Source: Onishia taeanensis
GTDB taxonomy: Bacteria; Pseudomonadota; Gammaproteobacteria; Pseudomonadales; Halomonadaceae
DNA length: 64,000 nt
Direction of reading: 5' to 3'
Assembly (NCBI RefSeq): GCF_013349955.1
Contig: NZ_JABVXC010000007.1
Location: 62,001-126,000 of the forward strand
Below, in pieces: positions 1-64,000 of the stretch. Each line of letters starts with the position of its first letter. Position 1 is the first letter of the stretch. The notes below the pieces were generated by a model. The model made no database searches. It worked only from the letters and a program-made list of their open reading frames with translations, and was not told where the DNA came from. Both the position numbers and the translations under genes were made by a program.

Positions 1-815
1 TCCTCTGATACCGGTTGGCCAAGGGGCACATCCTCGGGCACGCCGAAGGTCACGCCGCCGCCAAGCAGGGCTTCCAGGGATTCGACGTTGACGCTTACGC
101 CTTCGGAGTCGAGCTTGAGGTCGATGCCGCTGGCGGGCCAGAACCGAGTGCTGTCGGTGACCAGCACGTCATAGGGCGTTTCGATGAAGGCGCGGTGGCG
201 CATCTGGCGAGTGTCGGGGTCGAAGCGAGCCTCCTCGACCCGGCCGACGGTGAAGCCCTGGTAGGTGACGGGGTCGCCGACGCTCAGCGAATTGCCGAGT
301 TGGCCCACTAAATTGACGCGGATGCCCTTGGCATCGGCGGGCGCCACCGGAGGTTGGTCGAGTACCTCGAAACGGTTACTCGTCTCGTCGCTGCTGCCGG
401 GTTGCAGCTGGATGTAGGCGCCTGACAGCACGGTGTTGAGACCGCTGATGCCTTCCCGGCCAATGCGTGGCTTGACGACCCAGAATCGGGTGTCTTCGAC
501 CAGCATGGGCTCCACATCAGGACTCATGCGCGCAATCACGCGGATGTGACTCAAGTCGCTGGACAGCCGTACCTGCTCGACTCGGCCGATCTCGACGTTA
601 CGGGTCTTGATCAGGGTGCTACCGGCCTCGATGCCCTCGGCGTTGCTCATGATCAGCGTGATCTGTGGCCCGCGGCTGACGTAATCGTCATATAGCAGCC
701 ATGCGCCGATCAGCATCGCGACCAGCGGGACGATCCAGATCGGTGATAGCCGAGAATGCCGGCTGATCTTGGCGCGGTTAGACGGCGTGTCCTGGCCATG
801 TGGCTCATTGGTCAT
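1..815 (-). CDS. pqiB: PqiB, MCE/MlaD-domain lipid transport protein (3' end beyond window)
   Basis: Reading leftward from ATG at 813-815 gives an open frame of about 271 codons running off the window edge. After a short cytoplasmic N-terminus there is one membrane anchor (about residues 23-41), followed by MCE-type segments: 'RGPQITLIMSNAEGIEAG' and a second 'NLVGQLGNSLSVGDPVTYQG' repeat. Family knowledge: PqiB forms an MCE tunnel across the periplasm, anchored in the inner membrane with PqiA, moving lipids between membranes. It overlaps the pqiA stop by 11 nt and has an AAGGA site 8 nt before its ATG, so the two are translationally coupled. PqiC would be expected just outside the window. 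Identity is confident; only the first third to half of the protein is visible. Confidence 0.9.
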   Translation of the reverse strand, partial: MTNEPHGQDTPSNRAKISRHSRLSPIWIVPLVAMLIGAWLLYDDYVSRGPQITLIMSNAEGIEAGSTLIKTRNVEIGRVEQVRLSSDLSHIRVIARMSPDVEPMLVEDTRFWVVKPRIGREGISGLNTVLSGAYIQLQPGSSDETSNRFEVLDQPPVAPADAKGIRVNLVGQLGNSLSVGDPVTYQGFTVGRVEEARFDPDTRQMRHRAFIETPYDVLVTDSTRFWPASGIDLKLDSEGVSVNVESLEALLGGGVTFGVPEDVPLGQPVSE

Positions 816-2202
816 GGGCAACGTCCTTGTGGTCAGAAGCCTTGTGGTCAGAAGAAGGGAGCGGCAGGTCGTCGCTATGCCCGGTATCGCGCTGGCCGGA
901 TCGGGGCAGGGGAGGATCCCATATCAGCCGCGGGTCGAAGGCCATGGCCGAAAGCATGGTCAGTACCACCACAGCGCCGAAGGCCAGAGCGGCGGGCCCC
1001 GGGGCAATGGACATCAGGTTGCCGGCGCGAATCAGCGCCACCAGGATGGCCACCACGAACACATCGACCATCGACCATCGACCGATAAACTCGGTAATGC
1101 GGTACAGGCGCGTACGTGATACGCCCTGCAGGTCATCGCTATGAGGCACCCTCAGACACAGCCACGCCATGGCGATAAGTTTGCTCACCGGCACCAGGAT
1201 GCTGGCGATGAAGATGATGGCGGCAATCGGATAGGAGCCATGCTGCCATAGCGTGATGACTCCGCCGATGATTGTCGAGGGGTCCGTGTGGCCCAGGGAG
1301 GTGGTGATCATGATCGGATATAGGTTGGCGGGCAGGTAAAGCAGGGTTGCTGCCGCCAGCAGGGCCCAGGTGCGCTGCAGGCTATGAGGCAGTCGCGCAT
1401 GCAAACGCTCGCCGCAGCGCTGACAGCGTCCGTGGCCGTCCGCGTCCAGGCGATTGACCAGACCACAGGTAGGGCACCCGGTCAGGCCCTGTGGCGAGGC
1501 CCGGGCTCCCGTCACGACACCCTCAGGAGCGGCAGGCTCGCCGACCAGCGAGAACCACATCCAGTCGGCATCCAGCGATTGGGTCGTCAGCAGTAACAGC
1601 AGGGCAAAGCAACAGAAGGCCCAGAAGGCCAGGCCAAGCGATACCTCGGCCATGCCGGCAATCTTTATCAGGCTGACCAGGGCGCCAATGATGAAGACAT
1701 CCGCCATCATCCATGGGTGCAGGTGAGACAGGGCCCTGGCAATATCGCGACTGGCCGGCAGCAAGGTGCGTCTTAGCAGGCCGATCTGCAGCCAGATAAC
1801 GCTGAGCAGGTAGACCATCGGCAAGACGATAGTGGTCAGTACCACGCCGATCGCCACCAGGGGTTGATGCATGCCAATCAGGCTGGTGGCGGTTTGGGTC
1901 AAAACGATGCGATTGCCAATGCCACTGATCTGGAAGCTGACGAAGGGCAGGCTGACGGCCATGATCAGGGCGATCAGGGCAGCAATGGCCAGCGCCAGGC
2001 TGCGCTCAGCTGGACGATAATGACGCGTCGATAGCGTATGGCCACAGCGCGGGCAGTCGGCGCTCTGGCCATGGTGGAGGGGGGGCAGGCGTACCAACCA
2101 GTCGCATTCATGACAGGCGCGCAGTCGGCGCCGAGACATGTGCGCCTCGGGAGGGCCTTCCTGCGCGGGAAGGCGGGGATCTGGGGTCAGCGTATCGATC
2201 AA
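805..2202 (-). CDS. pqiA: PqiA, inner-membrane partner of the PqiB lipid transporter
   Basis: This is a multi-pass membrane protein with two internally related halves. Each half starts with a zinc-ribbon-like pair ('CHECD..CPRCGH' and 'CPTCG..CQRCGE') followed by about four membrane segments, the PqiA family architecture. Its proposed role is as the inner-membrane component that feeds lipids to the PqiB tunnel. The start is uncertain: a TTG at 2202 has an AGAAGGA site 8 nt upstream, while ATGs at 2226 and 2139 are alternatives. All include both zinc ribbons. The extreme C-terminus (SDHKASDHKD) is encoded by a 15-bp tandem duplication and is probably not functional. It forms an operon with pqiB and is divergent from the antiporter gene. 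Confidence 0.9.
   Translation of the reverse strand: MIDTLTPDPRLPAQEGPPEAHMSRRRLRACHECDWLVRLPPLHHGQSADCPRCGHTLSTRHYRPAERSLALAIAALIALIMAVSLPFVSFQISGIGNRIVLTQTATSLIGMHQPLVAIGVVLTTIVLPMVYLLSVIWLQIGLLRRTLLPASRDIARALSHLHPWMMADVFIIGALVSLIKIAGMAEVSLGLAFWAFCCFALLLLLTTQSLDADWMWFSLVGEPAAPEGVVTGARASPQGLTGCPTCGLVNRLDADGHGRCQRCGERLHARLPHSLQRTWALLAAATLLYLPANLYPIMITTSLGHTDPSTIIGGVITLWQHGSYPIAAIIFIASILVPVSKLIAMAWLCLRVPHSDDLQGVSRTRLYRITEFIGRWSMVDVFVVAILVALIRAGNLMSIAPGPAALAFGAVVVLTMLSAMAFDPRLIWDPPLPRSGQRDTGHSDDLPLPSSDHKASDHKDVAHDQ
826..855. repeat. 15-bp tandem duplication at the 3' end of pqiA
   Basis: Two adjacent copies of CTTGTGGTCAGAAGC (second copy ends in A) lie in the last codons of pqiA. On the minus strand they encode a repeated Ser-Asp-His-Lys segment. 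This is one of several similar 12-17 bp duplications in the window. Confidence 0.9.
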
Positions 2203-2334
2203 GGCCAAGTTCCTTCTTTCCCCCATTATGACGGCTGGTCGAATACATACAATCATGATGGTTGACGATGCTACAGTGCGGCGGCAAAACGCCGATAGTC
2301 ATGACCACTCAATGACTCAAAAGGAAAAGAAGAT

Positions 2335-3321
2335 ATGGGCTTGCCAATATTGGCGGTCGTCGCAGGACTGGCGCTTCTGGTATGGAGCGCCGAGCGATTT
2401 GTCGACGGGGCGGCAGCGACCTCCCGCTATCTGGGGCTATCTCCTCTGCTGATTGGCATGCTGGTGATTGGCTTTGGCACCTCGGCCCCGGAACTGATGG
2501 TCTCGGCACTGGCGGCGGCTCAGGACAATCCTGGTCTGGCGTTGGGCAATGCCTATGGCTCCAACATCACCAATATTGGGTTGATTCTCGGACTGGTGGC
2601 GCTGATCGCACCCTTGGCGGTGCAGTCCGGCGTGCTGCGGCGGGAGTTACCCATTCTCTGCGGTGCTACGCTTTTGGGCGCCTGGCAGCTGCGCGATGGA
2701 GTGATCAGCACCTTGGAGGCGGTCGTGCTGCTGTTGGCCCTGGCGATTTTTATCGGCGCGAGTATTTGGCAGGGCCGCCAGAAGGAGGCCGCCAGCGACA
2801 CTTTGGCAAGCGAGACCGACCACAGTCTCGATAGCCATCCTATGTCGCTTAAAGTCAGCGTGCTCTGGACGCTGGTGGGGTTGGCGCTGCTGGTGGCGAG
2901 CTCTCGTCTGCTGGTCTGGGGCGCGGTGGCCATTGCGCAGACGTTTGGTGTCAGTGACCTGATCATCGGTCTGACGGTCGTGGCGATCGGTACCTCGTTG
3001 CCGGAGCTGGCCTCTTCATTAAGCGCACTGAGGCGTGGTGAGCACGATCTGGTGCTGGGCAATGTGGTCGGCTCGAACCTCTTCAACACCCTGGGGGTGG
3101 TGGGACTTGCCGGCGTGATTACGCCTATTCAGGTAGGCGGCGAGGTCATGATGCGGGACTGGCCGGTGATGGCGGTGATGACCCTGGCGATGACGGTATT
3201 TGCCATCGGACTCAAGGGGCGCGGCGGCCGCATCAATCGCCTCGAGGGCGGGCTGTTACTGGCCCTGTTCGTCGGCTATAGCTTCTATCTGATCCGCGTC
3301 GTCTTGCTGGCCGACGCTTGA
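2335..3321 (+). CDS. Calcium/sodium antiporter (CaCA family, YrbG type)
   Basis: The 328-residue hydrophobic protein carries the two alpha-repeats of K+-independent Na+/Ca2+ exchangers. Repeat 1 has GFGTSAPEL at 46-54 and GNAYGSNITN at 71-80; repeat 2 has AIGTSLPEL at 217-225 and GNVVGSNLFN at 242-251. The halves are inverted-topology duplicates separated by a hydrophilic loop (about 147-170). The conserved Glu in each PEL motif and the Asn residues in each GSN motif are the expected cation-binding residues. The ATG follows an AAAAGGAAAAG purine-rich site. It is transcribed alone, divergent from pqiA and upstream of cydA, with no clear terminator in the 212-nt gap to cydA. Function is inferred from family; the actual ion preference in a halophile is not visible. 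Confidence 0.92.
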   Translation: MGLPILAVVAGLALLVWSAERFVDGAAATSRYLGLSPLLIGMLVIGFGTSAPELMVSALAAAQDNPGLALGNAYGSNITNIGLILGLVALIAPLAVQSGVLRRELPILCGATLLGAWQLRDGVISTLEAVVLLLALAIFIGASIWQGRQKEAASDTLASETDHSLDSHPMSLKVSVLWTLVGLALLVASSRLLVWGAVAIAQTFGVSDLIIGLTVVAIGTSLPELASSLSALRRGEHDLVLGNVVGSNLFNTLGVVGLAGVITPIQVGGEVMMRDWPVMAVMTLAMTVFAIGLKGRGGRINRLEGGLLLALFVGYSFYLIRVVLLADA

Positions 3322-3533
3322 TTTACTGGAATAGCCCCTAGCTAGCCTGTGAATCGGGTGTGCGGCAAAAGACCACGCCCTTTACGGGGTTGAGTGCGGC
3401 ATCGCGACACACGTTAAGTAGCGACTTATATGCGGGGTGCAGCGTAGCATTGGCGACGTTGGTCGTAACCTCAACGCTTGGCAAGGAATGCCACTAGCGG
3501 TCTTGCCATCATCCAAGGTCTAGGGAGGCTCTT

Positions 3534-4949
3534 ATGGAGCTTGATCCACTCATCTTATCGCGTTTTCAGTTCGCGTTCGTGGTGTGCTTTCACGCCATCT
3601 TTCCGGTCTTCACGATCGGCCTGGCGTCCTACATCGCCTTGCTGAACGGTCTTTTCTTTGCCAACGGCAATCCTGCCTGGGAACGCCTGGCGGTCTTTTG
3701 GACCAAGGTGTTCGCGGTGGTGTTTGGCATGGGGGTGGTGTCAGGCATCGTGATGTCCTTCCAGTTCGGCACCAACTGGAGCAATTTCGCCCAGGCCACC
3801 GCCAACTTCCTCGGGCCGGTGCTCAGCTATGAGGTGGTAACGGCATTCTTCCTCGAGGCGGGCTTCCTCGGTGTGCTGCTGTTCGGTCGCGGCAAGGTCC
3901 CTCAGGGGGTTCATCTTTTTGCAGCCATCATGGTCGCCGTGGGCACCTTCATCTCCTCGTTTTGGATCCTCGCCGCCAATAGCTGGATGCAGACCCCGGC
4001 TGGGGTCGAGCTGATCGATGGTGCCTTCCACGTGACGTCCTGGAGCGAGGCGCTGTTCAATCCGTCCTTCGGGTACCGCTTCGTGCACATGGGCATGGCC
4101 TCCTTCCTGACTGGCGGCTTCGTCGTCGCGGCCGTCAGCGCCTGGTTCCTGCTGCGGGGGCGCGATGTGGCTGCCAACAAGAAGGCGCTTTCCATGTGTC
4201 TGTGGCTGCTGCTGGTGCTGGCACCGGCACAGGCGGTGGTCGGGGATTTCCACGGCCTCAACACGTTGGAGCACCAGCCGACCAAGGTGGCGGCCATGGA
4301 GGGTAACTGGGAAACCCAGTCCCATACGCCGCTGCTGCTGTTCGCGATTCCCGACAAGGAGGCCCAGGAGAACCTGGTCGAGATCGGTATTCCGAGCCTT
4401 GCCAGCCTGATTCTGACTCACAGCACCGATGGCGTGGTACCGGGACTCAAGGAGGCGCCGGTTGACGAGCAGCCGGTGGTGGGCCTGGTGTTCTGGTCGT
4501 TCCGCGTGATGGTGGCGCTGGGCCTTGCGATGATCGCGGTGGCGGTGACCGGCCTGGTGCTGCGTCGCGGCGGCCGGGTATATCACAACGAGCGCTACCT
4601 CAAGGTGCTGGTCGCCATGGGGGTGACGCCCTTCATCGCCGTCCTGGCCGGCTGGATCGTGACCGAGGCGGGGCGCTCACCCTGGCTGGTCTACGGTTTG
4701 ATGACGCAGGCTGAGGCACTCACACCCTCGCTGACCGGCGGCATGGCGCTATTTACCTTGATCGGTTATATCGCGGTCTATGCCGTGGTCTTCTGGTCCG
4801 GCATCTACTATCTGCTGCGCGTCATTCGCCAGGGCATGCTGCCCCACGATCAGGAAATGGTGGTCGATGACATCGAGCGTGCCAAGCGCCCGCTGTCCGC
4901 CACTCACATTCCCTTCGACGATGACGCCGGTCATCCGGTCAGGAGCTAA
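3534..4949 (+). CDS. cydA: Cytochrome bd-type ubiquinol oxidase subunit I, short Q-loop form
   Basis: This is subunit I of the terminal oxidase that takes electrons from quinol and reduces oxygen to water in the inner membrane. Expected haem ligands are present: His20 (CFHAIFP), His185 (YRFVHMG) and Met326 (FWSFRVMVALG), with Glu100 and Glu108 in the high-spin haem/proton region. The quinol loop begins at GDFHGLNTLEHQPTKVAAMEG-type sequence around 237-257. At 471 residues it lacks the roughly 60-residue C-terminal Q-loop insertion of E. coli CydA, resembling the short-loop class that includes CioA of Pseudomonas. AGGGAGG precedes the ATG. It heads cydABDC. Cyanide insensitivity cannot be read from sequence. 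Confidence 0.95.
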   Translation: MELDPLILSRFQFAFVVCFHAIFPVFTIGLASYIALLNGLFFANGNPAWERLAVFWTKVFAVVFGMGVVSGIVMSFQFGTNWSNFAQATANFLGPVLSYEVVTAFFLEAGFLGVLLFGRGKVPQGVHLFAAIMVAVGTFISSFWILAANSWMQTPAGVELIDGAFHVTSWSEALFNPSFGYRFVHMGMASFLTGGFVVAAVSAWFLLRGRDVAANKKALSMCLWLLLVLAPAQAVVGDFHGLNTLEHQPTKVAAMEGNWETQSHTPLLLFAIPDKEAQENLVEIGIPSLASLILTHSTDGVVPGLKEAPVDEQPVVGLVFWSFRVMVALGLAMIAVAVTGLVLRRGGRVYHNERYLKVLVAMGVTPFIAVLAGWIVTEAGRSPWLVYGLMTQAEALTPSLTGGMALFTLIGYIAVYAVVFWSGIYYLLRVIRQGMLPHDQEMVVDDIERAKRPLSATHIPFDDDAGHPVRS

Positions 4950-4952
4950 GCC

Positions 4953-5954
4953 ATGCAAACCTTCGACTTGTCATTGATCTGGGCCGCGATCATCGGTTTC
5001 GGGGTCATCATGTACGTGCTGATGGACGGCTTCGATCTGGGCCTCGGCATCCTCTTTCCCTTCGCTCCGGACGAAGACGCGCGAGATGTGATGATGAACT
5101 CCGTGGCGCCGATCTGGGACGGCAATGAAACCTGGCTGGTGCTGGGGGGGGCGGGGCTGCTGGGAGCCTTCCCGCTGGTCTACTCGGTATTTCTGCCGGC
5201 GCTCTATATAGGCGTCTTCCTGATGCTTGCCGGGTTGATCTTCCGTGGCGTGGCCTTCGAGTTTCGCTTCAAGTCCAAGCGTAATCGCCATTGGTGGAAT
5301 CGTGCCTTCTGCTGGGGCTCTGCAGTCGCCACCTTCGCCCAAGGGGCGGTGGTCGGTACCTACATTCAGGGCTTCGAGACCGAAGGCTTCGTCTACGTCG
5401 GTGGTGCACTGGACTGGCTGACGCCGTTCACCGTGCTCACCGGCCTTGGCATGATGGCGGGCTACTCGTTGCTGGGTGCCACCTGGTTGATCTTGAAGTC
5501 GGAAGGTCACGTGCAGGAGTGGGCCTATCGCATCACGCCGAAGCTTCTGGCCGCGGTACTCGTGGTGTTTGCCATCATCAGCGCCTGGACGCCCTTCGTC
5601 GACGGTGGGGTTCGTGAGCGCTGGTTCAGCGAAGTCTCCTTTATCTGGCTGCTGCCTCTGCTGGCGATGATCTGTGCCTACGGCATCTATCGCTGGGTGA
5701 GTCACCGCCGTGAAGGCATGCCCTTCCTGGCGACGCTCGGCATGTTCATCTTCACCTATCTGGGGCTGGTGGCGAGCAAGTGGCCGGTGATCGTACCGCC
5801 GGATCACACCATCTGGGACGCCGCCTCGGCGCCGGAATCCCAGCTCTTCCTGCTGCTTGGCATGCTGTTCGTGATCCCGATCGTGCTGACCTACACCGCC
5901 TGGACCTACTGGGTGTTCCGCGGCAAGGTGCGCACCGGTGAAGGCTATCACTGA
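4953..5954 (+). CDS. cydB: Cytochrome bd-type ubiquinol oxidase subunit II
   Basis: CydB pairs with CydA in the bd oxidase. The 333-residue multi-pass protein has the characteristic N-terminal 'LMDGFDLGLGILFPF' (Asp25 and Asp28) and 'PIWDGNETW' at 53-61, whose Trp-Asp corresponds to the conserved pair near the haem/proton channel in E. coli CydB. It starts 3 nt after the cydA stop, with an AGGAG site in the cydA end, so translation is coupled. No cydX-type small subunit gene is present between cydB and cydD, because the cydD frame begins at or inside the cydB end. The short-loop class of oxidase often has a different or missing third subunit. Confidence 0.95.
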   Translation: MQTFDLSLIWAAIIGFGVIMYVLMDGFDLGLGILFPFAPDEDARDVMMNSVAPIWDGNETWLVLGGAGLLGAFPLVYSVFLPALYIGVFLMLAGLIFRGVAFEFRFKSKRNRHWWNRAFCWGSAVATFAQGAVVGTYIQGFETEGFVYVGGALDWLTPFTVLTGLGMMAGYSLLGATWLILKSEGHVQEWAYRITPKLLAAVLVVFAIISAWTPFVDGGVRERWFSEVSFIWLLPLLAMICAYGIYRWVSHRREGMPFLATLGMFIFTYLGLVASKWPVIVPPDHTIWDAASAPESQLFLLLGMLFVIPIVLTYTAWTYWVFRGKVRTGEGYH

Positions 5955-5958
5955 CACC

Positions 5959-7647
5959 ATGGCGTCCCGTGATGCGCAGAACCAGGAGCCTCTCACCTCC
6001 AAGCGCTGGCTCCAGGATCTGGCCGACGGCGAGCGCCGCCGACTGACGCTCGCCACCATTGCCGGCCTGGGAGTAGGGCTTTGCACCATCGTGCAGATGT
6101 TACTGCTGGCCATCATCATTGACCGCCTGCTGACCGGCGCCCCCGAGGCGCCGGTTGGCGTTTTCTTTGCGGCCTTGATCGGTGTGCTTGGGGTTCGTGC
6201 TCTGGCGCAGTGGGCTCAAGAAACCACTGCGCAAGCGGCCAGCCTTGCGATCCGTGCCCGTGCGCGAGCGGCGCTGCTCGATCAACTGACAGCCCTGGGC
6301 CCGGTGCAGCTGTCTTCCCGCCACTCGGCAGGCCTCGGCAGTCAGCTGGTCGAGCAGGTCGAAGCGCTGGACGGCTATTTCGCGCGTTTCTTGCCGCAGC
6401 TGCGGCTAGCCACGGCGCTGCCGCTGGTGATCTTTGCCATCGTGCTGGGCCTCGACTGGCTGGCGGCGGCCTTTCTGCTGCTCGCCGCACCGCTGATTCC
6501 GCTGTTCATGGCTCTGGTGGGCATGGGGGCACAGCGCCTCAATCAGGCGCAATTTGCCGCCGTGACTCGCCTGTCCGGCCATTTCCTCGATCGGGTACGT
6601 GGCATTACCACCCTGCAACTGTTCGGGCGAACGGCCACTGCTGCCGCTGAAGTATTCAGTGCCGCCGACGATTATCGCGCGCGCAGCATGAAGACCCTGC
6701 GCATCGCCTTTCTGTCCTCGGCGGTACTCGAGTTCTTCGCTTCGGTGGCCATCGCGGTGATTGCCATCTACGTGGGCTTCGGCCTGTTGGGCTATATCAC
6801 CTATGGCCCCTCGTCGTCGCTGACCCTGTTCAGCGGCCTGACCATTCTGCTGCTGGCACCGGAGTTCTTCCAGCCACTGCGTAGCCTTTCGCAGCACTAC
6901 CACGACCGTGCCGCAGCTCTTGGGGCGGCCGAGGCGCTGGTGGGCATCCTCAACGAGACACCGCCAGCGGCGGCTAAGGCGACGTTCGAGGGCCGCACCA
7001 ATGGTGGCGCCCCGGTGGTGCGACTGACCGATGTCTGCGTCGAACATGCCGGACGCGGCCAAGTGTTGGGGCCTGTGTCCCTCGAGGTATCGCGCGGCGA
7101 GGTCATTGCCCTGACGGGACCCTCGGGGGCCGGTAAATCGACGTTACTGCAACTGATCGCCGGCTTCGTGGCGCCAAGTGACGGCAGCGTCGAGGTGATG
7201 AGCGACCGTCGGCCGGCCTGGATGGATCAGCGTCCGCTGGTGATCCAGGGCACAATCGCCGACAACCTGCACCTCGCCGATACGCAGGCGAGTGATGTCG
7301 CCATGCGCGCGGCGCTCGAGCAGGCCGGGCTGGCCGGCTTGCTGTCACGCCTGCCAGAAGGTCTCGACACGTCGGTCGGCGAACGAGGGGCTGGGCTGTC
7401 CGGTGGCCAGACTCAGCGACTGGCGCTGGCCCGGGTGTTCTTGAGCGATGCGTCGCTGGTGTTGCTCGATGAGCCCACCGCCAGCCTCGATGAAGCCAGC
7501 GAGGCTGAAGTCGCCGCGTCGCTTGTACGGCTGGTCGAGGAGGGACGGACCCTGGTCATTGCGACCCATCACCCGGCGTTGATAGCGATGGCCCATCGGG
7601 TCGTGCATATAGTGGCAGGTCAGCGAGTCGAGGAGACGACAGTATGA
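5959..7647 (+). CDS. cydD: CydD, ABC transporter half for thiol export needed for bd oxidase assembly
   Basis: The fused membrane/ATPase half-transporter has six N-terminal membrane helices and a nucleotide-binding domain: Walker A GPSGAGKST from residue 387, signature LSGGQ at 480-484, then Walker B 'LVLLDEPTASLDE' and an H-loop 'VIATHH'. With CydC it forms the heterodimeric exporter of cysteine/glutathione (and possibly haem handling) required to mature cytochrome bd. Two starts are possible: GTG at 5938, overlapping cydB by 17 nt, or ATG at 5959; I chose the ATG. Adjacent cydC supports the assignment. Confidence 0.94.
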   Translation: MASRDAQNQEPLTSKRWLQDLADGERRRLTLATIAGLGVGLCTIVQMLLLAIIIDRLLTGAPEAPVGVFFAALIGVLGVRALAQWAQETTAQAASLAIRARARAALLDQLTALGPVQLSSRHSAGLGSQLVEQVEALDGYFARFLPQLRLATALPLVIFAIVLGLDWLAAAFLLLAAPLIPLFMALVGMGAQRLNQAQFAAVTRLSGHFLDRVRGITTLQLFGRTATAAAEVFSAADDYRARSMKTLRIAFLSSAVLEFFASVAIAVIAIYVGFGLLGYITYGPSSSLTLFSGLTILLLAPEFFQPLRSLSQHYHDRAAALGAAEALVGILNETPPAAAKATFEGRTNGGAPVVRLTDVCVEHAGRGQVLGPVSLEVSRGEVIALTGPSGAGKSTLLQLIAGFVAPSDGSVEVMSDRRPAWMDQRPLVIQGTIADNLHLADTQASDVAMRAALEQAGLAGLLSRLPEGLDTSVGERGAGLSGGQTQRLALARVFLSDASLVLLDEPTASLDEASEAEVAASLVRLVEEGRTLVIATHHPALIAMAHRVVHIVAGQRVEETTV

Positions 7648-7686
7648 GAGTGCTGACACCGATAGCCCGGATATGAGACTCCTGAT

Positions 7687-9387
7687 ATGAGCACTTTGAT
7701 AAGCGAACTGCGCCCCTGGCTCAAGCTGCTGGCGCGGCGTCGCTCGCGCATGGCGCTGGGGGCGTTACTGCTGGCGCTGACGGTAGGGGCGGCGATCGGT
7801 CTGCTGGCGCTATCCGGCTGGTTTATCACCGCCACCGCGCTGACCGGCGCGCTGCTGGCCGCTGGCGTAACGGCAAGTCTCGATGTCTATGCGCCGGGCG
7901 CCGGCATCCGGTTCTTCGCCGTGTTGCGCACGGTGGCCCGCTATCTGGAACGAATCTATAACCATGACAGCGTGCTGCGGCTGCTCGCCGAGCTACGTAG
8001 CGGCATGTTCGCGGTCCTGGCCCGGCTCGATGCCCGAGCGCTGGGCCAGCGGCGGGCCAGCGAATGGCTCAATCGCTTGACCGCTGATATCGATACCCTG
8101 GATAGCCTCTATCTGCGCTTATTGGCGCCGCCCCTGGTGGCCTTGATCGCTATCGCCCTGGTGAGCGTCCTGTTGGGGATCTTCTTGTTGCCGGCGGGCC
8201 TGGCGGTCGGCGGTGTGCTGCTCGCGCTCTGGGCCTGGCTGGTAGTGGGCCAGGCGTCCTTGGGCATGGCGGCCAGCACTCGTCGCGTGGCCACCCTCGA
8301 TCAACTGCGGGGGCGCATCCTCGAAACCCTGCAGGGCCTTGCCGAGCTTAAGAGTTACAACACGCTGAATCATCATCGGGCATGTATCGACGCGGATCAG
8401 GCCGCGCTCTATGCCGATCAGTGGCACTTGGGACGGATAGCTTCCCTGGGTAACGCCTTGGTGGGCCTGGGCGTCAGCCTGGCAGCCGTGCTGGCGCTGT
8501 GGCTCGCTGCCGAGGCCTATCGTGCCGAGGCGCTGTCAGGGCCACTGATGGTGATGATGCCGCTGGCGGTGCTGGCCATGGGCGAGGCCTTGGGGGCGCT
8601 GCCGGCCTCATTCACCGCGCTGGGGGCGACCCGCGCCGCGGCGCGGCGCCTCAATGCCCTGGGTCGCTCACGCAGCGTGCTCAGCGAATCCGAGACGCCG
8701 GGAGTGCCGGTCGCAGGTGCGCCAGCGCTGCGGCTACAGAATGTCACCCTTACCTACCCCGGTGCTTTGACACCGGCGCTGGATGGGCTCGATCTCAGCC
8801 TCGAGCCTGGCCAGCGGCTGGCGCTGCTGGGGGCGTCGGGTGCCGGCAAGTCCAGCGTGGCGGCGCTGCTGGTGCGCCTGCTCGATCCGGATCAGGGCGA
8901 GGTAGAGCGTGATGGCGTCGCGCTCCACACTTTGGCGCTCGATCAATTGCGCACCCGCACGGCTTACCTCACCCAGCACAGTGAGTTATTCGATGACAGC
9001 ATCGCCGCCAATCTGCGTCTGGCAGACCCCGAGGCCAGTGAGGTCGCGCTGTGGCATGCTCTCGACGTCGTTGAGCTGGCCGATTGGGCCCGCGAACTGT
9101 CTCAAGGGCTCGAGACCCGGGTTGGCGAAGGCGGGCGGCAGCTTTCCGGCGGTCAGGCGCGTCGCCTGGTGCTGGCGCGCGTGCTGCTGCTGGACGCACC
9201 GCTGGTGATCCTCGATGAGCCTTTCTCCGGGCTGGACCGTCCCATGGCGGCACGCATCGCCAAGCGTCTGGATATCTGGCTTTGCGGTCGCACCGTGCTC
9301 TATCTGGTGCATCAGCTGCGTCACGATGGCAGCGACCCGCCAGGCATCAATCGTTCTTTGACCCTGCGCGACGGTCGGCTTGGCTGA
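7687..9387 (+). CDS. cydC: CydC, second half of the CydDC thiol exporter
   Basis: The 566-residue ABC half-transporter has an N-terminal membrane domain (about 1-300) and an ATPase domain with Walker A GASGAGKSS at 382-390, signature LSGGQ at 486-490, 'VILDEPFSGLD' Walker B/D-loop and H-loop 'YLVHQLRH'. It pairs with CydD. The gap to cydD is 39 nt and contains tandem in-frame ATGA-like motifs; the Shine-Dalgarno match before ATG 7687 is weak, so expression may depend on coupling to cydD. It is the last gene of the cyd operon; no obvious terminator hairpin is visible in the 106 nt before the next gene. Confidence 0.94.
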   Translation: MSTLISELRPWLKLLARRRSRMALGALLLALTVGAAIGLLALSGWFITATALTGALLAAGVTASLDVYAPGAGIRFFAVLRTVARYLERIYNHDSVLRLLAELRSGMFAVLARLDARALGQRRASEWLNRLTADIDTLDSLYLRLLAPPLVALIAIALVSVLLGIFLLPAGLAVGGVLLALWAWLVVGQASLGMAASTRRVATLDQLRGRILETLQGLAELKSYNTLNHHRACIDADQAALYADQWHLGRIASLGNALVGLGVSLAAVLALWLAAEAYRAEALSGPLMVMMPLAVLAMGEALGALPASFTALGATRAAARRLNALGRSRSVLSESETPGVPVAGAPALRLQNVTLTYPGALTPALDGLDLSLEPGQRLALLGASGAGKSSVAALLVRLLDPDQGEVERDGVALHTLALDQLRTRTAYLTQHSELFDDSIAANLRLADPEASEVALWHALDVVELADWARELSQGLETRVGEGGRQLSGGQARRLVLARVLLLDAPLVILDEPFSGLDRPMAARIAKRLDIWLCGRTVLYLVHQLRHDGSDPPGINRSLTLRDGRLG

Positions 9388-9493
9388 TGCGAGCAAACTC
9401 GGCCTGTAGCGCCTGCGCGGTCAGCCATGTGCAAAGACTTTGCGTGGATGCCAGACATGCCCCACGATAGGGCAAGACTGAATGGAGAGCGCC

Positions 9494-10492
9494 ATGCAAG
9501 ACTTCCTTACCCGCCTGCCGAAAGCCGAGCTGCATCTGCATATAGAGGGTTCCCTAGAACCTGAACTGATGTTCTCCCTGGCTCAGCGCAACGGCGTGGC
9601 GTTGCCCTATGCCTCAGTGGAAGAGGTGCGGGCCGCCTACGACTTCGACGACCTGCAATCTTTCCTGAACCTCTATTATCAGGGCATGGCGGTGCTGCGT
9701 AACGCTGAAGACTTCTTTGACCTGGCCATGGATTACTTTCGCCGCGCCCATGACGAGGGGGTGGTACACGTCGAGCTATCCTTCGACCCCCAGGCGCACC
9801 TTAGCCGCGGCATTCGATTGGACGCGCAGATAGAGGGGCTGACCAAAGCCATGCGCCTGGCCGAGCGTGAACTGGGCCTGACCTCGGCGTTGATCATGAG
9901 CTTCCTGCGCGACCGTTCCGCCGCCGAAGCCATGGAGGTGCTCGATCAAGCCGCCCCTTACTGGGAGATGATCGACGCAGTAGGGCTCGACAGCGCCGAG
10001 CTCGGCCATCCACCGTCCAAGTTTGCCGCCGTCTTCGAACGCGCCAAGGCGCTCGGGTTGCCCCGGGTAGCCCATGCGGGTGAAGAGGGGCCGGCGAGCT
10101 ATATTCGCGAGGCCATGGAGCAGCTCGATGTCTGCCGTATCGACCACGGTGTGCGCTGCCTCGAGGACCCGGCGCTGGTGGCCGAGCTAGTCGAGCGTCG
10201 CTTGCCGTTGACCATATGCCCGCTATCGAATGTGCGCCTCAAGGTCGTCGAACGGCTGGACCAGCATCCGCTGCCGGCGTTGCTCGAGGCGGGCCTGACG
10301 CTGACCCTGAACTCGGATGACCCGGCCTACTTCGGTGGCGGCATGCTCGAGAACTTCCAGGCCTGCCAGCGTGCCTTCGGCTGGTCGGAGGAGACCTTCG
10401 TTGGCTTGGCCAGAAACGCCATCGAGGCCGCCTTCATGAGCGAGACGCGTCGTGCCGAGCTGCTCAAGCGTCTTGCGGCGATGGCCGGCTAA
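9494..10492 (+). CDS. Adenine/adenosine deaminase, resembling the type 2 adenine deaminase group
   Basis: This metal-dependent amidohydrolase of the adenosine deaminase family has HLHIEG (His14 and His16), VAHAGEEGP, RIDHGVR and NSDDPAYFG, which supply the zinc ligands and catalytic Glu/Asp. From memory the protein is closely similar along its length to the Pseudomonas aeruginosa protein shown to deaminate adenine (shared 'FLNLYYQG'-like, 'GLDSAELGHPPSKF' and 'TICPLSNVRL' segments), so adenine to hypoxanthine is more likely than adenosine to inosine. The ATG at 9494 was preferred to one at 9482 because GGAG sits 6 nt upstream. Product hypoxanthine would feed the xanthine dehydrogenase encoded about 6 kb downstream. 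Confidence 0.88.
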   Translation: MQDFLTRLPKAELHLHIEGSLEPELMFSLAQRNGVALPYASVEEVRAAYDFDDLQSFLNLYYQGMAVLRNAEDFFDLAMDYFRRAHDEGVVHVELSFDPQAHLSRGIRLDAQIEGLTKAMRLAERELGLTSALIMSFLRDRSAAEAMEVLDQAAPYWEMIDAVGLDSAELGHPPSKFAAVFERAKALGLPRVAHAGEEGPASYIREAMEQLDVCRIDHGVRCLEDPALVAELVERRLPLTICPLSNVRLKVVERLDQHPLPALLEAGLTLTLNSDDPAYFGGGMLENFQACQRAFGWSEETFVGLARNAIEAAFMSETRRAELLKRLAAMAG

Positions 10493-10505
10493 TGGGCCTT
10501 GCACC

Positions 10506-11390
10506 ATGACGGTGTCATCCCGGCAGGTCGCTCTATCGCCGCGCCGGACTCTGGCGAGCCTGGGGCTCCTGGTGCTGGCGGCGCTGGCTTGGCTGCCGCT
10601 ACCCGAAGCGCTGGCAGCCAGCACTCTCGATGCCACCCTGGCCAGCGCCTTCCAGAGCTTTGCCCTGGCCAAGGCGTTGAATGCGGTGATTTCGGTGCTG
10701 CAGTCGGTCACCGGGGATGCCCTGCTGGTGCAGATTCAGTTTGGCGAGGTGCTCGACCCGGCCAATGACATGGTCGAGCGTTTCTCCTGGGTGATGTTTG
10801 CCTCCACCGTGTCGCTGGCCTTTCAGAAGCTGCTGTTGGGTATCGCCGGCAGCGTGCCGGTCAAGGCGGCGCTATCGCTTTGCTGTGTGGCCATGTTGAC
10901 GGTGCTGCAGCTGGGCAAGCCTCGTTGGCAAGGGGTTGCCGGGCGGCTCTTGATTATCGCCGCCTTCCTGCGCTTCGCGGTGATTGCCGTGGCCCTGGCC
11001 AGTGCCGGCGTCGAAACGCTGTATATCACCGACACTCGTGAGGCCCTATACAGCGAGCTCGAGCAGGATAAAGCGGTGCTCGAGCGAATCGCCGATCAAA
11101 CGGCACCCGACGATGAGGTGGTCGCCGCCGATGATGCGCAAGACGAGGATCTGGGCTGGTGGCAGGGCCTCAAGGAGCGACTGGGCAGTGGTGTCAAAGA
11201 CCGGGTTCAGGCCGCCATGGATCGTTTCGATGCCATGACCCAGAGTCTCGTCGAGCTGACCATGCTGTTTCTCGTCCAGACCATGCTTCTGCCGCTGGGC
11301 TTTCTCTATCTCAGCTATCGTGGCGCACGCTACCTTGCCGCTGGCATCACTCAGGCACCGCGGCAACCACCTGCGCTGACGCAGGTATGA
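10506..11390 (+). CDS. Unknown membrane protein with signal sequence
   Basis: I do not recognise this 294-residue protein. It begins with a basic N-terminus and a hydrophobic segment (about 16-37, ending PEALA-A, which looks cleavable), followed by an extracytoplasmic stretch, three to four membrane segments (about 75-115, 125-165 and 245-270) and a hydrophilic acidic loop (about 175-240) containing 'DDEVVAADDAQDEDLGWW'. The ATG at 10506 is 13 nt after the deaminase stop; an upstream GTG at 10452 would overlap that gene and lose the signal sequence, so it is less likely. It may be co-transcribed with the deaminase. No catalytic motif was seen. Confidence 0.7.
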   Translation: MTVSSRQVALSPRRTLASLGLLVLAALAWLPLPEALAASTLDATLASAFQSFALAKALNAVISVLQSVTGDALLVQIQFGEVLDPANDMVERFSWVMFASTVSLAFQKLLLGIAGSVPVKAALSLCCVAMLTVLQLGKPRWQGVAGRLLIIAAFLRFAVIAVALASAGVETLYITDTREALYSELEQDKAVLERIADQTAPDDEVVAADDAQDEDLGWWQGLKERLGSGVKDRVQAAMDRFDAMTQSLVELTMLFLVQTMLLPLGFLYLSYRGARYLAAGITQAPRQPPALTQV

Positions 11391-11492
11391 TAGGCCTTCA
11401 TTGCTGCGGATCTCCTGCCTAAGCGTTTGGTGCCTCGACGGCGGGCACACCGAAAGTCGGCTCGGGGTGTGGCAGTGGTCTAGAAGGCTCCG

Positions 11493-12422
11493 TCAAGGAG
11501 GGGCGGAAGGGAGTCGACCTGTCCCAGTCGAGAGATCCTTTGCCTGCTGTATCAACCAGTTGGAGAAGCGCACGATGCGGGGATCCGTGTCGGGCGAGTC
11601 CTTGGTGAGCAGCACGTAGTCATACCCCGTCGCCACCATGCCCAGAGGCGCGATGAGTCTTTCTGCCTGCAGGTCATCGTTGACCAGTGGTAGCGGGCCG
11701 ATCGCGGTCCCTAAGCGGTCCACTGCCGCCTGCAAGGCGAAGAAGAAGTGATCGAAGAACTGCTCGCTGGATGGCGAACCGCAATAACCGCTTTCCCGTT
11801 GCCACTCTCGCCACGCCTCTGGCCGAGTGCGGCTGTGCAGCCATCTCGCCCGAGAAAGGTCGCGGCCAATGACCGTTTCCCAGCAGTCGGGGGCGCAAAC
11901 CGGTCCGGCGTACTCGGCCCATAGTCGGGTGACGGTATTCTCTTCAGGCAAGACGAAGTTGGTGTGGCGAATCGCGGCGTCACATCCGTCTGCGAGCAAG
12001 TCGATAGGGCCGCCCGCCAGCCGTAGGTCGATATTGAGATCGGGGTTCAGTGTGCGAAATGCTCCCAGTCGGGGCATTAGCCAACGCATTCCCAGGCTGG
12101 GTTCACAGGAGATGGTCAGAATGGGTGAGCTGCCCTCATGCCGGCGTAGTGCTTCGGCCGTCTCGTCGAGGCGATCGAGCACCTCACTTGCAACCCGCTG
12201 GAACCGTTCTCCCGCGAGGGTTAGGTATACCCTGCGGTGGCGGCGGACGAAGAGCTGAACTCCCAAGCGCTGCTCGAGTTGGGCAACGGCTCGGCTAATC
12301 GCTCCATGGGTCAGGTGCAACTCTTCGGCGGCGCGCGAGAAGCTCTGATGACGGGCGGCCGCTTCGAAGGCGGGTAATGGTGCCAAGGGAGGCAGGTGTC
12401 TCTTTCTGTGAAGATCGCTCAC
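11493..12422 (-). CDS. LysR-family transcriptional regulator (GcvA-like)
   Basis: The 309-residue protein has an N-terminal winged helix-turn-helix (about 13-70, 'FEAAARHQSFSRAAEELHLTHGAISRAVAQLEQRLG') and a periplasmic-binding-fold effector domain. The 'PLPAFEAAARH' start and 'LTxxAISRxVxxLE' pattern resemble the GcvA/AmpR subgroup. It is divergent from a LysE-type exporter with only 80 nt between the coding starts, the usual arrangement where such a regulator controls both its own gene and the exporter. The effector is unknown; an exported amino acid would be a reasonable guess. Confidence 0.9.
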   Translation of the reverse strand: MSDLHRKRHLPPLAPLPAFEAAARHQSFSRAAEELHLTHGAISRAVAQLEQRLGVQLFVRRHRRVYLTLAGERFQRVASEVLDRLDETAEALRRHEGSSPILTISCEPSLGMRWLMPRLGAFRTLNPDLNIDLRLAGGPIDLLADGCDAAIRHTNFVLPEENTVTRLWAEYAGPVCAPDCWETVIGRDLSRARWLHSRTRPEAWREWQRESGYCGSPSSEQFFDHFFFALQAAVDRLGTAIGPLPLVNDDLQAERLIAPLGMVATGYDYVLLTKDSPDTDPRIVRFSNWLIQQAKDLSTGTGRLPSAPP

Positions 12423-12502
12423 AACGTGTCCGAGTTATTTTCGATTTTTCGCATACCGGGTCTATTTCATACTCGTCCCGAAGGCCACACAAGGGAAGAG
12501 AC
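12423..12502. promoter_or_regulatory. Divergent promoter region between LysR regulator and LysE exporter genes
   Basis: The 80-nt divergent spacer contains an A/T-rich stretch (12434-12470) that stands out from the GC-rich surroundings and includes T-N11-A spacings typical of LysR operators. AAGGGAAGAG serves as Shine-Dalgarno for the exporter. No single operator or -35/-10 pair is clear enough to assign. Confidence 0.4.
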
Positions 12503-13162
12503 ATGTTCAACTTTGCCCAGACCGAGATTCTTGCTGTTGCAGTGATCACCTGTTTGGCTGTTCTCAGTCCAGGCCCCGATTTTGCTATGGTTACGCGCAT
12601 CGCGGTGATACGTGGGCGGCGTGCTGGCGTATGGTGCGCGATCGGCATTGGCTGCGGTGTTTCGGTCCACCTGACTTATACCCTGTTCGGGTTGGGCGTG
12701 GTATTCGCTGGGGAGGCTTGGCTGCTGACGACACTGCGCTACCTGGGGGCCGGTTACTTGATCTGGTTGGGCTTTTCGGCGTTCTGGCCCGATATCAAGG
12801 CCCGCCTGTCGGGGCATGCCAATCAGAGCACGGGTGGCGGCGGTGAAGCCGTGTTGGCGGAGCAGCCCGATGGTGGCTCCGCATTCTGGATGGGCTTTGC
12901 TTGTAATGCCCTCAATCCCAAGACCATGTTGTTTATCGTTTCCTTGTTCAGTCAGGTCGTCTCGCCACAAACGACGTTGGGTGCCGAGCTTGGTTATGGT
13001 CTCTATGTCATTGTTTGTCACATGGCTTGGTTCTCCGTGGTGGCCGTCTTCCTCACATTACCTGTCATCCAGGCACGTATACGCAGGACCCGGCGGTGGA
13101 TCGAGAGAGTCGTCGGCATCTGCCTGTCGGGACTTGGGGTCAAGTTGCTGGCCAGCGGTTGA
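12503..13162 (+). CDS. LysE/RhtB-family amino acid exporter
   Basis: The 220-residue protein with about six membrane segments has the family landmarks: N-terminal 'CLAVLSPGPDFAMV' (SPGPD motif, residues 22-26), 'RxxGxxxxxGIxxG' and a central 'NALNPKTMLF' after a polar loop rich in Gly/Gln (about 105-125). Family members export amino acids such as threonine, homoserine, lysine or arginine; the substrate here is unknown. The ATG at 12503 follows AAGGGAAGAG. It is divergent from a LysR gene that probably regulates it. Confidence 0.9.
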   Translation: MFNFAQTEILAVAVITCLAVLSPGPDFAMVTRIAVIRGRRAGVWCAIGIGCGVSVHLTYTLFGLGVVFAGEAWLLTTLRYLGAGYLIWLGFSAFWPDIKARLSGHANQSTGGGGEAVLAEQPDGGSAFWMGFACNALNPKTMLFIVSLFSQVVSPQTTLGAELGYGLYVIVCHMAWFSVVAVFLTLPVIQARIRRTRRWIERVVGICLSGLGVKLLASG

Positions 13163-13326
13163 ACGGCTGTGCCATTTGGCGAGCGATGGCCAGGCAAGAA
13201 ATCAGGCGAAGGTTGTTAGCGGGGCAAGGAGAGCTGTCCGAGGGCTCGGCCAGCGCAGGCCAGAGTCGTTACCTAGCGTGCGCTGTCGCAAGCGCAGCGG
13301 AAACTTGCCAGGGAGATGGGGGTTAA

Positions 13327-13941
13327 ATGGAGTGGCTCACCCAGAATTCCGGCGCGATCAGTGCCGTTACCGGCATCCTGACATTACTGATCTGGGTCTT
13401 CTATGCGCAACTGCTCTACAACGGCTATGTTCGCCAGCGGCGCCCGCGGATCATCATCAACCGTGGCAGCGGCAAGAAGCTGTCTTCCCTTTGCCTGATC
13501 AGCAACATGAGCGCGGAAGCGATTTTCGTTCAGCATATCATTGCGGTGCTTAAGACCGATGAGGGGGAAAGGCAGCTCGACCTCGTTGACTATCAGCAGT
13601 CCGAGCGCGAGCAGCAACACTATCGCAGCCACCAGGGGCCACTCGATTCGGGCGACTACCTGCACGTTGGCAGCTTCAGGAATATTCTCGAGCATCTCAC
13701 TGCCCAGCATGGTCTCGATGCCGATGGTCGAGGTGACCTACCACCTAGCAGCTATCAAACCCTCGAAATCAGGGTCGTCGCCATCTATGGTTCCGAGGAC
13801 AATCCTGTCGGCGCGAGGAGGAGCTTTCGCCTCGACCTAGAGGGCGATGATCCTCAGCTCACCCCCAATGGCCTGGACACGCAGCGGCTTTCCAGCCGGC
13901 GCCAACGTCACCGCATCAGGCAGTGGATGCAGCAGCTGTAG
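13327..13941 (+). CDS. Unknown single-pass membrane protein
   Basis: I do not recognise this 204-residue protein. A short periplasmic N-terminus leads to one transmembrane helix (about 11-31, ITGILTLLIWVFYAQLLY-like), then a basic stop-transfer stretch (RQRRPR) and a soluble cytoplasmic domain predicted to be mixed alpha/beta. The C-terminus is very basic (RLSSRRQRHRIRQWMQQL). It starts after a GGGAGATGGGGG purine run and lies alone in the 165-nt-flanked interval between the exporter and the convergent guaD. The N-terminal 'TGILTLLIWVFYAQLL' pattern occurs in many small bacterial membrane proteins of unknown function. Confidence 0.7.
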   Translation: MEWLTQNSGAISAVTGILTLLIWVFYAQLLYNGYVRQRRPRIIINRGSGKKLSSLCLISNMSAEAIFVQHIIAVLKTDEGERQLDLVDYQQSEREQQHYRSHQGPLDSGDYLHVGSFRNILEHLTAQHGLDADGRGDLPPSSYQTLEIRVVAIYGSEDNPVGARRSFRLDLEGDDPQLTPNGLDTQRLSSRRQRHRIRQWMQQL

Positions 13942-13969
13942 CCCTAGATCCTAGCCCCTGGCTATTTGC

Positions 13970-15313
13970 CTAGCGCCTATGCACGCACTCGCCGCCGCTC
14001 CAGGTGGCGAAGACGCTGCGATCATCGCCGAGCATCATCAGGGCGAAAAGAAGCTCCCCGAGGCTCGATGGCTCCAGGCTTGCTGTATTGCCGATACGTG
14101 CCGTGCGGCGTTCCAGCAACGGCGTGGCCGCCGGGTCGAGCACCACGATATCGGCTTCCTGGCCGGCTTGCAGGGCGCCGATGTGGCGGTCGAGATGCAG
14201 CGCCCGGGCATTGCCAAGCGTCAGGCGGTAGAAGCCCTGCCAGGCGGTCAGCGGCTGGCCGAGCAGTTGGCCGACCTGATAGGCGGCCTTGAGAGTGGCG
14301 AAACCGCAAAGGTCCGTGCCACCGCCGACGTCACTGGCAAGGCTGGTGGCAAGCCCCGCCTCTCGGCATGCCAGCCGGTCGAAGAGGCCGCTACCGAGGA
14401 AGAGGTTCGAGGTGGGGCAGAAGGCGATATTGGCACCGGCTCCGGCCAGTCGTTCGCGCATCGCCTGATCCAGGTGAATGCCATGGGCGAAGGTACTGGT
14501 GGGGCCGACCAGACCATAGCGCTCATAGACCCCGAGATAGTCTTTTTGTTCGGGGAACAGCTCGGCCACCCAGGCAACTTCACCGGCATTCTCGGCCAGA
14601 TGCGTCTGCAGGTGCAGGTCCGGAGCGGCCCTGAGAATAGCGCCGGTTGCCTCTAGCTGGGCGGCCGTTGAGGTGGGTGCGAAACGCGGGGTCAGTGAAT
14701 AGCCGAGCCGGTCATTGCCGTGCCAGTCAGCGATCAGCCGTTCGCTGTCGGCCACACCGCTGGCGACGGTGTCAGTGAGTGCCGCCGGGGCGTTGCGATC
14801 CATCAGCACCTTGCCGGCCAGCATGCGCAGCCCACGGCGCTGAGCGGCGGTGAAGAAGGCCTCCACCGACTGGGGGTGCGAGCTGCAGAATACCTGTGCG
14901 GTGGTGGTGCCGGCTCGCAACTGCTCATCGAGGAAGACCTCGGCCACGGCTTCACCGTGGGTGCGCTGGGCGAAACGGCACTCCTCCGGGAAGGTGTAAT
15001 CGTTGAGCCAGTCGAGCAGCTGGCGGCCGTAGGAGGCCAGGATGTCGAGCTGCACATAATGGACGTGAGTATCGATGAAGCCCGGCATCATCAGCTTGCC
15101 GGCGTAGTCCACCACCTCGATGCCGGTCGGCAGCTGGGGTGCCAGCTCGTGATAGCTTGCCACGGCCCGCACCCGGCCATCCTCGAGCCAGAGGGCGCCG
15201 TCCTGAAGATAGGACAGGCTGCCCGGCGCCGGCTGGTCGTCTTCGCCAGGGTCGTCGAGAAAGCGCACCAGGGGGCCTCGCAGCACGCGCATGGTGGGGC
15301 GGGGGTCGGTCAT
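13970..15313 (-). CDS. guaD: Guanine deaminase
   Basis: This amidohydrolase converts guanine to xanthine and ammonia. The 447-residue protein shows the zinc site: GFIDTHVHYVQ (His83 and His85), HLQTHLAEN, FAHGIHLD and 'SLASDVGGGT' (Asp ligand), plus the guanine-deaminase-specific 'PGFIDTHVHYVQLDILASYGRQLLDWL'-type region (split around residues 77-105). It is downstream of xdhABC on the same strand, separated from xdhC by 85 nt, so guanine can be funnelled through xanthine to urate by the neighbouring dehydrogenase. A GGAG site lies 10 nt before ATG. It is convergent with the preceding small membrane protein gene. Confidence 0.95.
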   Translation of the reverse strand: MTDPRPTMRVLRGPLVRFLDDPGEDDQPAPGSLSYLQDGALWLEDGRVRAVASYHELAPQLPTGIEVVDYAGKLMMPGFIDTHVHYVQLDILASYGRQLLDWLNDYTFPEECRFAQRTHGEAVAEVFLDEQLRAGTTTAQVFCSSHPQSVEAFFTAAQRRGLRMLAGKVLMDRNAPAALTDTVASGVADSERLIADWHGNDRLGYSLTPRFAPTSTAAQLEATGAILRAAPDLHLQTHLAENAGEVAWVAELFPEQKDYLGVYERYGLVGPTSTFAHGIHLDQAMRERLAGAGANIAFCPTSNLFLGSGLFDRLACREAGLATSLASDVGGGTDLCGFATLKAAYQVGQLLGQPLTAWQGFYRLTLGNARALHLDRHIGALQAGQEADIVVLDPAATPLLERRTARIGNTASLEPSSLGELLFALMMLGDDRSVFATWSGGECVHRR

Positions 15314-15398
15314 GAGGAATCATCTCCAGCGGTAGTCAAAGATGTAGCGGGCCAGGGGGTTATCGAGAGTTAAAGTCAGTGCCTGGCGATCTGAGCAC

Positions 15399-16298
15399 TT
15401 AGCGGTCCGGGCCGAAGGCCTGGCGCAGTGTATCGGGGGCAATGCCGCGTCTATCCGGCGCATCTGGTCGGGCAGAGGCCAGCGTCATCAACTCGGCTAC
15501 CACGGCAAGGGCGATCTCGTAGGGGCGCTTGCCGTCGGCGCCGGCAATGCCGATCGGGCAACGCACGCGCGCGATGGCGTCAGCATCATGGCCGGCCTCG
15601 GTGAGCCGGCGCTTGAAGCTTGCCCACTTGCTGGCGGAGCCGATCAGGCCGATCGAGGCCAGGTCGTGACGCTCCAGCAAGGCCTCGATGAGCGCCAGGT
15701 CCTGGCCGTGGTCATGGGTCATCACCAGAATATCGCTGCCCGGCGACAGCGAGTGCGCGGCGGCTGAGATCGCCGCCGGCTCGGCCCCACTTGAATGAAG
15801 CCGCAGGCGTGCTGGTCCCGGCTCGCACGCGGCCCATGGCGGGAAGGCATCCGGGCGGCTGTCGAACCAGTCCAGGCGCCAGGGCAGTGGGGCGATCAGA
15901 CTCGCCAGGGCCTGGCCGACATGGCCGGCGCCGAACAGGGCGATACGTCGCTCGGCACCGGCGAAGGGTTCGATCAGCACATGCACATAGCCACCGCAGC
16001 ATTGGCCGGAGCGGCCGCCTAACGGAAAGGCCTCGAGGCTTGGTGCCGTGTCGCCTCGGGTCAGGGCTTGCCGAGCGGCGGCGATCACCTGGAACTCGAA
16101 GGTGCCGCCGCCCAGGGTGTCGAAGCTGGCCTCTGGCGTGATGACCATCTTGGTGCCGGGCTCACGGGGCGTTGAACCCGCAGCACCGACCAGGGTCGCC
16201 AGCACATGGGGCTGGGCGTCTTCCTGAAGCCGGTGCAGGGCGGCATGCCAGTGGCTGGCCATCTGGAAGCGACCGGCGTCGGCCTCAGGCCTGGACAT
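15399..16298 (-). CDS. xdhC: XdhC, molybdenum cofactor insertion/sulfuration chaperone for xanthine dehydrogenase
   Basis: XdhC binds molybdenum cofactor and supports its sulfuration and insertion into XdhB. The 299-residue protein has the N-terminal XdhC/CoxI domain ('LATLVGAAGSTPREPGTKMV', 'GQCCGGYVHVLIEP' in pieces) and a C-terminal Rossmann-like domain ('FGAGHVGQAL', 'MTHDHGQDL', 'GLIGSASKW', 'CPIGIAGADGKRPYEIA'). The start chosen is ATG 16298, because GGAGG is 9 nt upstream; it overlaps the xdhB stop by 14 nt. ATG at 16304 and 16343 are less well placed. It is part of the xdhA-xdhB-xdhC operon. Confidence 0.93.
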   Translation of the reverse strand: MSRPEADAGRFQMASHWHAALHRLQEDAQPHVLATLVGAAGSTPREPGTKMVITPEASFDTLGGGTFEFQVIAAARQALTRGDTAPSLEAFPLGGRSGQCCGGYVHVLIEPFAGAERRIALFGAGHVGQALASLIAPLPWRLDWFDSRPDAFPPWAACEPGPARLRLHSSGAEPAAISAAAHSLSPGSDILVMTHDHGQDLALIEALLERHDLASIGLIGSASKWASFKRRLTEAGHDADAIARVRCPIGIAGADGKRPYEIALAVVAELMTLASARPDAPDRRGIAPDTLRQAFGPDR

Positions 16299-18774
16299 GG
16301 GCATCGTCCTCCCGGGAGTTGCCCGCAGGGTGCTTGTCACCATGGTCTTGCATTGCCGCTATGGCCATCAACACCCGTTCCGGGGTGGCCGGCGTATCCA
16401 GCCGCGGACATTGCCCGCCGGGGGCAAGGCTCGCAAGCGCATCGCGCAGCGCCGACCAGACCGAAATCGCCAGCATGAAGGGCGGCTCGCCCACGGCCTT
16501 GGAACGATAGATACTCGCCTGAGAGTTAGGGTGTCCCTTGAGCAACTCGACGTTGAAGGTCGCCGGCAGGTCACCGAAGGCGGGAATCTTGTAGGTGGCG
16601 GGGCCGTCGCTGAGCAGGCGCCCGGCGTCATTCCACTTGAGCTCCTCGCTGGTCAGCCAGCCCATGCCTTGAATGAAACCGCCCTCGATCTGGCCGATAT
16701 CGATCGCCGGGTTCAGGGAGTCGCCGACGTCGTGCAGGATATCCACCCGCGTTACCTGGTACTCGCCGGACAGGCTGTCCACGGCAACCTCACTGACCGC
16801 CGCGCCATAGGCGAAGTAGTAGAAGGGCCGGCCCTTGGCGGCCTCCCGGTCGTAGTGGATGAGCGGCGTCGAATAGAAGCCCTGGGCCGAGAGCGAGACG
16901 CGGCCGATGTAGGCCGCCTGGACCAGCTCGCCCCAGGTGATGCGGTAGCTTTCTTCGCCGCTGCCCGCCATCAGCATGCCGTCTTTCAGCTGCAGGTCGT
17001 CAAGCTTCAGCCCGGCCTGTGGCCACAGGTTCTCCAGGGCAAAGGCGAACAGCCGCTCGCGTAGCGTGAGCGCCGCGTCCCGGGCCGCCTGGCCGTTGAG
17101 GTCGGCGCCGCTGGAGGCGGCGGTGGGCGAGGTGTTGGGCACCTTGTCGGTGCGGGTGGCGCTGATGCGCACAGATGACAGAGCGAGCCCCAGTTCGCGG
17201 GCCACTACCTGGCAGACCTTGGTGTGTAGTCCCTGGCCCATCTCGGTACCGCCGTGATTGATCATCACGCTACCGTCGGTATAGACGTGCAGCAGGGCGC
17301 CGGCCTGGTTGAGGTGCTTGGCGGTGAAGGAAATGCCGAACTTCACCGGCGTCAGCGCCAGGCCGCGCCGGATGATCGGGCTTCGGGCATTGTAGGCGCT
17401 GATCTCGTCGCGGCGCACCCAGTAGTCGCTGCTCGATTCGAGTTGGCCGATCAGGGTATGCAGCAGGTCGAGCTGTTCCACCTCTTGGCCGTAGTGGGTC
17501 GTTGCACGCCCCGGGCGGTAGAGGTTGCGCTTGCGAATGGTCAGCGGGTCTTCGCCCAGGCGGTGGGCGATATCGTCCATTGCCTGCTCGATCAGCATCA
17601 TGCCCTGGGGACCCCCGAAGCCGCGGAAGGCGGTATTGGAGGCGGTATGGGTGCGCGCCCGGTGTCCGGTGACGCGCGCCGCGCCCAGGAAATAGGCGTT
17701 GTCGGCGTGGAACATGGCGCGGTCGACGATCGCCTCGGAAAGATCCGGCGAGTAGCCGCAGTCCCCGATCAGGGTCATGTCGCCGCCCTGAATGACGCCG
17801 TTGTCATCGACTCCCAGCCGGTAGCGGCTATGGAAGGGGTGGCGCTTGCCGGTAAGGCGCATGTCGTCGCCCCGGGACAGCCGCAGCCGAGCCGGGCGTT
17901 GGGTGCGACGGGCAATCAGCGCGGCGATGCAGGCCCAGGGAGAGGCCTGGGTCTCCTTGCCACCAAAGCCACCACCCATCCGACGTACTTCCACGGTCAC
18001 CGCATGGAAGGCAATGCCCAGCACCTCGGCGACCAGCTTCTGGGTCTCGCTGGGGTGCTGGTTCGAAGTATGCACCACCACACCTTCGTCCTCGCTGGGG
18101 GTGACCAGACAGGCCTGACCTTCCAGGTAGAAATGCTCCTGGCCGCCGATGAACTGCTCTCCCGAGACGATATGCCGGGCGTTATCCAGCGACTGCTGCC
18201 AGTCACCGGACTGCTGAACGTGGGTGGGGCGCACCAGGTCATTCTTTTCGGCAGCGGCTACCGGGTCCAGGCTCGCCGGCTGCTCGTCGATCTCGATGAT
18301 CGCGGCCTTGGCGGCGCGGCGGGCGGCGTCGTGGCTTTCGGCGGCTACGGCGAACAGGCACTGGCCGGCGTAGCTGATCTCATTTTCGACGAAGAGCGGG
18401 TCGCCGGGAAAGACCGGGCCGATGTCGGTGTGGCCCGGTACGTCATGGAAGGTGATGACATCGACCACGCCCGGCATGGCCCGAACTGGATCGAGATCGA
18501 GCCGCTCAAGACGGCCATGGGCCACCGGCGACAGGCCAAGCGCAATATGCAGTGCCTTGGCCGGTGCCGGCAGGTCGTCGATATAGGTGGCGCGCCCGGT
18601 AACGTGCTTGATGGCGCTCTCATGTTGCTGCGCCGCCTTGTTATCTACGCGCTTGCCATCGACGCGCTTGCCATCGGCGCTTTTGCTATCGGCGCTATTG
18701 GCATCGACAGATGACGCCTCGCTAGCCATGTCGGGCGAAGAAGCAGCAACAGATAGCTTAGTCAGCGTACGCAT
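16285..18774 (-). CDS. xdhB: Xanthine dehydrogenase molybdopterin-binding subunit
   Basis: The large subunit oxidises hypoxanthine and xanthine to urate at the molybdenum cofactor. Family motifs seen include 'GGQEHFYLEGQ', 'RMGGGFGGKE', 'TAFRGFGGPQG', 'GTEMGQGLHTK' and the C-terminal 'SKAVGEPPF' with the catalytic Glu. At 829 residues it is about 50 longer than usual; the excess is an N-terminal low-complexity stretch (about 16-50) made by four 15-bp tandem repeats encoding variants of Ala/Val-Asp-Gly/Ser-Lys. ATG 18774 has GGAGG 9 nt upstream and overlaps xdhA by 17 nt. The repeat region precedes the first conserved block (GRATYIDDLP, about 60-70), so activity need not be affected. Confidence 0.95.
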   Translation of the reverse strand: MRTLTKLSVAASSPDMASEASSVDANSADSKSADGKRVDGKRVDNKAAQQHESAIKHVTGRATYIDDLPAPAKALHIALGLSPVAHGRLERLDLDPVRAMPGVVDVITFHDVPGHTDIGPVFPGDPLFVENEISYAGQCLFAVAAESHDAARRAAKAAIIEIDEQPASLDPVAAAEKNDLVRPTHVQQSGDWQQSLDNARHIVSGEQFIGGQEHFYLEGQACLVTPSEDEGVVVHTSNQHPSETQKLVAEVLGIAFHAVTVEVRRMGGGFGGKETQASPWACIAALIARRTQRPARLRLSRGDDMRLTGKRHPFHSRYRLGVDDNGVIQGGDMTLIGDCGYSPDLSEAIVDRAMFHADNAYFLGAARVTGHRARTHTASNTAFRGFGGPQGMMLIEQAMDDIAHRLGEDPLTIRKRNLYRPGRATTHYGQEVEQLDLLHTLIGQLESSSDYWVRRDEISAYNARSPIIRRGLALTPVKFGISFTAKHLNQAGALLHVYTDGSVMINHGGTEMGQGLHTKVCQVVARELGLALSSVRISATRTDKVPNTSPTAASSGADLNGQAARDAALTLRERLFAFALENLWPQAGLKLDDLQLKDGMLMAGSGEESYRITWGELVQAAYIGRVSLSAQGFYSTPLIHYDREAAKGRPFYYFAYGAAVSEVAVDSLSGEYQVTRVDILHDVGDSLNPAIDIGQIEGGFIQGMGWLTSEELKWNDAGRLLSDGPATYKIPAFGDLPATFNVELLKGHPNSQASIYRSKAVGEPPFMLAISVWSALRDALASLAPGGQCPRLDTPATPERVLMAIAAMQDHGDKHPAGNSREDDAHVQA
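18647..18706. repeat. Four 15-bp tandem repeats in the 5' end of xdhB
   Basis: Units begin at 18647, 18662, 18677 and 18692. The first two are identical (ACGCGCTTGCCATCG); the next two differ at several positions. They encode the repeated Asp-Gly/Ser/Ala-Lys-Arg-Val-like N-terminal extension of XdhB. The 15-bp length keeps the frame. Confidence 0.92.
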
Positions 18775-20263
18775 CGAGCGTCACCTCCATGGCCGGAGTG
18801 TTTGGCGTGTTCGCGCCTTGTGAGGTGGAGGTGACGATCTTGAGCCGCAATCGCTCGAGCAGATTGGCGGCGGCGAGGCGGCGATACGCGCTCGAGCCGC
18901 GTACGTCGCTCAAGGGCTTGAAGTCGTTATCGAGGGCTTGCCTGGCGGCGGCGAAGGCTGCCGGGGAGGGTGGCTGATCTTCCAACGCGGCCTCGGCGCC
19001 TCGGGCACGGGCCGGAATCGCTGCCATACCGCCGAAGGCCAGCCGGACGTTGCGCAGTCGACCCTCCTCTAGCTGCCAACTGAAGGCGCCGAGAACGGCG
19101 GAAATGTCGTCCTCGCGGCGTTTGGAGAGCTTCCATACCTTGAGCTGGCGCCCTTCGGGCAGCCAGGGCAGCCGGATCTCACCCAGGACTTCCTGAGCTC
19201 CCAGCGCCGTCTGCCGGTAGTCGAGGAAAAATTCCTGAGCCGGCAGCTCGCGGGCGCCCTCGGGCCCCTCGAGCACCAAGCTGGCATCCAGGGCCAAGAG
19301 TACCGGGGGGCCGTCACCAATGGGGGAAGCGTTGGCGACGTTGCCACCCAGGGTGGCGCGATGACGAATCTGCGAGGAAGCGAAGCGGTGCAGCAGCCGG
19401 GAGAAGGCCGGGAAGTGCGCCTCGAACACCGGCTCGAACCGGGCGTAGGTCACGGCGGCGCCGATATGCAGCCCCTGGTCGTGTTCTTCGAGCACCTGAA
19501 GCTCGGCTAGGTTGCGCAGGTCGATTAGCTCCGGCAGTACCTTGAGCTGCTGGGTGCGCTCGAGCCACAGGTCGGTGGCACCGGCCACCAGACGTGCACT
19601 GGGGTGGTCTCGGCGCAGGGCGAACAGCTCGGCAAGGCTTTTGGGGCGATGATAGAGGCTGCCGTCGACCGGGCTGTCCTGAGCGCTTTCCGCCACCCGG
19701 GCGGCCAGATGTTCACTTGCGTCCCAAGTAACGCAGCGCTGATCGGCCGGGTAAGCCAGCATGGCTTGAGCGGCGTCGCGGATGGGCCGGTAACCGGTGC
19801 AACGACACAGGTTGCCGCCCAGGGCGGCCTCGAGGCGTGCTTGAGAATAGGGGGCAAGCGTGGCTGGTTGGCTACCGGACTCATGGGAGCTGGCCTCATA
19901 CAGGGTAAACAGCGACATCACGATGCCTGGGGTGCAGAAGCCGCATTGGCTGGCATGACAGTCGACCATCGCGGCCTGGGCGGGATGCAGGACATCGCCC
20001 TTGGCCAGGCCCTCGACGGTGACCAGGTGACAGCCCTTGAGCTGATGGGCCGGCAGAATGCAGGCATTGGCACTGTGATAGCGAAGGTTGCCATGTCCGT
20101 CTGGCTCGCCGATCGCCACGGTGCAGGCACCGCAATCGCCGGAGGCGCAGCCTTCCTTGGTGCCGGTTGCGTCAAGGCGCGTGCGAAGCAACTCCAGCAC
20201 GCTGGTGTCCGGGGGGAGGCCGTCAAGCGACTGGGGTTCGCCATTGAGATGGAAATCGATCAT
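18758..20263 (-). CDS. xdhA: Xanthine dehydrogenase small subunit (2Fe-2S and FAD domains)
   Basis: The subunit passes electrons from the molybdenum site to NAD+. Numbering from ATG 20263, the N-terminal ferredoxin-like cluster uses C39, C44, C47 and C68 ('KEGCASGDCGACTV'), the second cluster C107, C110, C153 and C155 ('CGFCTPG', 'NLCRCTGYRP'). The FAD domain follows ('LVAGATDLWLE', 'ATLGGNVANASPIGDGPP'), then the CO-dehydrogenase flavoprotein C-terminal domain. An upstream ATG at 20305 would place the start inside the perfect operator at 20298-20313, so 20263 is preferred. First gene of xdhABC; probably repressed through the RutR-like operator 35-50 nt upstream. Confidence 0.95.
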   Translation of the reverse strand: MIDFHLNGEPQSLDGLPPDTSVLELLRTRLDATGTKEGCASGDCGACTVAIGEPDGHGNLRYHSANACILPAHQLKGCHLVTVEGLAKGDVLHPAQAAMVDCHASQCGFCTPGIVMSLFTLYEASSHESGSQPATLAPYSQARLEAALGGNLCRCTGYRPIRDAAQAMLAYPADQRCVTWDASEHLAARVAESAQDSPVDGSLYHRPKSLAELFALRRDHPSARLVAGATDLWLERTQQLKVLPELIDLRNLAELQVLEEHDQGLHIGAAVTYARFEPVFEAHFPAFSRLLHRFASSQIRHRATLGGNVANASPIGDGPPVLLALDASLVLEGPEGARELPAQEFFLDYRQTALGAQEVLGEIRLPWLPEGRQLKVWKLSKRREDDISAVLGAFSWQLEEGRLRNVRLAFGGMAAIPARARGAEAALEDQPPSPAAFAAARQALDNDFKPLSDVRGSSAYRRLAAANLLERLRLKIVTSTSQGANTPNTPAMEVTLDAYAD

Positions 20264-20297
20264 CACGCGGTTCCCGGTTGTTATTGTTGGAACGCTC

Positions 20298-20320
20298 TTG
20301 ACCAAATGGTCAAGATAATA
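20298..20320. promoter_or_regulatory. RutR-type operator with adjacent -10 element, xdhA/regulator intergenic region
   Basis: TTGACCAAATGGTCAA at 20298-20313 is a perfect 7-2-7 palindrome. It matches TTGACCA-N2-TGGTCAA, the E. coli RutR consensus as I remember it. On the xdhA side a TATTAT hexamer (20315-20320, minus strand) abuts it, so a bound repressor would cover the xdh transcription start. The divergent gene encodes a RutR-like TetR protein, making self-consistent regulator-operator pairing likely. The ligand (uracil/thymine in E. coli) may differ here. Confidence 0.85.
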
Positions 20321-20463
20321 AAAGGTTGGCGCAAAGCGTCCGACAGTGCAAGGGCTCAGATGTGGCCGTTGCCGGCTTTCACTGGCTGCGGCAAGCTGAG
20401 CGCCCGGTCCTGGCTGATGCTTGCTTGGCCGATAGTTTCCTGATCACTACCGTGAGACCTGCG

Positions 20464-21150
20464 ATGACGGTGATTTCCGAGGTCGGCAGTGCGCCGATCA
20501 GCTCCAGTGCCAGTTCAAGATCCAGCGCCGGGGACAGCGAGGCCTCGGCGATTCGCCAACGCAACGAGGAGACGATTCTCGAGGCCGCCGAGGCGGTCTT
20601 TGCCCAGCATGGCTATCGGGGCGGAAGCGTGCAGGCGATTGCCGAGGCGGCGGGGCTGCCCAAGTCCAATGTGCTTTACTACGTGGGTAGCAAGCGGCGC
20701 CTCTATGTGGCGTTGCTCGAGCGCATGATGGCGCGCTGGAATGCCATGCTTGACGATATCAGCGTCGATGACGATCCGGCCGAGGTGCTGGAAGCCTTCA
20801 TCCGCAGCAAGATGGCGCTGACCCGGGCGCATCCTCGTGGCTCGCGACTGTTCGCCGCCGAGGTGCTCGGCGGTGCGCCCTTCCTGCAGGATTACCTGCG
20901 CGGCGAGTTGCGCGACTGGGTGCAGGCGCGGGCCAGGGTCTTCGATCAATGGGCCGAGCGTGGGCTGATGGACCCGGTGGACCCGGTATGGCTGATTTTT
21001 TTGATCTGGTCGGCGACACAGCACTATGCCGATTTCGAACCCCAGGTGCTGGGTATCACCGGGCGCGATGCCTTGGGCGAACAGGACTACCAAGAAATCA
21101 CCGACTTCCTGTGCCGGCTGATTCTCAAGGGTTGCGGGATTTGTCGCTAA
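20464..21150 (+). CDS. RutR-like TetR-family regulator, probable repressor of the xdh operon
   Basis: The 229-residue protein has a TetR helix-turn-helix ('IAEAAGLPKSNVLYYVGSKRRLY', about 60-85) and a C-terminal domain whose 'RLFAAEVLGGAPFLQDYL' and 'WLIFLIWSATQHYADFEPQV' segments match the E. coli pyrimidine regulator RutR as I recall it. A perfect RutR-type operator lies in the 200-nt space to divergent xdhA. ATG 20464 is preferred because the longer frame to 20326 adds an unconserved leader; its Shine-Dalgarno is weak. Expected role: sense a purine/pyrimidine and derepress purine catabolism. It could also control pyrimidine genes elsewhere. Confidence 0.88.
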   Translation: MTVISEVGSAPISSSASSRSSAGDSEASAIRQRNEETILEAAEAVFAQHGYRGGSVQAIAEAAGLPKSNVLYYVGSKRRLYVALLERMMARWNAMLDDISVDDDPAEVLEAFIRSKMALTRAHPRGSRLFAAEVLGGAPFLQDYLRGELRDWVQARARVFDQWAERGLMDPVDPVWLIFLIWSATQHYADFEPQVLGITGRDALGEQDYQEITDFLCRLILKGCGICR

Positions 21151-21311
21151 GCTGACTCGTTATACAGCGTCGGTATACAATGGCCGCCCGGTCAGGTGGC
21201 CGCCCAGGCCACTTCAGTTCACTTGGACGTTGTTACGTTTAGGTTTTCACATTAGACAGTATGAGACAGTGGCGCGCTTTTAGCGGGGCGTGACCCAGAC
21301 GGACGGCGAGT

Positions 21312-22055
21312 ATGAGCGGTAGTTGGCAACGCGAAGTTTATGGCAGCAATACCTGGGTAGGCAGTCGCGTCAGCGATGAACAAATCGTCGAACAGATCCG
21401 TCGGGCGGTGTTGATGCAGCGCCTGCCGCCGGGCACTCGGTTGCCCGAGGTGGCGTTGGGCGAGGCCTTCGGTGTCAGTCGATCGGTGGTGCGCAAGGCG
21501 CTGACCCGACTGGTCGCCAACCATGTCGTGGTACAGCGGCCCAATCAGGTGGCGCGGGTGGCGTCTCCCGATGTCGACGAGACTCGCGAGATATTCGCCG
21601 CGCGTCGCCTGATCGAGGGTGAGGTGGTGGCGCTACTGACCGGGTCCTTGCCCCCGACGGTGCGGCAGCGTCTCGCGGCTTTGGTCGAGGCGGAGAAGGC
21701 CGCCTTCATCCAAGGAGACGAAGAGCGGCGCATCGAGGAGTCGCTGGCCTTCCATCATTGCCTGGCTGAGCACTCCCCCAACCGCACCCTGGGTGCCATG
21801 CTTCGCGAGCTGATCTTGAGAACCTCTATCGTCATCGCGCTTTACAAGCCGTCGGACCTGGCGTCCTGCTACCTAGAAGGCGATCATGACGACCTGTTGG
21901 CAACGCTGGTCGCAGGGCAGCCCGATGCCGCCCGCGCCAGGGTGCAGACGCACCTGAGCTGCCTCGAGGCGCTGCTCGATCTTCATGCCCCCAGCGGCGC
22001 CATCGACCTTAGCGCCCTGTTCGGTCGCAACCACTCGCTCAGCCGGGGCGCCTAG
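21312..22055 (+). CDS. GntR-family regulator with FCD effector domain
   Basis: The 247-residue protein has an N-terminal winged helix ('EQIRRAVLMQRLPPGTRLPEVALGEAFGVSRSVVRKALTRL', about 27-67) and an all-helical FCD domain ('EIFAARRLIEGEVVALL', 'FHHCLAEHSPNRTL', 'DHDDLLATLVAGQPDAARARVQTHL') with His residues that bind metal in many FadR/FCD members. Target and ligand are unknown; adjacency to the purine catabolic genes hints at related metabolism. The 161-nt upstream space includes TTATACAG and TATACAAT motifs (21160-21182) but no convincing -35. Its TAG stop lies within the palindromic CTAG shared with the convergent ElyC-like gene. Confidence 0.9.
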   Translation: MSGSWQREVYGSNTWVGSRVSDEQIVEQIRRAVLMQRLPPGTRLPEVALGEAFGVSRSVVRKALTRLVANHVVVQRPNQVARVASPDVDETREIFAARRLIEGEVVALLTGSLPPTVRQRLAALVEAEKAAFIQGDEERRIEESLAFHHCLAEHSPNRTLGAMLRELILRTSIVIALYKPSDLASCYLEGDHDDLLATLVAGQPDAARARVQTHLSCLEALLDLHAPSGAIDLSALFGRNHSLSRGA

Positions 22056-22864
22056 GCGTCGGTTGACGCTGTCTCGGTCCAGCCGCTGATGATCTCGTCG
22101 CGTAGTCCTGCGACATCATTTGCCAGCCAGTCGCGAATCTCGAACACGCCCCGGCCAAGCCACTCATGAAGCGCCTGGGTGCTCTGGCGTAGATGGTAGG
22201 CGCGGGGCAGCCAGGCCCAGAGGCTGTCTGGCGGCGGGCTGGCAAATTCGGTAGGGGCGGGCAGGACGCTTAGCCCCGCGGCCTCGAATTCGCGCACGGC
22301 CCGTGGCAAATGCCAGGCCTGGGACACCAGCGCCACCCGATGAATCCCTTCCTGTTGCAGCATTGCCGCGCTGAAGCGAGCATTTTCCGCCGTATTTCGG
22401 CTCTGGGTTTCCACCCAGGTGGTCTCGATCCCAAAACTGTCCCTTAATGCCCGTTTCATCAGTGTGGCCTCGGCACGTGCCTCGCCATGTACCCGCCCAC
22501 CACTGACCATCAGGGGCAGGCCACTGAGCCGGTGCAGGCGTGCGGCATAGGCGAGGCGTCGCCAGGTAGCGTTGTTGGGCGTATCGCCCCAGCCGAACTC
22601 GGGGCTCTGGTAGTCACGGCCACCGCCCAGCACCACAATGGCCTGGGTCGACTCCAGCTCCTCCTGCGTCACTACCGGGTAGGGTTCCAGGCTGGCCCGC
22701 AGCCAATGGCTGGCGGTGGGGGTGGCAAGCCACAACAGGCCGCCCACGCCGAGAAGTAGCAGGATGCCCCCCAGCCAGGGCAGGCGGCGCCAGAAGATCA
22801 GCCCCAAAACGCCCAGCAGTACGTTGATGACGGGGGGCAAGAGCAGGTACTTGAGCCAGGTCAT
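22052..22864 (-). CDS. YdcF/ElyC-family DUF218 membrane protein
   Basis: Two N-terminal membrane helices (about 5-25 and 30-48) anchor a periplasmic DUF218 domain: 'AIVVLGGGRDYQSPEFG' (about 75-91), 'LMVSGGRVHGE', 'TQSRNTAENARFS' and 'LVSQAWHLPRAVREFE'. This matches the ElyC/SanA/YdcF family, and the two-helix layout with a GxGxD/E-rich start is most like ElyC, implicated in E. coli envelope and lipid-carrier homeostasis. The enzymatic activity of the family is unsettled. The gene is convergent with the GntR gene and 55 nt downstream of nth. Confidence 0.88.
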   Translation of the reverse strand: MTWLKYLLLPPVINVLLGVLGLIFWRRLPWLGGILLLLGVGGLLWLATPTASHWLRASLEPYPVVTQEELESTQAIVVLGGGRDYQSPEFGWGDTPNNATWRRLAYAARLHRLSGLPLMVSGGRVHGEARAEATLMKRALRDSFGIETTWVETQSRNTAENARFSAAMLQQEGIHRVALVSQAWHLPRAVREFEAAGLSVLPAPTEFASPPPDSLWAWLPRAYHLRQSTQALHEWLGRGVFEIRDWLANDVAGLRDEIISGWTETASTDA

Positions 22865-22919
22865 GGGCGTCCCTAGGGATCATGTTGGTGAATGACGCGC
22901 CGCCAGGAAGTACGACGAC

Positions 22920-23558
22920 TCAACCGATATCTACTTTATCAGCAAACTCGCATAAGTCCTCGATCACGCAGCTGCCACAGCGCGGTTTGCGTGCCACGCA
23001 GGTATAGCGACCGTGCAGGATCAGCCAGTGGTGGGCATCCTGGCGAAACTCCCGTGGCACATGGCGCAGCAGTTTCTTCTCGACTTCGAGCACGTCCTTG
23101 CCGGGCGCGATGCCGGTTCGGTTCGAGACCCGGAAGATATGGGTGTCGACGGCAATAGTGGGCTGACCAAAGGCGGTATTGAGGATGACGTTGGCGGTCT
23201 TGCGCCCGACACCCGGCAAGGCTTCCAGGGCCTTGCGGGTGGTCGGTACCTCGCCGCCGTGACGCTCGACCAGCAGTTGGCAGGTCTTCATCAGATTCTC
23301 GGCCTTGGTGTTGTATAGCCCGATGGTCTTGATGTGTTCCTTGAGGCCATCAAGTCCCAGCGCGAGGATCGCCTCGGGAGTGTTGGCCTCCGGGAAAAGT
23401 CGCGCAGTGGCCTTGTTGACGCCGACATCCGTGGCCTGAGCCGACAGCAGCACCGCGGCGAGCAGCTCGAAGGGCGTACTCCAGTTCAGCTCGGTGGTCG
23501 GTTCGGGCATGTGCTTGCGCAGGCGGGTGAATATCTCGTGGCGTTTATGGGCGTTCAT
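22920..23558 (-). CDS. nth: Endonuclease III, DNA glycosylase/AP lyase
   Basis: Removes oxidised pyrimidines from DNA. The 212-residue protein has the helix-hairpin-helix 'LPGVGRKTANVIL' with catalytic Lys120, the catalytic Asp138 in 'VDTHIFRVSNR', and the [4Fe-4S] ligands Cys187, Cys194, Cys197 and Cys203; all numbers equal those of E. coli Nth as I recall. It follows rsxABCDGE at the 3' end of that cluster, the same order as in E. coli, and is probably co-transcribed with it (74-nt gap). Confidence 0.97.
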   Translation of the reverse strand: MNAHKRHEIFTRLRKHMPEPTTELNWSTPFELLAAVLLSAQATDVGVNKATARLFPEANTPEAILALGLDGLKEHIKTIGLYNTKAENLMKTCQLLVERHGGEVPTTRKALEALPGVGRKTANVILNTAFGQPTIAVDTHIFRVSNRTGIAPGKDVLEVEKKLLRHVPREFRQDAHHWLILHGRYTCVARKPRCGSCVIEDLCEFADKVDIG

Positions 23559-23632
23559 GAGGGTTCCGTTTTGCTATTCCCGAGGGTAGTGGCTGTCGTC
23601 GCGGCGTCTGTCGTTGTGATGTCGGGTGAGGC

Positions 23633-24337
23633 TCAGCGGATGGTGCCGGTGACTCTGACTCGCCGACTCTCGGAGGGGCTCTGTGGCTGGTGCGTCGCAC
23701 GAAGGCGCGCCTTGCGATCATCGACCAGATTTTTCAGGGCGATCAGCAGTCCCGTGGCGAAAAAGGCCCCCGGCGGCAGCACCAGGAACAGGAAGTCGTA
23801 ATGGGGGAAAACGGTGATGCCCCAATCGGCGGCAATAGGCCCTAGCAGCAGGTCCATCTGGGTGAAGAGGGTGCCCTGGCCAAAAAGCTCGCGCACCGCG
23901 CCCAGTACGACCAGTACGGCGGCGAAGCCGAGCCCCATCATCAGGCCGTCGGTGGCCGCCGGCAGTACCGGGTTCTTGGCCGCAAAGCCGTCGGCACGGC
24001 CAAGGATTGCGCAGTTGGTGACGATCAGTGGAATGAAGATGCCGAGTATCTGATGCAGCTGATAGGTGTAGGCCTGCATCAGCAGGTCGGCGCAGGTGAC
24101 GAAGGCGGCGATGATCATCACGAACGCCGGCAGACGCACCGTCTCGGGCACATGATGGCGGATCAGCGACACCGAGACATTGGAGCCGACCAGTACCAGC
24201 AGAGTGGCGAGCCCCAGGCCCAGGGCATTGACGACGCTGCCGCTGACCGCGAGCAGCGGACACAGGCCCAGCAGCTGCACCAACGCCGGGTTGTTGGACC
24301 ATAGGCCGTTGCGGGCGAGTTCATTGAACTGGCTCAT
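23633..24337 (-). CDS. rsxE: RsxE, Rnf-type electron transport complex subunit
   Basis: Six-helix membrane subunit of the Rsx/Rnf complex that moves electrons between NAD(H) and ferredoxin or maintains SoxR reduction. Conserved features are '[22 protein letters not shown]', 'ALGLGLATL', and '[17 protein letters not shown]' (residues about 98-114), which carries the Cys thought to take part in the membrane iron-sulfur centre shared with RsxA. The start ATG overlaps the rsxG stop by 4 nt. The C-terminal 30 residues are basic and unconserved. Confidence 0.96.
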
Positions 24338-25095
24338 GGGGTTGCTTCCTGCTGTTCGGCGTCGGGGGCTGGTGTGTCGGGCATGTCGCCAAACAGGCGC
24401 TCATGGTGGTCGCGCACATAGCCAAGGCTGCGATGCACGGCTTCTATGACGGCGCGAGGGGTGATGGTGGCGCCGGTAAAGGCGTCGAAATCGCCGCCGT
24501 CCTTGGTCACCGCCCAACCGCCGGGCCCGGGGTCGCTGAGGCTGCGACCGGTGAAGTCTTCGATCCAGTCGCTCTTGCGTGACTCGATGGCATCGCCCAG
24601 TCCAGGCGTTTCCTGGTGGCGAGTCACCCGCACCCCGCTGATGGTACCCGACGCGGTGATGCCTACCAGCAGGGCGATGTCACCGCTGTAGCCGTTGGGG
24701 GCGATCACCGGCAGCACCACGGCGGCGTCCTGGCTGCTTTGCTCTTGGCGGGCTTTCCCGGGTGCTCGCCATGCGGTGAAGGGAGCCGTCTGGCCTAGCA
24801 CAGGACTCGCCGGCAGCGTGAAGGCGGAGTCGACAAGGCGCTGGATCTCGAGGCCGGCCAGGGCCTCAGGCAATACCTCTATAAGCTGGTCGTGTTGGCT
24901 TGCCTGGCGATTATCCGCGATGCGTTCGGCGGTCAAGGCGCGTGTACCGGCGACGATGCCTGCGGTGAGCATGGCAAAGAGCCCCAGGCCCACGGCGGCT
25001 CTGAGAATGGCGCGACGCATTGGCGCACTGGGGCGAGTCTGGGAACGGGAGGCATCGTCTTGCGGCGCATCCTGGCGATGAGAGGGCGTGCTCAT
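24334..25095 (-). CDS. rsxG: RsxG, FMN-binding subunit of the Rsx complex
   Basis: One N-terminal membrane helix (about 28-50) and a periplasmic FMN-binding domain. The covalent flavin attachment sequence '[13 protein letters not shown]' (about residues 203-215, Thr of TGAT) is intact, as are '[12 protein letters not shown]' and '[18 protein letters not shown]'. Length 253 is slightly above E. coli RsxG, due to a hydrophilic N-terminal extension and acidic C-terminal tail. It overlaps rsxD and rsxE by 4 nt on each side. Confidence 0.96.
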
Positions 25096-26174
25096 GAAGC
25101 CTCCTCGTCGTCGAGCCTGGTGACCTTGATGCCGCGATTGGGCCGGGCATGGCCCTGAGTGCGGGGCTGGGTGTAGTAGTCGATGAAGGGCACGGTGAAG
25201 TTCATCAGCAGCACGGCGAAGGCCACCGCATCCGGGTAGGCGCCGGTTTCACGGATCAGCATCACCAGCACGCCAATGCCGGCGCCGTAGTAGAGCTTGC
25301 CCTTGCGGCTGGTTGCCGCACTGACCGGATCGGTGGCGATAAAGAAGGCGCCGAACACGGCGGCGCCGTTCAGCCAGTGAAAGGCCGGCGAGCCATGGTG
25401 ACTGGGGTCGACGGCATACAGGAAACTGGCCAGCACGCCCATGGCAGCGAGCATCGACAGCGGGATCTGCCAACCGATCAGGCGCTTGTAGAGCAGCAGC
25501 GCACCGCCGGCGAGCCAGGCCAGGGCCACGTTTCGCCAGGCCGCCTGGGTGCCGTCGGGCAAGGGATTCGAGGCCCAGAACTCGCTGGCGAGCAGGGCAT
25601 CGGGCTTGTGCTTGAAGGCGTCCAGTGGTGTGGCGCCACTCCAGGCATCAACGCCGGTGCCGCTGTTCATGCCAGAGCTCGTGCCAGTGACGCGGGCCAG
25701 CAGCTCGCCCAATGACAGACCGTCCGGGCTTAGCAGCCCATGGGGGGCGGCCCACTGTGTCATGGCCGCCGGAAAGCTGATCAGCAGTAGCGCGTAGCCC
25801 ACCATCGCCGGGTTGAAGGGGTTCTGGCCAAGGCCGCCGTAGAGCTGCTTGGCGACGACGATGGCCGCCACCATGCCGACCAGGATCAGCCATAGGCTGG
25901 TGCCCGGTGGCAGTGAAGCGCCGAGTAAGACGCCGGTCACCAGGGCGCTATTGTCGGCGAGCACCGGGCGAACCGTGCGGCGGCGCAGGCGCAGTACCAG
26001 TGCCTCCAGGCCGGCAGCAAAGGCACCGGCCAGCAGCACGTTGGAAAGCACGCCCAGGCCAAAGTGCCAGGTGAGGGTCGCGATGCCGGGCAGGGTGGCC
26101 AGCAGCAGCCAGGTCATGACCCGGCCGGTGTCGGTGGGCTGTCGGCTCACCTGGCTCTGGTGCATCAGGCTCAT
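25092..26174 (-). CDS. rsxD: RsxD, flavin-bearing membrane subunit of the Rsx complex
   Basis: Multi-pass subunit homologous to NqrB/RnfD. The FMN attachment motif 'SGATPLD' places the flavinylated Thr at 182, very close to Thr187 of E. coli. Other conserved segments are 'ADNSALVTGVLLGASLPPG', 'GGLGQNPFNPAMVGYALLL' and 'FFIATDPVSAATS'. There is a polar insertion around 160-178 (GTSSGMNSGTGVD). Start and stop overlap rsxC and rsxG by 4 nt, indicating translational coupling. Confidence 0.96.
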   Translation of the reverse strand: MSLMHQSQVSRQPTDTGRVMTWLLLATLPGIATLTWHFGLGVLSNVLLAGAFAAGLEALVLRLRRRTVRPVLADNSALVTGVLLGASLPPGTSLWLILVGMVAAIVVAKQLYGGLGQNPFNPAMVGYALLLISFPAAMTQWAAPHGLLSPDGLSLGELLARVTGTSSGMNSGTGVDAWSGATPLDAFKHKPDALLASEFWASNPLPDGTQAAWRNVALAWLAGGALLLYKRLIGWQIPLSMLAAMGVLASFLYAVDPSHHGSPAFHWLNGAAVFGAFFIATDPVSAATSRKGKLYYGAGIGVLVMLIRETGAYPDAVAFAVLLMNFTVPFIDYYTQPRTQGHARPNRGIKVTRLDDEEAS

Positions 26175-27991
26175 GGGGTGCGCTCCTGATCGGTGTCCGG
26201 TGATCGCCTTTGTGGGGCCGGCTCTTGGGTGGCGTCTGCCGCAGCATCCTTGGCCGCGGCCAGACGCGCTTCGATGGCGGCGAGATTCTCCCGGGCGGTG
26301 GCAAGCTGCACCTCGAGATCTTCGATTTCGCCATCACTCTGTCCTTGCTGCTGCCCCTTGCTGCCCGTCGACTGGCTGACCCGGGCGAGGACCTTTTCGG
26401 CCTTGCGTACGGCGGCCTTGGCCGCGGCCTGGGCGATGCGCAGGGACTTGAGGTCGGTATCCGCTGCCGCCGGCTGGTCATGGCCGCGCCCCGTTGAGCC
26501 GGGAACGGGTGTGGTGGAATTGGCGGCGATGCCACTGGGGCGTTTAGCGGCCTGGGCTCGCGCCTGGCGCCTCGCTTCCTTTTCGGCTGCTTCACGCTCG
26601 ATGCGGGCTTGGCGAAACTCGAAGCGATGCTTGGCATGCTCGGCCTTGCGAGCCTCGAAGGCCTGGGCGCGAATCTCGCTCTTGGCGGCACGATAGTAAT
26701 CCACCAGCGGAATGTGGCTCGGGCAGACGAAGCTGCAGGCGCCGCATTCGATGCAGTCGAAGAGATTGAACAGTTCTGCCTTGTCGTGTTCCCGGGACTT
26801 GGCGAACCAATAGAGCTGCTGAGGTAGCAGGCCGGCGGGGCAGGCGTCCTCGCAAGCGCCGCAGCGGATGCAGGGCTGCTCGACGGGTGGCGGTGGCAGC
26901 TCATCGAGAGTGGCGGCGATCAGGCAGTTGCTGGATTTGACCAAGGGTAGCTCGAGGCGCGAGAGCTCGATGCCCATCATCGGCCCGCCCATCACCAGCC
27001 GGGCGAGGCGGGCCTCATCGAGACCGGCGGCGGCAAGTAGCTCAATCATGGGCGTACCCAGACGCGCCTCGACGTTGCCGGGGCGTGTCAGGGCCTCACC
27101 GGTCAGGGTGACAATGCGCGACACCAGCGGGCGCCCGTCGCGTACTGCCTGCAGAGCGGCACGCAGGGTACCGGGGTTGTGGCACAGCACGCCGACATCA
27201 GCCGGCAGGCCGCGACTCGGCACCTCGCGACCGAGCAGCCGCTTGATCAGCTGTTTTTCGCCGCCGCTAGGATAGCGGGCAGGGAAATCCTTGAGGGTGA
27301 CCTCGACGGTTTCCGTGTTGGCGGCCGCGATGGCCCTGTTCAAGGCTGAGATCGCCTCGGGCTTGTCATTTTCGATGCCGATGATGATGCGCTGAGCGCC
27401 GCTCAGCCTTGCTATCAGCCGGGCGCCTTCCAGCACGTCGGCGGCATGCTCGCGCAGGGTCATGTCATCGGCGCTGATATAGGGCTCACACTCGGCGGCA
27501 TTGACGATCAGGGTGTCGATGGCGTGACGCTCGCGCACCCGAGCCTTCACCTGGGTGGGGAAGCCCGCGCCACCCAGGCCCACCACGCCGGAGGCGTTGA
27601 GGCGGGCGTACAGGGTGTCGTCAGCGGCGCTGTGCCAGTCGAGTGATGGCAGCAGCGCCCAGTCGTCGCGGATGCCGTCGCCCTCGATCACGATGCAGAG
27701 CTCATTGAGGCCGGCGGGGTGAGGTACCGGGTAAGGCTCTATGGCGATGACTTCGCCGGTGATGCTGGCATGCACATCGGCGCTGATCAGGCCCTGTGCT
27801 CGGGCCACCCGGGTCCCGGTGGCGACCCGCTGGCCCACTGCCACGCAGGGCTCGGCAGGCTGGCCGACGTGCTGGCCCAGCGGCAGCATCACCCGACGGG
27901 GCAGGGCGGCCGTCGCGATGGGGTGCTGGGTGGAGGCTGCCTTGCGCGCCGGAGGATGAATCCCACCGGGGAAGTCGAAGGCCTTAACCAT
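26171..27991 (-). CDS. rsxC: RsxC, NADH/ferredoxin-interacting subunit of the Rsx complex
   Basis: Peripheral subunit expected to bind NADH/FMN and pass electrons to RsxB. From ATG 27991 (AGGAGG 6 nt upstream) it shows 'FPGGIHPP', '[14 protein letters not shown]', 'NAAECEPYI', and two [4Fe-4S] motifs '[12 protein letters not shown]' and '[22 protein letters not shown]'. The C-terminal roughly 160 residues form a charged Ala/Glu/Arg/Lys-rich region, as in enterobacterial RsxC, but much shorter than E. coli's repeat tail. A longer frame to 28042 overlaps rsxB more and has no better ribosome site. Start overlaps rsxB stop by 8 nt. Confidence 0.95.
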
Positions 27992-28622
27992 GGGAGGCCT
28001 CCTGGCGGGTTGTGTGCGATGGCTGAGCCCGGTCACTGGCAATCAGCAAGGCAGTCGGGCGATGGCCGGGACCCGCCGGCAACGGTGGCCGCCAGGCGTC
28101 GACGTCGTCGTCGCGAGGAATCATGTCGATGCAGTCCACCGGGCAGGGGTCAAGGCAGAGGTCGCAGCCGGTGCACTCGTCGGCGATCACGGTGTGCATG
28201 TGCTTGGCGGCGCCGAGAATCGCATCGACCGGACAGGCCTGAATGCACTTGGTGCAGCCAATGCACTCGTCTTCGCGAATATAGGCGACCCGCGGCGCAT
28301 CCTGCGCCTCACCGTCCAGCGGTGTGGCCTCACGGCCCAGCAGATCGGCCAGAGCGGCGATGGTGGCGTCGCCGCCGGGTGGGCATTTGTTAATTACATC
28401 GCCTTGGCTGATGGCCTCGGCGTAAGGCTTGCAGCCGGGGTAGCCACACTGGCCACACTGAGTCTGGGGCAGCAGAGCGTCGATGCGCTCAACCACCGGG
28501 TCATCTTCGACGCGAAAGCGCTCGCCTGCGTAGCCCAGCAGAGCGCCGAAGGCCACCGACAGGCCGGCGAGCGCGAAGATGGCGGCAAGCATGCCGTGGT
28601 CATTGATCCATTCCAGCATCAT
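27984..28622 (-). CDS. rsxB: RsxB, ferredoxin-like subunit of the Rsx complex
   Basis: An N-terminal membrane helix (about 10-29) is followed by a four-Cys motif '[21 protein letters not shown]' (split region 49-70, binding one 4Fe-4S cluster), '[10 protein letters not shown]', and two 4Fe-4S ferredoxin motifs '[16 protein letters not shown]' and '[16 protein letters not shown]'. Length 212 versus 192 in E. coli, owing to a longer C-terminal tail. The start is directly adjacent to the rsxA stop. Two consecutive ATGs (28622 and 28619) could both initiate. Confidence 0.96.
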
Positions 28623-29213
28623 TCAGCCCTGCCCTACCTGCACGAGCCCCGAGAAACCCATGAAGGCCAGCGACATCAAGCTCGCCGTGATCATGGCGAT
28701 AGCGGCGCCGTGGAAGGGGCGGGGGACATCGGCCACCGCCAGGCGTTCGCGCATGGCGGCGAACAGCACCAACACCAATGAGAAGCCCAATGCCGCGCCG
28801 AAGCCGTAGAGAGCGGCTTCCATGAAGCTCGACTGACGGTTGAGTGACAGCAGCGCCACGCCGAGCACCGCGCAGTTGGTGGTGATCAGCGGCAGGAAAA
28901 TGCCCAGCACCTGATAAAGCAGCGGGCTTACCTTCTTCACCATCAGTTCGGTGAACTGCACGATCACGGCGATCACCATGATGAAGGCAATGGTGCGCAG
29001 GTACTCGAGCCCCAGCGGTGCCAGCAGATAATGAAAGGTCAGATAGCTTGCCACCGAGGACAGCGTCAGCACGAAGGTGGTGGCCAGCGACATGCCCATC
29101 GCGGACTCCAGCTTGTTGGAGACGCCCATGAAGGGACAGAGACCGAGAAACTGCACCAGCACGAAATTGTTGACCAGCGCCGTGCTGACCAGGATCAGGA
29201 AATAGTGGGTCAT
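28623..29213 (-). CDS. rsxA: RsxA, membrane subunit of the Rsx complex
   Basis: The 196-residue six-helix protein starts [17 protein letters not shown] and has '[11 protein letters not shown]', '[11 protein letters not shown]', '[18 protein letters not shown]', and '[15 protein letters not shown]', essentially colinear with E. coli RsxA. The Cys residues of FLGLC and TTNC match those binding the intramembrane iron-sulfur centre with RsxE. A longer frame to 29246 adds 11 unconserved residues; ATG 29213 matches the family start. It is the first gene of rsxABCDGE-nth; no clear promoter was identified in the 118 nt upstream. Confidence 0.96.
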
Positions 29214-29331
29214 AGCCCGCCCATGCAGCGAGAAGTGGATAACCATGATGGGCGCCGTCGAGCAACGACGACGTCAAAGCGAGAATTATAGCGCGGCGGG
29301 AGGACGCGTCATACCGGGCCGCCCGTCAGCC

Positions 29332-30897
29332 TTATGCCCAGTCAAGATCCTTGGACGCTATGACCTGGTTGCGTCCTGAATCCTTGGCGGCGTAGAGCGC
29401 TTGGTCGCCGGCCTCGATCAGCTGCTCGGCGCTCAGAGTCTCGGCAGGAGTACTGCAGGCAACGCCGGCGCTGATGGTCACTACTTTTCCCGAGTGTGGA
29501 ATCCCCAGTGCCTCGATGTCAGCCCGCAGACGATTGGCCGACTCGACGGCGGCTTGCAGAGAGGTGTTGGGCAGCACCGCCATGAATTCCTCGCCGCCGG
29601 TGCGTGCTATCAGTTGTTTGGGATGATGGAAATGTGCGCTCATCACCTTGGCTAGCGCCTGCAGACAGGCATCGCCAGCCGGGTGGCCATACTGATCGTT
29701 GAAAGCCTTGTAGTGATCGATGTCAATGACCATCAGGGCTGTCGGCTGCTTGCGTCGCTTATTCATCTTCATCGACGTTGTCAGGTGGTCATCGAAGCGA
29801 CGCCGGTTGGCCAGGCCGGTAAGCGGGTCGCGCTCGGAGAGCTCGACCAGTTCAGCCCTCTGCTGACGTTGAAACTCGAGCAGTTGCTGGAATTGACGAG
29901 CCAGAATGCCTATTTCGTCGCGCCGCTTCAGGAGTGACGCGGGGACATCGGTACGCTCCGGGCGCCGAACTTGACGGGTAAAGATCGCGAACAGTCGAAG
30001 CGGGTTCAGCACCATGCGCTCGAGCATCCACAGCACCAAAAGCAGCAGTAGTACCACCAGGCTCAGGGTCCAGGAGAGCCCGAGGTTCATCGCTTCGATG
30101 CGACTGTTGAGGCGCTGGCGCGGCAAGTCGACATCAATGGAGAGTTGCTCGCCTCTTGGGGCCGCCGAAATGAGCCGGCTGGCACGCATGGTCTCGTCGT
30201 CGAGGCGTTCCAGCTTGTGCGGCTGCGCTCCATCGGTCGAGTGTTGCACCTTGATTGCCAGCCCCGTGCTGTTGCGTAGCTTGGTTAGCCATTCTTCGCT
30301 CATCGGGCGCACCATGGCGAGCCACCCCCTGAGGGGGCCGCTGCCGTCACTGTGCAGGATGGGCTGAACGCTGACCAAGGCCTTCTGAGGAGATGCCTGC
30401 AGCCAGGTAAGGCCCTCTTGTGCTGCACTGCTCGCAATGCGTGTCCTCAGGGTTTCGAGGAAGGGGCGGGCCCACTGGCATTGCGTATCGAGGGCGGCGC
30501 ACCCCTGCGCTTCCCCACTCATCGGATCAATGCCGCTCAACCAGTAGAGCTGTCCCGATGGCTTCATGAAAGCGATCATGCTGAGGTCGGCATCTTGGAA
30601 GATGGAGGTATCGCCTAGATTGGAGGCCAGAAAGTGCTGGTTGCCGTCGCGCATGAACTGGTAGCTGTCATCCCAGCTGGCCCAGTCCATGCTGAGCAAT
30701 TCCAGGTGGAGCATTTCATTGTCGATGGCGCGCTGTGCTCTATCGAGGGCCTCATGGGCCTGAGTGGACTCATCCTCGAGTAACTCCGGCATGAGGGTGA
30801 AGCGGGTGAAAGCGACCAGGACCACCAGCGCCATGATCAACAACCCAAGCAAGGCGAAGACAAAACGGTAACGCAGAGAATGCAGTGCTGAGAGCAT
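29332..30897 (-). CDS. Membrane-bound diguanylate cyclase with CHASE4-like sensor
   Basis: Makes cyclic di-GMP from GTP, if active. Layout of the 521 residues: membrane helix (about 13-33), extracytoplasmic sensor (about 35-275) with the 'EMLHLELLSMDWASWDDSYQF' pattern typical of CHASE4, second helix (about 276-297), HAMP-like linker (about 298-350) and a GGDEF domain with the intact active-site GGEEF (about 431) and 'DPLTGLANRRRFD'. The residues before GGEEF do not show the RxxD inhibitory I-site, so product feedback is probably absent. No EAL domain. It stands alone between rsxA and metG, with a short intergenic region on each side. Confidence 0.93.
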   Translation of the reverse strand: MLSALHSLRYRFVFALLGLLIMALVVLVAFTRFTLMPELLEDESTQAHEALDRAQRAIDNEMLHLELLSMDWASWDDSYQFMRDGNQHFLASNLGDTSIFQDADLSMIAFMKPSGQLYWLSGIDPMSGEAQGCAALDTQCQWARPFLETLRTRIASSAAQEGLTWLQASPQKALVSVQPILHSDGSGPLRGWLAMVRPMSEEWLTKLRNSTGLAIKVQHSTDGAQPHKLERLDDETMRASRLISAAPRGEQLSIDVDLPRQRLNSRIEAMNLGLSWTLSLVVLLLLLVLWMLERMVLNPLRLFAIFTRQVRRPERTDVPASLLKRRDEIGILARQFQQLLEFQRQQRAELVELSERDPLTGLANRRRFDDHLTTSMKMNKRRKQPTALMVIDIDHYKAFNDQYGHPAGDACLQALAKVMSAHFHHPKQLIARTGGEEFMAVLPNTSLQAAVESANRLRADIEALGIPHSGKVVTISAGVACSTPAETLSAEQLIEAGDQALYAAKDSGRNQVIASKDLDWA

Positions 30898-31027
30898 GAG
30901 TATTCCACCAGGTTGGCGTCCAGGCGCTGGGAGCCTGTCATGTCGCCTGAGTGATCAATGGATGCTTGGGTAGATATCCGTGTATCGGCTGACGAGGCCT
31001 TTGCTTGAATGCCTGATGGTGGGAATG

Positions 31028-31053
31028 AAAAACGCGCAGCCTTGGCTGCGCGC
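31028..31053 (-). terminator. Intrinsic terminator of metG
   Basis: On the minus strand CGCGCAGCC pairs with GGCTGCGCG (31033-31041 with 31044-31052), followed immediately by five T residues (31028-31032). It lies about 120 nt downstream of the metG stop, after a block of 14-bp degenerate repeats. Confidence 0.85.
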
Positions 31054-31086
31054 ATTGATTCATGGATAGGACGCGTCCGTCGTCCC

Positions 31087-31171
31087 GGTCATGTCGTCTC
31101 GGTCATGTTGTACAGGTCACCATATGGAACAGGTCATAAAGTACAGGCTATAAAGTATAGGTCGTGCTTCA
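31087..31171. repeat. Degenerate 14-bp repeats at the metG 3' end
   Basis: Six or seven units beginning GGTCA/GGCTA (at 31087, 31101, 31115, 31132, 31146, 31160 and 31172) are mostly 14 bp, with one 17-bp and one 12-bp unit. Several share GGTCATxxxGTACA. They span the metG stop codon and its 3' untranslated region, between the gene and its terminator. No similarity to known REP/BIME elements was recognised. Confidence 0.8.
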
Positions 31172-33235
31172 GGTCACACGCTGTCCTGGCTCGGCCCCGG
31201 CATGGGGTTCTAGCAGGTAGATGCCCGCGTTCTTGTCAGAGGGCGTGCCGGCCGCCAGCACCATGCCTTCCGAGATGCCGAAGCGCATCTTGCGCGGCGC
31301 CAGGTTGGCGACCATGACGGTCAGGTGCCCCTCGAGAGCTTCCGGTGCATAGGCGCTGCGTATGCCGGAAAAGACGGTGCGGGTCTCGCCGCCCAGATCC
31401 AGGGTCAGCTTGAGTAGCTTGTCGGCGCCTTCGACATACTCGGCCTTGGCGATGCGGGCGATGCGCAGGTCGACCTTGCTGAAGTCCGCGAAGCCGATTT
31501 CTTCGGCAATGGGGTCATCGGCCAGCGGCCCCTTGGCGGTCTCTTTCATTTTTTTCTCCTCGGCGAGGTCTTCCTTGGAGGCCTCGATCATGCCATCGAT
31601 CTTGTCGCGTTCGATGCGCGTCATCAGCGGCTTGAACTTGGCAATCTGGTGATCCAGCAATACCTCGCGGCGGCTTTCCCAGTTAAGCAACTCGAGCTGC
31701 AGGAAGGCCTTGGCATCATCGGCCATACCGGGCACCACCGGGGCGAGATAGACCATCAGCTGACGGAACAGATTGATGCCCACCGAGCAGATGTCGAGCA
31801 CTTCTTGTTCGCGGCCTTCCTGCTTGGCAAGCACCCAGGGCTCGGCCTCGGCGATATAGGTGTTGGCCTCGTCGGCGAGCTCCATGATGCGGCGCATGGC
31901 GCGGCCGAATTCGCGGGCCTCGAACTCCTCGGCGATGGCATCGCCGGCGGCGATGAAACGAGCCACTAGCTGGGGCTCCGCGCAGTGGGCGCTTAGCTGC
32001 CCGCCGCCGAGCTTCTTGACGAAGCCGGCACAGCGGCTGGCGATATTGACCACCTTGCCCACCAGGTCGGCGTTGACCCGAGCGGCGAAGTCTTCGAGGT
32101 TGAGATCCAGGTCATCGACCCCGGCGGTCAGCTTGGCGGCGAAGTAGTAACGCAGATACTCAGGGTTCAGGTAGTCGGCATAGGTGGCGGCCTTGATGAA
32201 GGTGCCACGGGACTTGGACATCTTGGCGCCGTTGACGGTGACGAAACCGTGGCAGTTGACCGCCGTCGGCGTGCGGAAGTCGGCGCCGTGCAGCATGGCC
32301 GGCCAGAACAGGGCGTGGAAGTAGACGATGTCCTTGCCGATGAAGTGATAGATCTCGGCGTCGGAATCCGGCTGCCAGTAGCTGTCGAAATCCAGACCTT
32401 CGCGCTCGCAGAGATTCTGGAAGCTGGCCAGGTAGCCGATCGGCGCATCGAGCCATACGTAGAAGTACTTGCCCGGTGCACCGGGGATCTCGAAGCCGAA
32501 ATAGGGGGCATCGCGGGAGATATCCCACTCGTTGAAGCCGGATTCGAACCATTCCAGCAGCTTGTTGCGGATCTGCGGCTGCACATGGCCGTCATTGATC
32601 CACCCCTGCATGAAATCGGCGAAGTCAGGCAGCTTGAAGAAATAGTGGGTGGAGCTCCTCACCTCGGGGGTGGCGCCGGAGATGGCCGAGACCGGGTCGA
32701 TCAGCTCTGCTGGCGTGTAGGTCGCGCCGCAAGCTTCACAGTTATCGCCGTATTGATCATCGGTCTTGCACTTTGGGCAGGTGCCCTTGATGAATCGGTC
32801 AGCAAGAAACAGGCCCTTGACCGGGTCATACATCTGCTCGATGTCACGGGTCGCGATATGTCCCTTGTCGCGAAGCCGGGTATAGATCAGCTCGCTGAAA
32901 TGGCGGTTCTCCGCTGAGTGAGTCGAGTGATAGTTGTCGAACCCCACGCCGAAGCGGGCGAAGTCGTCCTGGTGGTCGCGGGAAACGCGCTCGATCAGGG
33001 CCTCAGACGTGATGCCTTCCTGTTCGGCGCGCAGCATGATGGCGGTGCCATGGGCATCGTCGGCGCAGACATAGTGGCACTGGTGCCCGCGACTTTTCTG
33101 AAAGCGCACCCAGATATCGGTCTGAATGTATTCCAGCAGATGGCCGAGGTGGATCGCACCGTTGGCGTAGGGCAGGGCGCTGGTGACCAGGATCTTGCGT
33201 GAATGGCTTGCGGAGTTCGACGCGGAGTTCGACAT
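31169..33235 (-). CDS. metG: Methionyl-tRNA synthetase
   Basis: Charges tRNA-Met. The 688-residue protein has the class I HIGH variant HLGH at 29-32, the zinc knuckle CPKC (152-155) with C165 and C168 of CEAC, the KMSKS loop near 340, the anticodon-binding helical domain and a C-terminal dimerisation/tRNA-binding (EMAP-like) domain from about 585 ('[29 protein letters not shown]' region). The first residues ([10 protein letters not shown]) come from a short 12-bp duplication. No strong Shine-Dalgarno precedes the ATG. The apbC/mrp gene, next to metG in E. coli, lies about 26 kb away here. Confidence 0.97.
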
Positions 33236-33355
33236 AGTGGCGCGGGGTTCCCGTAACGTAGTGCGTGAGGGACGAAGAGGCCTCGTCTAGGCAGCAACCG
33301 CCGCTGCCGGGCATCGTCCCTGACGTGATGACCATGAAATCAGCAAAAGATTGTA
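33236..33355 (-). promoter_or_regulatory. metG leader with nested, mutually exclusive hairpins and candidate -10
   Basis: Upstream of metG on the minus strand a TACAAT hexamer (33350-33355) is a plausible -10, without a clear -35. The region between it and the ATG contains AGGGACGA (33268-33275), which can pair with TCGTCCCT (33314-33321) enclosing an inner GGCAGC/GCTGCC pair (33290-33308), or alternatively with TCGTC at 33283-33287. The two pairings exclude each other. Whether this regulates translation is unknown; the rest of the 308-nt interval up to 33543 shows nothing I can assign. Confidence 0.4.
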
Positions 33356-33543
33356 GCATTTTCGCCGCTGCCTGCATCCGCCGCCGGTGTCGGTGAAGGG
33401 CGACGTTTGGCCTGCCTCATGCAAGGGGGTAGAGTCCTTCCACGTTGCCTGAGGCGGCGCCCATGGATTCAGGTCGTGCCCGGCAAACTCATCGCGCTAA
33501 CGTCACGCATGGCTCAGTGATCCTTCACATGAGGTAAATTCGT

Positions 33544-33813
33544 ATGCGTTTCACTCCTATCCTTGCCCTGCTGGCGCTGACTACTCTGGTCGCCGGCTGT
33601 GCCGGCGGCGCCATCGCGCCCAACTACACCAGCCAGAACCCCGATATCATGCGCATCGGCAACGAGCGCCCGGCGGATCCACAGGTCAAGACCGAAAACC
33701 TCGGCTCCTACTGCGTCAAGGTCACCGAGACCTGGAGCGAGCAGGGCAAGACGCCGGACGGTAAGACGCTGTGGGCGCTGGACACCCAGCGTAACGTGGT
33801 GCCCTGTAACTGA
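33544..33813 (+). CDS. Small predicted outer- or inner-membrane lipoprotein
   Basis: The 89-residue protein has a signal peptide ending in the lipobox LVAGC (Cys19), followed by GGAIAPN and a small globular domain with two further Cys (YCVKV and VVPC near residues 57 and 88), which could form a disulfide. The mature residue after Cys is Ala, with no Asp at +2, so outer-membrane sorting is likely. GAGG sits 8 nt before ATG. It is a single-gene unit with its own strong terminator. Function unknown. Confidence 0.85.
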   Translation: MRFTPILALLALTTLVAGCAGGAIAPNYTSQNPDIMRIGNERPADPQVKTENLGSYCVKVTETWSEQGKTPDGKTLWALDTQRNVVPCN

Positions 33814-33857
33814 GCCCCGTCGGGTCGCTATCCATCAATCCGCTATCATGATCGAGG

Positions 33858-33887
33858 ACCCGCGGCGCAATGCGCCGCGGGTTTTTT
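33858..33887 (+). terminator. Intrinsic terminator after the small lipoprotein gene
   Basis: A 12-bp GC-rich stem (ACCCGCGGCGCA with TGCGCCGCGGGT, 33858-33869 and 33871-33882) is followed by a run of six T residues. It lies 45 nt after the stop codon. The loop is very small, so in practice the inner pairs would open. Confidence 0.93.
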
Positions 33888-33999
33888 GTAGGTGCCCGGT
33901 AGTAGAGCTCCTTTTCAGGTGTCTTGCCTGAGCGTTTGCCGTTCCGGCACGTTGCAATGCCTTCCGTGCTATGGGCTATCACATGTCCCGCTAGGCTAG

Positions 34000-35205
34000 T
34001 CAAACCAGTGACAGCAGGGCGCAGGTCAGCAGGTCATTATCGTAATAGGGCGCACTGTCTTCGCTGATCAGCCGAGTATCGATCATCGTGATGCCCCGCT
34101 CGGCCCAGCGGGCGGCCAGTTCCTCGATTGTGAGCTCCAATGCATAGTCGCCGCGCCGGCTATCGAGGAGCACGAAGTTCAGCAGCTCGTCGGTCGTGGC
34201 GGTTTCGCCGGCATCCAGGCGCAACTGGTCCAGCAACGTATCGAGCTGGCGCTCGAGACTCATGCCGAGCTGCTCGGGATCGACCCCGGTATTGGGAATG
34301 AATACCTTGGGGCTGGCATTGTCGCGGATTGCCTGACCCACGCCTGCCGGCAGCAGGTTGGCGATCAGGCTCGAGTAGAAACTGCCGGGTGGAAAGCAGA
34401 TCAGCTCTGCCGACGCGATCAGTCGGCGGTTCTTCTCGCGCAGTTTGGCGGTGACGGGCACATGAGCCTCCGGCTGTCGGGATAGCCCGAGGCCGACGAT
34501 CGGCGAGCTGAGCGGTACCACCTCCTTGCCGGTGAGGCGGTGTTGTCCAAGCAGGGTCTCGCCGTTTTCCAGTTTGGCCGCCAAGTGATAATCCCGGTTG
34601 ACGATGGCCCGAACCGTGCCGCGCACATGCACCAGCTTGGAAAATAGGAAGATGATCGGGTCCAGGTGCTGATGATTGTTGAGGTAACCGCCGGCCAGGA
34701 TCAGGTTGCCGATACTGGCCCCGCGCAGGTCGAAGTCGTCCGGCTTGGCGGCGCAGAAATAGCCTAGCTGGTGGCGAATCAGCTTGCGCATGGGGTTGGC
34801 GATGTCGCGCATCAGCGGGTCGCTGCCATCGGCCAGTGCCGACAGCATCCGCTCCAGCTCTGTAGGTGACTGGTCCTTGGGCAGGCGATATTGAAATAGG
34901 CGGTATACCTCGGGATGCCCAAGTATCGAGTCATCGGCCAGTGCCATCAGGCGACTGCGCAGGTCACCGATGGCCGGCATGCGAAACGCATCGCGCAGCT
35001 TGGCGGAGCTGCCGCCGGAGTCGAATGGTGTGACCAGGTGAATCGAGTTGTGGGTGTAGTGCTGCAGATTCTTAGACAGGCCGTTGAGTGCTGACCCCCC
35101 GCTGAAGAAGAGCAAGCGTGGACCGAGTTCGGGCGTCTTTTGGCAGCGTCGGATCCGCAACGGGTCCGGCACCTGGGCACTGCGTGTGACCCTGACATTG
35201 ATCAT
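34000..35205 (-). CDS. CofD-related protein of the GAK gene set
   Basis: The 401-residue protein belongs to the CofD/YvcK superfamily, members of which transfer or bind phospho/nucleotidyl compounds (2-phospho-lactate transferase; UDP-sugar-binding YvcK). Seen: 'FFSGGSALNGLS' (33-44), 'TPFDSGGSSAKLRDAF' (59-74), 'PAIGDLRSRL' (77-86), 'NLILAGGYLN', 'ICFPPGSFYSSLIANLLPAGV' and 'FIPNTGVDPEQ'. These match the CofD-like protein of the so-called GAK system as I remember it from TIGRFAMs. ATG 35205 is chosen for its AGGA site 7 nt upstream; longer starts to 35340 are unconserved. It is divergent from the other GAK genes across a 142-nt shared control region. Confidence 0.85.
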   Translation of the reverse strand: MINVRVTRSAQVPDPLRIRRCQKTPELGPRLLFFSGGSALNGLSKNLQHYTHNSIHLVTPFDSGGSSAKLRDAFRMPAIGDLRSRLMALADDSILGHPEVYRLFQYRLPKDQSPTELERMLSALADGSDPLMRDIANPMRKLIRHQLGYFCAAKPDDFDLRGASIGNLILAGGYLNNHQHLDPIIFLFSKLVHVRGTVRAIVNRDYHLAAKLENGETLLGQHRLTGKEVVPLSSPIVGLGLSRQPEAHVPVTAKLREKNRRLIASAELICFPPGSFYSSLIANLLPAGVGQAIRDNASPKVFIPNTGVDPEQLGMSLERQLDTLLDQLRLDAGETATTDELLNFVLLDSRRGDYALELTIEELAARWAERGITMIDTRLISEDSAPYYDNDLLTCALLSLV

Positions 35206-35347
35206 CTTGGCGTCCTGAAGAGTGGCGCTTCGCTGAGTTTCAACGATCATCCACGCCATATCTGTCAAGTCAATGACTGTAACCAGCGGTTCATGGAGTT
35301 GATGGTATGATTTTGCACATATCTGAATCGTGCGCAGCAAGGATCCT
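35206..35347. promoter_or_regulatory. Divergent control region of the GAK cluster
   Basis: The 142-nt spacer between the CofD-like and Nudix genes must contain promoters in both directions. Visible: a TTGACA hexamer on the minus strand (35262-35267 region), a perfect 5-1-5 palindrome AGTCAATGACT at 35268-35278 and AACC-AGC-GGTT at 35281-35291. On the plus strand TTGATG (about 35297) precedes a TATCTG/TATCTGAA stretch at suboptimal spacing. The adjacent palindromes are candidates for an operator; no regulator gene is present in the cluster. Confidence 0.45.
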
Positions 35348-35848
35348 ATGCCCTACCGACAAACCGACTTGCTACCTGAGGTGCGCAACACGGCGCGCGC
35401 CCTGATTCTGCGTGATCATCAGGTGTTGCTACTGCTCAAACAGGACGAGCGCTATGCCCTGCCTGGAGGCGCACAGGACACGGGGGAAACGCTTGAAGAT
35501 GCCTTGCAGCGAGAGTGCCTTGAAGAAATTGGTACCCATGTCGATGCACCGAGACTGGTGACGGTATGCGATGTGTTCAAGCGCAAAGACACCGTGCCGC
35601 CCAGCCGGCGCCACTTGGTGGATTTCATTTTTCTCTGTCTGCTGCCCGCCGACTATATCGCCGGCAACGGGCCTCAGCCGGACAAGCGTCAGTTGGACGT
35701 GCGCTGGGTCGATGTAGCAGCGCTCCCCGAGCTTACGTTTACCCCTGAATATCTCTCCACCTGGTTGCCGTCGCTGGTTTGCGCCGCCGAACAGGGCTCA
35801 ACCACTGTGGCTTATGCTGGCGCTTTTCATGACGACCCGACCGCCTAA
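35348..35848 (+). CDS. Nudix hydrolase of the GAK cluster
   Basis: The 166-residue protein has a complete Nudix box beginning GAQDTGETLEDALQRE and ending EEIG (residues about 42-64; GX5EX7REX2EEXG), so it should hydrolyse a nucleoside-diphosphate-linked or polyphosphorylated compound. The rest ('RALILRDHQVLLLLKQDERYALPGG', 'LDVRWVDVAALPELTFTPEYL') is a standard Nudix fold. AAGGA lies close upstream of ATG 35348. It is the first gene of the seven- or eight-gene rightward cluster and overlaps the next gene by 20 nt. The substrate cannot be told from sequence. Confidence 0.9.
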   Translation: MPYRQTDLLPEVRNTARALILRDHQVLLLLKQDERYALPGGAQDTGETLEDALQRECLEEIGTHVDAPRLVTVCDVFKRKDTVPPSRRHLVDFIFLCLLPADYIAGNGPQPDKRQLDVRWVDVAALPELTFTPEYLSTWLPSLVCAAEQGSTTVAYAGAFHDDPTA

Positions 35849-37472
35849 AAGTATCCAGGACAACCTGCGCTTCCTGTGTGTTGAAGTGGACTCGCAGTTG
35901 GCCAGTTTCGAACAGTTTCTGCAGACGCCCACCACAGCCATTGTTCACCGGCTTCTCGATCGCCGTGGCTATGCCTATAACCTCAAGATGCGCATCCATA
36001 ACGACTGCATGAAGCGGTTGTCGGCCAAGAAGCACCGGCGGAGCAGTCTGCCGCAGATGCTTCGCAGTATCGAACTCATTGCCACCGATCTCGAACGCCT
36101 CACCGAGCTTACGCGGGACTGCATCAGGCAGTTGCAGGAGATAGACGATCTGGCAGGGCTCGAACCGCAGGCGCTGCGCGCCATGGTGCAAAGCATTCGC
36201 AGCGGCATTCAGCTCGTCGAGCCGGCGATCGGCGAGAACGATACGCCCTTGGCCCTGCGGCTTGGGCAGTTGCAGAACGGCCTCGAGGAAGCCTATCGCC
36301 AGCGTCTAGCCAGCTATGTTGCTGCCCTGAAGAAGAAGGACAATACCGAGGAGCTGACGCGGGGCCTCTTCGTCGCTCATGCCATTCGCCAGATGGCGGC
36401 GACGCTTATGCACATCAGCGAAGTGATTATCTCGGCCAACCTCGGCCAGCCGGTCAACTTCGAGCGCTATCACTCCCTGCAGTCGCTGATTGATGACATT
36501 GATACCCCGGATGAGGCGCTGCGCATCGAGCCGCTGGCTGAGACGCGCTCGGGCAGTGGGATCTCCGGTATTCGCTCGCCGAATGACCAGAACAACGGCT
36601 ATGTCGCTATCTTCAAGGACGGCGTCAAGCGCAAGGTGAAGGAAGAGCGTCAGGGCGTCGAAAGCTGGCACGAGATCTATCCGGGCCTGGCGCCGAAGAT
36701 TCTGTCCTATCAGAAGCGGGGGCAGTCCGCGGCCCTGCTGATCGAGCATCTACCCGGCCTGACGTTCGAGCACTTGCTGCTCAATGAGTCGTCCGACCTG
36801 GTCGATGAGGCAGTGACCTATTTGACTCGCACGCTGCGCTCGGTATGGCAGGAGACCTTTACCCCCAAGAGCGTGGCCGCACGCCATATGCAACAGCTTC
36901 AAAAGCGCCTGGACGACGTTTACAAGATTCATCCTGAGTTTCACCGCGGCGACTTGCGCCTGTGCGGCGTCGACCTGCCCGCTTTTGACACTCTGGTCGA
37001 GCAGGCCAAGGCGCGCGAAGCATCGCTGGTGGCGCCTTTTGCGGTGTATATCCATGGCGACTTCAACGTCGACAATATCATCTATGATCCGCTGGAGAAG
37101 CGAATCAACTTTATCGATCTGCACCGCTCCAGCTACATGGATTATGTACAGGACATCTCGGTATTCATGGTCTCCAACTACCGGCTGCAGATCATGGATG
37201 CCCCGCTGCGTCAGCGCATCATGCGGGTGGCCATGGAGATTTATCGGGTGGCGCGCCGCCACGCCAACCGACAGCAGGACACGACCTTTGAACTGCGCCT
37301 TGCGCTGGGGTTGGCGCGTTCATTTGCGACCTCTACCCGCTTCATCCTGGATAAGTCACTGGCCCGCAGCATGTTCCTGCGAGCGCGTTTTCTGATCGAG
37401 ATGGTGCTGGCGGCGGACATCGGCAAGGCCGACAAGTTTAGAATCCCTCTGAAGGAGATCTTCGTTGACTAA
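35829..37472 (+). CDS. PhoU-like domain fused to an aminoglycoside-phosphotransferase-type kinase
   Basis: The 547-residue protein has two parts. Residues about 5-215 are all-helical with two PhoU-like repeats ('SIELIATDLERLTELTRDCIRQL' and 'LFVAHAIRQMAATLMHISEVIISAN'). Residues about 240-540 form an APH-type kinase: 'GYVAIFKDGVKRKV' nucleotide-binding strand, 'LLIEHLPGLTFEHLL' hinge, Brenner motif HGDFNVDN at 409-416 and metal-binding 'FIDLHRSSYMDYVQDIS' with Asp430. Both catalytic Asp residues are present, so small-molecule or protein phosphorylation is expected. An upstream ATG at 35814 is possible. It overlaps both neighbours, implying coupling. The PhoU assignment rests on pattern only. 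Confidence 0.8.
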   Translation: MTTRPPKSIQDNLRFLCVEVDSQLASFEQFLQTPTTAIVHRLLDRRGYAYNLKMRIHNDCMKRLSAKKHRRSSLPQMLRSIELIATDLERLTELTRDCIRQLQEIDDLAGLEPQALRAMVQSIRSGIQLVEPAIGENDTPLALRLGQLQNGLEEAYRQRLASYVAALKKKDNTEELTRGLFVAHAIRQMAATLMHISEVIISANLGQPVNFERYHSLQSLIDDIDTPDEALRIEPLAETRSGSGISGIRSPNDQNNGYVAIFKDGVKRKVKEERQGVESWHEIYPGLAPKILSYQKRGQSAALLIEHLPGLTFEHLLLNESSDLVDEAVTYLTRTLRSVWQETFTPKSVAARHMQQLQKRLDDVYKIHPEFHRGDLRLCGVDLPAFDTLVEQAKAREASLVAPFAVYIHGDFNVDNIIYDPLEKRINFIDLHRSSYMDYVQDISVFMVSNYRLQIMDAPLRQRIMRVAMEIYRVARRHANRQQDTTFELRLALGLARSFATSTRFILDKSLARSMFLRARFLIEMVLAADIGKADKFRIPLKEIFVD

Positions 37473-38349
37473 CCCCAACATTGGTGTGGTCGGTATTCCG
37501 GGCAAGTGGTCCACCGAGGTGCTGGCCGATGCCGTGGAAGCGCGAACCGGTAACCGCCTGGTGATCGACATGGCCAAGGTCGCCCTGGACCTGAGTAGTG
37601 GCGCCTTGCACTTCCAGGGTCAAGACCTCGCTGAGCTGGATGCCCTGATCGTCAAGAAGATCGGCGGCGAGTACAGTCCCAATACGCTCGACCGGCTGGA
37701 GTTACTGCGCATGGCCGAAGCTAGAGGGGTCAAGGTCTTCAGTGGTGCTGAGAATATCCTGCGCCTGATCAATCGGCTGAGCTGCACCATCAGCTTGCGC
37801 AAGGCCGGCATTCCGATGCCGGAAACGCTGGTCACCGAAGATGTCGACCAGGCCGCGGCGGCGGTTCGCGAGTATGGGGAGGCAGTGTTCAAGCCGCTGT
37901 TTTCCACCAAGGCCCGCGGCATGTGCGTGATCAAGGCCGATCAGCCCAAGCGCGAGCTGCGCCGGGATATTGAGGCATTTCGTCGCCACAATCCGATGAT
38001 GTATCTGCAACGCAAGGTTGCACTGCCGGGCCGCGACCTGGGGATGGTGTTCCTCGCCGGGCGCTATCTGGGGACCTACGCACGGGTTTCCCAGAGCGAT
38101 ACCTGGAATACCACCATTCACAGTGGTGGCCGCTATGCTGCCTATGAGCCACCCGAGTCGATGATCGAGTTGGCTCGGCGAGCCCAGGCACCGTTTGGCA
38201 TGGATTTCACCACCGTCGATGTGGCCGAGACAGCGGAAGGGCCGGTCGTTTTCGAGGTATCGGCATTCGGTGGTTTTCGCGGAGCCCTCGAAGGAGCTGG
38301 CATCGATGCGGCGGCAGCCTACACCGACCATGTGTTGGCCTCACTATGA
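37465..38349 (+). CDS. ATP-grasp enzyme of the GAK system
   Basis: The 294-residue protein resembles RimK-type ATP-grasp ligases: an N-terminal pre-ATP-grasp domain ('NIGVVGIPGKWSTEVLADAVEARTG'), then 'AVFKPLFSTKARGMCVI' (nucleotide-binding loop) and a C-terminal 'DFTTVDVAETAEGPVVFEVSAFGGFRGALEGAGID' segment where Glu and Asp/Asn-type residues normally hold Mg-ATP. Here the usual E-x-N is E-V-S, so the second metal residue differs. Family role: ATP-dependent ligation (acyl-phosphate intermediate) of a carboxylate to an amine or other group. The start is TTG at 37465 with AGGAG 7 nt upstream, overlapping the kinase gene by 8 nt. Confidence 0.85.
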   Translation: MTNPNIGVVGIPGKWSTEVLADAVEARTGNRLVIDMAKVALDLSSGALHFQGQDLAELDALIVKKIGGEYSPNTLDRLELLRMAEARGVKVFSGAENILRLINRLSCTISLRKAGIPMPETLVTEDVDQAAAAVREYGEAVFKPLFSTKARGMCVIKADQPKRELRRDIEAFRRHNPMMYLQRKVALPGRDLGMVFLAGRYLGTYARVSQSDTWNTTIHSGGRYAAYEPPESMIELARRAQAPFGMDFTTVDVAETAEGPVVFEVSAFGGFRGALEGAGIDAAAAYTDHVLASL

Positions 38350-39512
38350 ACGATACGATCAACAATGGCCGTCTAATCAGCGTGGAGGAGGCCGCCCAGG
38401 CGCTTTGCGGCGATGTCAGCCTGCTCGAGACGCCCCTGATGATGGATGTTGGGCGCCGCATTCTAGCCATTCGCTCCAATTCGCGCACCTTGCTCGACTC
38501 CCTGCGCCGCTACTTTGCCGCCTACCTCGCACCGGACGGCGTGCCTGATATCGAGGTGCTGGCCATCGAGGGCACACCGCCGGCCATGTCGCTGAACTTC
38601 ATCGACTGGGCTCGCGAGCCCGGCAAGACGGGCCGTAAGGACAGCTATGTCGACCTGTTGGGCGGGCGACTGTTACGCAAGGTGCGCACCGGCATGGTGT
38701 TCCTGCAGAGTGATACCTGGCGCATTGCCGCTGGCCCTTGTGAGGCCAACGACAATCAGGTCATCAACTTCATCAATGCCCAGTACATGAATGACCTGCA
38801 GCGGCATGACTGGCTGATCTGCCATGCTGCGGGGCTGGTGCGTGGCGAGCGCGCGGTGGCCGTTGCCGGCTTTTCCGGCGGCGGCAAGTCGACGGTCATG
38901 CTGCGTGCCATGGAGCATCCTTCGCTCGATTATTTGACCAACGACCGGCTGTTTATTCGCCAAGACGAGCAGGGCGTGCAGGCCGCGGGTATTCCCAAGC
39001 TGCCGCGCATCAATCCTGGCACCATCGTGCATAGTGAGCGCCTGTCACCGCTGGTTTCTGCGGCGCAGCGCGAGCATTGGCTTGCCATGCCGAGGCAGGC
39101 GCTGTGGGATCTTGAGGAAAAGTACGATGTGATGATCGACGAGCTGTATGGAGCCGAGCGTATGCGACGCGAGGCCCGGTTGGCGGCGGTGGTGATTCTC
39201 AACTGGCGGCGCGACGGCCAACAGCCGTTGCGCTGTGAGCGGGTGGACCTCAACCAGCGACCTGAACTGCTGGACGCACTGATGAAATCCCCAGGGCCCT
39301 TCTATCAGGATGCTCATGGACGATTCCTGAGTGACCAGGTGCCGCTTGACCCTGAGCCCTATCTGGCGGCGCTGGGTGAAGTGCCCGTCTACGAAGTCAG
39401 TGGCACGGTCGACTTCGATCTGTTGGCCGACCACCACCTGCCGGCCTTGCTGGGCCTGAAGGGGGACGAGTCGCCAGAGAGGGCAGAGCGAGAAGAAGGC
39501 AGAGCGCCATGA
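38346..39512 (+). CDS. HprK-related kinase B of the GAK system
   Basis: The 388-residue protein has a P-loop GFSGGGKST at 175-183 inside an HPr-kinase-like fold ('LICHAAGLVRGERAVAVAGFSGGGKS', 'YLTNDRLFIR' Walker-B-like strand, 'GIPKLPRINPGTIV' region). HprK proteins phosphorylate or dephosphorylate a Ser on a carrier protein; this 'related kinase B' family is known to me only by name from TIGRFAMs, and its substrate is unknown. No HPr gene is nearby. Both ends overlap neighbours by ATGA (4 nt), so it is tightly coupled to the ATP-grasp and the SixA-Nudix genes. Confidence 0.85.
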   Translation: MNDTINNGRLISVEEAAQALCGDVSLLETPLMMDVGRRILAIRSNSRTLLDSLRRYFAAYLAPDGVPDIEVLAIEGTPPAMSLNFIDWAREPGKTGRKDSYVDLLGGRLLRKVRTGMVFLQSDTWRIAAGPCEANDNQVINFINAQYMNDLQRHDWLICHAAGLVRGERAVAVAGFSGGGKSTVMLRAMEHPSLDYLTNDRLFIRQDEQGVQAAGIPKLPRINPGTIVHSERLSPLVSAAQREHWLAMPRQALWDLEEKYDVMIDELYGAERMRREARLAAVVILNWRRDGQQPLRCERVDLNQRPELLDALMKSPGPFYQDAHGRFLSDQVPLDPEPYLAALGEVPVYEVSGTVDFDLLADHHLPALLGLKGDESPERAEREEGRAP

Positions 39513-40528
39513 GCCGGCAACCGATACATCGAGAGCTCATGCTGCTGCGGCACGGCAAGTCGGACTGGTCGCAGCCGGTAGCGGATGAGCAGCGGCCCTT
39601 GAAGAAGCGTGGCAAGCTCGGTGTCCAGCGCATGGGCGCCTGGCTGGCCCAGCAGGCGCAAGTGCCCGAGGCGGTGCTGGCCTCCCCGGCGCTGCGGGCC
39701 AGGGTCAGTGCCGAGAAATGCCTCAAGGCCATGGGCGAGACGACCGATGGCCTGGAAATGGATCCGGCCCTCTACCATGGAGCGCCAGAAACGCTGGTGG
39801 CGCGCATCGCCCGCACGCCGGACACCATCCAGCGCCTCATGCTGGTGGGACATAAGCCGGATCTTGAAGATTTGCTGCACTATCTGTTGCCCGAGCCACC
39901 GGCGCTGGCAAGTGACGGCAAGCTATTGCCTACCGCCAGTCTCGTCCGTCTCGCGATCGATGGTTCCTGGTCGCAGCTCGCCCCGGGTGCCGCTCGATTG
40001 TTGGATATACGTCGGGCGCGGGAGCTTCCCAGGCACTTTCCCTTTCCATTTCCCGATGGCCCCGAGCGTCGTGAGCGTCCAGCCTATTACTATGTCCAGT
40101 CGGCGGTCGTGCCCTATCGGGTGCACCAGGGACGGCTCGAGGTGCTGGTGATTGGCTCGAGCAGCAACCGCCATTGGAGTCTTCCCAAGGGCATTGCCGA
40201 GCCGGGGCTGAGCCTGGAAGCCTCTGCCCGCAAGGAGGCCCTGGAAGAGGCCGGCATCGAGGGAGACATCGATGCTGCGGCGCTGGGTTACTATCATTAC
40301 CGGAAATGGGGCGGGTGCTGCGAGGTTACCGTCTTTCCCATGCGCGTCACTCGGGAATTGGCCGACCAGGCACTTCAAGAACCGCAACGGGCGCGGCAAT
40401 GGATGCCGGCCGAGCAGGCGGCCGAATGCCTTCGCCAGCCAAGCCTCGGTGCCATGGTGCACGAGCTGTCGAGCCGTCTTGCTTCAGCCGCTGCTGAAGC
40501 ATCCCCGGCCAAGAGGCCCTCATCATGA
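39509..40528 (+). CDS. SixA-type histidine phosphatase fused to a Nudix domain
   Basis: The N-terminal half (about 8-165) is a histidine phosphatase of the SixA group: 'LMLLRHGKSDW' with catalytic RHG at 14-16 and 'LMLVGHKPDLEDLLHYLL' with the second His. The C-terminal half (about 190-325) is Nudix: 'AVVPYRVHQGRLEVLVIGSSSNRHWSLPKGIAEPG' region, then 'SARKEALEEAGIEGD'. The Nudix box deviates, with Leu where the first Glu is usual and Lys for Arg, but retains the EALEEAG catalytic Glu pair. The combination resembles mycobacterial MutT1 with the domain order reversed. Overlaps both neighbours by ATGA. It could strip pyrophosphate and phosphate from the same metabolite. Confidence 0.87.
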   Translation: MSRQPIHRELMLLRHGKSDWSQPVADEQRPLKKRGKLGVQRMGAWLAQQAQVPEAVLASPALRARVSAEKCLKAMGETTDGLEMDPALYHGAPETLVARIARTPDTIQRLMLVGHKPDLEDLLHYLLPEPPALASDGKLLPTASLVRLAIDGSWSQLAPGAARLLDIRRARELPRHFPFPFPDGPERRERPAYYYVQSAVVPYRVHQGRLEVLVIGSSSNRHWSLPKGIAEPGLSLEASARKEALEEAGIEGDIDAAALGYYHYRKWGGCCEVTVFPMRVTRELADQALQEPQRARQWMPAEQAAECLRQPSLGAMVHELSSRLASAAAEASPAKRPSS

Positions 40529-41277
40529 CTCAGCGCCGATCCAGTCACCGGCCACCCCGACTGTTGGCCGCCTTGGTACGCCACGGTGACTACCATCAGC
40601 TTCCCGACACCCCCAGCGCTCACCAGCCTTTCCCCCTGACGTCGGACGGGCGTGAGCAGGCCACGCGAGCAGGGGGCGAGCTGCGTGACATGCTGGATAC
40701 CTTCGGCTGTGACCTGGCGCCACAGATCGACAGCTCGAATCTGCTGCGAGCCTGGCAGACGGCCAGCCTGATTCAATCGGTCCTGGCAGAGGGGCGGCAC
40801 GGCGTATCGGTTCACGGCTTCGATGCTCTGGCCGAACGTGGTTTGGGCAGTGCCGCCAATCTAAGTGCCGCGCGGATCGAAGCGGTCATCGCCGAGGACC
40901 CACGCTTTTCATGCTTGCCGGCCAACTGGAAGTCGGACAGCCATTTTCGCTTGCCCCTGCAGGGGGCGGAATCGCTGATGGACGCCGGGGAGCGGGTCGC
41001 AAGCCACTTGACGGCGCAGATACAGGCGTTGCTACGACACGGCGAAGGTCACAGAGAAGGTCACGGAGAAGCTGATGTGCTGAAGATATTCGTGGGTCAC
41101 GGCGCGGCGTTTCGCCATGCGGCCCATCATTTGGGGGTGCTTGCCTTCGATGATATTGCCCGATTGAGCATGCACCATGGCCGGCCGGTCCTGCTGGAAT
41201 ATCGTCAGGAACAGGGCTGGCGTCATATCGCAGGCGAGTGGAAGGTGCGTCGACAGCACGCGCAGTTCCGTGATTGA
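40525..41277 (+). CDS. Histidine phosphatase superfamily protein
   Basis: The 250-residue protein carries 'LLAALVRHGDYHQLP' (RHG at 19-21), 'PLTSDGREQATRAG', 'SSNLLRAWQTASLI' and 'IFVGHGAAFRHAAHHLG' with the second catalytic His, so the phosphoglycerate-mutase-like fold and active site are complete. Compared with family members it contains a hydrophilic insertion (about 172-184) with repeating His/Gly/Glu encoded by two 12-bp direct repeats. It overlaps the previous gene by 4 nt and is followed by 121 nt before the metallophosphoesterase gene. Confidence 0.88.
   Translation: MTQRRSSHRPPRLLAALVRHGDYHQLPDTPSAHQPFPLTSDGREQATRAGGELRDMLDTFGCDLAPQIDSSNLLRAWQTASLIQSVLAEGRHGVSVHGFDALAERGLGSAANLSAARIEAVIAEDPRFSCLPANWKSDSHFRLPLQGAESLMDAGERVASHLTAQIQALLRHGEGHREGHGEADVLKIFVGHGAAFRHAAHHLGVLAFDDIARLSMHHGRPVLLEYRQEQGWRHIAGEWKVRRQHAQFRD
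41044..41067. repeat. 12-bp tandem duplication inside the histidine phosphatase gene
   Basis: GAAGGTCACAGA (41044-41055) is followed by GAAGGTCACGGA (41056-41067), and partly again by GAAGCTGAT. It encodes a His/Gly/Glu/Arg-rich loop in the phosphatase. Confidence 0.9.
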
Positions 41278-41398
41278 GCCTGGCTGTTCTGGGCTTCTGG
41301 CAGATCGTGAGCATGGCCGTGCTGGCTGATGGCTGGCGTCATGCCTATGTCATAAGCGCGTCATACCCTTGATGGCATTTTCAAATGGGAGCCGGATC

Positions 41399-42754
41399 AT
41401 GGCGAATCAATACGCTGACGCAGTGCTTCCACGCTATAAGGGCAAGCGCTGGATTCCCGAGGGGTTGCCCAGCACGGCTGAACCCTGGCTGCTTGGCGGC
41501 GAACGTGCGGCAAGCGATGTGCACCGCCATCGGCACGATTTCTCGCAAGTGATGGCCCATGCGGCTTCAATGAGCCCCTTGAAGTGGCCGAAGCGTCCCG
41601 TCTACTTTGTCTCGGACCCCCATGCGGATGCCGCTGCCTTTACCGCCTCTCTGGTGGCGTCCGGCGGGGTGAAGAAGACCGGCCCCGAGGATAATGATTT
41701 CAAGCTGACCAAGCGCGGCCGCAAGGGCCTGTTCGTGATTGGCGGCGACTGTCTCGACAAGGGGCCAAGCAACCTCGAACTGCTGCGTAGCGTCAAGGCG
41801 CTCTTCGACAGTGGGGCGCGGGTCAAACTGCTGGCCGGCAATCACGACGTGCGCCTGCTGATGGGCTTGCGTGCCCTCGAGGAGCCTCGCTCACCCCAGA
41901 CCGAACACCTCTTCGTGCGCATGGGCAGCAAGGTGGTACCGTTATTGCGCGAGATACACGATACCTACCTCAAGGATCGCAAGAAGCCGTTGAAAGGCAT
42001 CCCGAGCGCTGAGGAATGTCGGCGGCGGCTGTTTCCCTCGGATAACTGGTTCGAGACGTTTCCCCCTCAGGCCGGCCGGCTGATGCTCGAGCGAAACATC
42101 GAACGTGAGCTCTCGCGGATGCGCAAGAAGGTCGACTCCTTCGAAGAGGCCTGCCAAAAGGCGGGGCTTTCCATGCGTGAGGTCTATGCCACGGCCCTGG
42201 AGGCAAAGGCCCAGTTCATGCACCCCAAGGGGGATTTCGCCTGGTTCTTCCGGGCCATGCAGTTGGCCCATCGCGAAGGCTCCTTTCTGTTCATCCACGC
42301 CGGCCTCGACGATGGCATCACTGAAGTGATCGAGAACGAAAGCGTCGAGTACCTGAACCGGATGTACGATGATCAGATCAAGCATGACCTTTTCGAGTTC
42401 TACTACGGCACGTTGGCTAACACCATGCGCACCAAGTACCGTAAGGTCGACTTGCCGCTGACCCGCCAGGGCGTAGACCGCGCCTTCCGGCTGGGAGTAC
42501 ATGCCATCGTGCATGGTCATATCAATCGCACCACCGGGCAGCAGATCATGCTCAGGCAGGGCATGATGCATATCCAGGGTGACATCACCCTGGATCGGAA
42601 TTCGCGACGCAAGGAAGGCCTCGAGGGTCACGGCATGGGCGTCACCATCATTCATCCCGATGGCAAGATTATCGGCATCAGCAACGACCATCCCCACGCC
42701 AAGGTGTTTGAGCCGGCTCGCCACCTCTCACCAGCAGCGATGCTGGATGCCTGA
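41399..42754 (+). CDS. Calcineurin-like (PPP-type) metallophosphoesterase
   Basis: The 451-residue protein contains the di-metal phosphoesterase motifs in order: 'VYFVSDPHADAAAF' (D-x-H, about 69-71), 'VIGGDCLDKGPSN' (GDxxDxG), 'LLAGNHDVRL' (GNHD), 'SFLFIHAGLDDG' (HAG) and 'HAIVHGHINRTTGQ' (GHxN), so it should dephosphorylate Ser/Thr-phosphoprotein, diadenosine polyphosphate or a related ester. A large helical insertion (about 175-290, after GNHD) is unusual for the compact prokaryotic members. ATG 41399 has GGGAG 7 nt upstream; an earlier ATG at 41369 is less likely. It lies downstream of the other GAK genes in the same direction. Confidence 0.9.
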   Translation: MANQYADAVLPRYKGKRWIPEGLPSTAEPWLLGGERAASDVHRHRHDFSQVMAHAASMSPLKWPKRPVYFVSDPHADAAAFTASLVASGGVKKTGPEDNDFKLTKRGRKGLFVIGGDCLDKGPSNLELLRSVKALFDSGARVKLLAGNHDVRLLMGLRALEEPRSPQTEHLFVRMGSKVVPLLREIHDTYLKDRKKPLKGIPSAEECRRRLFPSDNWFETFPPQAGRLMLERNIERELSRMRKKVDSFEEACQKAGLSMREVYATALEAKAQFMHPKGDFAWFFRAMQLAHREGSFLFIHAGLDDGITEVIENESVEYLNRMYDDQIKHDLFEFYYGTLANTMRTKYRKVDLPLTRQGVDRAFRLGVHAIVHGHINRTTGQQIMLRQGMMHIQGDITLDRNSRRKEGLEGHGMGVTIIHPDGKIIGISNDHPHAKVFEPARHLSPAAMLDA

Positions 42755-42819
42755 CGAGCTTTACTTGGCCTCGGTATCTTGGACCCCGCCTCATTCATCG
42801 CAAGGAATCGATTCACTCC

Positions 42820-43095
42820 ATGGACACTGAGAAGACTACGTTCAGACATGAATCCCTGCAGAGCATCAAGGGACTTCAGGAGATCCTGAAGTCGATCACC
42901 AAGGGGCTGGCCAAGGGCGTCCTGTCATTTTCCGACGAAGAAGGTGAGATTCATCTGATGCCCAAGGGACTGCTCAATCTCAAGGTGACGGTGCGCAAGG
43001 AAGACAGTCATCACCGCTTGGATATCCGCATCTCCTGGCAGGACGCTAGACCGCAGGGCAAGAAGCAGCTCCAGGTCGGCCACGACCGAAAGTAA
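42820..43095 (+). CDS. Amphi-Trp domain small protein
   Basis: The 91-residue protein matches, from memory, the amphi-Trp domain: helical N-terminal half ('FRHESLQSIKGLQEILKSITKGLAKGVLSFSD'-like, about 9-40) and an amphipathic beta-strand C-terminal half ending in a Trp ('LDIRISWQDARP', Trp at about residue 73). The domain is frequently paired with the GAK gene set; no activity is known. It might act as a substrate or scaffold. It starts 65 nt after the metallophosphoesterase stop, probably the same transcript, and is followed by a convergent PBP gene 55 nt away. Charged and soluble; no signal or membrane segment. Confidence 0.82.
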   Translation: MDTEKTTFRHESLQSIKGLQEILKSITKGLAKGVLSFSDEEGEIHLMPKGLLNLKVTVRKEDSHHRLDIRISWQDARPQGKKQLQVGHDRK

Positions 43096-43150
43096 CAAGG
43101 CCTTCACTAACCTTTGCGGCCAAAACGCAGCGCCTGGTTCGATTCCTCGT

Positions 43151-46100
43151 TCAGGCATCTTTCCGGCTAAGCTCCCCCGCCATCATCAGCGGTGCAGGCG
43201 TTGGGCGACAGCCCTGAGAACCCGCGGGCATCAGATAAGCAGCCAGCATTGGCTGCATGCTCTTGAGCACCTGAACCGGTAGCGATGAGGTGAAGCGGTA
43301 GTCCTCTGCCTGGCCGCCCAATACATAGGCGGTGAGGGTGCCGAAGTGGCGGTCGCCCAGAAAGAACACGAAGGTCGCGGTGCGGTTGCGTGCTCGGGAG
43401 TCGGTCACCTGACCGGTTCGAGTCACCGTTTCTATACGGTTGTCGCCGGTGCCGGTCTTGCCACCTACCGTCATGGGGCTGCCATCCGGCAGGAGGAAGG
43501 TGCCGGCCAGTCGCCGGGCGGTACCCGCCTCGACCACGCCGATGATGCCGTCACGCAGCACGGCAGCCACTTCCGGTGCCATCACCCTGACGCCGGGTGT
43601 CGAGCGGGAGAAGCGCGTCTCGAAAGGGGTGTCGGTGGCGAAGTGCAGGCCGTCGATGCGTATCGTGGGTTTGCGCACTCCTTCATTGAGGATGATCCCC
43701 ATCAGTTCGGCGAGCGCCGCCGGGCGGTCCCCTGAGCTGCCGATGGCGGTAGCAAGCGAAGGTACCAGCTGTTCGAAGGGATAGCCGAGCAGGGCCCAGC
43801 GCCGGTGCAGGTCATCGAAGGCTTCCACTTCCAGCATGCGCCGGATGCGGCTGTCCCGTGCCTGGCGGTGTCGGGTGCGGACCAGCCAGGCATAGCTCTG
43901 CTGGCGCTCCTCGATGCTGGCCAGCATCACCTCTTCGCGGCTGGCATCGGGGTGAGTGCCTAAATAAGCTAGCAGCCATAGCTCCAGCGGATGGACACGG
44001 CTTAAATAGGCGCGGTCGTTAAGGGAGTAACGGTCGGGGGCGTACTGCCAGTAGAGCGCGTCCAGCTTCTTGTCATCCAAGACCTGATTATCCGCACTGT
44101 CGGCCGATAATGTCTCGCGCAGCAAACGGCGAAATTCATCGGCAGTTTGCTCGGGCATCAGGTAGCGATACGCTGCGGCCAGCCGCACCGGGGTGGTATG
44201 AATGTGACGAAACAACCGCACCAAGCGGGCCTTGGCATCAAGCGTGTGATAGCGCTGCCAGAAGCGGTCGAGGAATATCCGTCCCTCCTGGTCGGCGAAG
44301 CGCGAGATATAGAGGTCACGACGTGGGTCGCTATCATCTTCCAGCAGGCGTCGGTTGTCCGGATTGGCATAGACGTGATGGTTGACCAGGTCACGCAGCA
44401 GTCGCACGAAGGGCAGGTTGATGGACTGGTGCAGCGCATGCTCGAGGGTGGGGCGTCGGCCATTGTCCTCGCGGCGGAAATTCGTGAAGGTATGAATTCC
44501 CCCGCCGGTGATGAAACGCTCGTAAGGGCTCGCCGAGTAACGACGCTGCATGGCCGCCTCGAGCAGTGTCTTCAGCGGCAGATCCGGGTCGCGGATCAGT
44601 TGGTCCACCACCCAGCGCAGCAGAGCATCACGGCGATCGACGTCGACGCGGAGAAGCGCCTCTCGAGGCTGCCCGCTATAGCGTTCATGCAGCTCGGCAA
44701 TGATCTCGAGATAGCTCGCCAGTACTCTCAGCTTCGCCGTTGAGCCCAATTCCAGCTTGCTGTCCTGATTGATGTCAAAGGCGGTGCCGTTGGTGTCGGT
44801 CTGCACGCGCACCTGAAAGCCCTCATCGCTGCGCTCGAAGAGCGTGAAGCTGTAGCGCACCCCGGCGGCGGTCTCGGGTCGATCGAGTAGATGATGGCCG
44901 AAAAGACCCGCCTCGGCCGCAGCCGAGGGATCTTCGAGCCGCTGTAGGTATGCGCTGACCCTGTGCTGAAGGTCGGCGTTGAGGGTCGTGGAGGCTCTCA
45001 GGTCAAGCCGATCAAGCTCGTACAGTGAGACATCGAGCAAGGAAGCCAGCCGCCCGCGAGCCAGGCGCAGCCCCTTATCGGTATCGACCCGCAGCGAGAC
45101 GGGGGCTGACTGGAAGTCGCGGAAATCGAGCGACTGGGCAAGGGCTGCATCGCGCAGCTCGGGGTCGATGAGCCCTTGCTCGGCCATCAGGCGCAGGTAG
45201 GAAGCGCTCAGTTCGGCCAGGTCGTCATGGCCTGCCCGCAAGTAGTGTGATGGGCGCCGCTGGGCGATCATCAGGGCCACCACTTGCCGAAGGGCCTGGC
45301 CGCGGGCGGCCAGAGCCGCGGCGCCAGTCTCATTCGATGCCAGTGCCAGGATGACGTCATCGAGCTCGGCGCCGAACCATACCCAGAGACCATCGCCCAG
45401 GCCAAGCACTTCTCCATAGCCCGGTGCGGCGGATAGCGGCACCGAGTTGAGGTAGTCCAGCGCCACGTCCTGACGGGCGGTCAGTGTCTCGGGGCCTTGA
45501 CGGTAGGCACGCACGCTGGCGGATACCATCTGTCTCAGCTTCTCCTGGGCTGACATCGTCAGGCCGCCTGGGGAGTGGCGGTACTTCTCGAGCTGGGTGG
45601 CGAGGGTGCTGCCACCCGACGACTGGCCCGGCAAATTGATCGCTTCACCGACCTGAGAAACGGCGGCGCGGACAAAGCGTGGCCAGTCCACGGCCGGATT
45701 GGCGTAGCGATATTCGTTGTCGAGTAGATCCCGGTTTTCGATGAACAAGAGGCTCTTGAGCACCAGTTCAGGCACCTCTTCGAAATGGGCGAAGTGGCGC
45801 TGCGGATTGGCAAAGTGGTGCATCGTCTCGCCACGACACTCCGTGAGCGCGAGCCCTGCCTGGGTTTTCTCGCGGTAGGGCACGAAGAAGCCGCGGTTGG
45901 CATAGTCGAGCAATGCCGGCGACATGCGCACTTGCTGACTGACCTCGAAGCCGCGTTCTTCCAGGCGTTGCTGCCAGTGCGGCAGACGGGTGTAGCCCAG
46001 GCGCTCGTCGAAGGGACCATGACGGGGAAAAACAAGGCGGTCGCTGGAACCATCCGCCAGGGTGTAGCCAAGCCGCTGAGCGTATTCGGAAATCTCCCGG

Positions 46101-46294
46101 GCCTGCCAACGCGATGAGCGTGCCTCGTTGACCAGCATCAGGGTCATGATCGTCAAGGCGACTAGCGTGGTCAGCAGCCATAGCCAGCGAAACCAGTGGA
46201 TTCTGGGCTCAGGGGATGTCGGCAAGGGAATCAGTGACGCCTCGTGCAGGAAAATATCACGATGCGGGTGGGATGGTGCATGACGGTCTCCCAT
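43151..46294 (-). CDS. Atypical class A penicillin-binding protein (GT51 plus transpeptidase)
   Basis: The 1047-residue inner-membrane protein has a cytoplasmic N-terminus, one helix (about 36-56), and two periplasmic domains. The GT51 part is recognisable by 'SLLFIENRDLLDNEY' (185-195; Glu186 followed by Asn where typical PBPs have Asp) and 'GGSTLATQLEK' (227-237). The transpeptidase part has SxxK as 'GSTAK' (~517), SxN as 'HQSINLPFVRLL' (~623) and 'GGKTGTGDN' (~945). It would make and crosslink peptidoglycan. The protein is longer than E. coli PBP1a/1b, with a helical stretch between SxN and KTG (about 690-890). AGGAG is 7 nt before ATG 46294. It is convergent with the GAK cluster. Confidence 0.9.
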   Translation of the reverse strand: MGDRHAPSHPHRDIFLHEASLIPLPTSPEPRIHWFRWLWLLTTLVALTIMTLMLVNEARSSRWQAREISEYAQRLGYTLADGSSDRLVFPRHGPFDERLGYTRLPHWQQRLEERGFEVSQQVRMSPALLDYANRGFFVPYREKTQAGLALTECRGETMHHFANPQRHFAHFEEVPELVLKSLLFIENRDLLDNEYRYANPAVDWPRFVRAAVSQVGEAINLPGQSSGGSTLATQLEKYRHSPGGLTMSAQEKLRQMVSASVRAYRQGPETLTARQDVALDYLNSVPLSAAPGYGEVLGLGDGLWVWFGAELDDVILALASNETGAAALAARGQALRQVVALMIAQRRPSHYLRAGHDDLAELSASYLRLMAEQGLIDPELRDAALAQSLDFRDFQSAPVSLRVDTDKGLRLARGRLASLLDVSLYELDRLDLRASTTLNADLQHRVSAYLQRLEDPSAAAEAGLFGHHLLDRPETAAGVRYSFTLFERSDEGFQVRVQTDTNGTAFDINQDSKLELGSTAKLRVLASYLEIIAELHERYSGQPREALLRVDVDRRDALLRWVVDQLIRDPDLPLKTLLEAAMQRRYSASPYERFITGGGIHTFTNFRREDNGRRPTLEHALHQSINLPFVRLLRDLVNHHVYANPDNRRLLEDDSDPRRDLYISRFADQEGRIFLDRFWQRYHTLDAKARLVRLFRHIHTTPVRLAAAYRYLMPEQTADEFRRLLRETLSADSADNQVLDDKKLDALYWQYAPDRYSLNDRAYLSRVHPLELWLLAYLGTHPDASREEVMLASIEERQQSYAWLVRTRHRQARDSRIRRMLEVEAFDDLHRRWALLGYPFEQLVPSLATAIGSSGDRPAALAELMGIILNEGVRKPTIRIDGLHFATDTPFETRFSRSTPGVRVMAPEVAAVLRDGIIGVVEAGTARRLAGTFLLPDGSPMTVGGKTGTGDNRIETVTRTGQVTDSRARNRTATFVFFLGDRHFGTLTAYVLGGQAEDYRFTSSLPVQVLKSMQPMLAAYLMPAGSQGCRPTPAPLMMAGELSRKDA

Positions 46295-46660
46295 TGGCCA
46301 ACTCCTGGCGAGGCGGCGTCCTTGTCTTTCATCGCATTCCTGAGTAGCTACTGCTATAAGCGTAGTTGGCGTGGAGTGAGCAGACTACATTTTGATACCA
46401 AAACAATGTTTCCTGGCAACAATGGAGATAGCGCGACAGGCCGGAGCCACGGCGGCGCTTTTTTATCGCGCCTAGCCATCTGTGGCCCGGACATATGGCG
46501 TCTGGACCGGTGGTGTCTGGATCGGTGGTGATTCATTCGATGAAGCGCGAAGCGGGCGATGAGCCGGTGTGCTGACTCGGGAGGCGCCTAAGTGGTGTCA
46601 TGATGGTATTCTTGTCGGGATACCAACCACTGCCAAGCGGCAAAAACAGGAGAAACGAAG
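46295..46660. other. Intergenic region between PBP and ppiC genes
   Basis: No supportable gene is in these 366 nt. Near the PBP side there is ACATTTTG-ATAC-CAAAACAATGT (46387-46409), a near-perfect inverted repeat in A/T-rich DNA. A 15-bp tandem duplication lies at 46500-46529 (GTCTGGACCGGTGGT). Just before ppiC, TGGTATTCT (46604-46612) resembles an extended -10 promoter. ppiC has AGGAGAAACGAAG as Shine-Dalgarno. Confidence 0.55.
46500..46529. repeat. 15-bp tandem duplication upstream of ppiC
   Basis: GTCTGGACCGGTGGT at 46500-46514 is followed by GTCTGGATCGGTGGT at 46515-46529 (one mismatch). It is intergenic. Confidence 0.88.
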
Positions 46661-46939
46661 ATGGCAAAAGCCACGGCGCGGCATATTCTGGTCGACAGTG
46701 AAGAGAAGTGTGAGGCTCTGAAGGCTGAGATCGAAGGCGGTCGCGATTTCGCCGAAGTCGCCAAGGAAAATTCCAGCTGTCCGTCGAGCCGCCAGGGCGG
46801 TGACCTGGGGTCCTTCGGCCCCGGCCAGATGGTGCCTGAGTTCGACAAGGTGGTGTTCAGCGGCGAATTGAACAAGGTGCACGGCCCGGTCAAGACCCAG
46901 TTCGGGTATCACCTGCTGGAAGTCACCAGCCGCAGTTGA
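46661..46939 (+). CDS. ppiC: Parvulin-type peptidyl-prolyl isomerase PpiC
   Basis: The 92-residue protein is a single cytoplasmic parvulin domain: 'ARHILVDSEEKCEALKAEI', 'FAEVAKENSSCPSSRQGGDLGSFGPGQMVPEFDKVVF' (in parts) and 'GPVKTQFGYHLLEV'. It is colinear with E. coli PpiC (93 residues). It catalyses proline cis/trans isomerisation in folding. It is a single-gene transcript with a strong terminator. Confidence 0.97.
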   Translation: MAKATARHILVDSEEKCEALKAEIEGGRDFAEVAKENSSCPSSRQGGDLGSFGPGQMVPEFDKVVFSGELNKVHGPVKTQFGYHLLEVTSRS

Positions 46940-46958
46940 TTGGCGCGGGATAAGTGAC

Positions 46959-46998
46959 AAGAAGCCGTGCGCGGAGCCTATCCACGCACGGCTTCTTT
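46959..46998 (+). terminator. Intrinsic terminator of ppiC
   Basis: A perfect 13-bp stem (AAGAAGCCGTGCG at 46959-46971 with CGCACGGCTTCTT at 46985-46997) and a 13-nt loop lie 20 nt after the ppiC stop. The T-tract is short (TTT then GTGT). Confidence 0.9.
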
Positions 46999-47217
46999 GT
47001 GTCTGGTCTCTCGAATGCCATGAGTGAATGACGATAGGGCAATCGACCAGAGGGAGCCGTACTGACAATGACTCAGCCAAGGGTCGCAATGAAGAGGGTG
47101 ATGGCAACAACTGCCCGCTACTGGTAGCACCGGCTGGTGGAGGCGGCCGGGCTGTCGACCTGCTAGGCGCTTGTCCGACGCCGAAGCGCTGACGCTACGT
47201 CTCGGCGATGATCGATG

Positions 47218-47256
47218 GTGGTGATGAATCGTTGGTGATGACCGTTGGTGATGAAT
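47218..47256. repeat. 13-bp tandem repeats
   Basis: Three units: GTGGTGATGAATC (47218-47230), GTTGGTGATGACC (47231-47243) and GTTGGTGATGAAT (47244-47256). They lie in an intergenic region. Confidence 0.85.
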
Positions 47257-47316
47257 AGCGACGATGAGCGTGGATAGTAGCCCAACCTGGTTGGCCAGGC
47301 GCGACACCATGGGGCG

Positions 47317-47325
47317 TGCTATAAC
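47317..47325 (+). promoter_or_regulatory. Candidate extended -10 promoter
   Basis: TGC followed by TATAAC fits the extended -10 pattern (TGnTATAAT). No -35 match at 17 nt. It would serve the DUF6494-type gene and possibly the ABC exporter downstream. Confidence 0.35.
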
Positions 47326-47456
47326 GGCAGTGGCTTATCTGGCCAGCGTGGCATTTCTGGATCAGCGCCATGCAACAGCGTCAGTCGAGCTGGCGAAGCG
47401 CATTGACCAGCGATGGTCTCGCCTTGCCTTGTGGTCCATCACTCAGGAAGCGCATC

Positions 47457-47663
47457 ATGAACGAAGAAACCTTCAATCTCAGTGTTCGCAAGTTTCTCAA
47501 GCAGGTCGGCATCAACTCTCAGCGCGAGATCGAGCAGGCCGTGGATCAGGCCATTGCCGAGGGGCGCATCCAGGGCAACGAGACCTTCGCGGCCAAGGCG
47601 ACGCTCGAGATCGCCGGCCTCAAGCTGAAGGTCGATGTGGACGGCCAGATCACGCTGGAGTGA
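47457..47663 (+). CDS. DUF6494-type small protein
   Basis: The 68-residue cytoplasmic protein starts MNEETFNLSVRKFLKQVGINSQREIEQAV, with a helical N-terminal half and a beta-rich 'KATLEIAGLKLKVDVDGQITLE' end. From memory this matches the family now called DUF6494, conserved across proteobacteria, of unknown function. AGGA lies 8 nt upstream of ATG 47457; longer readings from 47370 have no ribosome site. It is 43 nt upstream of the ABC exporter. Confidence 0.82.
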   Translation: MNEETFNLSVRKFLKQVGINSQREIEQAVDQAIAEGRIQGNETFAAKATLEIAGLKLKVDVDGQITLE

Positions 47664-47706
47664 CGTGCGCTAACGCGCCAATCACGGCCAACCGTCGAGG
47701 GGAGCC

Positions 47707-49650
47707 ATGTTTCGTTTTTTCGAGTCGCTGATCGACCCCTATCCCGGGGCCGTGCCGGAGACGCCACCCCGGCGACTGTTGGCCTTTCTGTTTCACTATT
47801 CGCGACCACTGTTGCCGCTGCTGCTGGCGATGACGCTGCTCGCCGCGCTGGTGTCCGTCGTCGAGGTGGTGTTCTTCGCTTTCATGGGCGAGCTCGTCGA
47901 CTGGCTGGCTCAGGCGGACCGGGCGAGCTTCTTCGCCGACCATGGCGGGCGCCTGCTGGGCATGGCGGCACTGGCGCTGGTGGCCTTCCCGCTATTGGTG
48001 CTCGGCAAGTCGCTGGTCACCCACCAGAGCCTGTTCGGCAATTACCCGATGCGGGTGCGATGGCTGGCCCATCGCTACCTGCTTGAGCAGAGCCTGCCGT
48101 TCTTTCAGGACGAATTCGCCGGACGGGTCTCGCAAAAGGTCATGCAGACCGCACTCGCCATCCGCGAGACGGTGGTCAAGCTGATGGACGTCTTCGTCTA
48201 TGTGGTGGTCTATTTCACCGGCGCCCTGATACTGGTAGGGCGCAGCGAAGCCTGGCTGATGGCCCCGCTGGTCATCTGGCTTTGCGGCTATCTGGTACTG
48301 ATGCGCGTTTTCGTGCCACGTCTCAAGCATATCTCAATGGCTCAGGCCGATGCCCGGGCCCAGATGACCGGCCGCATCGTTGACAGCTATACCAACATCC
48401 AGACCCTCAAGCTGTTCGCCCATACCCAGGCTGAGCAGGCCTATGCGCGCGGTGCCATGGACGGCTTCATGGCCACGGTTCATCGCCAGATGCGGCTGGT
48501 CACCCAGTTGACGGTCACCCTGCAGACCCTGAATTCGTTGCTGCTGGTGTCCATGGCAGGGGTCGCCATTCTGGCGTGGCACCAGTCGCTGATCTCGCTG
48601 GGGGCCATCGCCGTTGCCATCGGCCTGGTGATGCGCCTGCGCATGATGTCCGACTGGATTCTATGGGAAGTCGCCGGCTTGTTCGAGAATCTCGGCACCG
48701 TGCAGGACGGCATCAACACCATTGCCCAGGCCCAGGCCGTCAGCGACGCTCCCGGTGCGCCGGAGCTGAGCGTTGAGCGGGGCGAGGTCCGCTTCGACAA
48801 GGTGACCTTCGCCTATGGTCATGGCCCTCAGGTCGCCAGTGTCAACGCGACCCAGGGCGCCGCCCGGGAAGCCGCCGTCTTCGACGAGCTATCGTTGACG
48901 CTTCGCCCGGGAGAACGAGTGGGGCTGGTGGGATCATCCGGTGCGGGCAAGTCGACTCTGGTCAACCTGTTGCTGCGCTTCTTCGACATTGATGCAGGGC
49001 GCATTCTGATAGACGGTCAGAATATCGCCGGGATAACCCAGGCCTCGCTGCGCCGTCAGATCGGCATGGTGACCCAGGACACCTCGCTATTGCATCGCTC
49101 GATTCGCGACAACATTCGCTACGGTCGTCCGGATGCCAGCGAGGAAGAGATCATCGACGCGGCCAGGCGCGCCCATGCGGATACCTTCATCCGTCAGGCC
49201 TCCGATCCTCAGGGCCGCACCGGCTACGACGCCCATGTCGGCGAGCGCGGTGTCAAGCTGTCCGGCGGTCAGCGTCAGCGCATCGCCATCGCTCGAGTAC
49301 TGCTCAAGGATGCGCCGATTCTGGTGCTCGACGAGGCCACCTCGGCGCTCGACTCAGAGGTCGAGGCGGCGATTCAAGAACAGCTCTATGCACTGATGGA
49401 GGGCAAGACGGTGATCGCCATCGCCCATCGACTCTCGACCATCGCCATGCTCGATCGGCTGGTGGTCATGGAACAGGGGCGTATCGTCGAGTCTGGTACT
49501 CATCACGAGCTACTCGCCCATGGCGGTACCTATGCCGGCCTCTGGCAACGCCAGTCAGGTGGTTTTCTGGGGCTCGATGCCCCCACAGAGGCCGCACCGC
49601 CCAGCACCGGCGATGCGACAGCCGCCGAGCTGTCGACGGACCCTGACTGA
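47707..49650 (+). CDS. Fused permease/ATPase ABC exporter (half-transporter)
   Basis: The 647-residue protein has six membrane helices (about 30-320) and a C-terminal ATPase: Walker A GSSGAGKST at 409-417, signature LSGGQ at 518-522, 'LVLDEATSALDSE' Walker B/D-loop and 'IAHRLSTI' H-loop. This is the type IV exporter fold (MsbA/multidrug/peptide group); the homodimer would export an unknown substrate. There is an insertion in the ATPase before Walker A (about 378-390, 'VNATQGAAREAA'). GAGGGGAG precedes the ATG. It is 20-110 nt upstream of another ABC pair but is not obviously part of the same transporter. Confidence 0.93.
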   Translation: MFRFFESLIDPYPGAVPETPPRRLLAFLFHYSRPLLPLLLAMTLLAALVSVVEVVFFAFMGELVDWLAQADRASFFADHGGRLLGMAALALVAFPLLVLGKSLVTHQSLFGNYPMRVRWLAHRYLLEQSLPFFQDEFAGRVSQKVMQTALAIRETVVKLMDVFVYVVVYFTGALILVGRSEAWLMAPLVIWLCGYLVLMRVFVPRLKHISMAQADARAQMTGRIVDSYTNIQTLKLFAHTQAEQAYARGAMDGFMATVHRQMRLVTQLTVTLQTLNSLLLVSMAGVAILAWHQSLISLGAIAVAIGLVMRLRMMSDWILWEVAGLFENLGTVQDGINTIAQAQAVSDAPGAPELSVERGEVRFDKVTFAYGHGPQVASVNATQGAAREAAVFDELSLTLRPGERVGLVGSSGAGKSTLVNLLLRFFDIDAGRILIDGQNIAGITQASLRRQIGMVTQDTSLLHRSIRDNIRYGRPDASEEEIIDAARRAHADTFIRQASDPQGRTGYDAHVGERGVKLSGGQRQRIAIARVLLKDAPILVLDEATSALDSEVEAAIQEQLYALMEGKTVIAIAHRLSTIAMLDRLVVMEQGRIVESGTHHELLAHGGTYAGLWQRQSGGFLGLDAPTEAAPPSTGDATAAELSTDPD

Positions 49651-49759
49651 GTGGAGATAACGCCTCAACATGGATTCAACCAGCCGCCAAGGAGAGCCGC
49701 ACCCATTGACTTCACCCCGACCTGCATCCTCGTCCTTACCTTCAGAGCAGAATGCTGCC

Positions 49760-50686
49760 ATGCCGTCGGCGATCAGCGTCACCGGCCTGTCCAAGACCTA
49801 TGCCTCAGGGTTCCAGGCGCTTACCGGTGTCAACCTCGACGTAAAGGCCGGGGAGATATTTGCCCTGTTAGGCCCCAATGGTGCCGGCAAGACCACGCTG
49901 ATCAGCGTTATCTGCGGCCTGGTCAACCCCACGTCGGGGGCGGTGCTGGTCGATGGCCATGACAATATCCGCGACTATCGGGCGGCCCGGGCGAGGATCG
50001 GCCTGGTGCCTCAGGAACTGACCAACGAGGCCTTCGAGACGGTGTGGAATTCGGTAAGTTTCAGCCGTGGGCTCTTTGGCAAGGCGCCCGATCCCGCTCA
50101 TATCGAGCGGGTGCTGCGCTCGCTGGCGCTGTGGGAAAAGCGCAACAACCGCTTGATCACGCTTTCCGGGGGCATGAAGCGGCGAGTGTTGATCGCCAAG
50201 GCACTGTCGCATGAGCCGAAGATCCTGTTCCTCGACGAACCCACTGCGGGTGTCGATGTCGAGCTACGACGCGAAATGTGGGAGGTGGTGCGTGGCCTGC
50301 GCGAGAGCGGGGTGACCATTATCCTCACCACCCATTACATCGAAGAAGCCGAGGAGATGGCTGATCGCATCGGCGTGATCCAACGCGGTGAGATCATCCT
50401 GGTCGAGGACAAGCAGACCCTGATGCGCAGCCTTGGACGCAAGCAACTGACCCTGGAACTGCTCGAGCCGCTGGTCTCGCTGCCCAATGCATTGTCTGAC
50501 TATCCGCTGACGCTTTCCGACGACGGCCATGAGCTGGTCTACCGCTATGACACTCAGCAGGAGCATACCGGCATCGCTGGCATGCTCGAGGAACTCAGGA
50601 AGGCCGGCATTCAGTTCAAGGACCTGCATACCGAGCAGAGCTCGCTCGAGGACATCTTCGTCAGCCTGGTAAGGGAGAACCCATGA
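49760..50686 (+). CDS. ABC transporter ATPase, YadG type
   Basis: The 308-residue ATP-binding subunit (same length as E. coli YadG as I recall) has Walker [11 protein letters not shown]-loop '[15 protein letters not shown]', signature '[15 protein letters not shown]', Walker B '[12 protein letters not shown]' and '[18 protein letters not shown]'. With the next gene it forms an ABC-2 type exporter of unknown substrate. ATG 49760 starts '[14 protein letters not shown]', matching the family; ATG 49670 would add 30 Ser/Pro-rich residues. The stop overlaps the permease start (ATGA). Confidence 0.92.
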
Positions 50687-51444
50687 ATCTTCGCGGCATG
50701 GCGGCCATTTACCGCTCGGAAATGGCCCGCACCCGGCGCACGCTGCTGCAGAGTATCGTCTCGCCGGTGCTCTCGACGTCTCTTTATTTCGTGGTGTTCG
50801 GCTCGGCGATCGGCTCGCGGATCACCGAAGTGGCAGGGATCAGTTACGGCGCCTTCATCGTGCCGGGCCTGATCATGCTGATGCTGCTGACCCAGAGCGT
50901 CTCGAATGCCTCCTTCGGGATCTTTTTTCCGCGCTTCTCGGGCAGCATCTACGAGCTGCTCTCGGCGCCGGTGTCCTATATGGAAATCGTGATGGGCTAC
51001 GTAGGAGCCGCAGCCAGCAAGTCGATTCTCCTGGGGCTGATCATTCTGGGCACGGCGGGGCTCTTCGTCCCGCTCCAGATCGCTCACCCATTCTGGATGC
51101 TGCTGTTTCTGGTGCTGACGGCGTTTACCTTCAGTCTGCTCGGTTTCATCATCGGCATCTGGGCCGAAGGCTTTGACCGGCTGCAACTGGTGCCGCTCTT
51201 GGTGATCACGCCGCTGACCTTCCTTGGCGGCACTTTCTATTCCATCGACATGCTGCCGCCGTTCTGGCAAGGCGTAACGCTACTCAATCCGGTCGTTTAT
51301 CTGGTCAGCGGCTTTCGCTGGAGCTTTTATGGCGTCGGCGATGTCAGCCTGGCGGCGAGCCTCGCGGTGGTGGTGGCCTTCCTCGCCGTCAGTCTCGCGG
51401 TGGTCAGCTGGATGTTTCGCAGTGGTTACCGGCTCAAGCCCTAG
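50683..51444 (+). CDS. ABC-2 type permease, YadH type
   Basis: The 253-residue six-helix permease begins with a cytoplasmic segment '[32 protein letters not shown]' and has '[14 protein letters not shown]', '[18 protein letters not shown]' and '[24 protein letters not shown]', typical of ABC-2 exporters of the YadH/DrrB type. It pairs with the upstream ATPase through a 4-nt overlap. The exported substrate is unknown; YadGH have been linked to envelope functions but this is not established. Confidence 0.92.
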
Positions 51445-51539
51445 GCGGCTGGCCGGTTTCTGAACTTCCCCGCCGGGCTGCCGGTCGCAATCGTGAAGGG
51501 CGCGATGAAGCCCTCTTATCAATCCTAGGAGACTAGCCC

Positions 51540-51998
51540 ATGCTTGAGGCCATTCAGCAGTTCTTTAACCGCACCTTGGCTAGCTCAGCTGAGCAGGAAG
51601 GGCCGACCCTGGAGCTCGCAACCGCCGCACTGCTGTGCGAAGTGGTCCGTGCCGACTACCACCATGATCGCCGTGAGCTCGATGCCCTTCGCGGTATGCT
51701 GCTGCGTCATTTCTCGCTCGACGAAGCTGCCGTGGACGAGTTGATGACACTGGCTCGGCAGGAAGTCGAGCATGCGGTCGATCACTATCAGTTCGTCAGC
51801 CTGATCAAGGATCGCTATGGCTATGAACAGCGGGCGGAGTTGATCCGTTTGATGTGGCAGCTGGCCTATGCTGATGGTGAGCTGAGCCCGCTAGAGGAGC
51901 ACCGTATTCGGCGCCTGGCCGATCTGCTGTACGTCAGGCACAGCGATTTCATCCGCGCCAAACTCAGTGTGCAGGAGGCCCTCAGCGGGACGCACTGA
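51540..51998 (+). CDS. TerB-family protein
   Basis: The 152-residue, all-helical acidic protein has the TerB domain pattern 'ALLCEVVRADYHHDRRELDALRGML' and 'MWQLAYADGELSPLEEHRIRRLADLL', with repeated Asp/Glu in the first-turn metal-site positions (ADYHHDRRE; ADGELSPLE). TerB-like proteins bind metal and take part in envelope stress or tellurite resistance modules; here there is no ter operon, so this is the widespread stand-alone form. AGGAGA precedes ATG. Its 3' end overlaps the convergent yihY gene by 17 nt. Confidence 0.88.
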   Translation: MLEAIQQFFNRTLASSAEQEGPTLELATAALLCEVVRADYHHDRRELDALRGMLLRHFSLDEAAVDELMTLARQEVEHAVDHYQFVSLIKDRYGYEQRAELIRLMWQLAYADGELSPLEEHRIRRLADLLYVRHSDFIRAKLSVQEALSGTH

Positions 51999-52896
51999 CG
52001 GCGTCTCGGGGCGGGTCCTGGTACCAAGGCAAGTCGGCGCGGTCATTGCGCTCGAGCTCGGCGATCACCTGCCCACCCAGCAGCAGGATAATGGCGCCGA
52101 CCTCGAGGCTCAGCAGCACGATGACGATGGTGGCAAGCGAGCCATAAACCGCATTGACCAGCGACAGGCTGGCGAAATAGACCACCAGCAGCTGGCGGAC
52201 TCCCTCCCAGAGCAACGCCGCCACAAAGCCGCCGACCAGAGCCCTGCGCAGTGCGATATGCACCACCGGCAGCACCTTGTAGATGGCGCTGAACATGGCA
52301 AACAGGCCCAGGAAGCTGATCAGGTTGAGGGCCGGCTCCGAAAGGCTTGCTAGCGGCAGGCTGACGCCGAAGATCGCCAGCATGGCATTGTTGAGGGCGC
52401 CGATCATCGATACCAGCAGGGTAAGGGCCAGAAGCCCGGTGCCTAGCACCAGAATAAAGGCATAGGGCAGCAGCACGGACACCCAGACGCTGCGTTTCTC
52501 CTGATAGTCCGGGTGATGGAAGATGATCGCCATGCAGTCCTCCAGCATGCGAAAGGCGAAGGAGCTGAAAATCAGCAGCACCGGAATGCCGAATAGCCCG
52601 ATGGCATCCCGCGATTCCAGCAGCGCCTGCACTGCATCGAGCAGGACGCTGGCATGCGCCGGTGTCAGGTGACGCGCCTGGATCGACAGCACTTCGAGCA
52701 GATGCTGCTCGTCGGCCACATGAGTCAGCAGCACGCAGAGAAGCGCAAAGAGTGGCACGATCGACAGCAGGATATTGTAGCCCACGCCGCCGGCCAGCAG
52801 GATGCCCCGGTTACGAAAGAAAGCCATCAGCACTCGCCGGGCGAAATGCGCCAAGCGAGAAATCAGGCGGGGCAGGGCGGCGAGGTGACTCGGCAT
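51982..52896 (-). CDS. YihY/BrkB-family membrane protein
   Basis: The 304-residue protein has six membrane segments and YihY motifs: 'FFRNRGILLAGGVGYNILLSIVPLFALL' (about 25-52), 'IIFHHPDY', 'RRALVGGFVAALLWEGVRQ' and 'VYGSLATIVIVLLSLEVGAIILLLGGQV'. The family was called ribonuclease BN/BrkB in error; current evidence is for an inner-membrane protein of unknown role. ATG 52896 with AAGGA 8 nt upstream is chosen over the longer 53028 frame, which would run through the divergent gene. Confidence 0.9.
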   Translation of the reverse strand: MPSHLAALPRLISRLAHFARRVLMAFFRNRGILLAGGVGYNILLSIVPLFALLCVLLTHVADEQHLLEVLSIQARHLTPAHASVLLDAVQALLESRDAIGLFGIPVLLIFSSFAFRMLEDCMAIIFHHPDYQEKRSVWVSVLLPYAFILVLGTGLLALTLLVSMIGALNNAMLAIFGVSLPLASLSEPALNLISFLGLFAMFSAIYKVLPVVHIALRRALVGGFVAALLWEGVRQLLVVYFASLSLVNAVYGSLATIVIVLLSLEVGAIILLLGGQVIAELERNDRADLPWYQDPPRDAVSASR

Positions 52897-53008
52897 GCAC
52901 AACGTCCTTGTGAGGTCGGCGAGTGGAGCGATCAATGCCATCATAAGCGCAGCGGCACGCCGACGGCCATCCGAGCGACCGCTGCCAGCTGTGTCAGGAG
53001 GAAAATAC

Positions 53009-53437
53009 GTGGCAGCCGATACCCCCAACCTGCTGGTCTACGATGGCCAGTGCCCCTTTTGCACCCGCTATGTTTGCTGGATGCGGTTGAAAGACACCGT
53101 GGGCGAAATGCGCCTGGTCGATGCCCGTGGCGATGACCCGGTGATCGACGAGGTGCGAGCCCTCGGCTTCGACCTCGATCAGGGCATGGTGCTGCGCCTT
53201 GAGAGTCAGTGGTATCACGGCGCCGAGGCGCTGCGGGTGCTGGCCATGTTGAGCAGCCCGGTGGGCGCCTTCAATCGACTGAATCGTCACCTTTTTAGCG
53301 GCCGGTGGCGTGCCAGGGGCTGGTATCCATTGCTGCGCGGCTTGCGTCGACTTGCTCTTTGGCTGCTGCGACGCCCATCGCTGCGACGTTCGCAACGCGT
53401 CTCGAGCCCCTGTCGGGGCGGAGAAGATGATGGGTAA
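53009..53437 (+). CDS. DCC-family (DUF393) thioredoxin-like protein
   Basis: The 142-residue protein begins (GTG start, AGGAGG 7 nt upstream) with 'LLVYDGQCPFCTRYVCWM', the DxxCxxC motif that defines the DCC family of putative thiol-disulfide oxidoreductases. The rest ('MRLVDARGDDPVIDEVRALGFDLDQGMVLRLESQWYHGAEALRVLAML') fits a thioredoxin-like fold, and the C-terminal part is basic. Redox activity is inferred from the CPFC pair. Divergent from yihY; 67 nt before the CorA gene. Confidence 0.86.
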   Translation: MAADTPNLLVYDGQCPFCTRYVCWMRLKDTVGEMRLVDARGDDPVIDEVRALGFDLDQGMVLRLESQWYHGAEALRVLAMLSSPVGAFNRLNRHLFSGRWRARGWYPLLRGLRRLALWLLRRPSLRRSQRVSSPCRGGEDDG

Positions 53438-53504
53438 GCGTGGGGCCATTGCCTTATTGGTGTCTATGCCGTGGTCTATTCAGGATCCAGCCAGGAGCTA
53501 GCCG

Positions 53505-54470
53505 ATGATCGTCAACTGTGTCGCCTATGAACACGGGCATCGCCAGCGGGATATCCATACCGATGATATCGCCGAGGCCATGCAGCACTCCAACTGCTTC
53601 GTGTGGGTCGCCTTGCATGATCCGGACCCCGAGGAGTTCCGGCGATTCGAGCAGATCTTCGACTTGCATGAGCTGGCCGTCGAAGATGCCCTGCATGGCC
53701 AGCAGCGCCCCAAGATCGAGGAATATGGCAGGGCACTTTTTTGCATCATGCGGCCGATTACCCTGGTCGATGGTGAATTCGATGAGGGTGAGGTGGCGGT
53801 GTTCCTCGGCGAGCGTTTTGTGCTGTCGGTTCGACAGCATGCCTCCCAAGGTTTCCTTGGTGTGCGAGAACGCTGCGAAAGGGAGCCCCACCTGCTCAAG
53901 CAGGGGCCTGCCTTCGTGCTCTACGCGCTGCTTGATGCCGTGGTGGATCGCTACTTCCCGGTGGTCGAGTCGCTGGAAAATGAACTCGAGAATATCGAGG
54001 ATCAGATATTCACCCGGGGAACGGCGCGCATGAGCCTCGAGCGTCTTTACCAACTCAAGCGTCGCACCATGCTGTTGAAGCACGCCGTAACGCCCCTAGC
54101 CGAGGCCACGGCTCATCTGACCGGCGGTCGTGTGCCTGCACTGTGCCTCAATACCCGCGAATACTTCCGCGACGTGTATGATCACCTGCACCGTATCGAG
54201 GTCGGGGTCGACACCATCCGCGAAACCATCATCACGGCCATCCAGGTCAACCTGTCGATGGTGGCCATCGATGAAAGCGAGGTGCACAAGCGGCTTGCCG
54301 CCTGGGCGGCAATATTCGCCGTGGCAACCATTCTGGCCGGTATATGGGGAATGAACTTCCAGCATATGCCAGAGCTGGACTGGCGACTCGGCTACCCCCT
54401 CGCTCTGTCGATCATGGGGCTTGCCTGCGGGGGCCTGCACTGGCGATTTCGTCGGGCAGGTTGGCTCTAG
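53505..54470 (+). CDS. CorA-family divalent cation transporter
   Basis: The 321-residue protein has a large cytoplasmic domain (about 1-255), and two C-terminal helices with the signature 'GIWGMNFQHMPEL' (GMN about 283-285). The N-terminal 'VNCVAYEHGHRQRDI' and 'LFCIMRPITLVD' segments, with no clear LFxTY preference, fit the CorA/ZntB group; substrate could be Mg2+, Ni2+/Co2+ or Zn2+. Helix 'VVDRYFPVVESLENELENIEDQIF' is the long stalk helix. AGGAG precedes ATG. It is transcribed after the DCC gene. Confidence 0.9.
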   Translation: MIVNCVAYEHGHRQRDIHTDDIAEAMQHSNCFVWVALHDPDPEEFRRFEQIFDLHELAVEDALHGQQRPKIEEYGRALFCIMRPITLVDGEFDEGEVAVFLGERFVLSVRQHASQGFLGVRERCEREPHLLKQGPAFVLYALLDAVVDRYFPVVESLENELENIEDQIFTRGTARMSLERLYQLKRRTMLLKHAVTPLAEATAHLTGGRVPALCLNTREYFRDVYDHLHRIEVGVDTIRETIITAIQVNLSMVAIDESEVHKRLAAWAAIFAVATILAGIWGMNFQHMPELDWRLGYPLALSIMGLACGGLHWRFRRAGWL

Positions 54471-54559
54471 GTCGACGGGAGCATCAATACATCAGCGGCG
54501 GATAACCACGCTGGGCGTACGCGTCTGGATAAACACGCCGGCTATAAGGACTCATGTTA

Positions 54560-54985
54560 ATGCTGGAAGTATCGCGACAGATTGTGATCAACGACGATGA
54601 GCTGGAGCTGCAGGCCGTTCGCGCCCAGGGCGCCGGCGGGCAGAACGTCAACAAGGTCGCTTCGGCGATTCATCTGCGTTTCGATATTCGTGCCTCTCAA
54701 CTGCCGGAAGGCGTCAAGGAGCAGCTGCTGGCACTTCGGGACAAGCGCATCAGCCGCGACGGCGTGGTGATCATCAAGGCTCAGGAGCACCGTACCCAGG
54801 AACGTAACCGCCAGGAGGCGCTGGCGCGTCTCAAGTCACTGATCAAACGCGTGCTCTACGCCCCCAAGAAACGTGTGCCCACTCGGCCCAGCAAGGGGGC
54901 CAAGAAGCGACGCATCGAGCAAAAAAAGCAGCGTGGCAAGCACAAGGCCCTGCGTGGCAAAGTGAGCCGCCAGGCCATCGACTGA
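54560..54985 (+). CDS. arfB: ArfB, peptidyl-tRNA hydrolase for ribosome rescue
   Basis: The 141-residue protein has the GGQ hydrolysis motif ('AVRAQGAGGQNVNKVASAIHLRFDIRAS' in the first 50 residues) and a basic C-terminal tail (KKRVPTRPSKGAKKRRIEQKKQR), which inserts in the empty mRNA channel. It frees stalled nonstop ribosomes. Start M3 of the open frame (54560) is colinear with E. coli ArfB and has AAGGA 9 nt upstream; ATG 54554 is too close to the site. Confidence 0.93.
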   Translation: MLEVSRQIVINDDELELQAVRAQGAGGQNVNKVASAIHLRFDIRASQLPEGVKEQLLALRDKRISRDGVVIIKAQEHRTQERNRQEALARLKSLIKRVLYAPKKRVPTRPSKGAKKRRIEQKKQRGKHKALRGKVSRQAID

Positions 54986-55034
54986 TTCCGCCGCATGGCA
55001 GTCAACGCTGGTATCCCCTATCTTGTAGGCTCGG

Positions 55035-55087
55035 CCCGTGGCCCACGGGACTGCGATGTTTCATTTGCCTTGCTGATCAATAATCAG
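55035..55087. promoter_or_regulatory. Two palindromes upstream of the coiled-coil gene
   Basis: CCCGTGG-C-CCACGGG (55035-55049) is a perfect 7-1-7 palindrome, and CTGAT-CAATA-ATCAG (55073-55087) a perfect 5-5-5 inverted repeat, 24 bp apart and just before the Shine-Dalgarno of the next gene. They may be protein-binding sites; no T-run follows, so a terminator is unlikely. Confidence 0.4.
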
Positions 55088-55110
55088 TGGGGCTGACAGG
55101 AGACGATAAG

Positions 55111-56196
55111 ATGGCGGATCAATCGGTAGGTGATCTACTGAAAGACAACCGGGTCAAGGCGCTGGTCGTGCTGCTGGTGCTGGTGGTGCTCTATGCCTTC
55201 TATGCCAGCTCCAGTGCCAGCAGCGAGCGTGAGCGGCTCGAGGCCAGAGTGGCAGAGCTTGAAAGCGAACGGCAGACACTGAGCGACCGTGTCGCCTCCT
55301 TCAGCGAGACCTATGATTCCATTGACGCTGCAGAGGCGGCCCTTTCGGACCTGAATAGCCAGGTTGAAGCCGCCAAGACGCGTCTGGCAAACCTCGAGGA
55401 AAGCGTCAGCGAAGCGCAGTCCCGTCAGGATGCCATGACGTCGACCCTCGAGGAACGCCAGGCGCAGATCGATGAACTGGACGCCACGATCGCCTCGCGT
55501 CAGGCCGAGTACGAAACCCTTTCCGATCAGGTAGAGCAGGCCGTCAAGGAACGCGATCAGGCCCAGGCGACCCTCGAAGAGAGCCGCAGTGCCATTGCCG
55601 ATGCTGAAGGGCGCCAGGCAGAGCTCGAAAGCAACATTGCGTCTCTGCAAGAACGTCGCGACGCTCTCGAGCAAGAAATTGCCAGCCGCGAAGAGCAGTC
55701 CGCCGCGCTAGAGGGCAAGATCGCGGCTGCCGAGCAGTCCTTTGCCCATGTCGATGAAAACCTGACCCAGGCCCTCAATGAGCTCGACGCTACTCAGCAG
55801 AAGCGCGACAGCCTGCAAACGCAGATTGCCGAGCTGAGCGATCAGGCAGATGCGCGACGGAATCAGCTGGATCGTCTCGAGGCGCAGCTCGCCGAATGGC
55901 GTGATGAGCTAAGCCAGGTCTCTGTGGGTTCCTCGGCACAGGACGCCCAGAAGCGCGAGGCCTCGGACGAGGCTGCTGCGCAGGAAGCGACGCCTTCCTC
56001 AGAGACATCTTCCGCAGAGGCGTCCTCCACAGAGGCGTCCTCCACAGAGGCGTCCTCCACAGAGACATCCTCCGCTGAGACGTCCTCCGCAGAGGGTGCA
56101 GAGGGTGCCACGAAGCAGGAGGCGGCTCAGGCGGAAGAAGCGGAAACGAAGAGCAATCAGACGGAAATCGAGCAGGAGCCTGAGGCCGAACAGTGA
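55111..56196 (+). CDS. Membrane-anchored coiled-coil protein with low-complexity tail
   Basis: The 361-residue protein has one N-terminal helix (about 15-33, VKALVVLLVLVVLYAFYAS), a long heptad-rich coiled coil from about 35 to 285 (Ala/Glu/Gln/Leu/Arg rich, e.g. 'LESERQTLSDRVASFSETYDS'), and a Ser/Thr/Glu/Ala tail (about 294-330) made of seven 15-bp repeats. Orientation predicts cytoplasmic MADQSVGDLLKDNR start and periplasmic coiled coil. The Shine-Dalgarno AGGAG is 8 nt before ATG 55111. I do not recognise a family; a spacer or envelope-spanning tether role is only a guess. Confidence 0.72.
   Translation: MADQSVGDLLKDNRVKALVVLLVLVVLYAFYASSSASSERERLEARVAELESERQTLSDRVASFSETYDSIDAAEAALSDLNSQVEAAKTRLANLEESVSEAQSRQDAMTSTLEERQAQIDELDATIASRQAEYETLSDQVEQAVKERDQAQATLEESRSAIADAEGRQAELESNIASLQERRDALEQEIASREEQSAALEGKIAAAEQSFAHVDENLTQALNELDATQQKRDSLQTQIAELSDQADARRNQLDRLEAQLAEWRDELSQVSVGSSAQDAQKREASDEAAAQEATPSSETSSAEASSTEASSTEASSTETSSAETSSAEGAEGATKQEAAQAEEAETKSNQTEIEQEPEAEQ
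55990..56094. repeat. Seven 15-bp tandem repeats in the coiled-coil gene
   Basis: Units start at 55990 and repeat every 15 bp to 56094; three consecutive copies (56020-56064) are identical (GCGTCCTCCACAGAG), the others differ by 1-4 bases. They encode Glu-(Ala/Thr)-Ser-Ser-(Ala/Thr) repeats. The in-frame length explains tolerance. Confidence 0.95.
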
Positions 56197-56221
56197 GCTG
56201 GGCAGCACCGCATTTGGTGCT

Positions 56222-56255
56222 CTCTCGCCTTTAACGCCCTCTCGCCTTTAACGCC
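56222..56255. repeat. 17-bp perfect tandem duplication downstream of the coiled-coil gene
   Basis: CTCTCGCCTTTAACGCC occurs twice without gap (56222-56238 and 56239-56255) in the intergenic space. Confidence 0.95.
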
Positions 56256-56341
56256 GATGCATCCAGCACTCGAACGTGCACCGAGCGAGCTTTGAGCACA
56301 AGTGATCGAAGTATCTGTGCTTGAAGCACTCATCGAAAGAC

Positions 56342-56370
56342 ACACGGCCTCCTGTTCCAGGGGGCCGTGT
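56342..56370. terminator. Hairpin between convergent genes, possible terminator
   Basis: ACACGGCC (56342-56349) pairs with GGCCGTGT (56363-56370). It sits between the convergent coiled-coil and ClC genes, but neither strand has a proper T-tract, so it is at most a weak or Rho-assisted terminator. Confidence 0.4.
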
Positions 56371-56447
56371 CGTGTCTGGTGCCTGGGCTTGTCTCGCCCG
56401 ACGGGCGGCACGCCTAGGCGATGGGCACTGACGGTCGTTGCTGATGG

Positions 56448-58214
56448 TCAGCCATGGCTGTTCTCCTCGTCGCGGAGCTCGTTGCTGGAGCGCATGAAGG
56501 CGCGGGCGATGGAGTCCTCGTAGACCACGCCGAGAAAGATGCCGTCGGCCTCATGATCGACCATGGCCAGCGCTTCACCACTGAAGTGTTCCAGGGCGGC
56601 CATGGCATCCCAAAGCGAATCGTCGGGGGCCAGCGTGGGGCGGGCTGGGCTGATGAAGTCGGCCACCGGTACATCGCCATGGCCATCCTCCCGGGCAGCT
56701 TCCAGGCTGGCGAGCGTCACGCTGCCGCAATGGCGGCCGTCGGCATCGGCTAGTTGGGCCTCGGCGTGGTCGGCATGGCAGATATGTCTCACCGCCACGA
56801 CCACCGATGTCTGTGGCGACAGGGTCACGCAGTCACGGGTCAGATGAACATCGACCCTGGCCTGTTTGAGCATGGCTCGGCTGCGTCCGGCCGACAGGTC
56901 CAGCCCGCGCCTGGCGAGCTGGATGTCGAACAGCGAGCGGCCAAACAACTGGGCGCTGATCGGGCTGGCCAGGGTCACGCTGGCCAGCGCCGCGGTAGTC
57001 AGTGCGTAGTTGCCGGTGAGCTCGAAGACGATCAGCAGGCTCGCCAATGGTGCACCGATCACCGGGGCGGTGACCGCCAGCATGCCGCAGACGGCATAGA
57101 ACACGAAGGTCTCCTGGCTGGCGCCCACCACCATCAGTGTCACATGGCCATAAAGGGCACCGAACAGGGTGCCGATCAGCAGGGCGGGGCTGAACACGCC
57201 GCCGCTGAACCCCAGCCCCAGGCACAGCGCCGTGGCGGCGAGCTTGAGGATGAGCAGGAGCGCGAGATCGTCGAGGGCGTAGGCGCCTGCGACGGTGGCC
57301 AGCCGCAGGGTTTCCTGGCCGATGCCGAGGATCTGCGGTACCCAGAGGGCGGTCACGCCGAGCATCGCGCCGGCAAGCGCCGGGCGCAGCGAAACAGGCA
57401 CCGGCAGACGGCTGGCCTGGCGTTCCACGGCAAGGATGGCGCCCATATAGGCGCCGGCGACCAGTGCACCGAGGCCGCCGAGCACCAGGAAGGCCGCATA
57501 TTCCCAGGCATGGGGAATGGCCGTTTCGCCGATCCGTAGCAATGGGCCGCTGGCCTGCAGGCTGTTGGCCAGGACATGGGCGACGATGGCGGCGGCGGCG
57601 ATGGGAGCGAAGGCGCGCAGGGCATAGTGGCGCAGCACCACCTCATGGGCGAAGACGATGCCGGCCAGCGGGGCATTGAAGGTCGCGGCTATGGCGGCGG
57701 CGACCCCGCAGGCGATACCGATGTTGTCCCCGACCCGGGAGAGTCGCAGCAGCCGCGCCGCCAGAGAGCCCAGCGTGCCCCCCAGGTGCACCAGTGGCCC
57801 GTACTGCCCAACGGACGCGCCGCTGCCCAATGCCAACAGGGCGCTGAGGGTCGAGAGAATGCTGGCGCGGATCGGCAGCCGGCCGCGGCGGGTCTGAACG
57901 GCGGCAATCACGTCACTCGGCCCCTGGGCGCGGCGCTCGGCCAGCAGACGGTGAAACTGGCCGACGAGCAGGCCGCCAAGGGTGGGGACGGTGAGGGTGG
58001 CGATGACGAGCACTGCCGAAGAGGCGGCATGACGCCGACTGTCCGCTGAGATCCACAGCAGATCGTTTAGCCACAGCACGCCGGCAACGAAGGCCATGGC
58101 CAACAGAGCGGCGGTGGCTCCGATCAGCCCGCCGAGCAGTACCAGGCCCAGGAAGTGCACCAGCCGCACGGGGCGGCTGGGGCGGCTGGGGCGGCCGGCA
58201 GAGGAGGTGTTCAT
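56448..58214 (-). CDS. ClC-family chloride transporter/channel with CBS domains, lacking the gating glutamate
   Basis: The 588-residue protein has the ClC membrane fold and two C-terminal CBS domains (about 450-580). Motif 1 is 'GSGASVGQYGP' (130-140): where canonical ClC proteins have G-R-E-G-P, this has G-Q-Y-G-P, so the external gating Glu (E148 in E. coli) is Tyr138. The internal proton Glu (E203 in E. coli) region 'APLAGIVFAHEVV' puts Val at that place (E191 next to it). 'LGFSGGVFSPALLIG' (GxFxP) is intact. This argues for a channel-like rather than H+-coupled protein. No Shine-Dalgarno is visible at ATG 58214. Upstream of it lies the phosphoribosyltransferase gene on the same strand (67 nt). 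Confidence 0.88.
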   Translation of the reverse strand: MNTSSAGRPSRPSRPVRLVHFLGLVLLGGLIGATAALLAMAFVAGVLWLNDLLWISADSRRHAASSAVLVIATLTVPTLGGLLVGQFHRLLAERRAQGPSDVIAAVQTRRGRLPIRASILSTLSALLALGSGASVGQYGPLVHLGGTLGSLAARLLRLSRVGDNIGIACGVAAAIAATFNAPLAGIVFAHEVVLRHYALRAFAPIAAAAIVAHVLANSLQASGPLLRIGETAIPHAWEYAAFLVLGGLGALVAGAYMGAILAVERQASRLPVPVSLRPALAGAMLGVTALWVPQILGIGQETLRLATVAGAYALDDLALLLILKLAATALCLGLGFSGGVFSPALLIGTLFGALYGHVTLMVVGASQETFVFYAVCGMLAVTAPVIGAPLASLLIVFELTGNYALTTAALASVTLASPISAQLFGRSLFDIQLARRGLDLSAGRSRAMLKQARVDVHLTRDCVTLSPQTSVVVAVRHICHADHAEAQLADADGRHCGSVTLASLEAAREDGHGDVPVADFISPARPTLAPDDSLWDAMAALEHFSGEALAMVDHEADGIFLGVVYEDSIARAFMRSSNELRDEENSHG

Positions 58215-58281
58215 CTACAAGGTGTAGGTCGCCCCCGGGCATCCGGCAAGCGGCTGAGCCTCGCGATGGTCGCAGCCGGGG

Positions 58282-58932
58282 CTAGGGAGGCGGTGATGAC
58301 CGAGGCAAGGCCGCCCGGGCCAGCAGCGCAATCACCTCTTCATCACTGGTTTGCCCGAAGGTCTGGTACCACTGGCCAACCGCCATGAAATCCCGTGGCG
58401 CATGCAGGCAGACGACTCGATCGGCGAATCTGTCGATCGCGGCCAGGCTGTCGGCAGCCGCCACCGGCACCGCCACCACCAGCTCTCCAGGTGCATCTTT
58501 TCGCACGGCTTCCACGGCAGCCTGCATGGTCGCCCCGGTGGCCAGGCCGTCATCGACCACGATGACGCTGCGCCCGGTGATGCGAGGTGGCGGTCGGTGA
58601 CCTCTATAGGCCAGCTCGCGTCGTTGCAGCTCGCGGGTTTCATCGGCAATGATGGCGTTGAGCCGCTCCTTGCCGATGCCGAGACGCGCGATCAGCTCGT
58701 GATTCAGGATGCAGATGCCGTTGCCGGCAATGGCGCCCATGGCAAGCTCCGGGTGCCAGGGCACGCCCAGCTTGCGCACTACCAGTACATCGAGTTCGCC
58801 GCCCAATGCCTGCGCCACCTCGAATGCCACCGGCACACCGCCGCGAGGCAGGCCAAGCACCAGTGGTTGGTGATAGTCATGTAGAGCGTTGGCGAGCTGC
58901 CAACCGGCATCTTGGCGGTCCCGGAAGAGCAT
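58282..58932 (-). CDS. Phosphoribosyltransferase-domain protein (COG1926 type)
   Basis: The 216-residue protein starts 'MLFRDRQDAGWQLANALHDYHQPLVLGLPRGGVPVAFEVA' and has the PRPP-binding loop 'VIVVDDGLATGATM' (about 124-137) with the two acidic residues. This is the stand-alone type I PRTase group annotated as predicted phosphoribosyltransferase; the base substrate is unknown, and many members lack demonstrated PRTase activity. A longer TTG-started reading from 58974 exists; ATG 58932 matches the usual N-terminus. It is in the same direction as the ClC gene. Confidence 0.88.
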   Translation of the reverse strand: MLFRDRQDAGWQLANALHDYHQPLVLGLPRGGVPVAFEVAQALGGELDVLVVRKLGVPWHPELAMGAIAGNGICILNHELIARLGIGKERLNAIIADETRELQRRELAYRGHRPPPRITGRSVIVVDDGLATGATMQAAVEAVRKDAPGELVVAVPVAAADSLAAIDRFADRVVCLHAPRDFMAVGQWYQTFGQTSDEEVIALLARAALPRSSPPP

Positions 58933-58995
58933 GTCATAGCCGTCTCGCTGGGTGTCCCCATCAGCATAGGACAAATGGCATAGAACAAAGCGCAG

Positions 58996-59055
58996 GTCAG
59001 GGTTTAGGACAGGGTTTAGGTCAGCGTTTAGGCCAACGTTTCGATCAGCGGGTTG
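58996..59055. repeat. Five degenerate 12-bp repeats upstream of apbC
   Basis: Consecutive 12-mers GTCAGGGTTTAG, GACAGGGTTTAG, GTCAGCGTTTAG, GCCAACGTTTCG and ATCAGCGGGTTG run from 58996 to 59055. The first four share a GNCANNGTTTNG pattern. They are in the divergent space between the phosphoribosyltransferase and apbC genes. Confidence 0.88.
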
Positions 59056-59082
59056 GGGCAGAGGCCAAGCCAGGGTTTTGCC

Positions 59083-59118
59083 AAGGTCTTGGATAAGGTC
59101 TTGGATAAGGGCTTGGAT
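59083..59118. repeat. Three 12-bp repeats upstream of apbC
   Basis: AAGGTCTTGGAT (59083-59094) occurs twice perfectly, then AAGGGCTTGGAT (59107-59118). It is separate from the block at 58996 but has the same period. Together the two blocks make up most of the 350-nt divergent region; no gene is supported there. Confidence 0.92.
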
Positions 59119-59198
59119 CCGAAACTGGCGATCAAGCGGGCTCGTTTACGTGCCGTGCCTTGCGTAGAAATCCGCAGGCGAAAAGTTGACTAGTCTGC

Positions 59199-59229
59199 TT
59201 GGGATTGGCCGGGGCACGCGGGTTATACT
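59199..59229 (+). promoter_or_regulatory. Candidate promoter of apbC
   Basis: TATACT at 59224-59229 is a strong -10; TTGGGA at 59199-59204 is the best -35 with a long 19-nt spacer. It is 54 nt upstream of the apbC start. Confidence 0.45.
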
Positions 59230-59282
59230 CGCCCCATGGCGGCATGCGATGCCGACGATCAATGACACAGGAGAAGATCGTA

Positions 59283-60083
59283 ATGGAGGGTGTAAAGCAT
59301 ATCGTCGCCGTGGCGTCGGGCAAGGGCGGCGTTGGCAAGTCCACTGTGACCGCCAACCTGGCGTTGGCTATGGCGGCCGAAGGCTATCGAGTCGGCCTGC
59401 TGGATGCCGATATCTATGGTCCCAGCCAGGCGCAGATGCTGGGCATCGGTGAGGGCGTGAGGCCGCACCAGGTAGGGGATAACCAATTCGCCCCTCTCGA
59501 GGCTCATGGCATCCAGGCGATGTCGATGGCCTTCCTGGTCGATATCACAGAGCCGATGGTATGGCGCGGGCCCATGGTTGCCGGTGCCTTCCAGCAGATG
59601 CTCAACCAGACCGCCTGGGACGATCTCGACTATCTGTTCATCGACATGCCGCCGGGTACCGGTGACATCCAGCTGACGCTGGCCCAGAAGGTCGAGGTCG
59701 ATGGAGCGGTGATCGTCACGACTCCGCAGGACATCGCACTGTTGGACGCGCGCAAGGGCATCGAGATGTTCCGCAAGGTCAATGTGCCGGTGCTGGGAAT
59801 CGTCGAAAACATGAGCCTGCATGTCTGCTCGGAGTGTGGCCACCAGGAGCCGATCTTTGGCGCTGGCGGTGGCGAGCGCATTGCCTCACAGTACGAGACA
59901 ACGCTGCTGGGTCAGTTGCCGTTGAGCCTTGGCATCCGCGAGCAGGCGGATGGCGGCCGTCCTACCGTGGTCGCCGAGCCCGAGGGCGAGGTGGCGCAAA
60001 CCTTCCGCAAGGTGGCGCGAGCCGTGGTCGAGGGCGTTACCGCCCAGCAAGCCGAGGGGCCGAACATCTCCTTCGGCGACTAG
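59283..60083 (+). CDS. apbC: ApbC/Mrp-family P-loop ATPase, iron-sulfur cluster carrier
   Basis: The 266-residue protein contains the deviant Walker A '[17 protein letters not shown]' (about 13-21), '[16 protein letters not shown]' (switch), '[12 protein letters not shown]', and the C-x-x-C 'VCSECGH' (about 181-184) that binds a bridging 4Fe-4S cluster in the dimer. It transfers iron-sulfur clusters to apo-proteins. The N-terminal MIP18/DUF59 domain of longer Mrp proteins is absent. ATG 59283 has AGGAG 9 nt upstream; earlier starts (59199, 59262) lack it. A terminator follows. Confidence 0.95.
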
Positions 60084-60160
60084 GTCTGCTCAGGCCAGAA
60101 ACGCTTTAGCGTTACCTGGTCATAAGGGCTTGCTGCAGCCAAGTCTTTTGGAACGCCGTC

Positions 60161-60190
60161 AGGGCCGTTATGATTACGGCCCTGTTTTTT
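60161..60190 (+). terminator. Intrinsic terminator after apbC
   Basis: AGGGCCGT (60161-60168) pairs with ACGGCCCT (60176-60183); a T6 tract (60185-60190) follows after a G. It is 78 nt past apbC and before dcd, so dcd has its own promoter or depends on read-through. Confidence 0.93.
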
Positions 60191-60225
60191 GCCCTTCACC
60201 CTCGACGCACCTCAAGGAATCCCCG

Positions 60226-60792
60226 ATGAGCATCAAGTCCGATAACTGGATCCGTCGCATGGCCGCCAGTGACGCCATGATCGAACCGTTCATGGAGGAT
60301 CAGGTGCGCTACGTCAACGAGCAGCGGGTGATCTCCTACGGCACGTCCAGCTACGGCTACGACGTGCGCTGCTCCGATGAATTCAAGGTCTTCACCAACA
60401 TCCATTCGGCGGTCGTCGACCCGAAAGCCTTCGACGAGAAGAGCTTCGTCGACGTCAAAGGGGATGTCTGCGTGATCCCGCCCAACTCCTTTGCCCTGGC
60501 TCGCACCGTGGAGTACTTCCGCATACCGCGCAATGTGCTGACCATTTGCCTCGGCAAGTCCACTTACGCCCGCTGTGGCATCATCGTCAACGTCACACCC
60601 CTGGAGCCGGAATGGGAAGGGCACGTGACGCTCGAATTCTCCAACACCACCAATCTGCCGGCCAAGATCTACGCCAACGAGGGTGTCGCGCAGATGCTGT
60701 TCCTGGAATCCGATGAGGTCTGCGAGACCTCCTACAAGGATCGGGGCGGCAAATACATGGGGCAGCGCGGTGTCACCCTGCCGCGGACCTGA
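60226..60792 (+). CDS. dcd: dCTP deaminase
   Basis: Converts dCTP to dUTP, supplying dTMP synthesis. The 188-residue trimeric enzyme shows '[20 protein letters not shown]', '[31 protein letters not shown]', '[20 protein letters not shown]' (catalytic Glu) and '[19 protein letters not shown]'. AAGGA precedes ATG 60226. It lies between two intrinsic terminators, so it is monocistronic. Confidence 0.97.
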
Positions 60793-60826
60793 TACGCCAA
60801 CACGGACTGCATGACGACACAGCAAG

Positions 60827-60852
60827 GCCGGGCTTTTGAAGCCCGGCTTTTT
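60827..60852 (+). terminator. Intrinsic terminator of dcd
   Basis: GCCGGGCTT (60827-60835) and AAGCCCGGC (60839-60847) form a perfect 9-bp stem with a three-base loop, followed by TTTTT (60848-60852). It lies 34 nt after the dcd stop and just before the convergent regulator gene. Confidence 0.95.
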
Positions 60853-60871
60853 GATGTCTGCAAGGGGCAGA

Positions 60872-61873
60872 TTAGAACTGCTGGCTATCCACCGCCGGTA
60901 GACAGACCACACCGTGGCCCGGCATGGGTTCGAGAGGCCCGCTAAAGTGGCGATTGAGCTCGGGCAGCAGCTCTCGCACGCAGCGCAGGAAAAGCTCAGT
61001 GACCGGCGAGGGCGGCCGGTCCTTGGGGTAGACGGTGCACCAGGAGCGCTTGAGCGGAAAGCCGGGCAGCTTGGGCGATGCCAGCAGTCCGGAAGCGATT
61101 TCCAGCTGCACGGCCAATCGCGGCAATACCGCGACGCCCAGGTGCGCCATGATGCCCTGCTTGATCGCCTCGTTGGTACCCAGCTCGATGGTATGCGGCA
61201 GCGACACCCGCTCCCTGGCGGCGAACTCCTCGAAGGCGGTCCGCGTCCCGGAACCGGGTTCGCGCATTAGCACATAGTGGCGCGCAAAGTCCTCGAGGCT
61301 CGGCTTGTCGGCCGTCAGCAGCGGATGGCCTGGCCAGACGACCGGGATCATCTCGTTGTCCAGTATCGGCATGAAGGCCAGTTGGGCATCTTGGGGCACC
61401 ATGCCCATGATCACCAGGTCGTCGCGCCGTTCGGCCAGACGCTCGAGGGCCTGGCTGCGGTTGCAGACGCGCAGTCGAATGGTGACTTCCGGGTAGCGGG
61501 CGCGAAACCGGGCCAGAATATGAGGCACCGCGTACTGGGCGGTGGATACCGCGGCCAGGTTGAGCTCGCCGCGAATGGTGCCGGCGATCTCGGAGAGCTC
61601 CATCTGGAGGCTCGACACCTGGCCGAAGATCGAGGTCACTGAGGCGGCCAGCGCATCGGCGGCTGGCAGTACGTGCAGGGTCTTGCCGGCATACTTGAAC
61701 AGCGGCTGCTCCAGCGCCTGCTCGAGCTGTCGGATCTGGGCGCTCACCGCGGGCTGGGTGAGGCCTAGCTGCTCGGCGGCCCGGGAGTAAGACTGCTGGC
61801 GATGCACGGCCTGAAAGACCTGCAACTGACGAAACGTCAGGCGATTGAGCAGACTGGGTCGAGTCATCGGCAT
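60872..61873 (-). CDS. LysR-family regulator, PycR-like, divergent from pyruvate carboxylase genes
   Basis: The 333-residue protein has an N-terminal helix-turn-helix ('FQAVHRQQSYSRAAEQLGLTQPAVSAQIRQLEQALEQPLF', about 20-60) and a CbbR-like effector domain ('IRGELNLAAVSTAQYAVPHIL', 'VMREPGSGTRTAFEEF' type region). In Pseudomonas the LysR gene in this position is PycR, regulator of pyruvate carboxylase and lipid metabolism, as I recall. A strong interlocking palindrome lies 17 nt upstream of its start in the shared 229-nt region. The ligand is unknown. ATG at 61867 is an alternative start. Confidence 0.88.
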   Translation of the reverse strand: MPMTRPSLLNRLTFRQLQVFQAVHRQQSYSRAAEQLGLTQPAVSAQIRQLEQALEQPLFKYAGKTLHVLPAADALAASVTSIFGQVSSLQMELSEIAGTIRGELNLAAVSTAQYAVPHILARFRARYPEVTIRLRVCNRSQALERLAERRDDLVIMGMVPQDAQLAFMPILDNEMIPVVWPGHPLLTADKPSLEDFARHYVLMREPGSGTRTAFEEFAARERVSLPHTIELGTNEAIKQGIMAHLGVAVLPRLAVQLEIASGLLASPKLPGFPLKRSWCTVYPKDRPPSPVTELFLRCVRELLPELNRHFSGPLEPMPGHGVVCLPAVDSQQF

Positions 61874-61889
61874 TCCCGCAAAGGTCTAG

Positions 61890-61909
61890 CTATAAGGTAT
61901 AGCTTATAG
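61890..61909. promoter_or_regulatory. Candidate LysR operator between regulator and pyruvate carboxylase genes
   Basis: CTATAAG-GTATAG-CTTATAG (61890-61909) is a perfect 7-6-7 inverted repeat. Overlapping it, CTATA-AGG-TATAG (61890-61902) is a second perfect palindrome. Such overlapping half-sites are typical of LysR targets (T-N11-A present several times). An A/T-rich tract (61915-61940) follows towards pycA. Confidence 0.75.
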
Positions 61910-62102
61910 GTTGGCAAAAAAATATCAATTTTTCTATTGGTTCGACACCCGGTAGCGTGAAAAAACGTCCTGCAACGGGGGTGGCTGGACACCCGTGAGC
62001 CGCTGGAAGCGACATGGGAGGGAGAATGTCGACCTTCCGGGGGCTTTCGAGTGTTTCGCAGGCCCGCTCAGGACGCAACCCGTAACCCTGGAGGTTCGAC
62101 CC

Positions 62103-63518
62103 GTGTTCCAGAAACTATTGATTGCTAACCGCGGCGAGATTGCCGTGCGCATCGAGCGGGCCTGTGCTGAGCTGGGCATTCGTTCGGTGGCTATTTACAC
62201 TGAACCCGACCGCTTTGCCCTGCACGTCAAGCGGGCCGACGAGGCTTATCAGGTCGGCGATGATCCCCTAGAGGGCTACCTTGACCCACGGCGTCTAGTC
62301 GACCTTGCCCGCGAGACCGGTTGTGATGCCATCCATCCCGGCTATGGATTTCTATCCGAAAACGACGAGTTTGCCCGCATCTGTGAGCAAGCCGGCATCG
62401 CCTTTGTCGGTCCGAGCTCCGAAGTCATTGCCCGCATGGGCGACAAGACCGCCGCCCGGCGGGCCATGCGCGATGCGGGAGTGCCGGTTACTCCTGGCTC
62501 AGAGGGCAACCTGGCAGACTGTGCCGCTGCTCTCAAGGAGGCCGATCGCATCGGCTATCCCGTCATGCTCAAGGCGACCTCCGGCGGCGGTGGCCGAGGC
62601 ATTCGCCGCTGCGACAGCGCGGAACAGCTCGAGCAGGCCTGGGAGCGAGTGGTATCCGAGGCCACCAAGGCCTTCGGCTCTGCCGATGTGTTTCTCGAGA
62701 AGTGCGTGGTCGACCCGCATCACATCGAGGTGCAGATCCTTGCCGACAAGCATGGCAGCGTGATCCATCTCTTCGAGCGCGACTGCTCCATTCAGCGGCG
62801 TAACCAGAAGCTGATCGAGATCGCGCCAAGTCCTCAGTTGACGCCAGAGCAGCGCGCCTATGTCGGCGAGCTGGGCGTGCGCGCGGCCAAGGCCGTGGGC
62901 TATGAAAACGCCGGTACCGTGGAGTTCCTGGTCAAGGGCAATGAAATCTACTTCATGGAGATGAATACTCGGGTCCAGGTCGAGCACACCATTACCGAAG
63001 CCATCACCGGGGTGGATATCGTCCGTGAGCAGCTGCGTATCGCCAGTGGCCACAAGTTGTCGTTTCGCCAGGAAGACATTCGTTACCACGGCTATGCGAT
63101 CCAGTTTCGTATCAACGCCGAAGACCCCAAGAACGATTTTCTGCCCTCTTTCGGGCGCATCACGCGCTACTACGCGCCCGGTGGTCCCGGGGTGCGCACC
63201 GATACTGCCATCTATACCGGCTACCAGATCCCCCCTTATTTCGACTCGCTGTGCCTGAAGCTGGTGGTCTGGGGGTTGAGCTGGGAAGAGACCCTCGACC
63301 GAGGCATCCGCGCGCTCAATGACATGCGTCTGCAGGGCGTCAAGACCACGGCGCCTTACTACGAGGAAATCCTGCGCCACGCGGACTTTCGTAGCGGACA
63401 TTTCGATACCGGTTTCGTGCCGGCCCATCCCGAGCTCTTGCAGTACTCGGTCAAGCGCAACCCCGAAGAGGCGGCCCTGGTGATTGCCGCCGCCATCGCC
63501 GCCCACGCCGGCCTCTAA
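62103..63518 (+). CDS. pycA: Biotin carboxylase subunit of pyruvate carboxylase
   Basis: The 471-residue ATP-grasp enzyme carboxylates biotin on the partner subunit. It has '[12 protein letters not shown]', Lys115, '[15 protein letters not shown]' (Lys157, glycine loop 161-166), '[13 protein letters not shown]', '[20 protein letters not shown]' (split), and '[12 protein letters not shown]'. It resembles the AccC-like subunit of two-subunit pyruvate carboxylases of Pseudomonas rather than the acetyl-CoA carboxylase enzyme, since the next gene is a carboxyltransferase of the oxaloacetate decarboxylase type. GTG start at 62103 has GGAGG 8 nt upstream. It is the first gene of a two-gene operon controlled by the divergent LysR protein. 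Confidence 0.93.
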
Positions 63519-63528
63519 GGAGAATCTC

Positions 63529-64000
63529 ATGACGACGACAACTGCTTCCTCTGCCGCCGCCGATGCCGTCAACCTCACCGATGTGGTGCTGCGCGATGGC
63601 CATCAATCGCTGATCGCCACACGCCTGCGCACCGAGGATATGTTGCCGATCTGCGCGTCTCTCGATGCTATCGGCTTCCATTCCCTGGAAGTCTGGGGCG
63701 GGGCGACCTTCGATGCCTGCGTGCGGTTTCTCAAGGAAGACCCCTGGCAACGGCTGAGTGCCTTCAAGGATTTGATGCCCAACACCCCGCTGCAGATGCT
63801 GTTGCGCGGTCAGAACCTGCTTGGCTACCGCCATTATGCCGACGACGTAGTGGAACGCTTCGTCGCCAAGTCTGCCGACAACGGCGTCGATATCTTCCGC
63901 GTCTTCGACGCCTTGAACGATCTGCGCAATCTCGAGACCGCGATGCGCGCCGTCAAGGCCAGTGGCAAGCATGCCCAGGGTACGCTGTGCTACACGGTCA
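63529..64000 (+). CDS. pycB: Pyruvate carboxylase subunit B (carboxyltransferase/biotin carrier), 5' part
   Basis: The visible 157 codons start at ATG 63529 (TAAGGAGAA 5 nt upstream, 10 nt after pycA) and read '[25 protein letters not shown]', '[31 protein letters not shown]', '[20 protein letters not shown]' and '[17 protein letters not shown]', matching the HMGL/carboxyltransferase domain of OadA/PycB. 'LRDGHQS' carries the Asp that binds the metal and 'RGQNLLGY' the substrate-binding Arg. The rest, with the C-terminal biotin domain, lies beyond the window end. It transfers CO2 from carboxybiotin to pyruvate, forming oxaloacetate. Confidence 0.92.

Follow-up and report, generated by a model that had tools for sequence, protein, structure and literature searches.

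A co-inherited GAK-type gene cluster with a predicted PhoU–kinase fusion and a possible role in phosphate homeostasis

Phosphate control in bacteria centres on PhoU, whose mode of signalling is still debated. The eukaryotic enzymes of inositol-pyrophosphate metabolism belong to the ATP-grasp kinase, histidine phosphatase and Nudix superfamilies. Work on inositol-pyrophosphate signalling describes a kinase-plus-phosphatase layout with a role for Nudix enzymes. The GAK families of NCBIfam, by comparison, bear names without a function. None of the papers listed in our literature searches describes the system, and an earlier note on this DNA likewise knew of no established biochemical function.

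Here we turn this name into a testable claim for a GAK-type cluster from Onishia taeanensis. We tentatively read it, with a probability of roughly 0.48, as a module for phosphate homeostasis: a kinase gated by PhoU would work with an ATP-grasp enzyme to build a phosphorylated product, which dedicated phosphatases would dismantle. If PhoU is indeed joined to a kinase and accompanied by dedicated erasers, the signal that it senses could be assayed directly.

Locus layout and family assignments

The window (the whole stretch of 64,000 nucleotides analysed) contains nine ORFs at positions 34000–43095: a CofD/YvcK-like gene reading leftward, and eight genes reading rightward. Every ORF of the layout described earlier, including its five overlaps of 4–20 nt, was recovered. 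With the starts given here, the Nudix and PhoU–APH genes overlap by 20 nt, the PhoU–APH and ATP-grasp genes by 8 nt and the next three junctions by 4 nt each, while the final two, before the phosphoesterase and before the amphi-Trp gene, are gaps. The CofD-like gene probably starts at ATG 35205, matching its relatives, within an ORF open from TTG 35340. Probable starts read from the sequence itself are ATG 35348 for the Nudix gene (ORF from GTG 35330), 35829 for PhoU–APH (ORF from ATG 35814) and 41399 for the phosphoesterase (ORF from TTG 41369). The divergent intergenic region (35206–35347) is presumed to hold the promoters for both directions; its one sigma-70-like match is within chance. 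Pattern searches for terminators and promoters returned no more than in shuffled sequence, and no RNA element reached gathering score within 33000–44000.

Four proteins exceed curated NCBIfam cut-offs for GAK families, which bears out the GAK label given earlier: the CofD-like protein (TIGR04357, CofD_rel_GAK; 538 bits versus 340), the ATP-grasp enzyme (TIGR04356, grasp_GAK; 455.5 versus 300), HprK-related kinase B (TIGR04355, HprK_rel_B; 340.5 versus 200) and the amphi-Trp protein (TIGR04354; 55.7 versus 31, with the Pfam model at 23.8 bits, under its 27). In contrast, the PhoU–kinase, Nudix, SixA–Nudix, histidine phosphatase and PPP proteins fall below every NCBIfam cut-off. Pfam and NCBIfam matches back a Nudix enzyme, an APH kinase, a SixA-like histidine phosphatase with a Nudix domain, a histidine phosphatase and a metallophosphatase. 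The enzyme inventory of the earlier note was right, and catalytic motifs are retained. Its description of the set as complete needs a caveat: all nine genes are present, but the XXXCH family (TIGR04358), which we take to be linked to the NCBIfam GAK set, whether or not as a defining member, reached its cut-off in none of 22 genomes, the window's own included. This lends no support to XXXCH as a missing tenth part; a lone sub-threshold match occurred in one of the 22 (G069).

Gene order and co-inheritance

The system is one co-inherited set with conserved order. Of the 59 operon loci that are not truncated, 16 show the nine-gene order of the window exactly and 36 more differ solely by the absence of CofD, Nudix or SixA–Nudix, giving the window order, with or without these three, in 52 of 59. 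ATP-grasp enzymes over cut-off and PhoU–APH proteins occur in identical genome sets, both in the relatives (8 of 58) and in the phylum sample (13 of 398, adjacent in all 13). Because the order recurs across Gamma- and Alphaproteobacteria, the arrangement is not due to chance, and the single-system reading of the earlier note stands on conserved order, tight co-occurrence and the GAK label. The CofD-seeded loci were the best 80 of 544; distant lineages are therefore under-sampled, and this sampling did not reach Desulfobacterota.

This core differs from the named GAK set in a feature newly found here: the gene for a predicted PhoU–kinase fusion lies directly beside the ATP-grasp gene. The earlier note had named the PhoU–APH kinase but not weighed it, yet it is part of the true core. 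Conversely, the CofD-like gene, listed in the earlier set and present over the TIGR04357 cut-off, is accessory to the system. It is found in 34 of the 59 untruncated loci and missing from 25; it can sit elsewhere in the genome (17 of 32 genomes), and of the 32 genomes whose CofD gene lies apart from the operon, 15 lack an ATP-grasp above its cut-off. The amphi-Trp gene, by comparison, is found in 56 of 59 loci. One relative has only PhoU–APH, ATP-grasp and PPP; its locus lacks amphi-Trp, and no protein of its genome passes the HprK-B cut-off.

Independent housekeeping enzymes clustered by accident, or an anti-phage defence cassette, would fit the patchy spread (the 13 of 398 genomes above, and a CofD that passes its cut-off in one of 143 genomes of the class, that of the window itself), the plasmid copies in two Rhodobacterales and a weak PADLOC match of the Nudix protein (32.6 bits). 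We consider this very improbable given the identical genome sets and fixed order. At E 0.001 PADLOC matched none of the other eight proteins, and the defence reading is disfavoured.

The encoded proteins and a proposed mechanism

In its AlphaFold model (pLDDT 84.4), the PhoU–APH protein (35829–37472, plus strand) is predicted to carry a complete PhoU domain in its N-terminal half, fused to an APH/methylthioribose-kinase fold. Residues 10–212 superpose on PhoU 1t72 (Z 24.6, rmsd 1.9 over 202 residues) and residues 214–552 on 5-methylthioribose kinase 2pyw (Z 20.7, rmsd 4.4 over 303). The PhoU model TIGR02135 matches 21 of 26 aligned members (best E 2.1e-15). The window protein scores 19.2 bits against its cut-off of 130.25 and has no Pfam PhoU match, and the protein of one relative (L050) reaches 53.6 bits with Pfam PhoU, over the gathering score of 23.5. 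Both acidic signature motifs are present in most relatives; the window protein keeps the first, whereas its second is degenerate, with Arg and Ala at positions that are Glu in 33 and Asp in 32 of the 54 proteins aligned. Fusion to a kinase also sets this PhoU apart from that of the Pst–PhoU–PhoR system.

The ATP-grasp enzyme (37465–38349, plus strand, TTG start) has the RimK/MptN alpha-L-glutamate ligases as its nearest ATP-grasp relatives, and its best non-GAK NCBIfam match is MptN. It nevertheless fails the curated MptN and RimK cut-offs (151.8 versus 350 and 98 versus 143.4 bits). Its Glu264-x-Ser266 is invariant in 25 of 25 aligned proteins, with Ser replacing the Asn of the Glu-x-Asn found at this position in two solved RimK-like relatives among the matches listed.

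The CofD-like protein (34000–35205, minus strand) scores 117.7 bits with the Pfam CofD superfamily and 107.7 with the YvcK model TIGR01826, under its cut-off of 196. Up to E 0.01, TIGR04357 and TIGR01826 are its only NCBIfam matches, in a library that presumably also holds a model specific for CofD 2-phospho-L-lactate transferase. Sequence and profile searches alike put 2ppv, 2o2z and 2hzb closest among solved structures. Judged from these comparisons, the protein appears nearer YvcK/GlmR than CofD, which revises its earlier naming. A study of YvcK/GlmR gives D40, D41 and N198 as predicted catalytic residues whose triple mutant lost ~100-fold (PMC10128056). In our reading of the alignment, D107 and N328 correspond to D40 and N198, but the D41 position is Ser; the GAK protein also differs from YvcK/GlmR in being paired with kinases and phosphatases.

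These three proteins bear on another reading, biosynthesis or salvage of a cofactor or nucleotide-linked metabolite, in which the APH-like kinase would make an X-phosphate, the YvcK/GlmR-like protein would attach this to a nucleotide, the ATP-grasp enzyme would add an amino acid (compare coenzyme F420 and tetrahydromethanopterin) and the hydrolases would be housekeeping for stray intermediates. The MptN match (151.8 bits), the retained D107 and N328 and the resemblance of the kinase half to small-molecule kinases all suit it. We consider it unlikely: 25 of 59 loci lack CofD, even if the gene is placed elsewhere in some genomes, the D41 position is Ser, and the PhoU fusion and phosphate neighbourhood are left unexplained.

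HprK-related kinase B (38346–39512, plus strand) keeps His160, the P-loop SGGGKST and Asn199-Asp200-Arg201 in all 28 aligned proteins. Against solved HprK 1jb1 its profile gave E 0.33, ranked under P-loop ABC proteins, and a single-sequence search against solved structures gave no match. The 91-aa amphi-Trp protein (42820–43095, plus strand) is predicted to form a helix and four strands (pLDDT 86.3) with no clear fold match. S12, Q14, D39 and W73 are invariant in 23 of 23 proteins, and the C terminus varies in length and sequence. For the idea of an HPr-like domain, no HPr stood among the Foldseek matches listed (50 of 77) or the three VIA matches (best Z 2.2, rmsd 3.2 over 43), an absence that proves nothing. 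We infer that amphi-Trp is a candidate substrate or partner.

RimK family members modify proteins, and a protein-modification switch could be imagined: HprK-B would phosphorylate amphi-Trp or another small protein, the RimK-like ATP-grasp would add residues, the phosphatases would reset the mark and the metabolite kinase would be a side input. The retained HprK-like His, P-loop and Asp, together with the invariant residues and near-constant presence of amphi-Trp, favour such a switch. The variable C terminus, unlike a fixed tail substrate, and the three-gene relative, where a genomic HprK-B over cut-off and an amphi-Trp gene in the locus are both lacking, make it quite unlikely.

The remaining four proteins are hydrolases. 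The Nudix hydrolase (35348–35848, plus strand; Pfam NUDIX 59.2 bits) has Nudix-box residues at least 95% conserved among 46 aligned relatives. The SixA-like histidine phosphatase fused to a Nudix domain (39509–40528, plus strand) scores 59.4 bits with sixA (cut-off 74.5, not reached), 39.3 with Pfam NUDIX and 30.4 with His_Phos_1; its Arg-His-Gly, second His and Nudix-box Glu pair are at least 95% conserved in 49 aligned proteins. The same holds, in 49 aligned proteins, for Arg19-His20 and Gly191-His192 of the branch 1 histidine phosphatase (40525–41277, plus strand; His_Phos_1 54 bits). In the PPP/calcineurin-like metallophosphoesterase (41399–42754, plus strand; Pfam Metallophos 30.9 bits), the presumed metal ligands D83, H85, D127, N158, H310 and H384 are invariant in 6 of 6.

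As a phosphate-homeostasis module, this co-inherited cytoplasmic set would tie phosphoryl chemistry to phosphate status. The PhoU half would read phosphate or metal status and gate the kinase half, and kinase and ATP-grasp would jointly make a phosphorylated small molecule that serves as reserve or messenger. HprK-like kinase B may phosphorylate a protein partner, perhaps amphi-Trp; phosphatases and Nudix enzymes would undo these steps and return phosphate; and the YvcK-like protein, where present, would handle a nucleotide-linked form. By sequence and prediction, the core comprises the PhoU domain joined to a kinase of small-molecule type, the adjoining ATP-grasp, HprK-like kinase, PPP, histidine phosphatase and amphi-Trp, with CofD/YvcK-like, Nudix and SixA–Nudix as frequent add-ons. 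The phosphate link rests on gene context, and the chemistry is what we infer from the enzymes.

A bolder and very doubtful version would have GAK write and erase a new bacterial phosphate-status messenger or reserve, as a counterpart of inositol-pyrophosphate signalling in both job and enzyme superfamilies, with the PhoU-gated kinase and ATP-grasp as writers and the histidine phosphatase, PPP and Nudix enzymes as erasers. ATP-grasp kinase, histidine phosphatase and Nudix superfamilies are common to both (PPIP5K and Nudix hydrolases in the eukaryotic pathway), but the GAK ATP-grasp is ligase-like and the likeness is one of analogy only. At the thresholds used, no protein of the cluster matched an inositol-kinase family in NCBIfam or Pfam.

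Phosphate and polyphosphate genes near relatives

Some relatives of the cluster lie near phosphate or polyphosphate genes, a feature newly found here and missed by the earlier note. Na/Pi cotransporter genes occurred in 8 of 30 loci (0.30 expected) and CHAD genes in 3 of 30 (0.21 expected), in genomes hand-picked for long flanks from the best 80 of 544 CofD loci, with near relatives among them (L044 and L087; L051 and L086) and with the 56 Na/Pi genes of the count tallied by hand, one of them below cut-off. Eleven phylum-sample loci, reached via ATP-grasp and PhoU–APH, had one Na/Pi and two CHAD genes (0.16 expected); two more loci outside this count, the window's own and that of G016, had none. 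CHAD domains bind polyphosphate (PMC6537752). Neighbour families came from our own clustering, with BLAST and Pfam checks on representatives.

The minimal relative, with PhoU–APH, ATP-grasp and PPP alone, has Pst/phoU genes on one side and a PhoR kinase on the other, where PstS, PstC, PstA and PstB are our reading of Pfam PBP, BPD_transp_1, DUF3333 and ABC_tran; another relative's cluster ends next to Ppx/GppA. The window cluster, in contrast, has no adjoining Pst genes, and the flanks examined (metG, Rnf, diguanylate cyclase, peptidoglycan glycosyltransferase, ABC transporters) contained no phosphate gene. Of the loci read, those from Halomonas, Cobetia, Marinobacterium, Zhongshania and Alphaproteobacteria showed none of the searched phosphate families. 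The context counts are not independent because the CofD tree places all 17 labelled CofD loci in just two clades; in this quick tree, truncated loci were scored as lacking the trait, and its labels omit the L056 CHAD gene and the Ppx match that lies ~8 kb away in five Thiodiazotropha loci.

Consensus and matrix scans of the window gave no convincing Pho box, its best score (8.4) falling short of the 90th percentile (8.5) for a control set of 700 upstream regions. Across the loci scanned, matrix scores exceeded the control 99th percentile (14.5) upstream of CofD in 4 of 85 regions (18 of 85 above the 95th), of PhoU–APH in 4 of 62 and of Nudix in 1 of 46, counts that are suggestive only because base composition was not fully controlled. 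The four strongest candidates came from three Zhongshania relatives and L049.

Two other kinds of neighbour were seen. CNNM/CorC genes recurred (31 ORFs in 19 loci, a tally that has no background count). Inositol-related genes lay nearby in two cases from one order: inositol-catabolism genes ~10 kb from the Qingshengfaniella cluster, and an inositol monophosphatase ~3 kb from an Alloyangia locus that has CofD and Nudix only.

Gene inventory and conserved order

All nine ORFs that the earlier note had placed between 34000 and 43095 are present with unchanged coordinates, and its GAK labels were borne out, with four of the nine proteins scoring above the curated cut-offs of NCBIfam GAK families: CofD-like (538 bits), ATP-grasp (455.5 bits), HprK-related kinase B (HprK-B, 340.5 bits) and amphi-Trp (55.7 bits). 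Because these families carry NCBIfam names, the cluster belongs to a set that is named yet unexplained. Pfam and NCBIfam identify the remaining five as a Nudix protein; an APH-type kinase whose N-terminal half matches PhoU weakly (19.2 bits; hereafter PhoU-APH); two histidine phosphatases, the first SixA-like with a fused Nudix domain (SixA-Nudix); and a calcineurin-like phosphoesterase (PPP). Rightward genes overlap by 20, 8, 4, 4 and 4 nt, and for the leftward CofD-like gene a start at ATG 35205 is more likely than one at TTG 35340. The CofD-like protein shares 95% identity with that of Onishia taeanensis, which places the host near this member of the Halomonadaceae.

We scanned one genome per species (84,980 species) with a CofD alignment pattern, which matched at least 590 stretches; at least 544 of these encode a relative, and the best 80 of the at least 544 were used together with four annotated plasmid loci. 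Further loci were reached through the ATP-grasp gene and a phylum-wide sample, and all were read with profiles grown from the window proteins. Only loci that have PhoU-APH as well as ATP-grasp and are not truncated by a contig edge were retained. This left 59 operon loci, which are not 59 independent cases because several are closely related (Thiodiazotropha, Onishia, Cobetia).

Besides PhoU-APH and ATP-grasp (59/59 each, by selection), HprK-B and PPP were each found in 58 of the 59 loci, the histidine phosphatase and amphi-Trp each in 56, SixA-Nudix in 45, and Nudix and CofD each in 34. The exact nine-gene order occurs in 16/59 loci, including the window; CofD is the sole absentee in 13/59 and Nudix in 8/59, and in another 15/59 some other combination of one to three genes, drawn from CofD, Nudix and SixA-Nudix, is missing, so that 52/59 loci in all follow the window order with or without these three genes. 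Plasmid loci of the alphaproteobacteria Qingshengfaniella and Pseudooceanicola have the window order minus SixA-Nudix, the latter additionally without Nudix; of the other two plasmid loci, one has CofD and Nudix only and one CofD only.

The HprK-B gene is relocated downstream in 3/59 operon loci. At L049, L068 and L092 the relocated gene adjoins an extra Nudix protein, beside which L049 and L092 have a divergent ORF of ~380 aa that, at L049, matches the endonuclease/exonuclease/phosphatase family. PhoU-APH appears as two ORFs in the tubeworm endosymbiont loci L044 and L087, as is SixA-Nudix in L087 and L073 (Methylophaga), which may reflect fission, duplication, decay or sequencing errors. Halomonas halmophila and H. 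eurihalina (L022 and L083) also have the cluster. One gammaproteobacterial-type cluster (L058) lies in a record titled Halobacteria archaeon, a contig that is probably mis-binned.

The core pair and the place of CofD

Among 58 relatives, ATP-grasp exceeded its cut-off in 8 and PhoU-APH was found in exactly the same 8, 7 of which also had HprK-B over cut-off; weaker ATP-grasp matches, to ordinary RimK-type relatives, occurred in 50 of the 58 genomes. The phylum sample gave the same picture, with ATP-grasp over cut-off and PhoU-APH each in 13/398 genomes, the genomes being identical and the pair adjacent in 13/13; the 58 relatives already include two of the 13, G016 and the window's genome. A fourteenth genome had a partial ATP-grasp match below the cut-off and no PhoU-APH match. 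CofD exceeded its cut-off in 10/58 relatives, only 6 of them among the 8 with the pair. Of 32 genomes having a CofD locus without the operon, 17 encode an ATP-grasp over cut-off elsewhere, in an operon without CofD, whether complete, missing a few genes or ended by a contig edge; the other 15, several of them metagenome bins, have none over cut-off. Mapped on the CofD tree, operon presence requires at least 17 changes, a number inflated by loci cut at contig ends. The core of the cluster is the PhoU-kinase and the ATP-grasp enzyme, and CofD is thus an accessory, joining and leaving.

At L042, L063, L055, L072 and L096, loci without the operon, the one cluster gene next to the CofD-like gene is SixA-Nudix, or a form of it that is shorter or scores lower, which suggests a separate two-gene unit there.

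The structures nearest to the CofD-like protein are of the YvcK/GlmR type. Published reports describe Listeria GlmR as a uridyltransferase whose activity falls about 100-fold in a D40/D41/N198 triple mutant (PMC10128056), and B. subtilis YvcK as binding UDP-sugars (PMC5482804). Mapped through 2o2z, the GAK protein appears to keep the first (D40) and third (N198) of these residues, whereas the second (D41) is Ser.

What is new here is the PhoU-kinase core and its phosphate context. We found no description of the GAK system, alone or with PhoU, ATP-grasp or Nudix, in the portion of the open-access literature covered, and no report of a PhoU domain fused to an aminoglycoside phosphotransferase in part of the matching open-access literature.

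Predicted folds and motifs

In the predicted PhoU-APH model (26 sequences, mean pLDDT 84.4, pTM 0.60), residues 10-212 resemble Aquifex PhoU (1t72; Z 24.6, rmsd 1.9, 202 aligned) and residues 214-552 resemble 5-methylthioribose kinase (2pyw; Z 20.7, rmsd 4.4, 303 aligned), with aminoglycoside phosphotransferases as the top Foldseek matches. The window protein reached the cut-off of none of the NCBIfam models; the PhoU model TIGR02135 matched 21/26 members (best E 2.1e-15). The kinase half keeps the HGDF.VDN-type and FIDLHRS stretches. In the second PhoU motif, the acidic pair is absent from the window protein, and its two residues occur in 33/54 and 32/54 aligned proteins.

The ATP-grasp enzymes have Glu-x-Ser in 25/25 cases where two solved RimK-like proteins have an aligned Glu-x-Asn. 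HprK-B matched solved HprK by sequence at E 0.33 only, with the His before the P-loop, the P-loop itself and an Asp invariant in 28/28. Presumed metal ligands of PPP are kept in 6/6 relatives. Amphi-Trp is predicted to fold as one helix and four strands (pLDDT 86.3), a model for which we found no clear match in the PDB.

Phosphate context and proposed working

In some relatives, the neighbourhood of CofD or of the operon repeatedly contains Na/Pi cotransporters, CHAD, PhoU and Pst-type phosphate-binding-protein and permease genes, as well as universal stress and CNNM/CorC proteins. In 30 genomes hand-picked for long loci, with families counted genome-wide, Na/Pi cotransporters were observed at 8 loci compared to 0.30 expected (56 genes) and CHAD at 3 compared to 0.21 (39 genes). 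Eleven phylum-sample loci had 1 Na/Pi and 2 CHAD genes nearby, compared to 0.16 expected for both together at a background rate borrowed from the 30 hand-picked genomes; the other two, the window and G016, had neither neighbour. In one genome of the window's family, PhoU-APH, ATP-grasp and PPP stand alone in a locus that has Pst/phoU genes on one side and a PhoR kinase on the other, with a few other genes intervening, and one relative's cluster terminates beside Ppx/GppA. Overall, 26/110 loci have a phosphate or polyphosphate gene, five of these by a Ppx match ~8 kb from CofD. Arguing the other way, the window and the Halomonas, Cobetia, Marinobacterium, Zhongshania and alphaproteobacterial loci have none of the families searched for, and the 17 loci so labelled on the CofD tree all fall within two clades (9 changes).

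The analysis shows genes inherited together and in a set order, whose products have predicted folds and conserved catalytic motifs; the context supports a role around phosphate. In the proposed working, the PhoU half would gate the kinase half, the kinase and ATP-grasp enzyme would jointly make a phosphorylated product, HprK-B would act on a protein, perhaps amphi-Trp, and the PPP, histidine phosphatase and Nudix enzymes would reverse these steps. We give the phosphate-homeostasis reading roughly even odds and rate each individual chemical scheme much lower.

CNNM/CorC (Mg/Co transporter-like) genes lie beside or near the CofD-like gene at L036, L044, L051, L061, L086, L092 and others, in both orientations and often paired. 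In the Zhongshania loci L026, L027 and L041, strong Pho-box-like sites lie upstream of PhoU-APH, in the gap that separates it from the divergent CofD gene, scoring 18.8-21.2 compared to a control 99th percentile of 14.5 with a matrix built from Pho-box sites.
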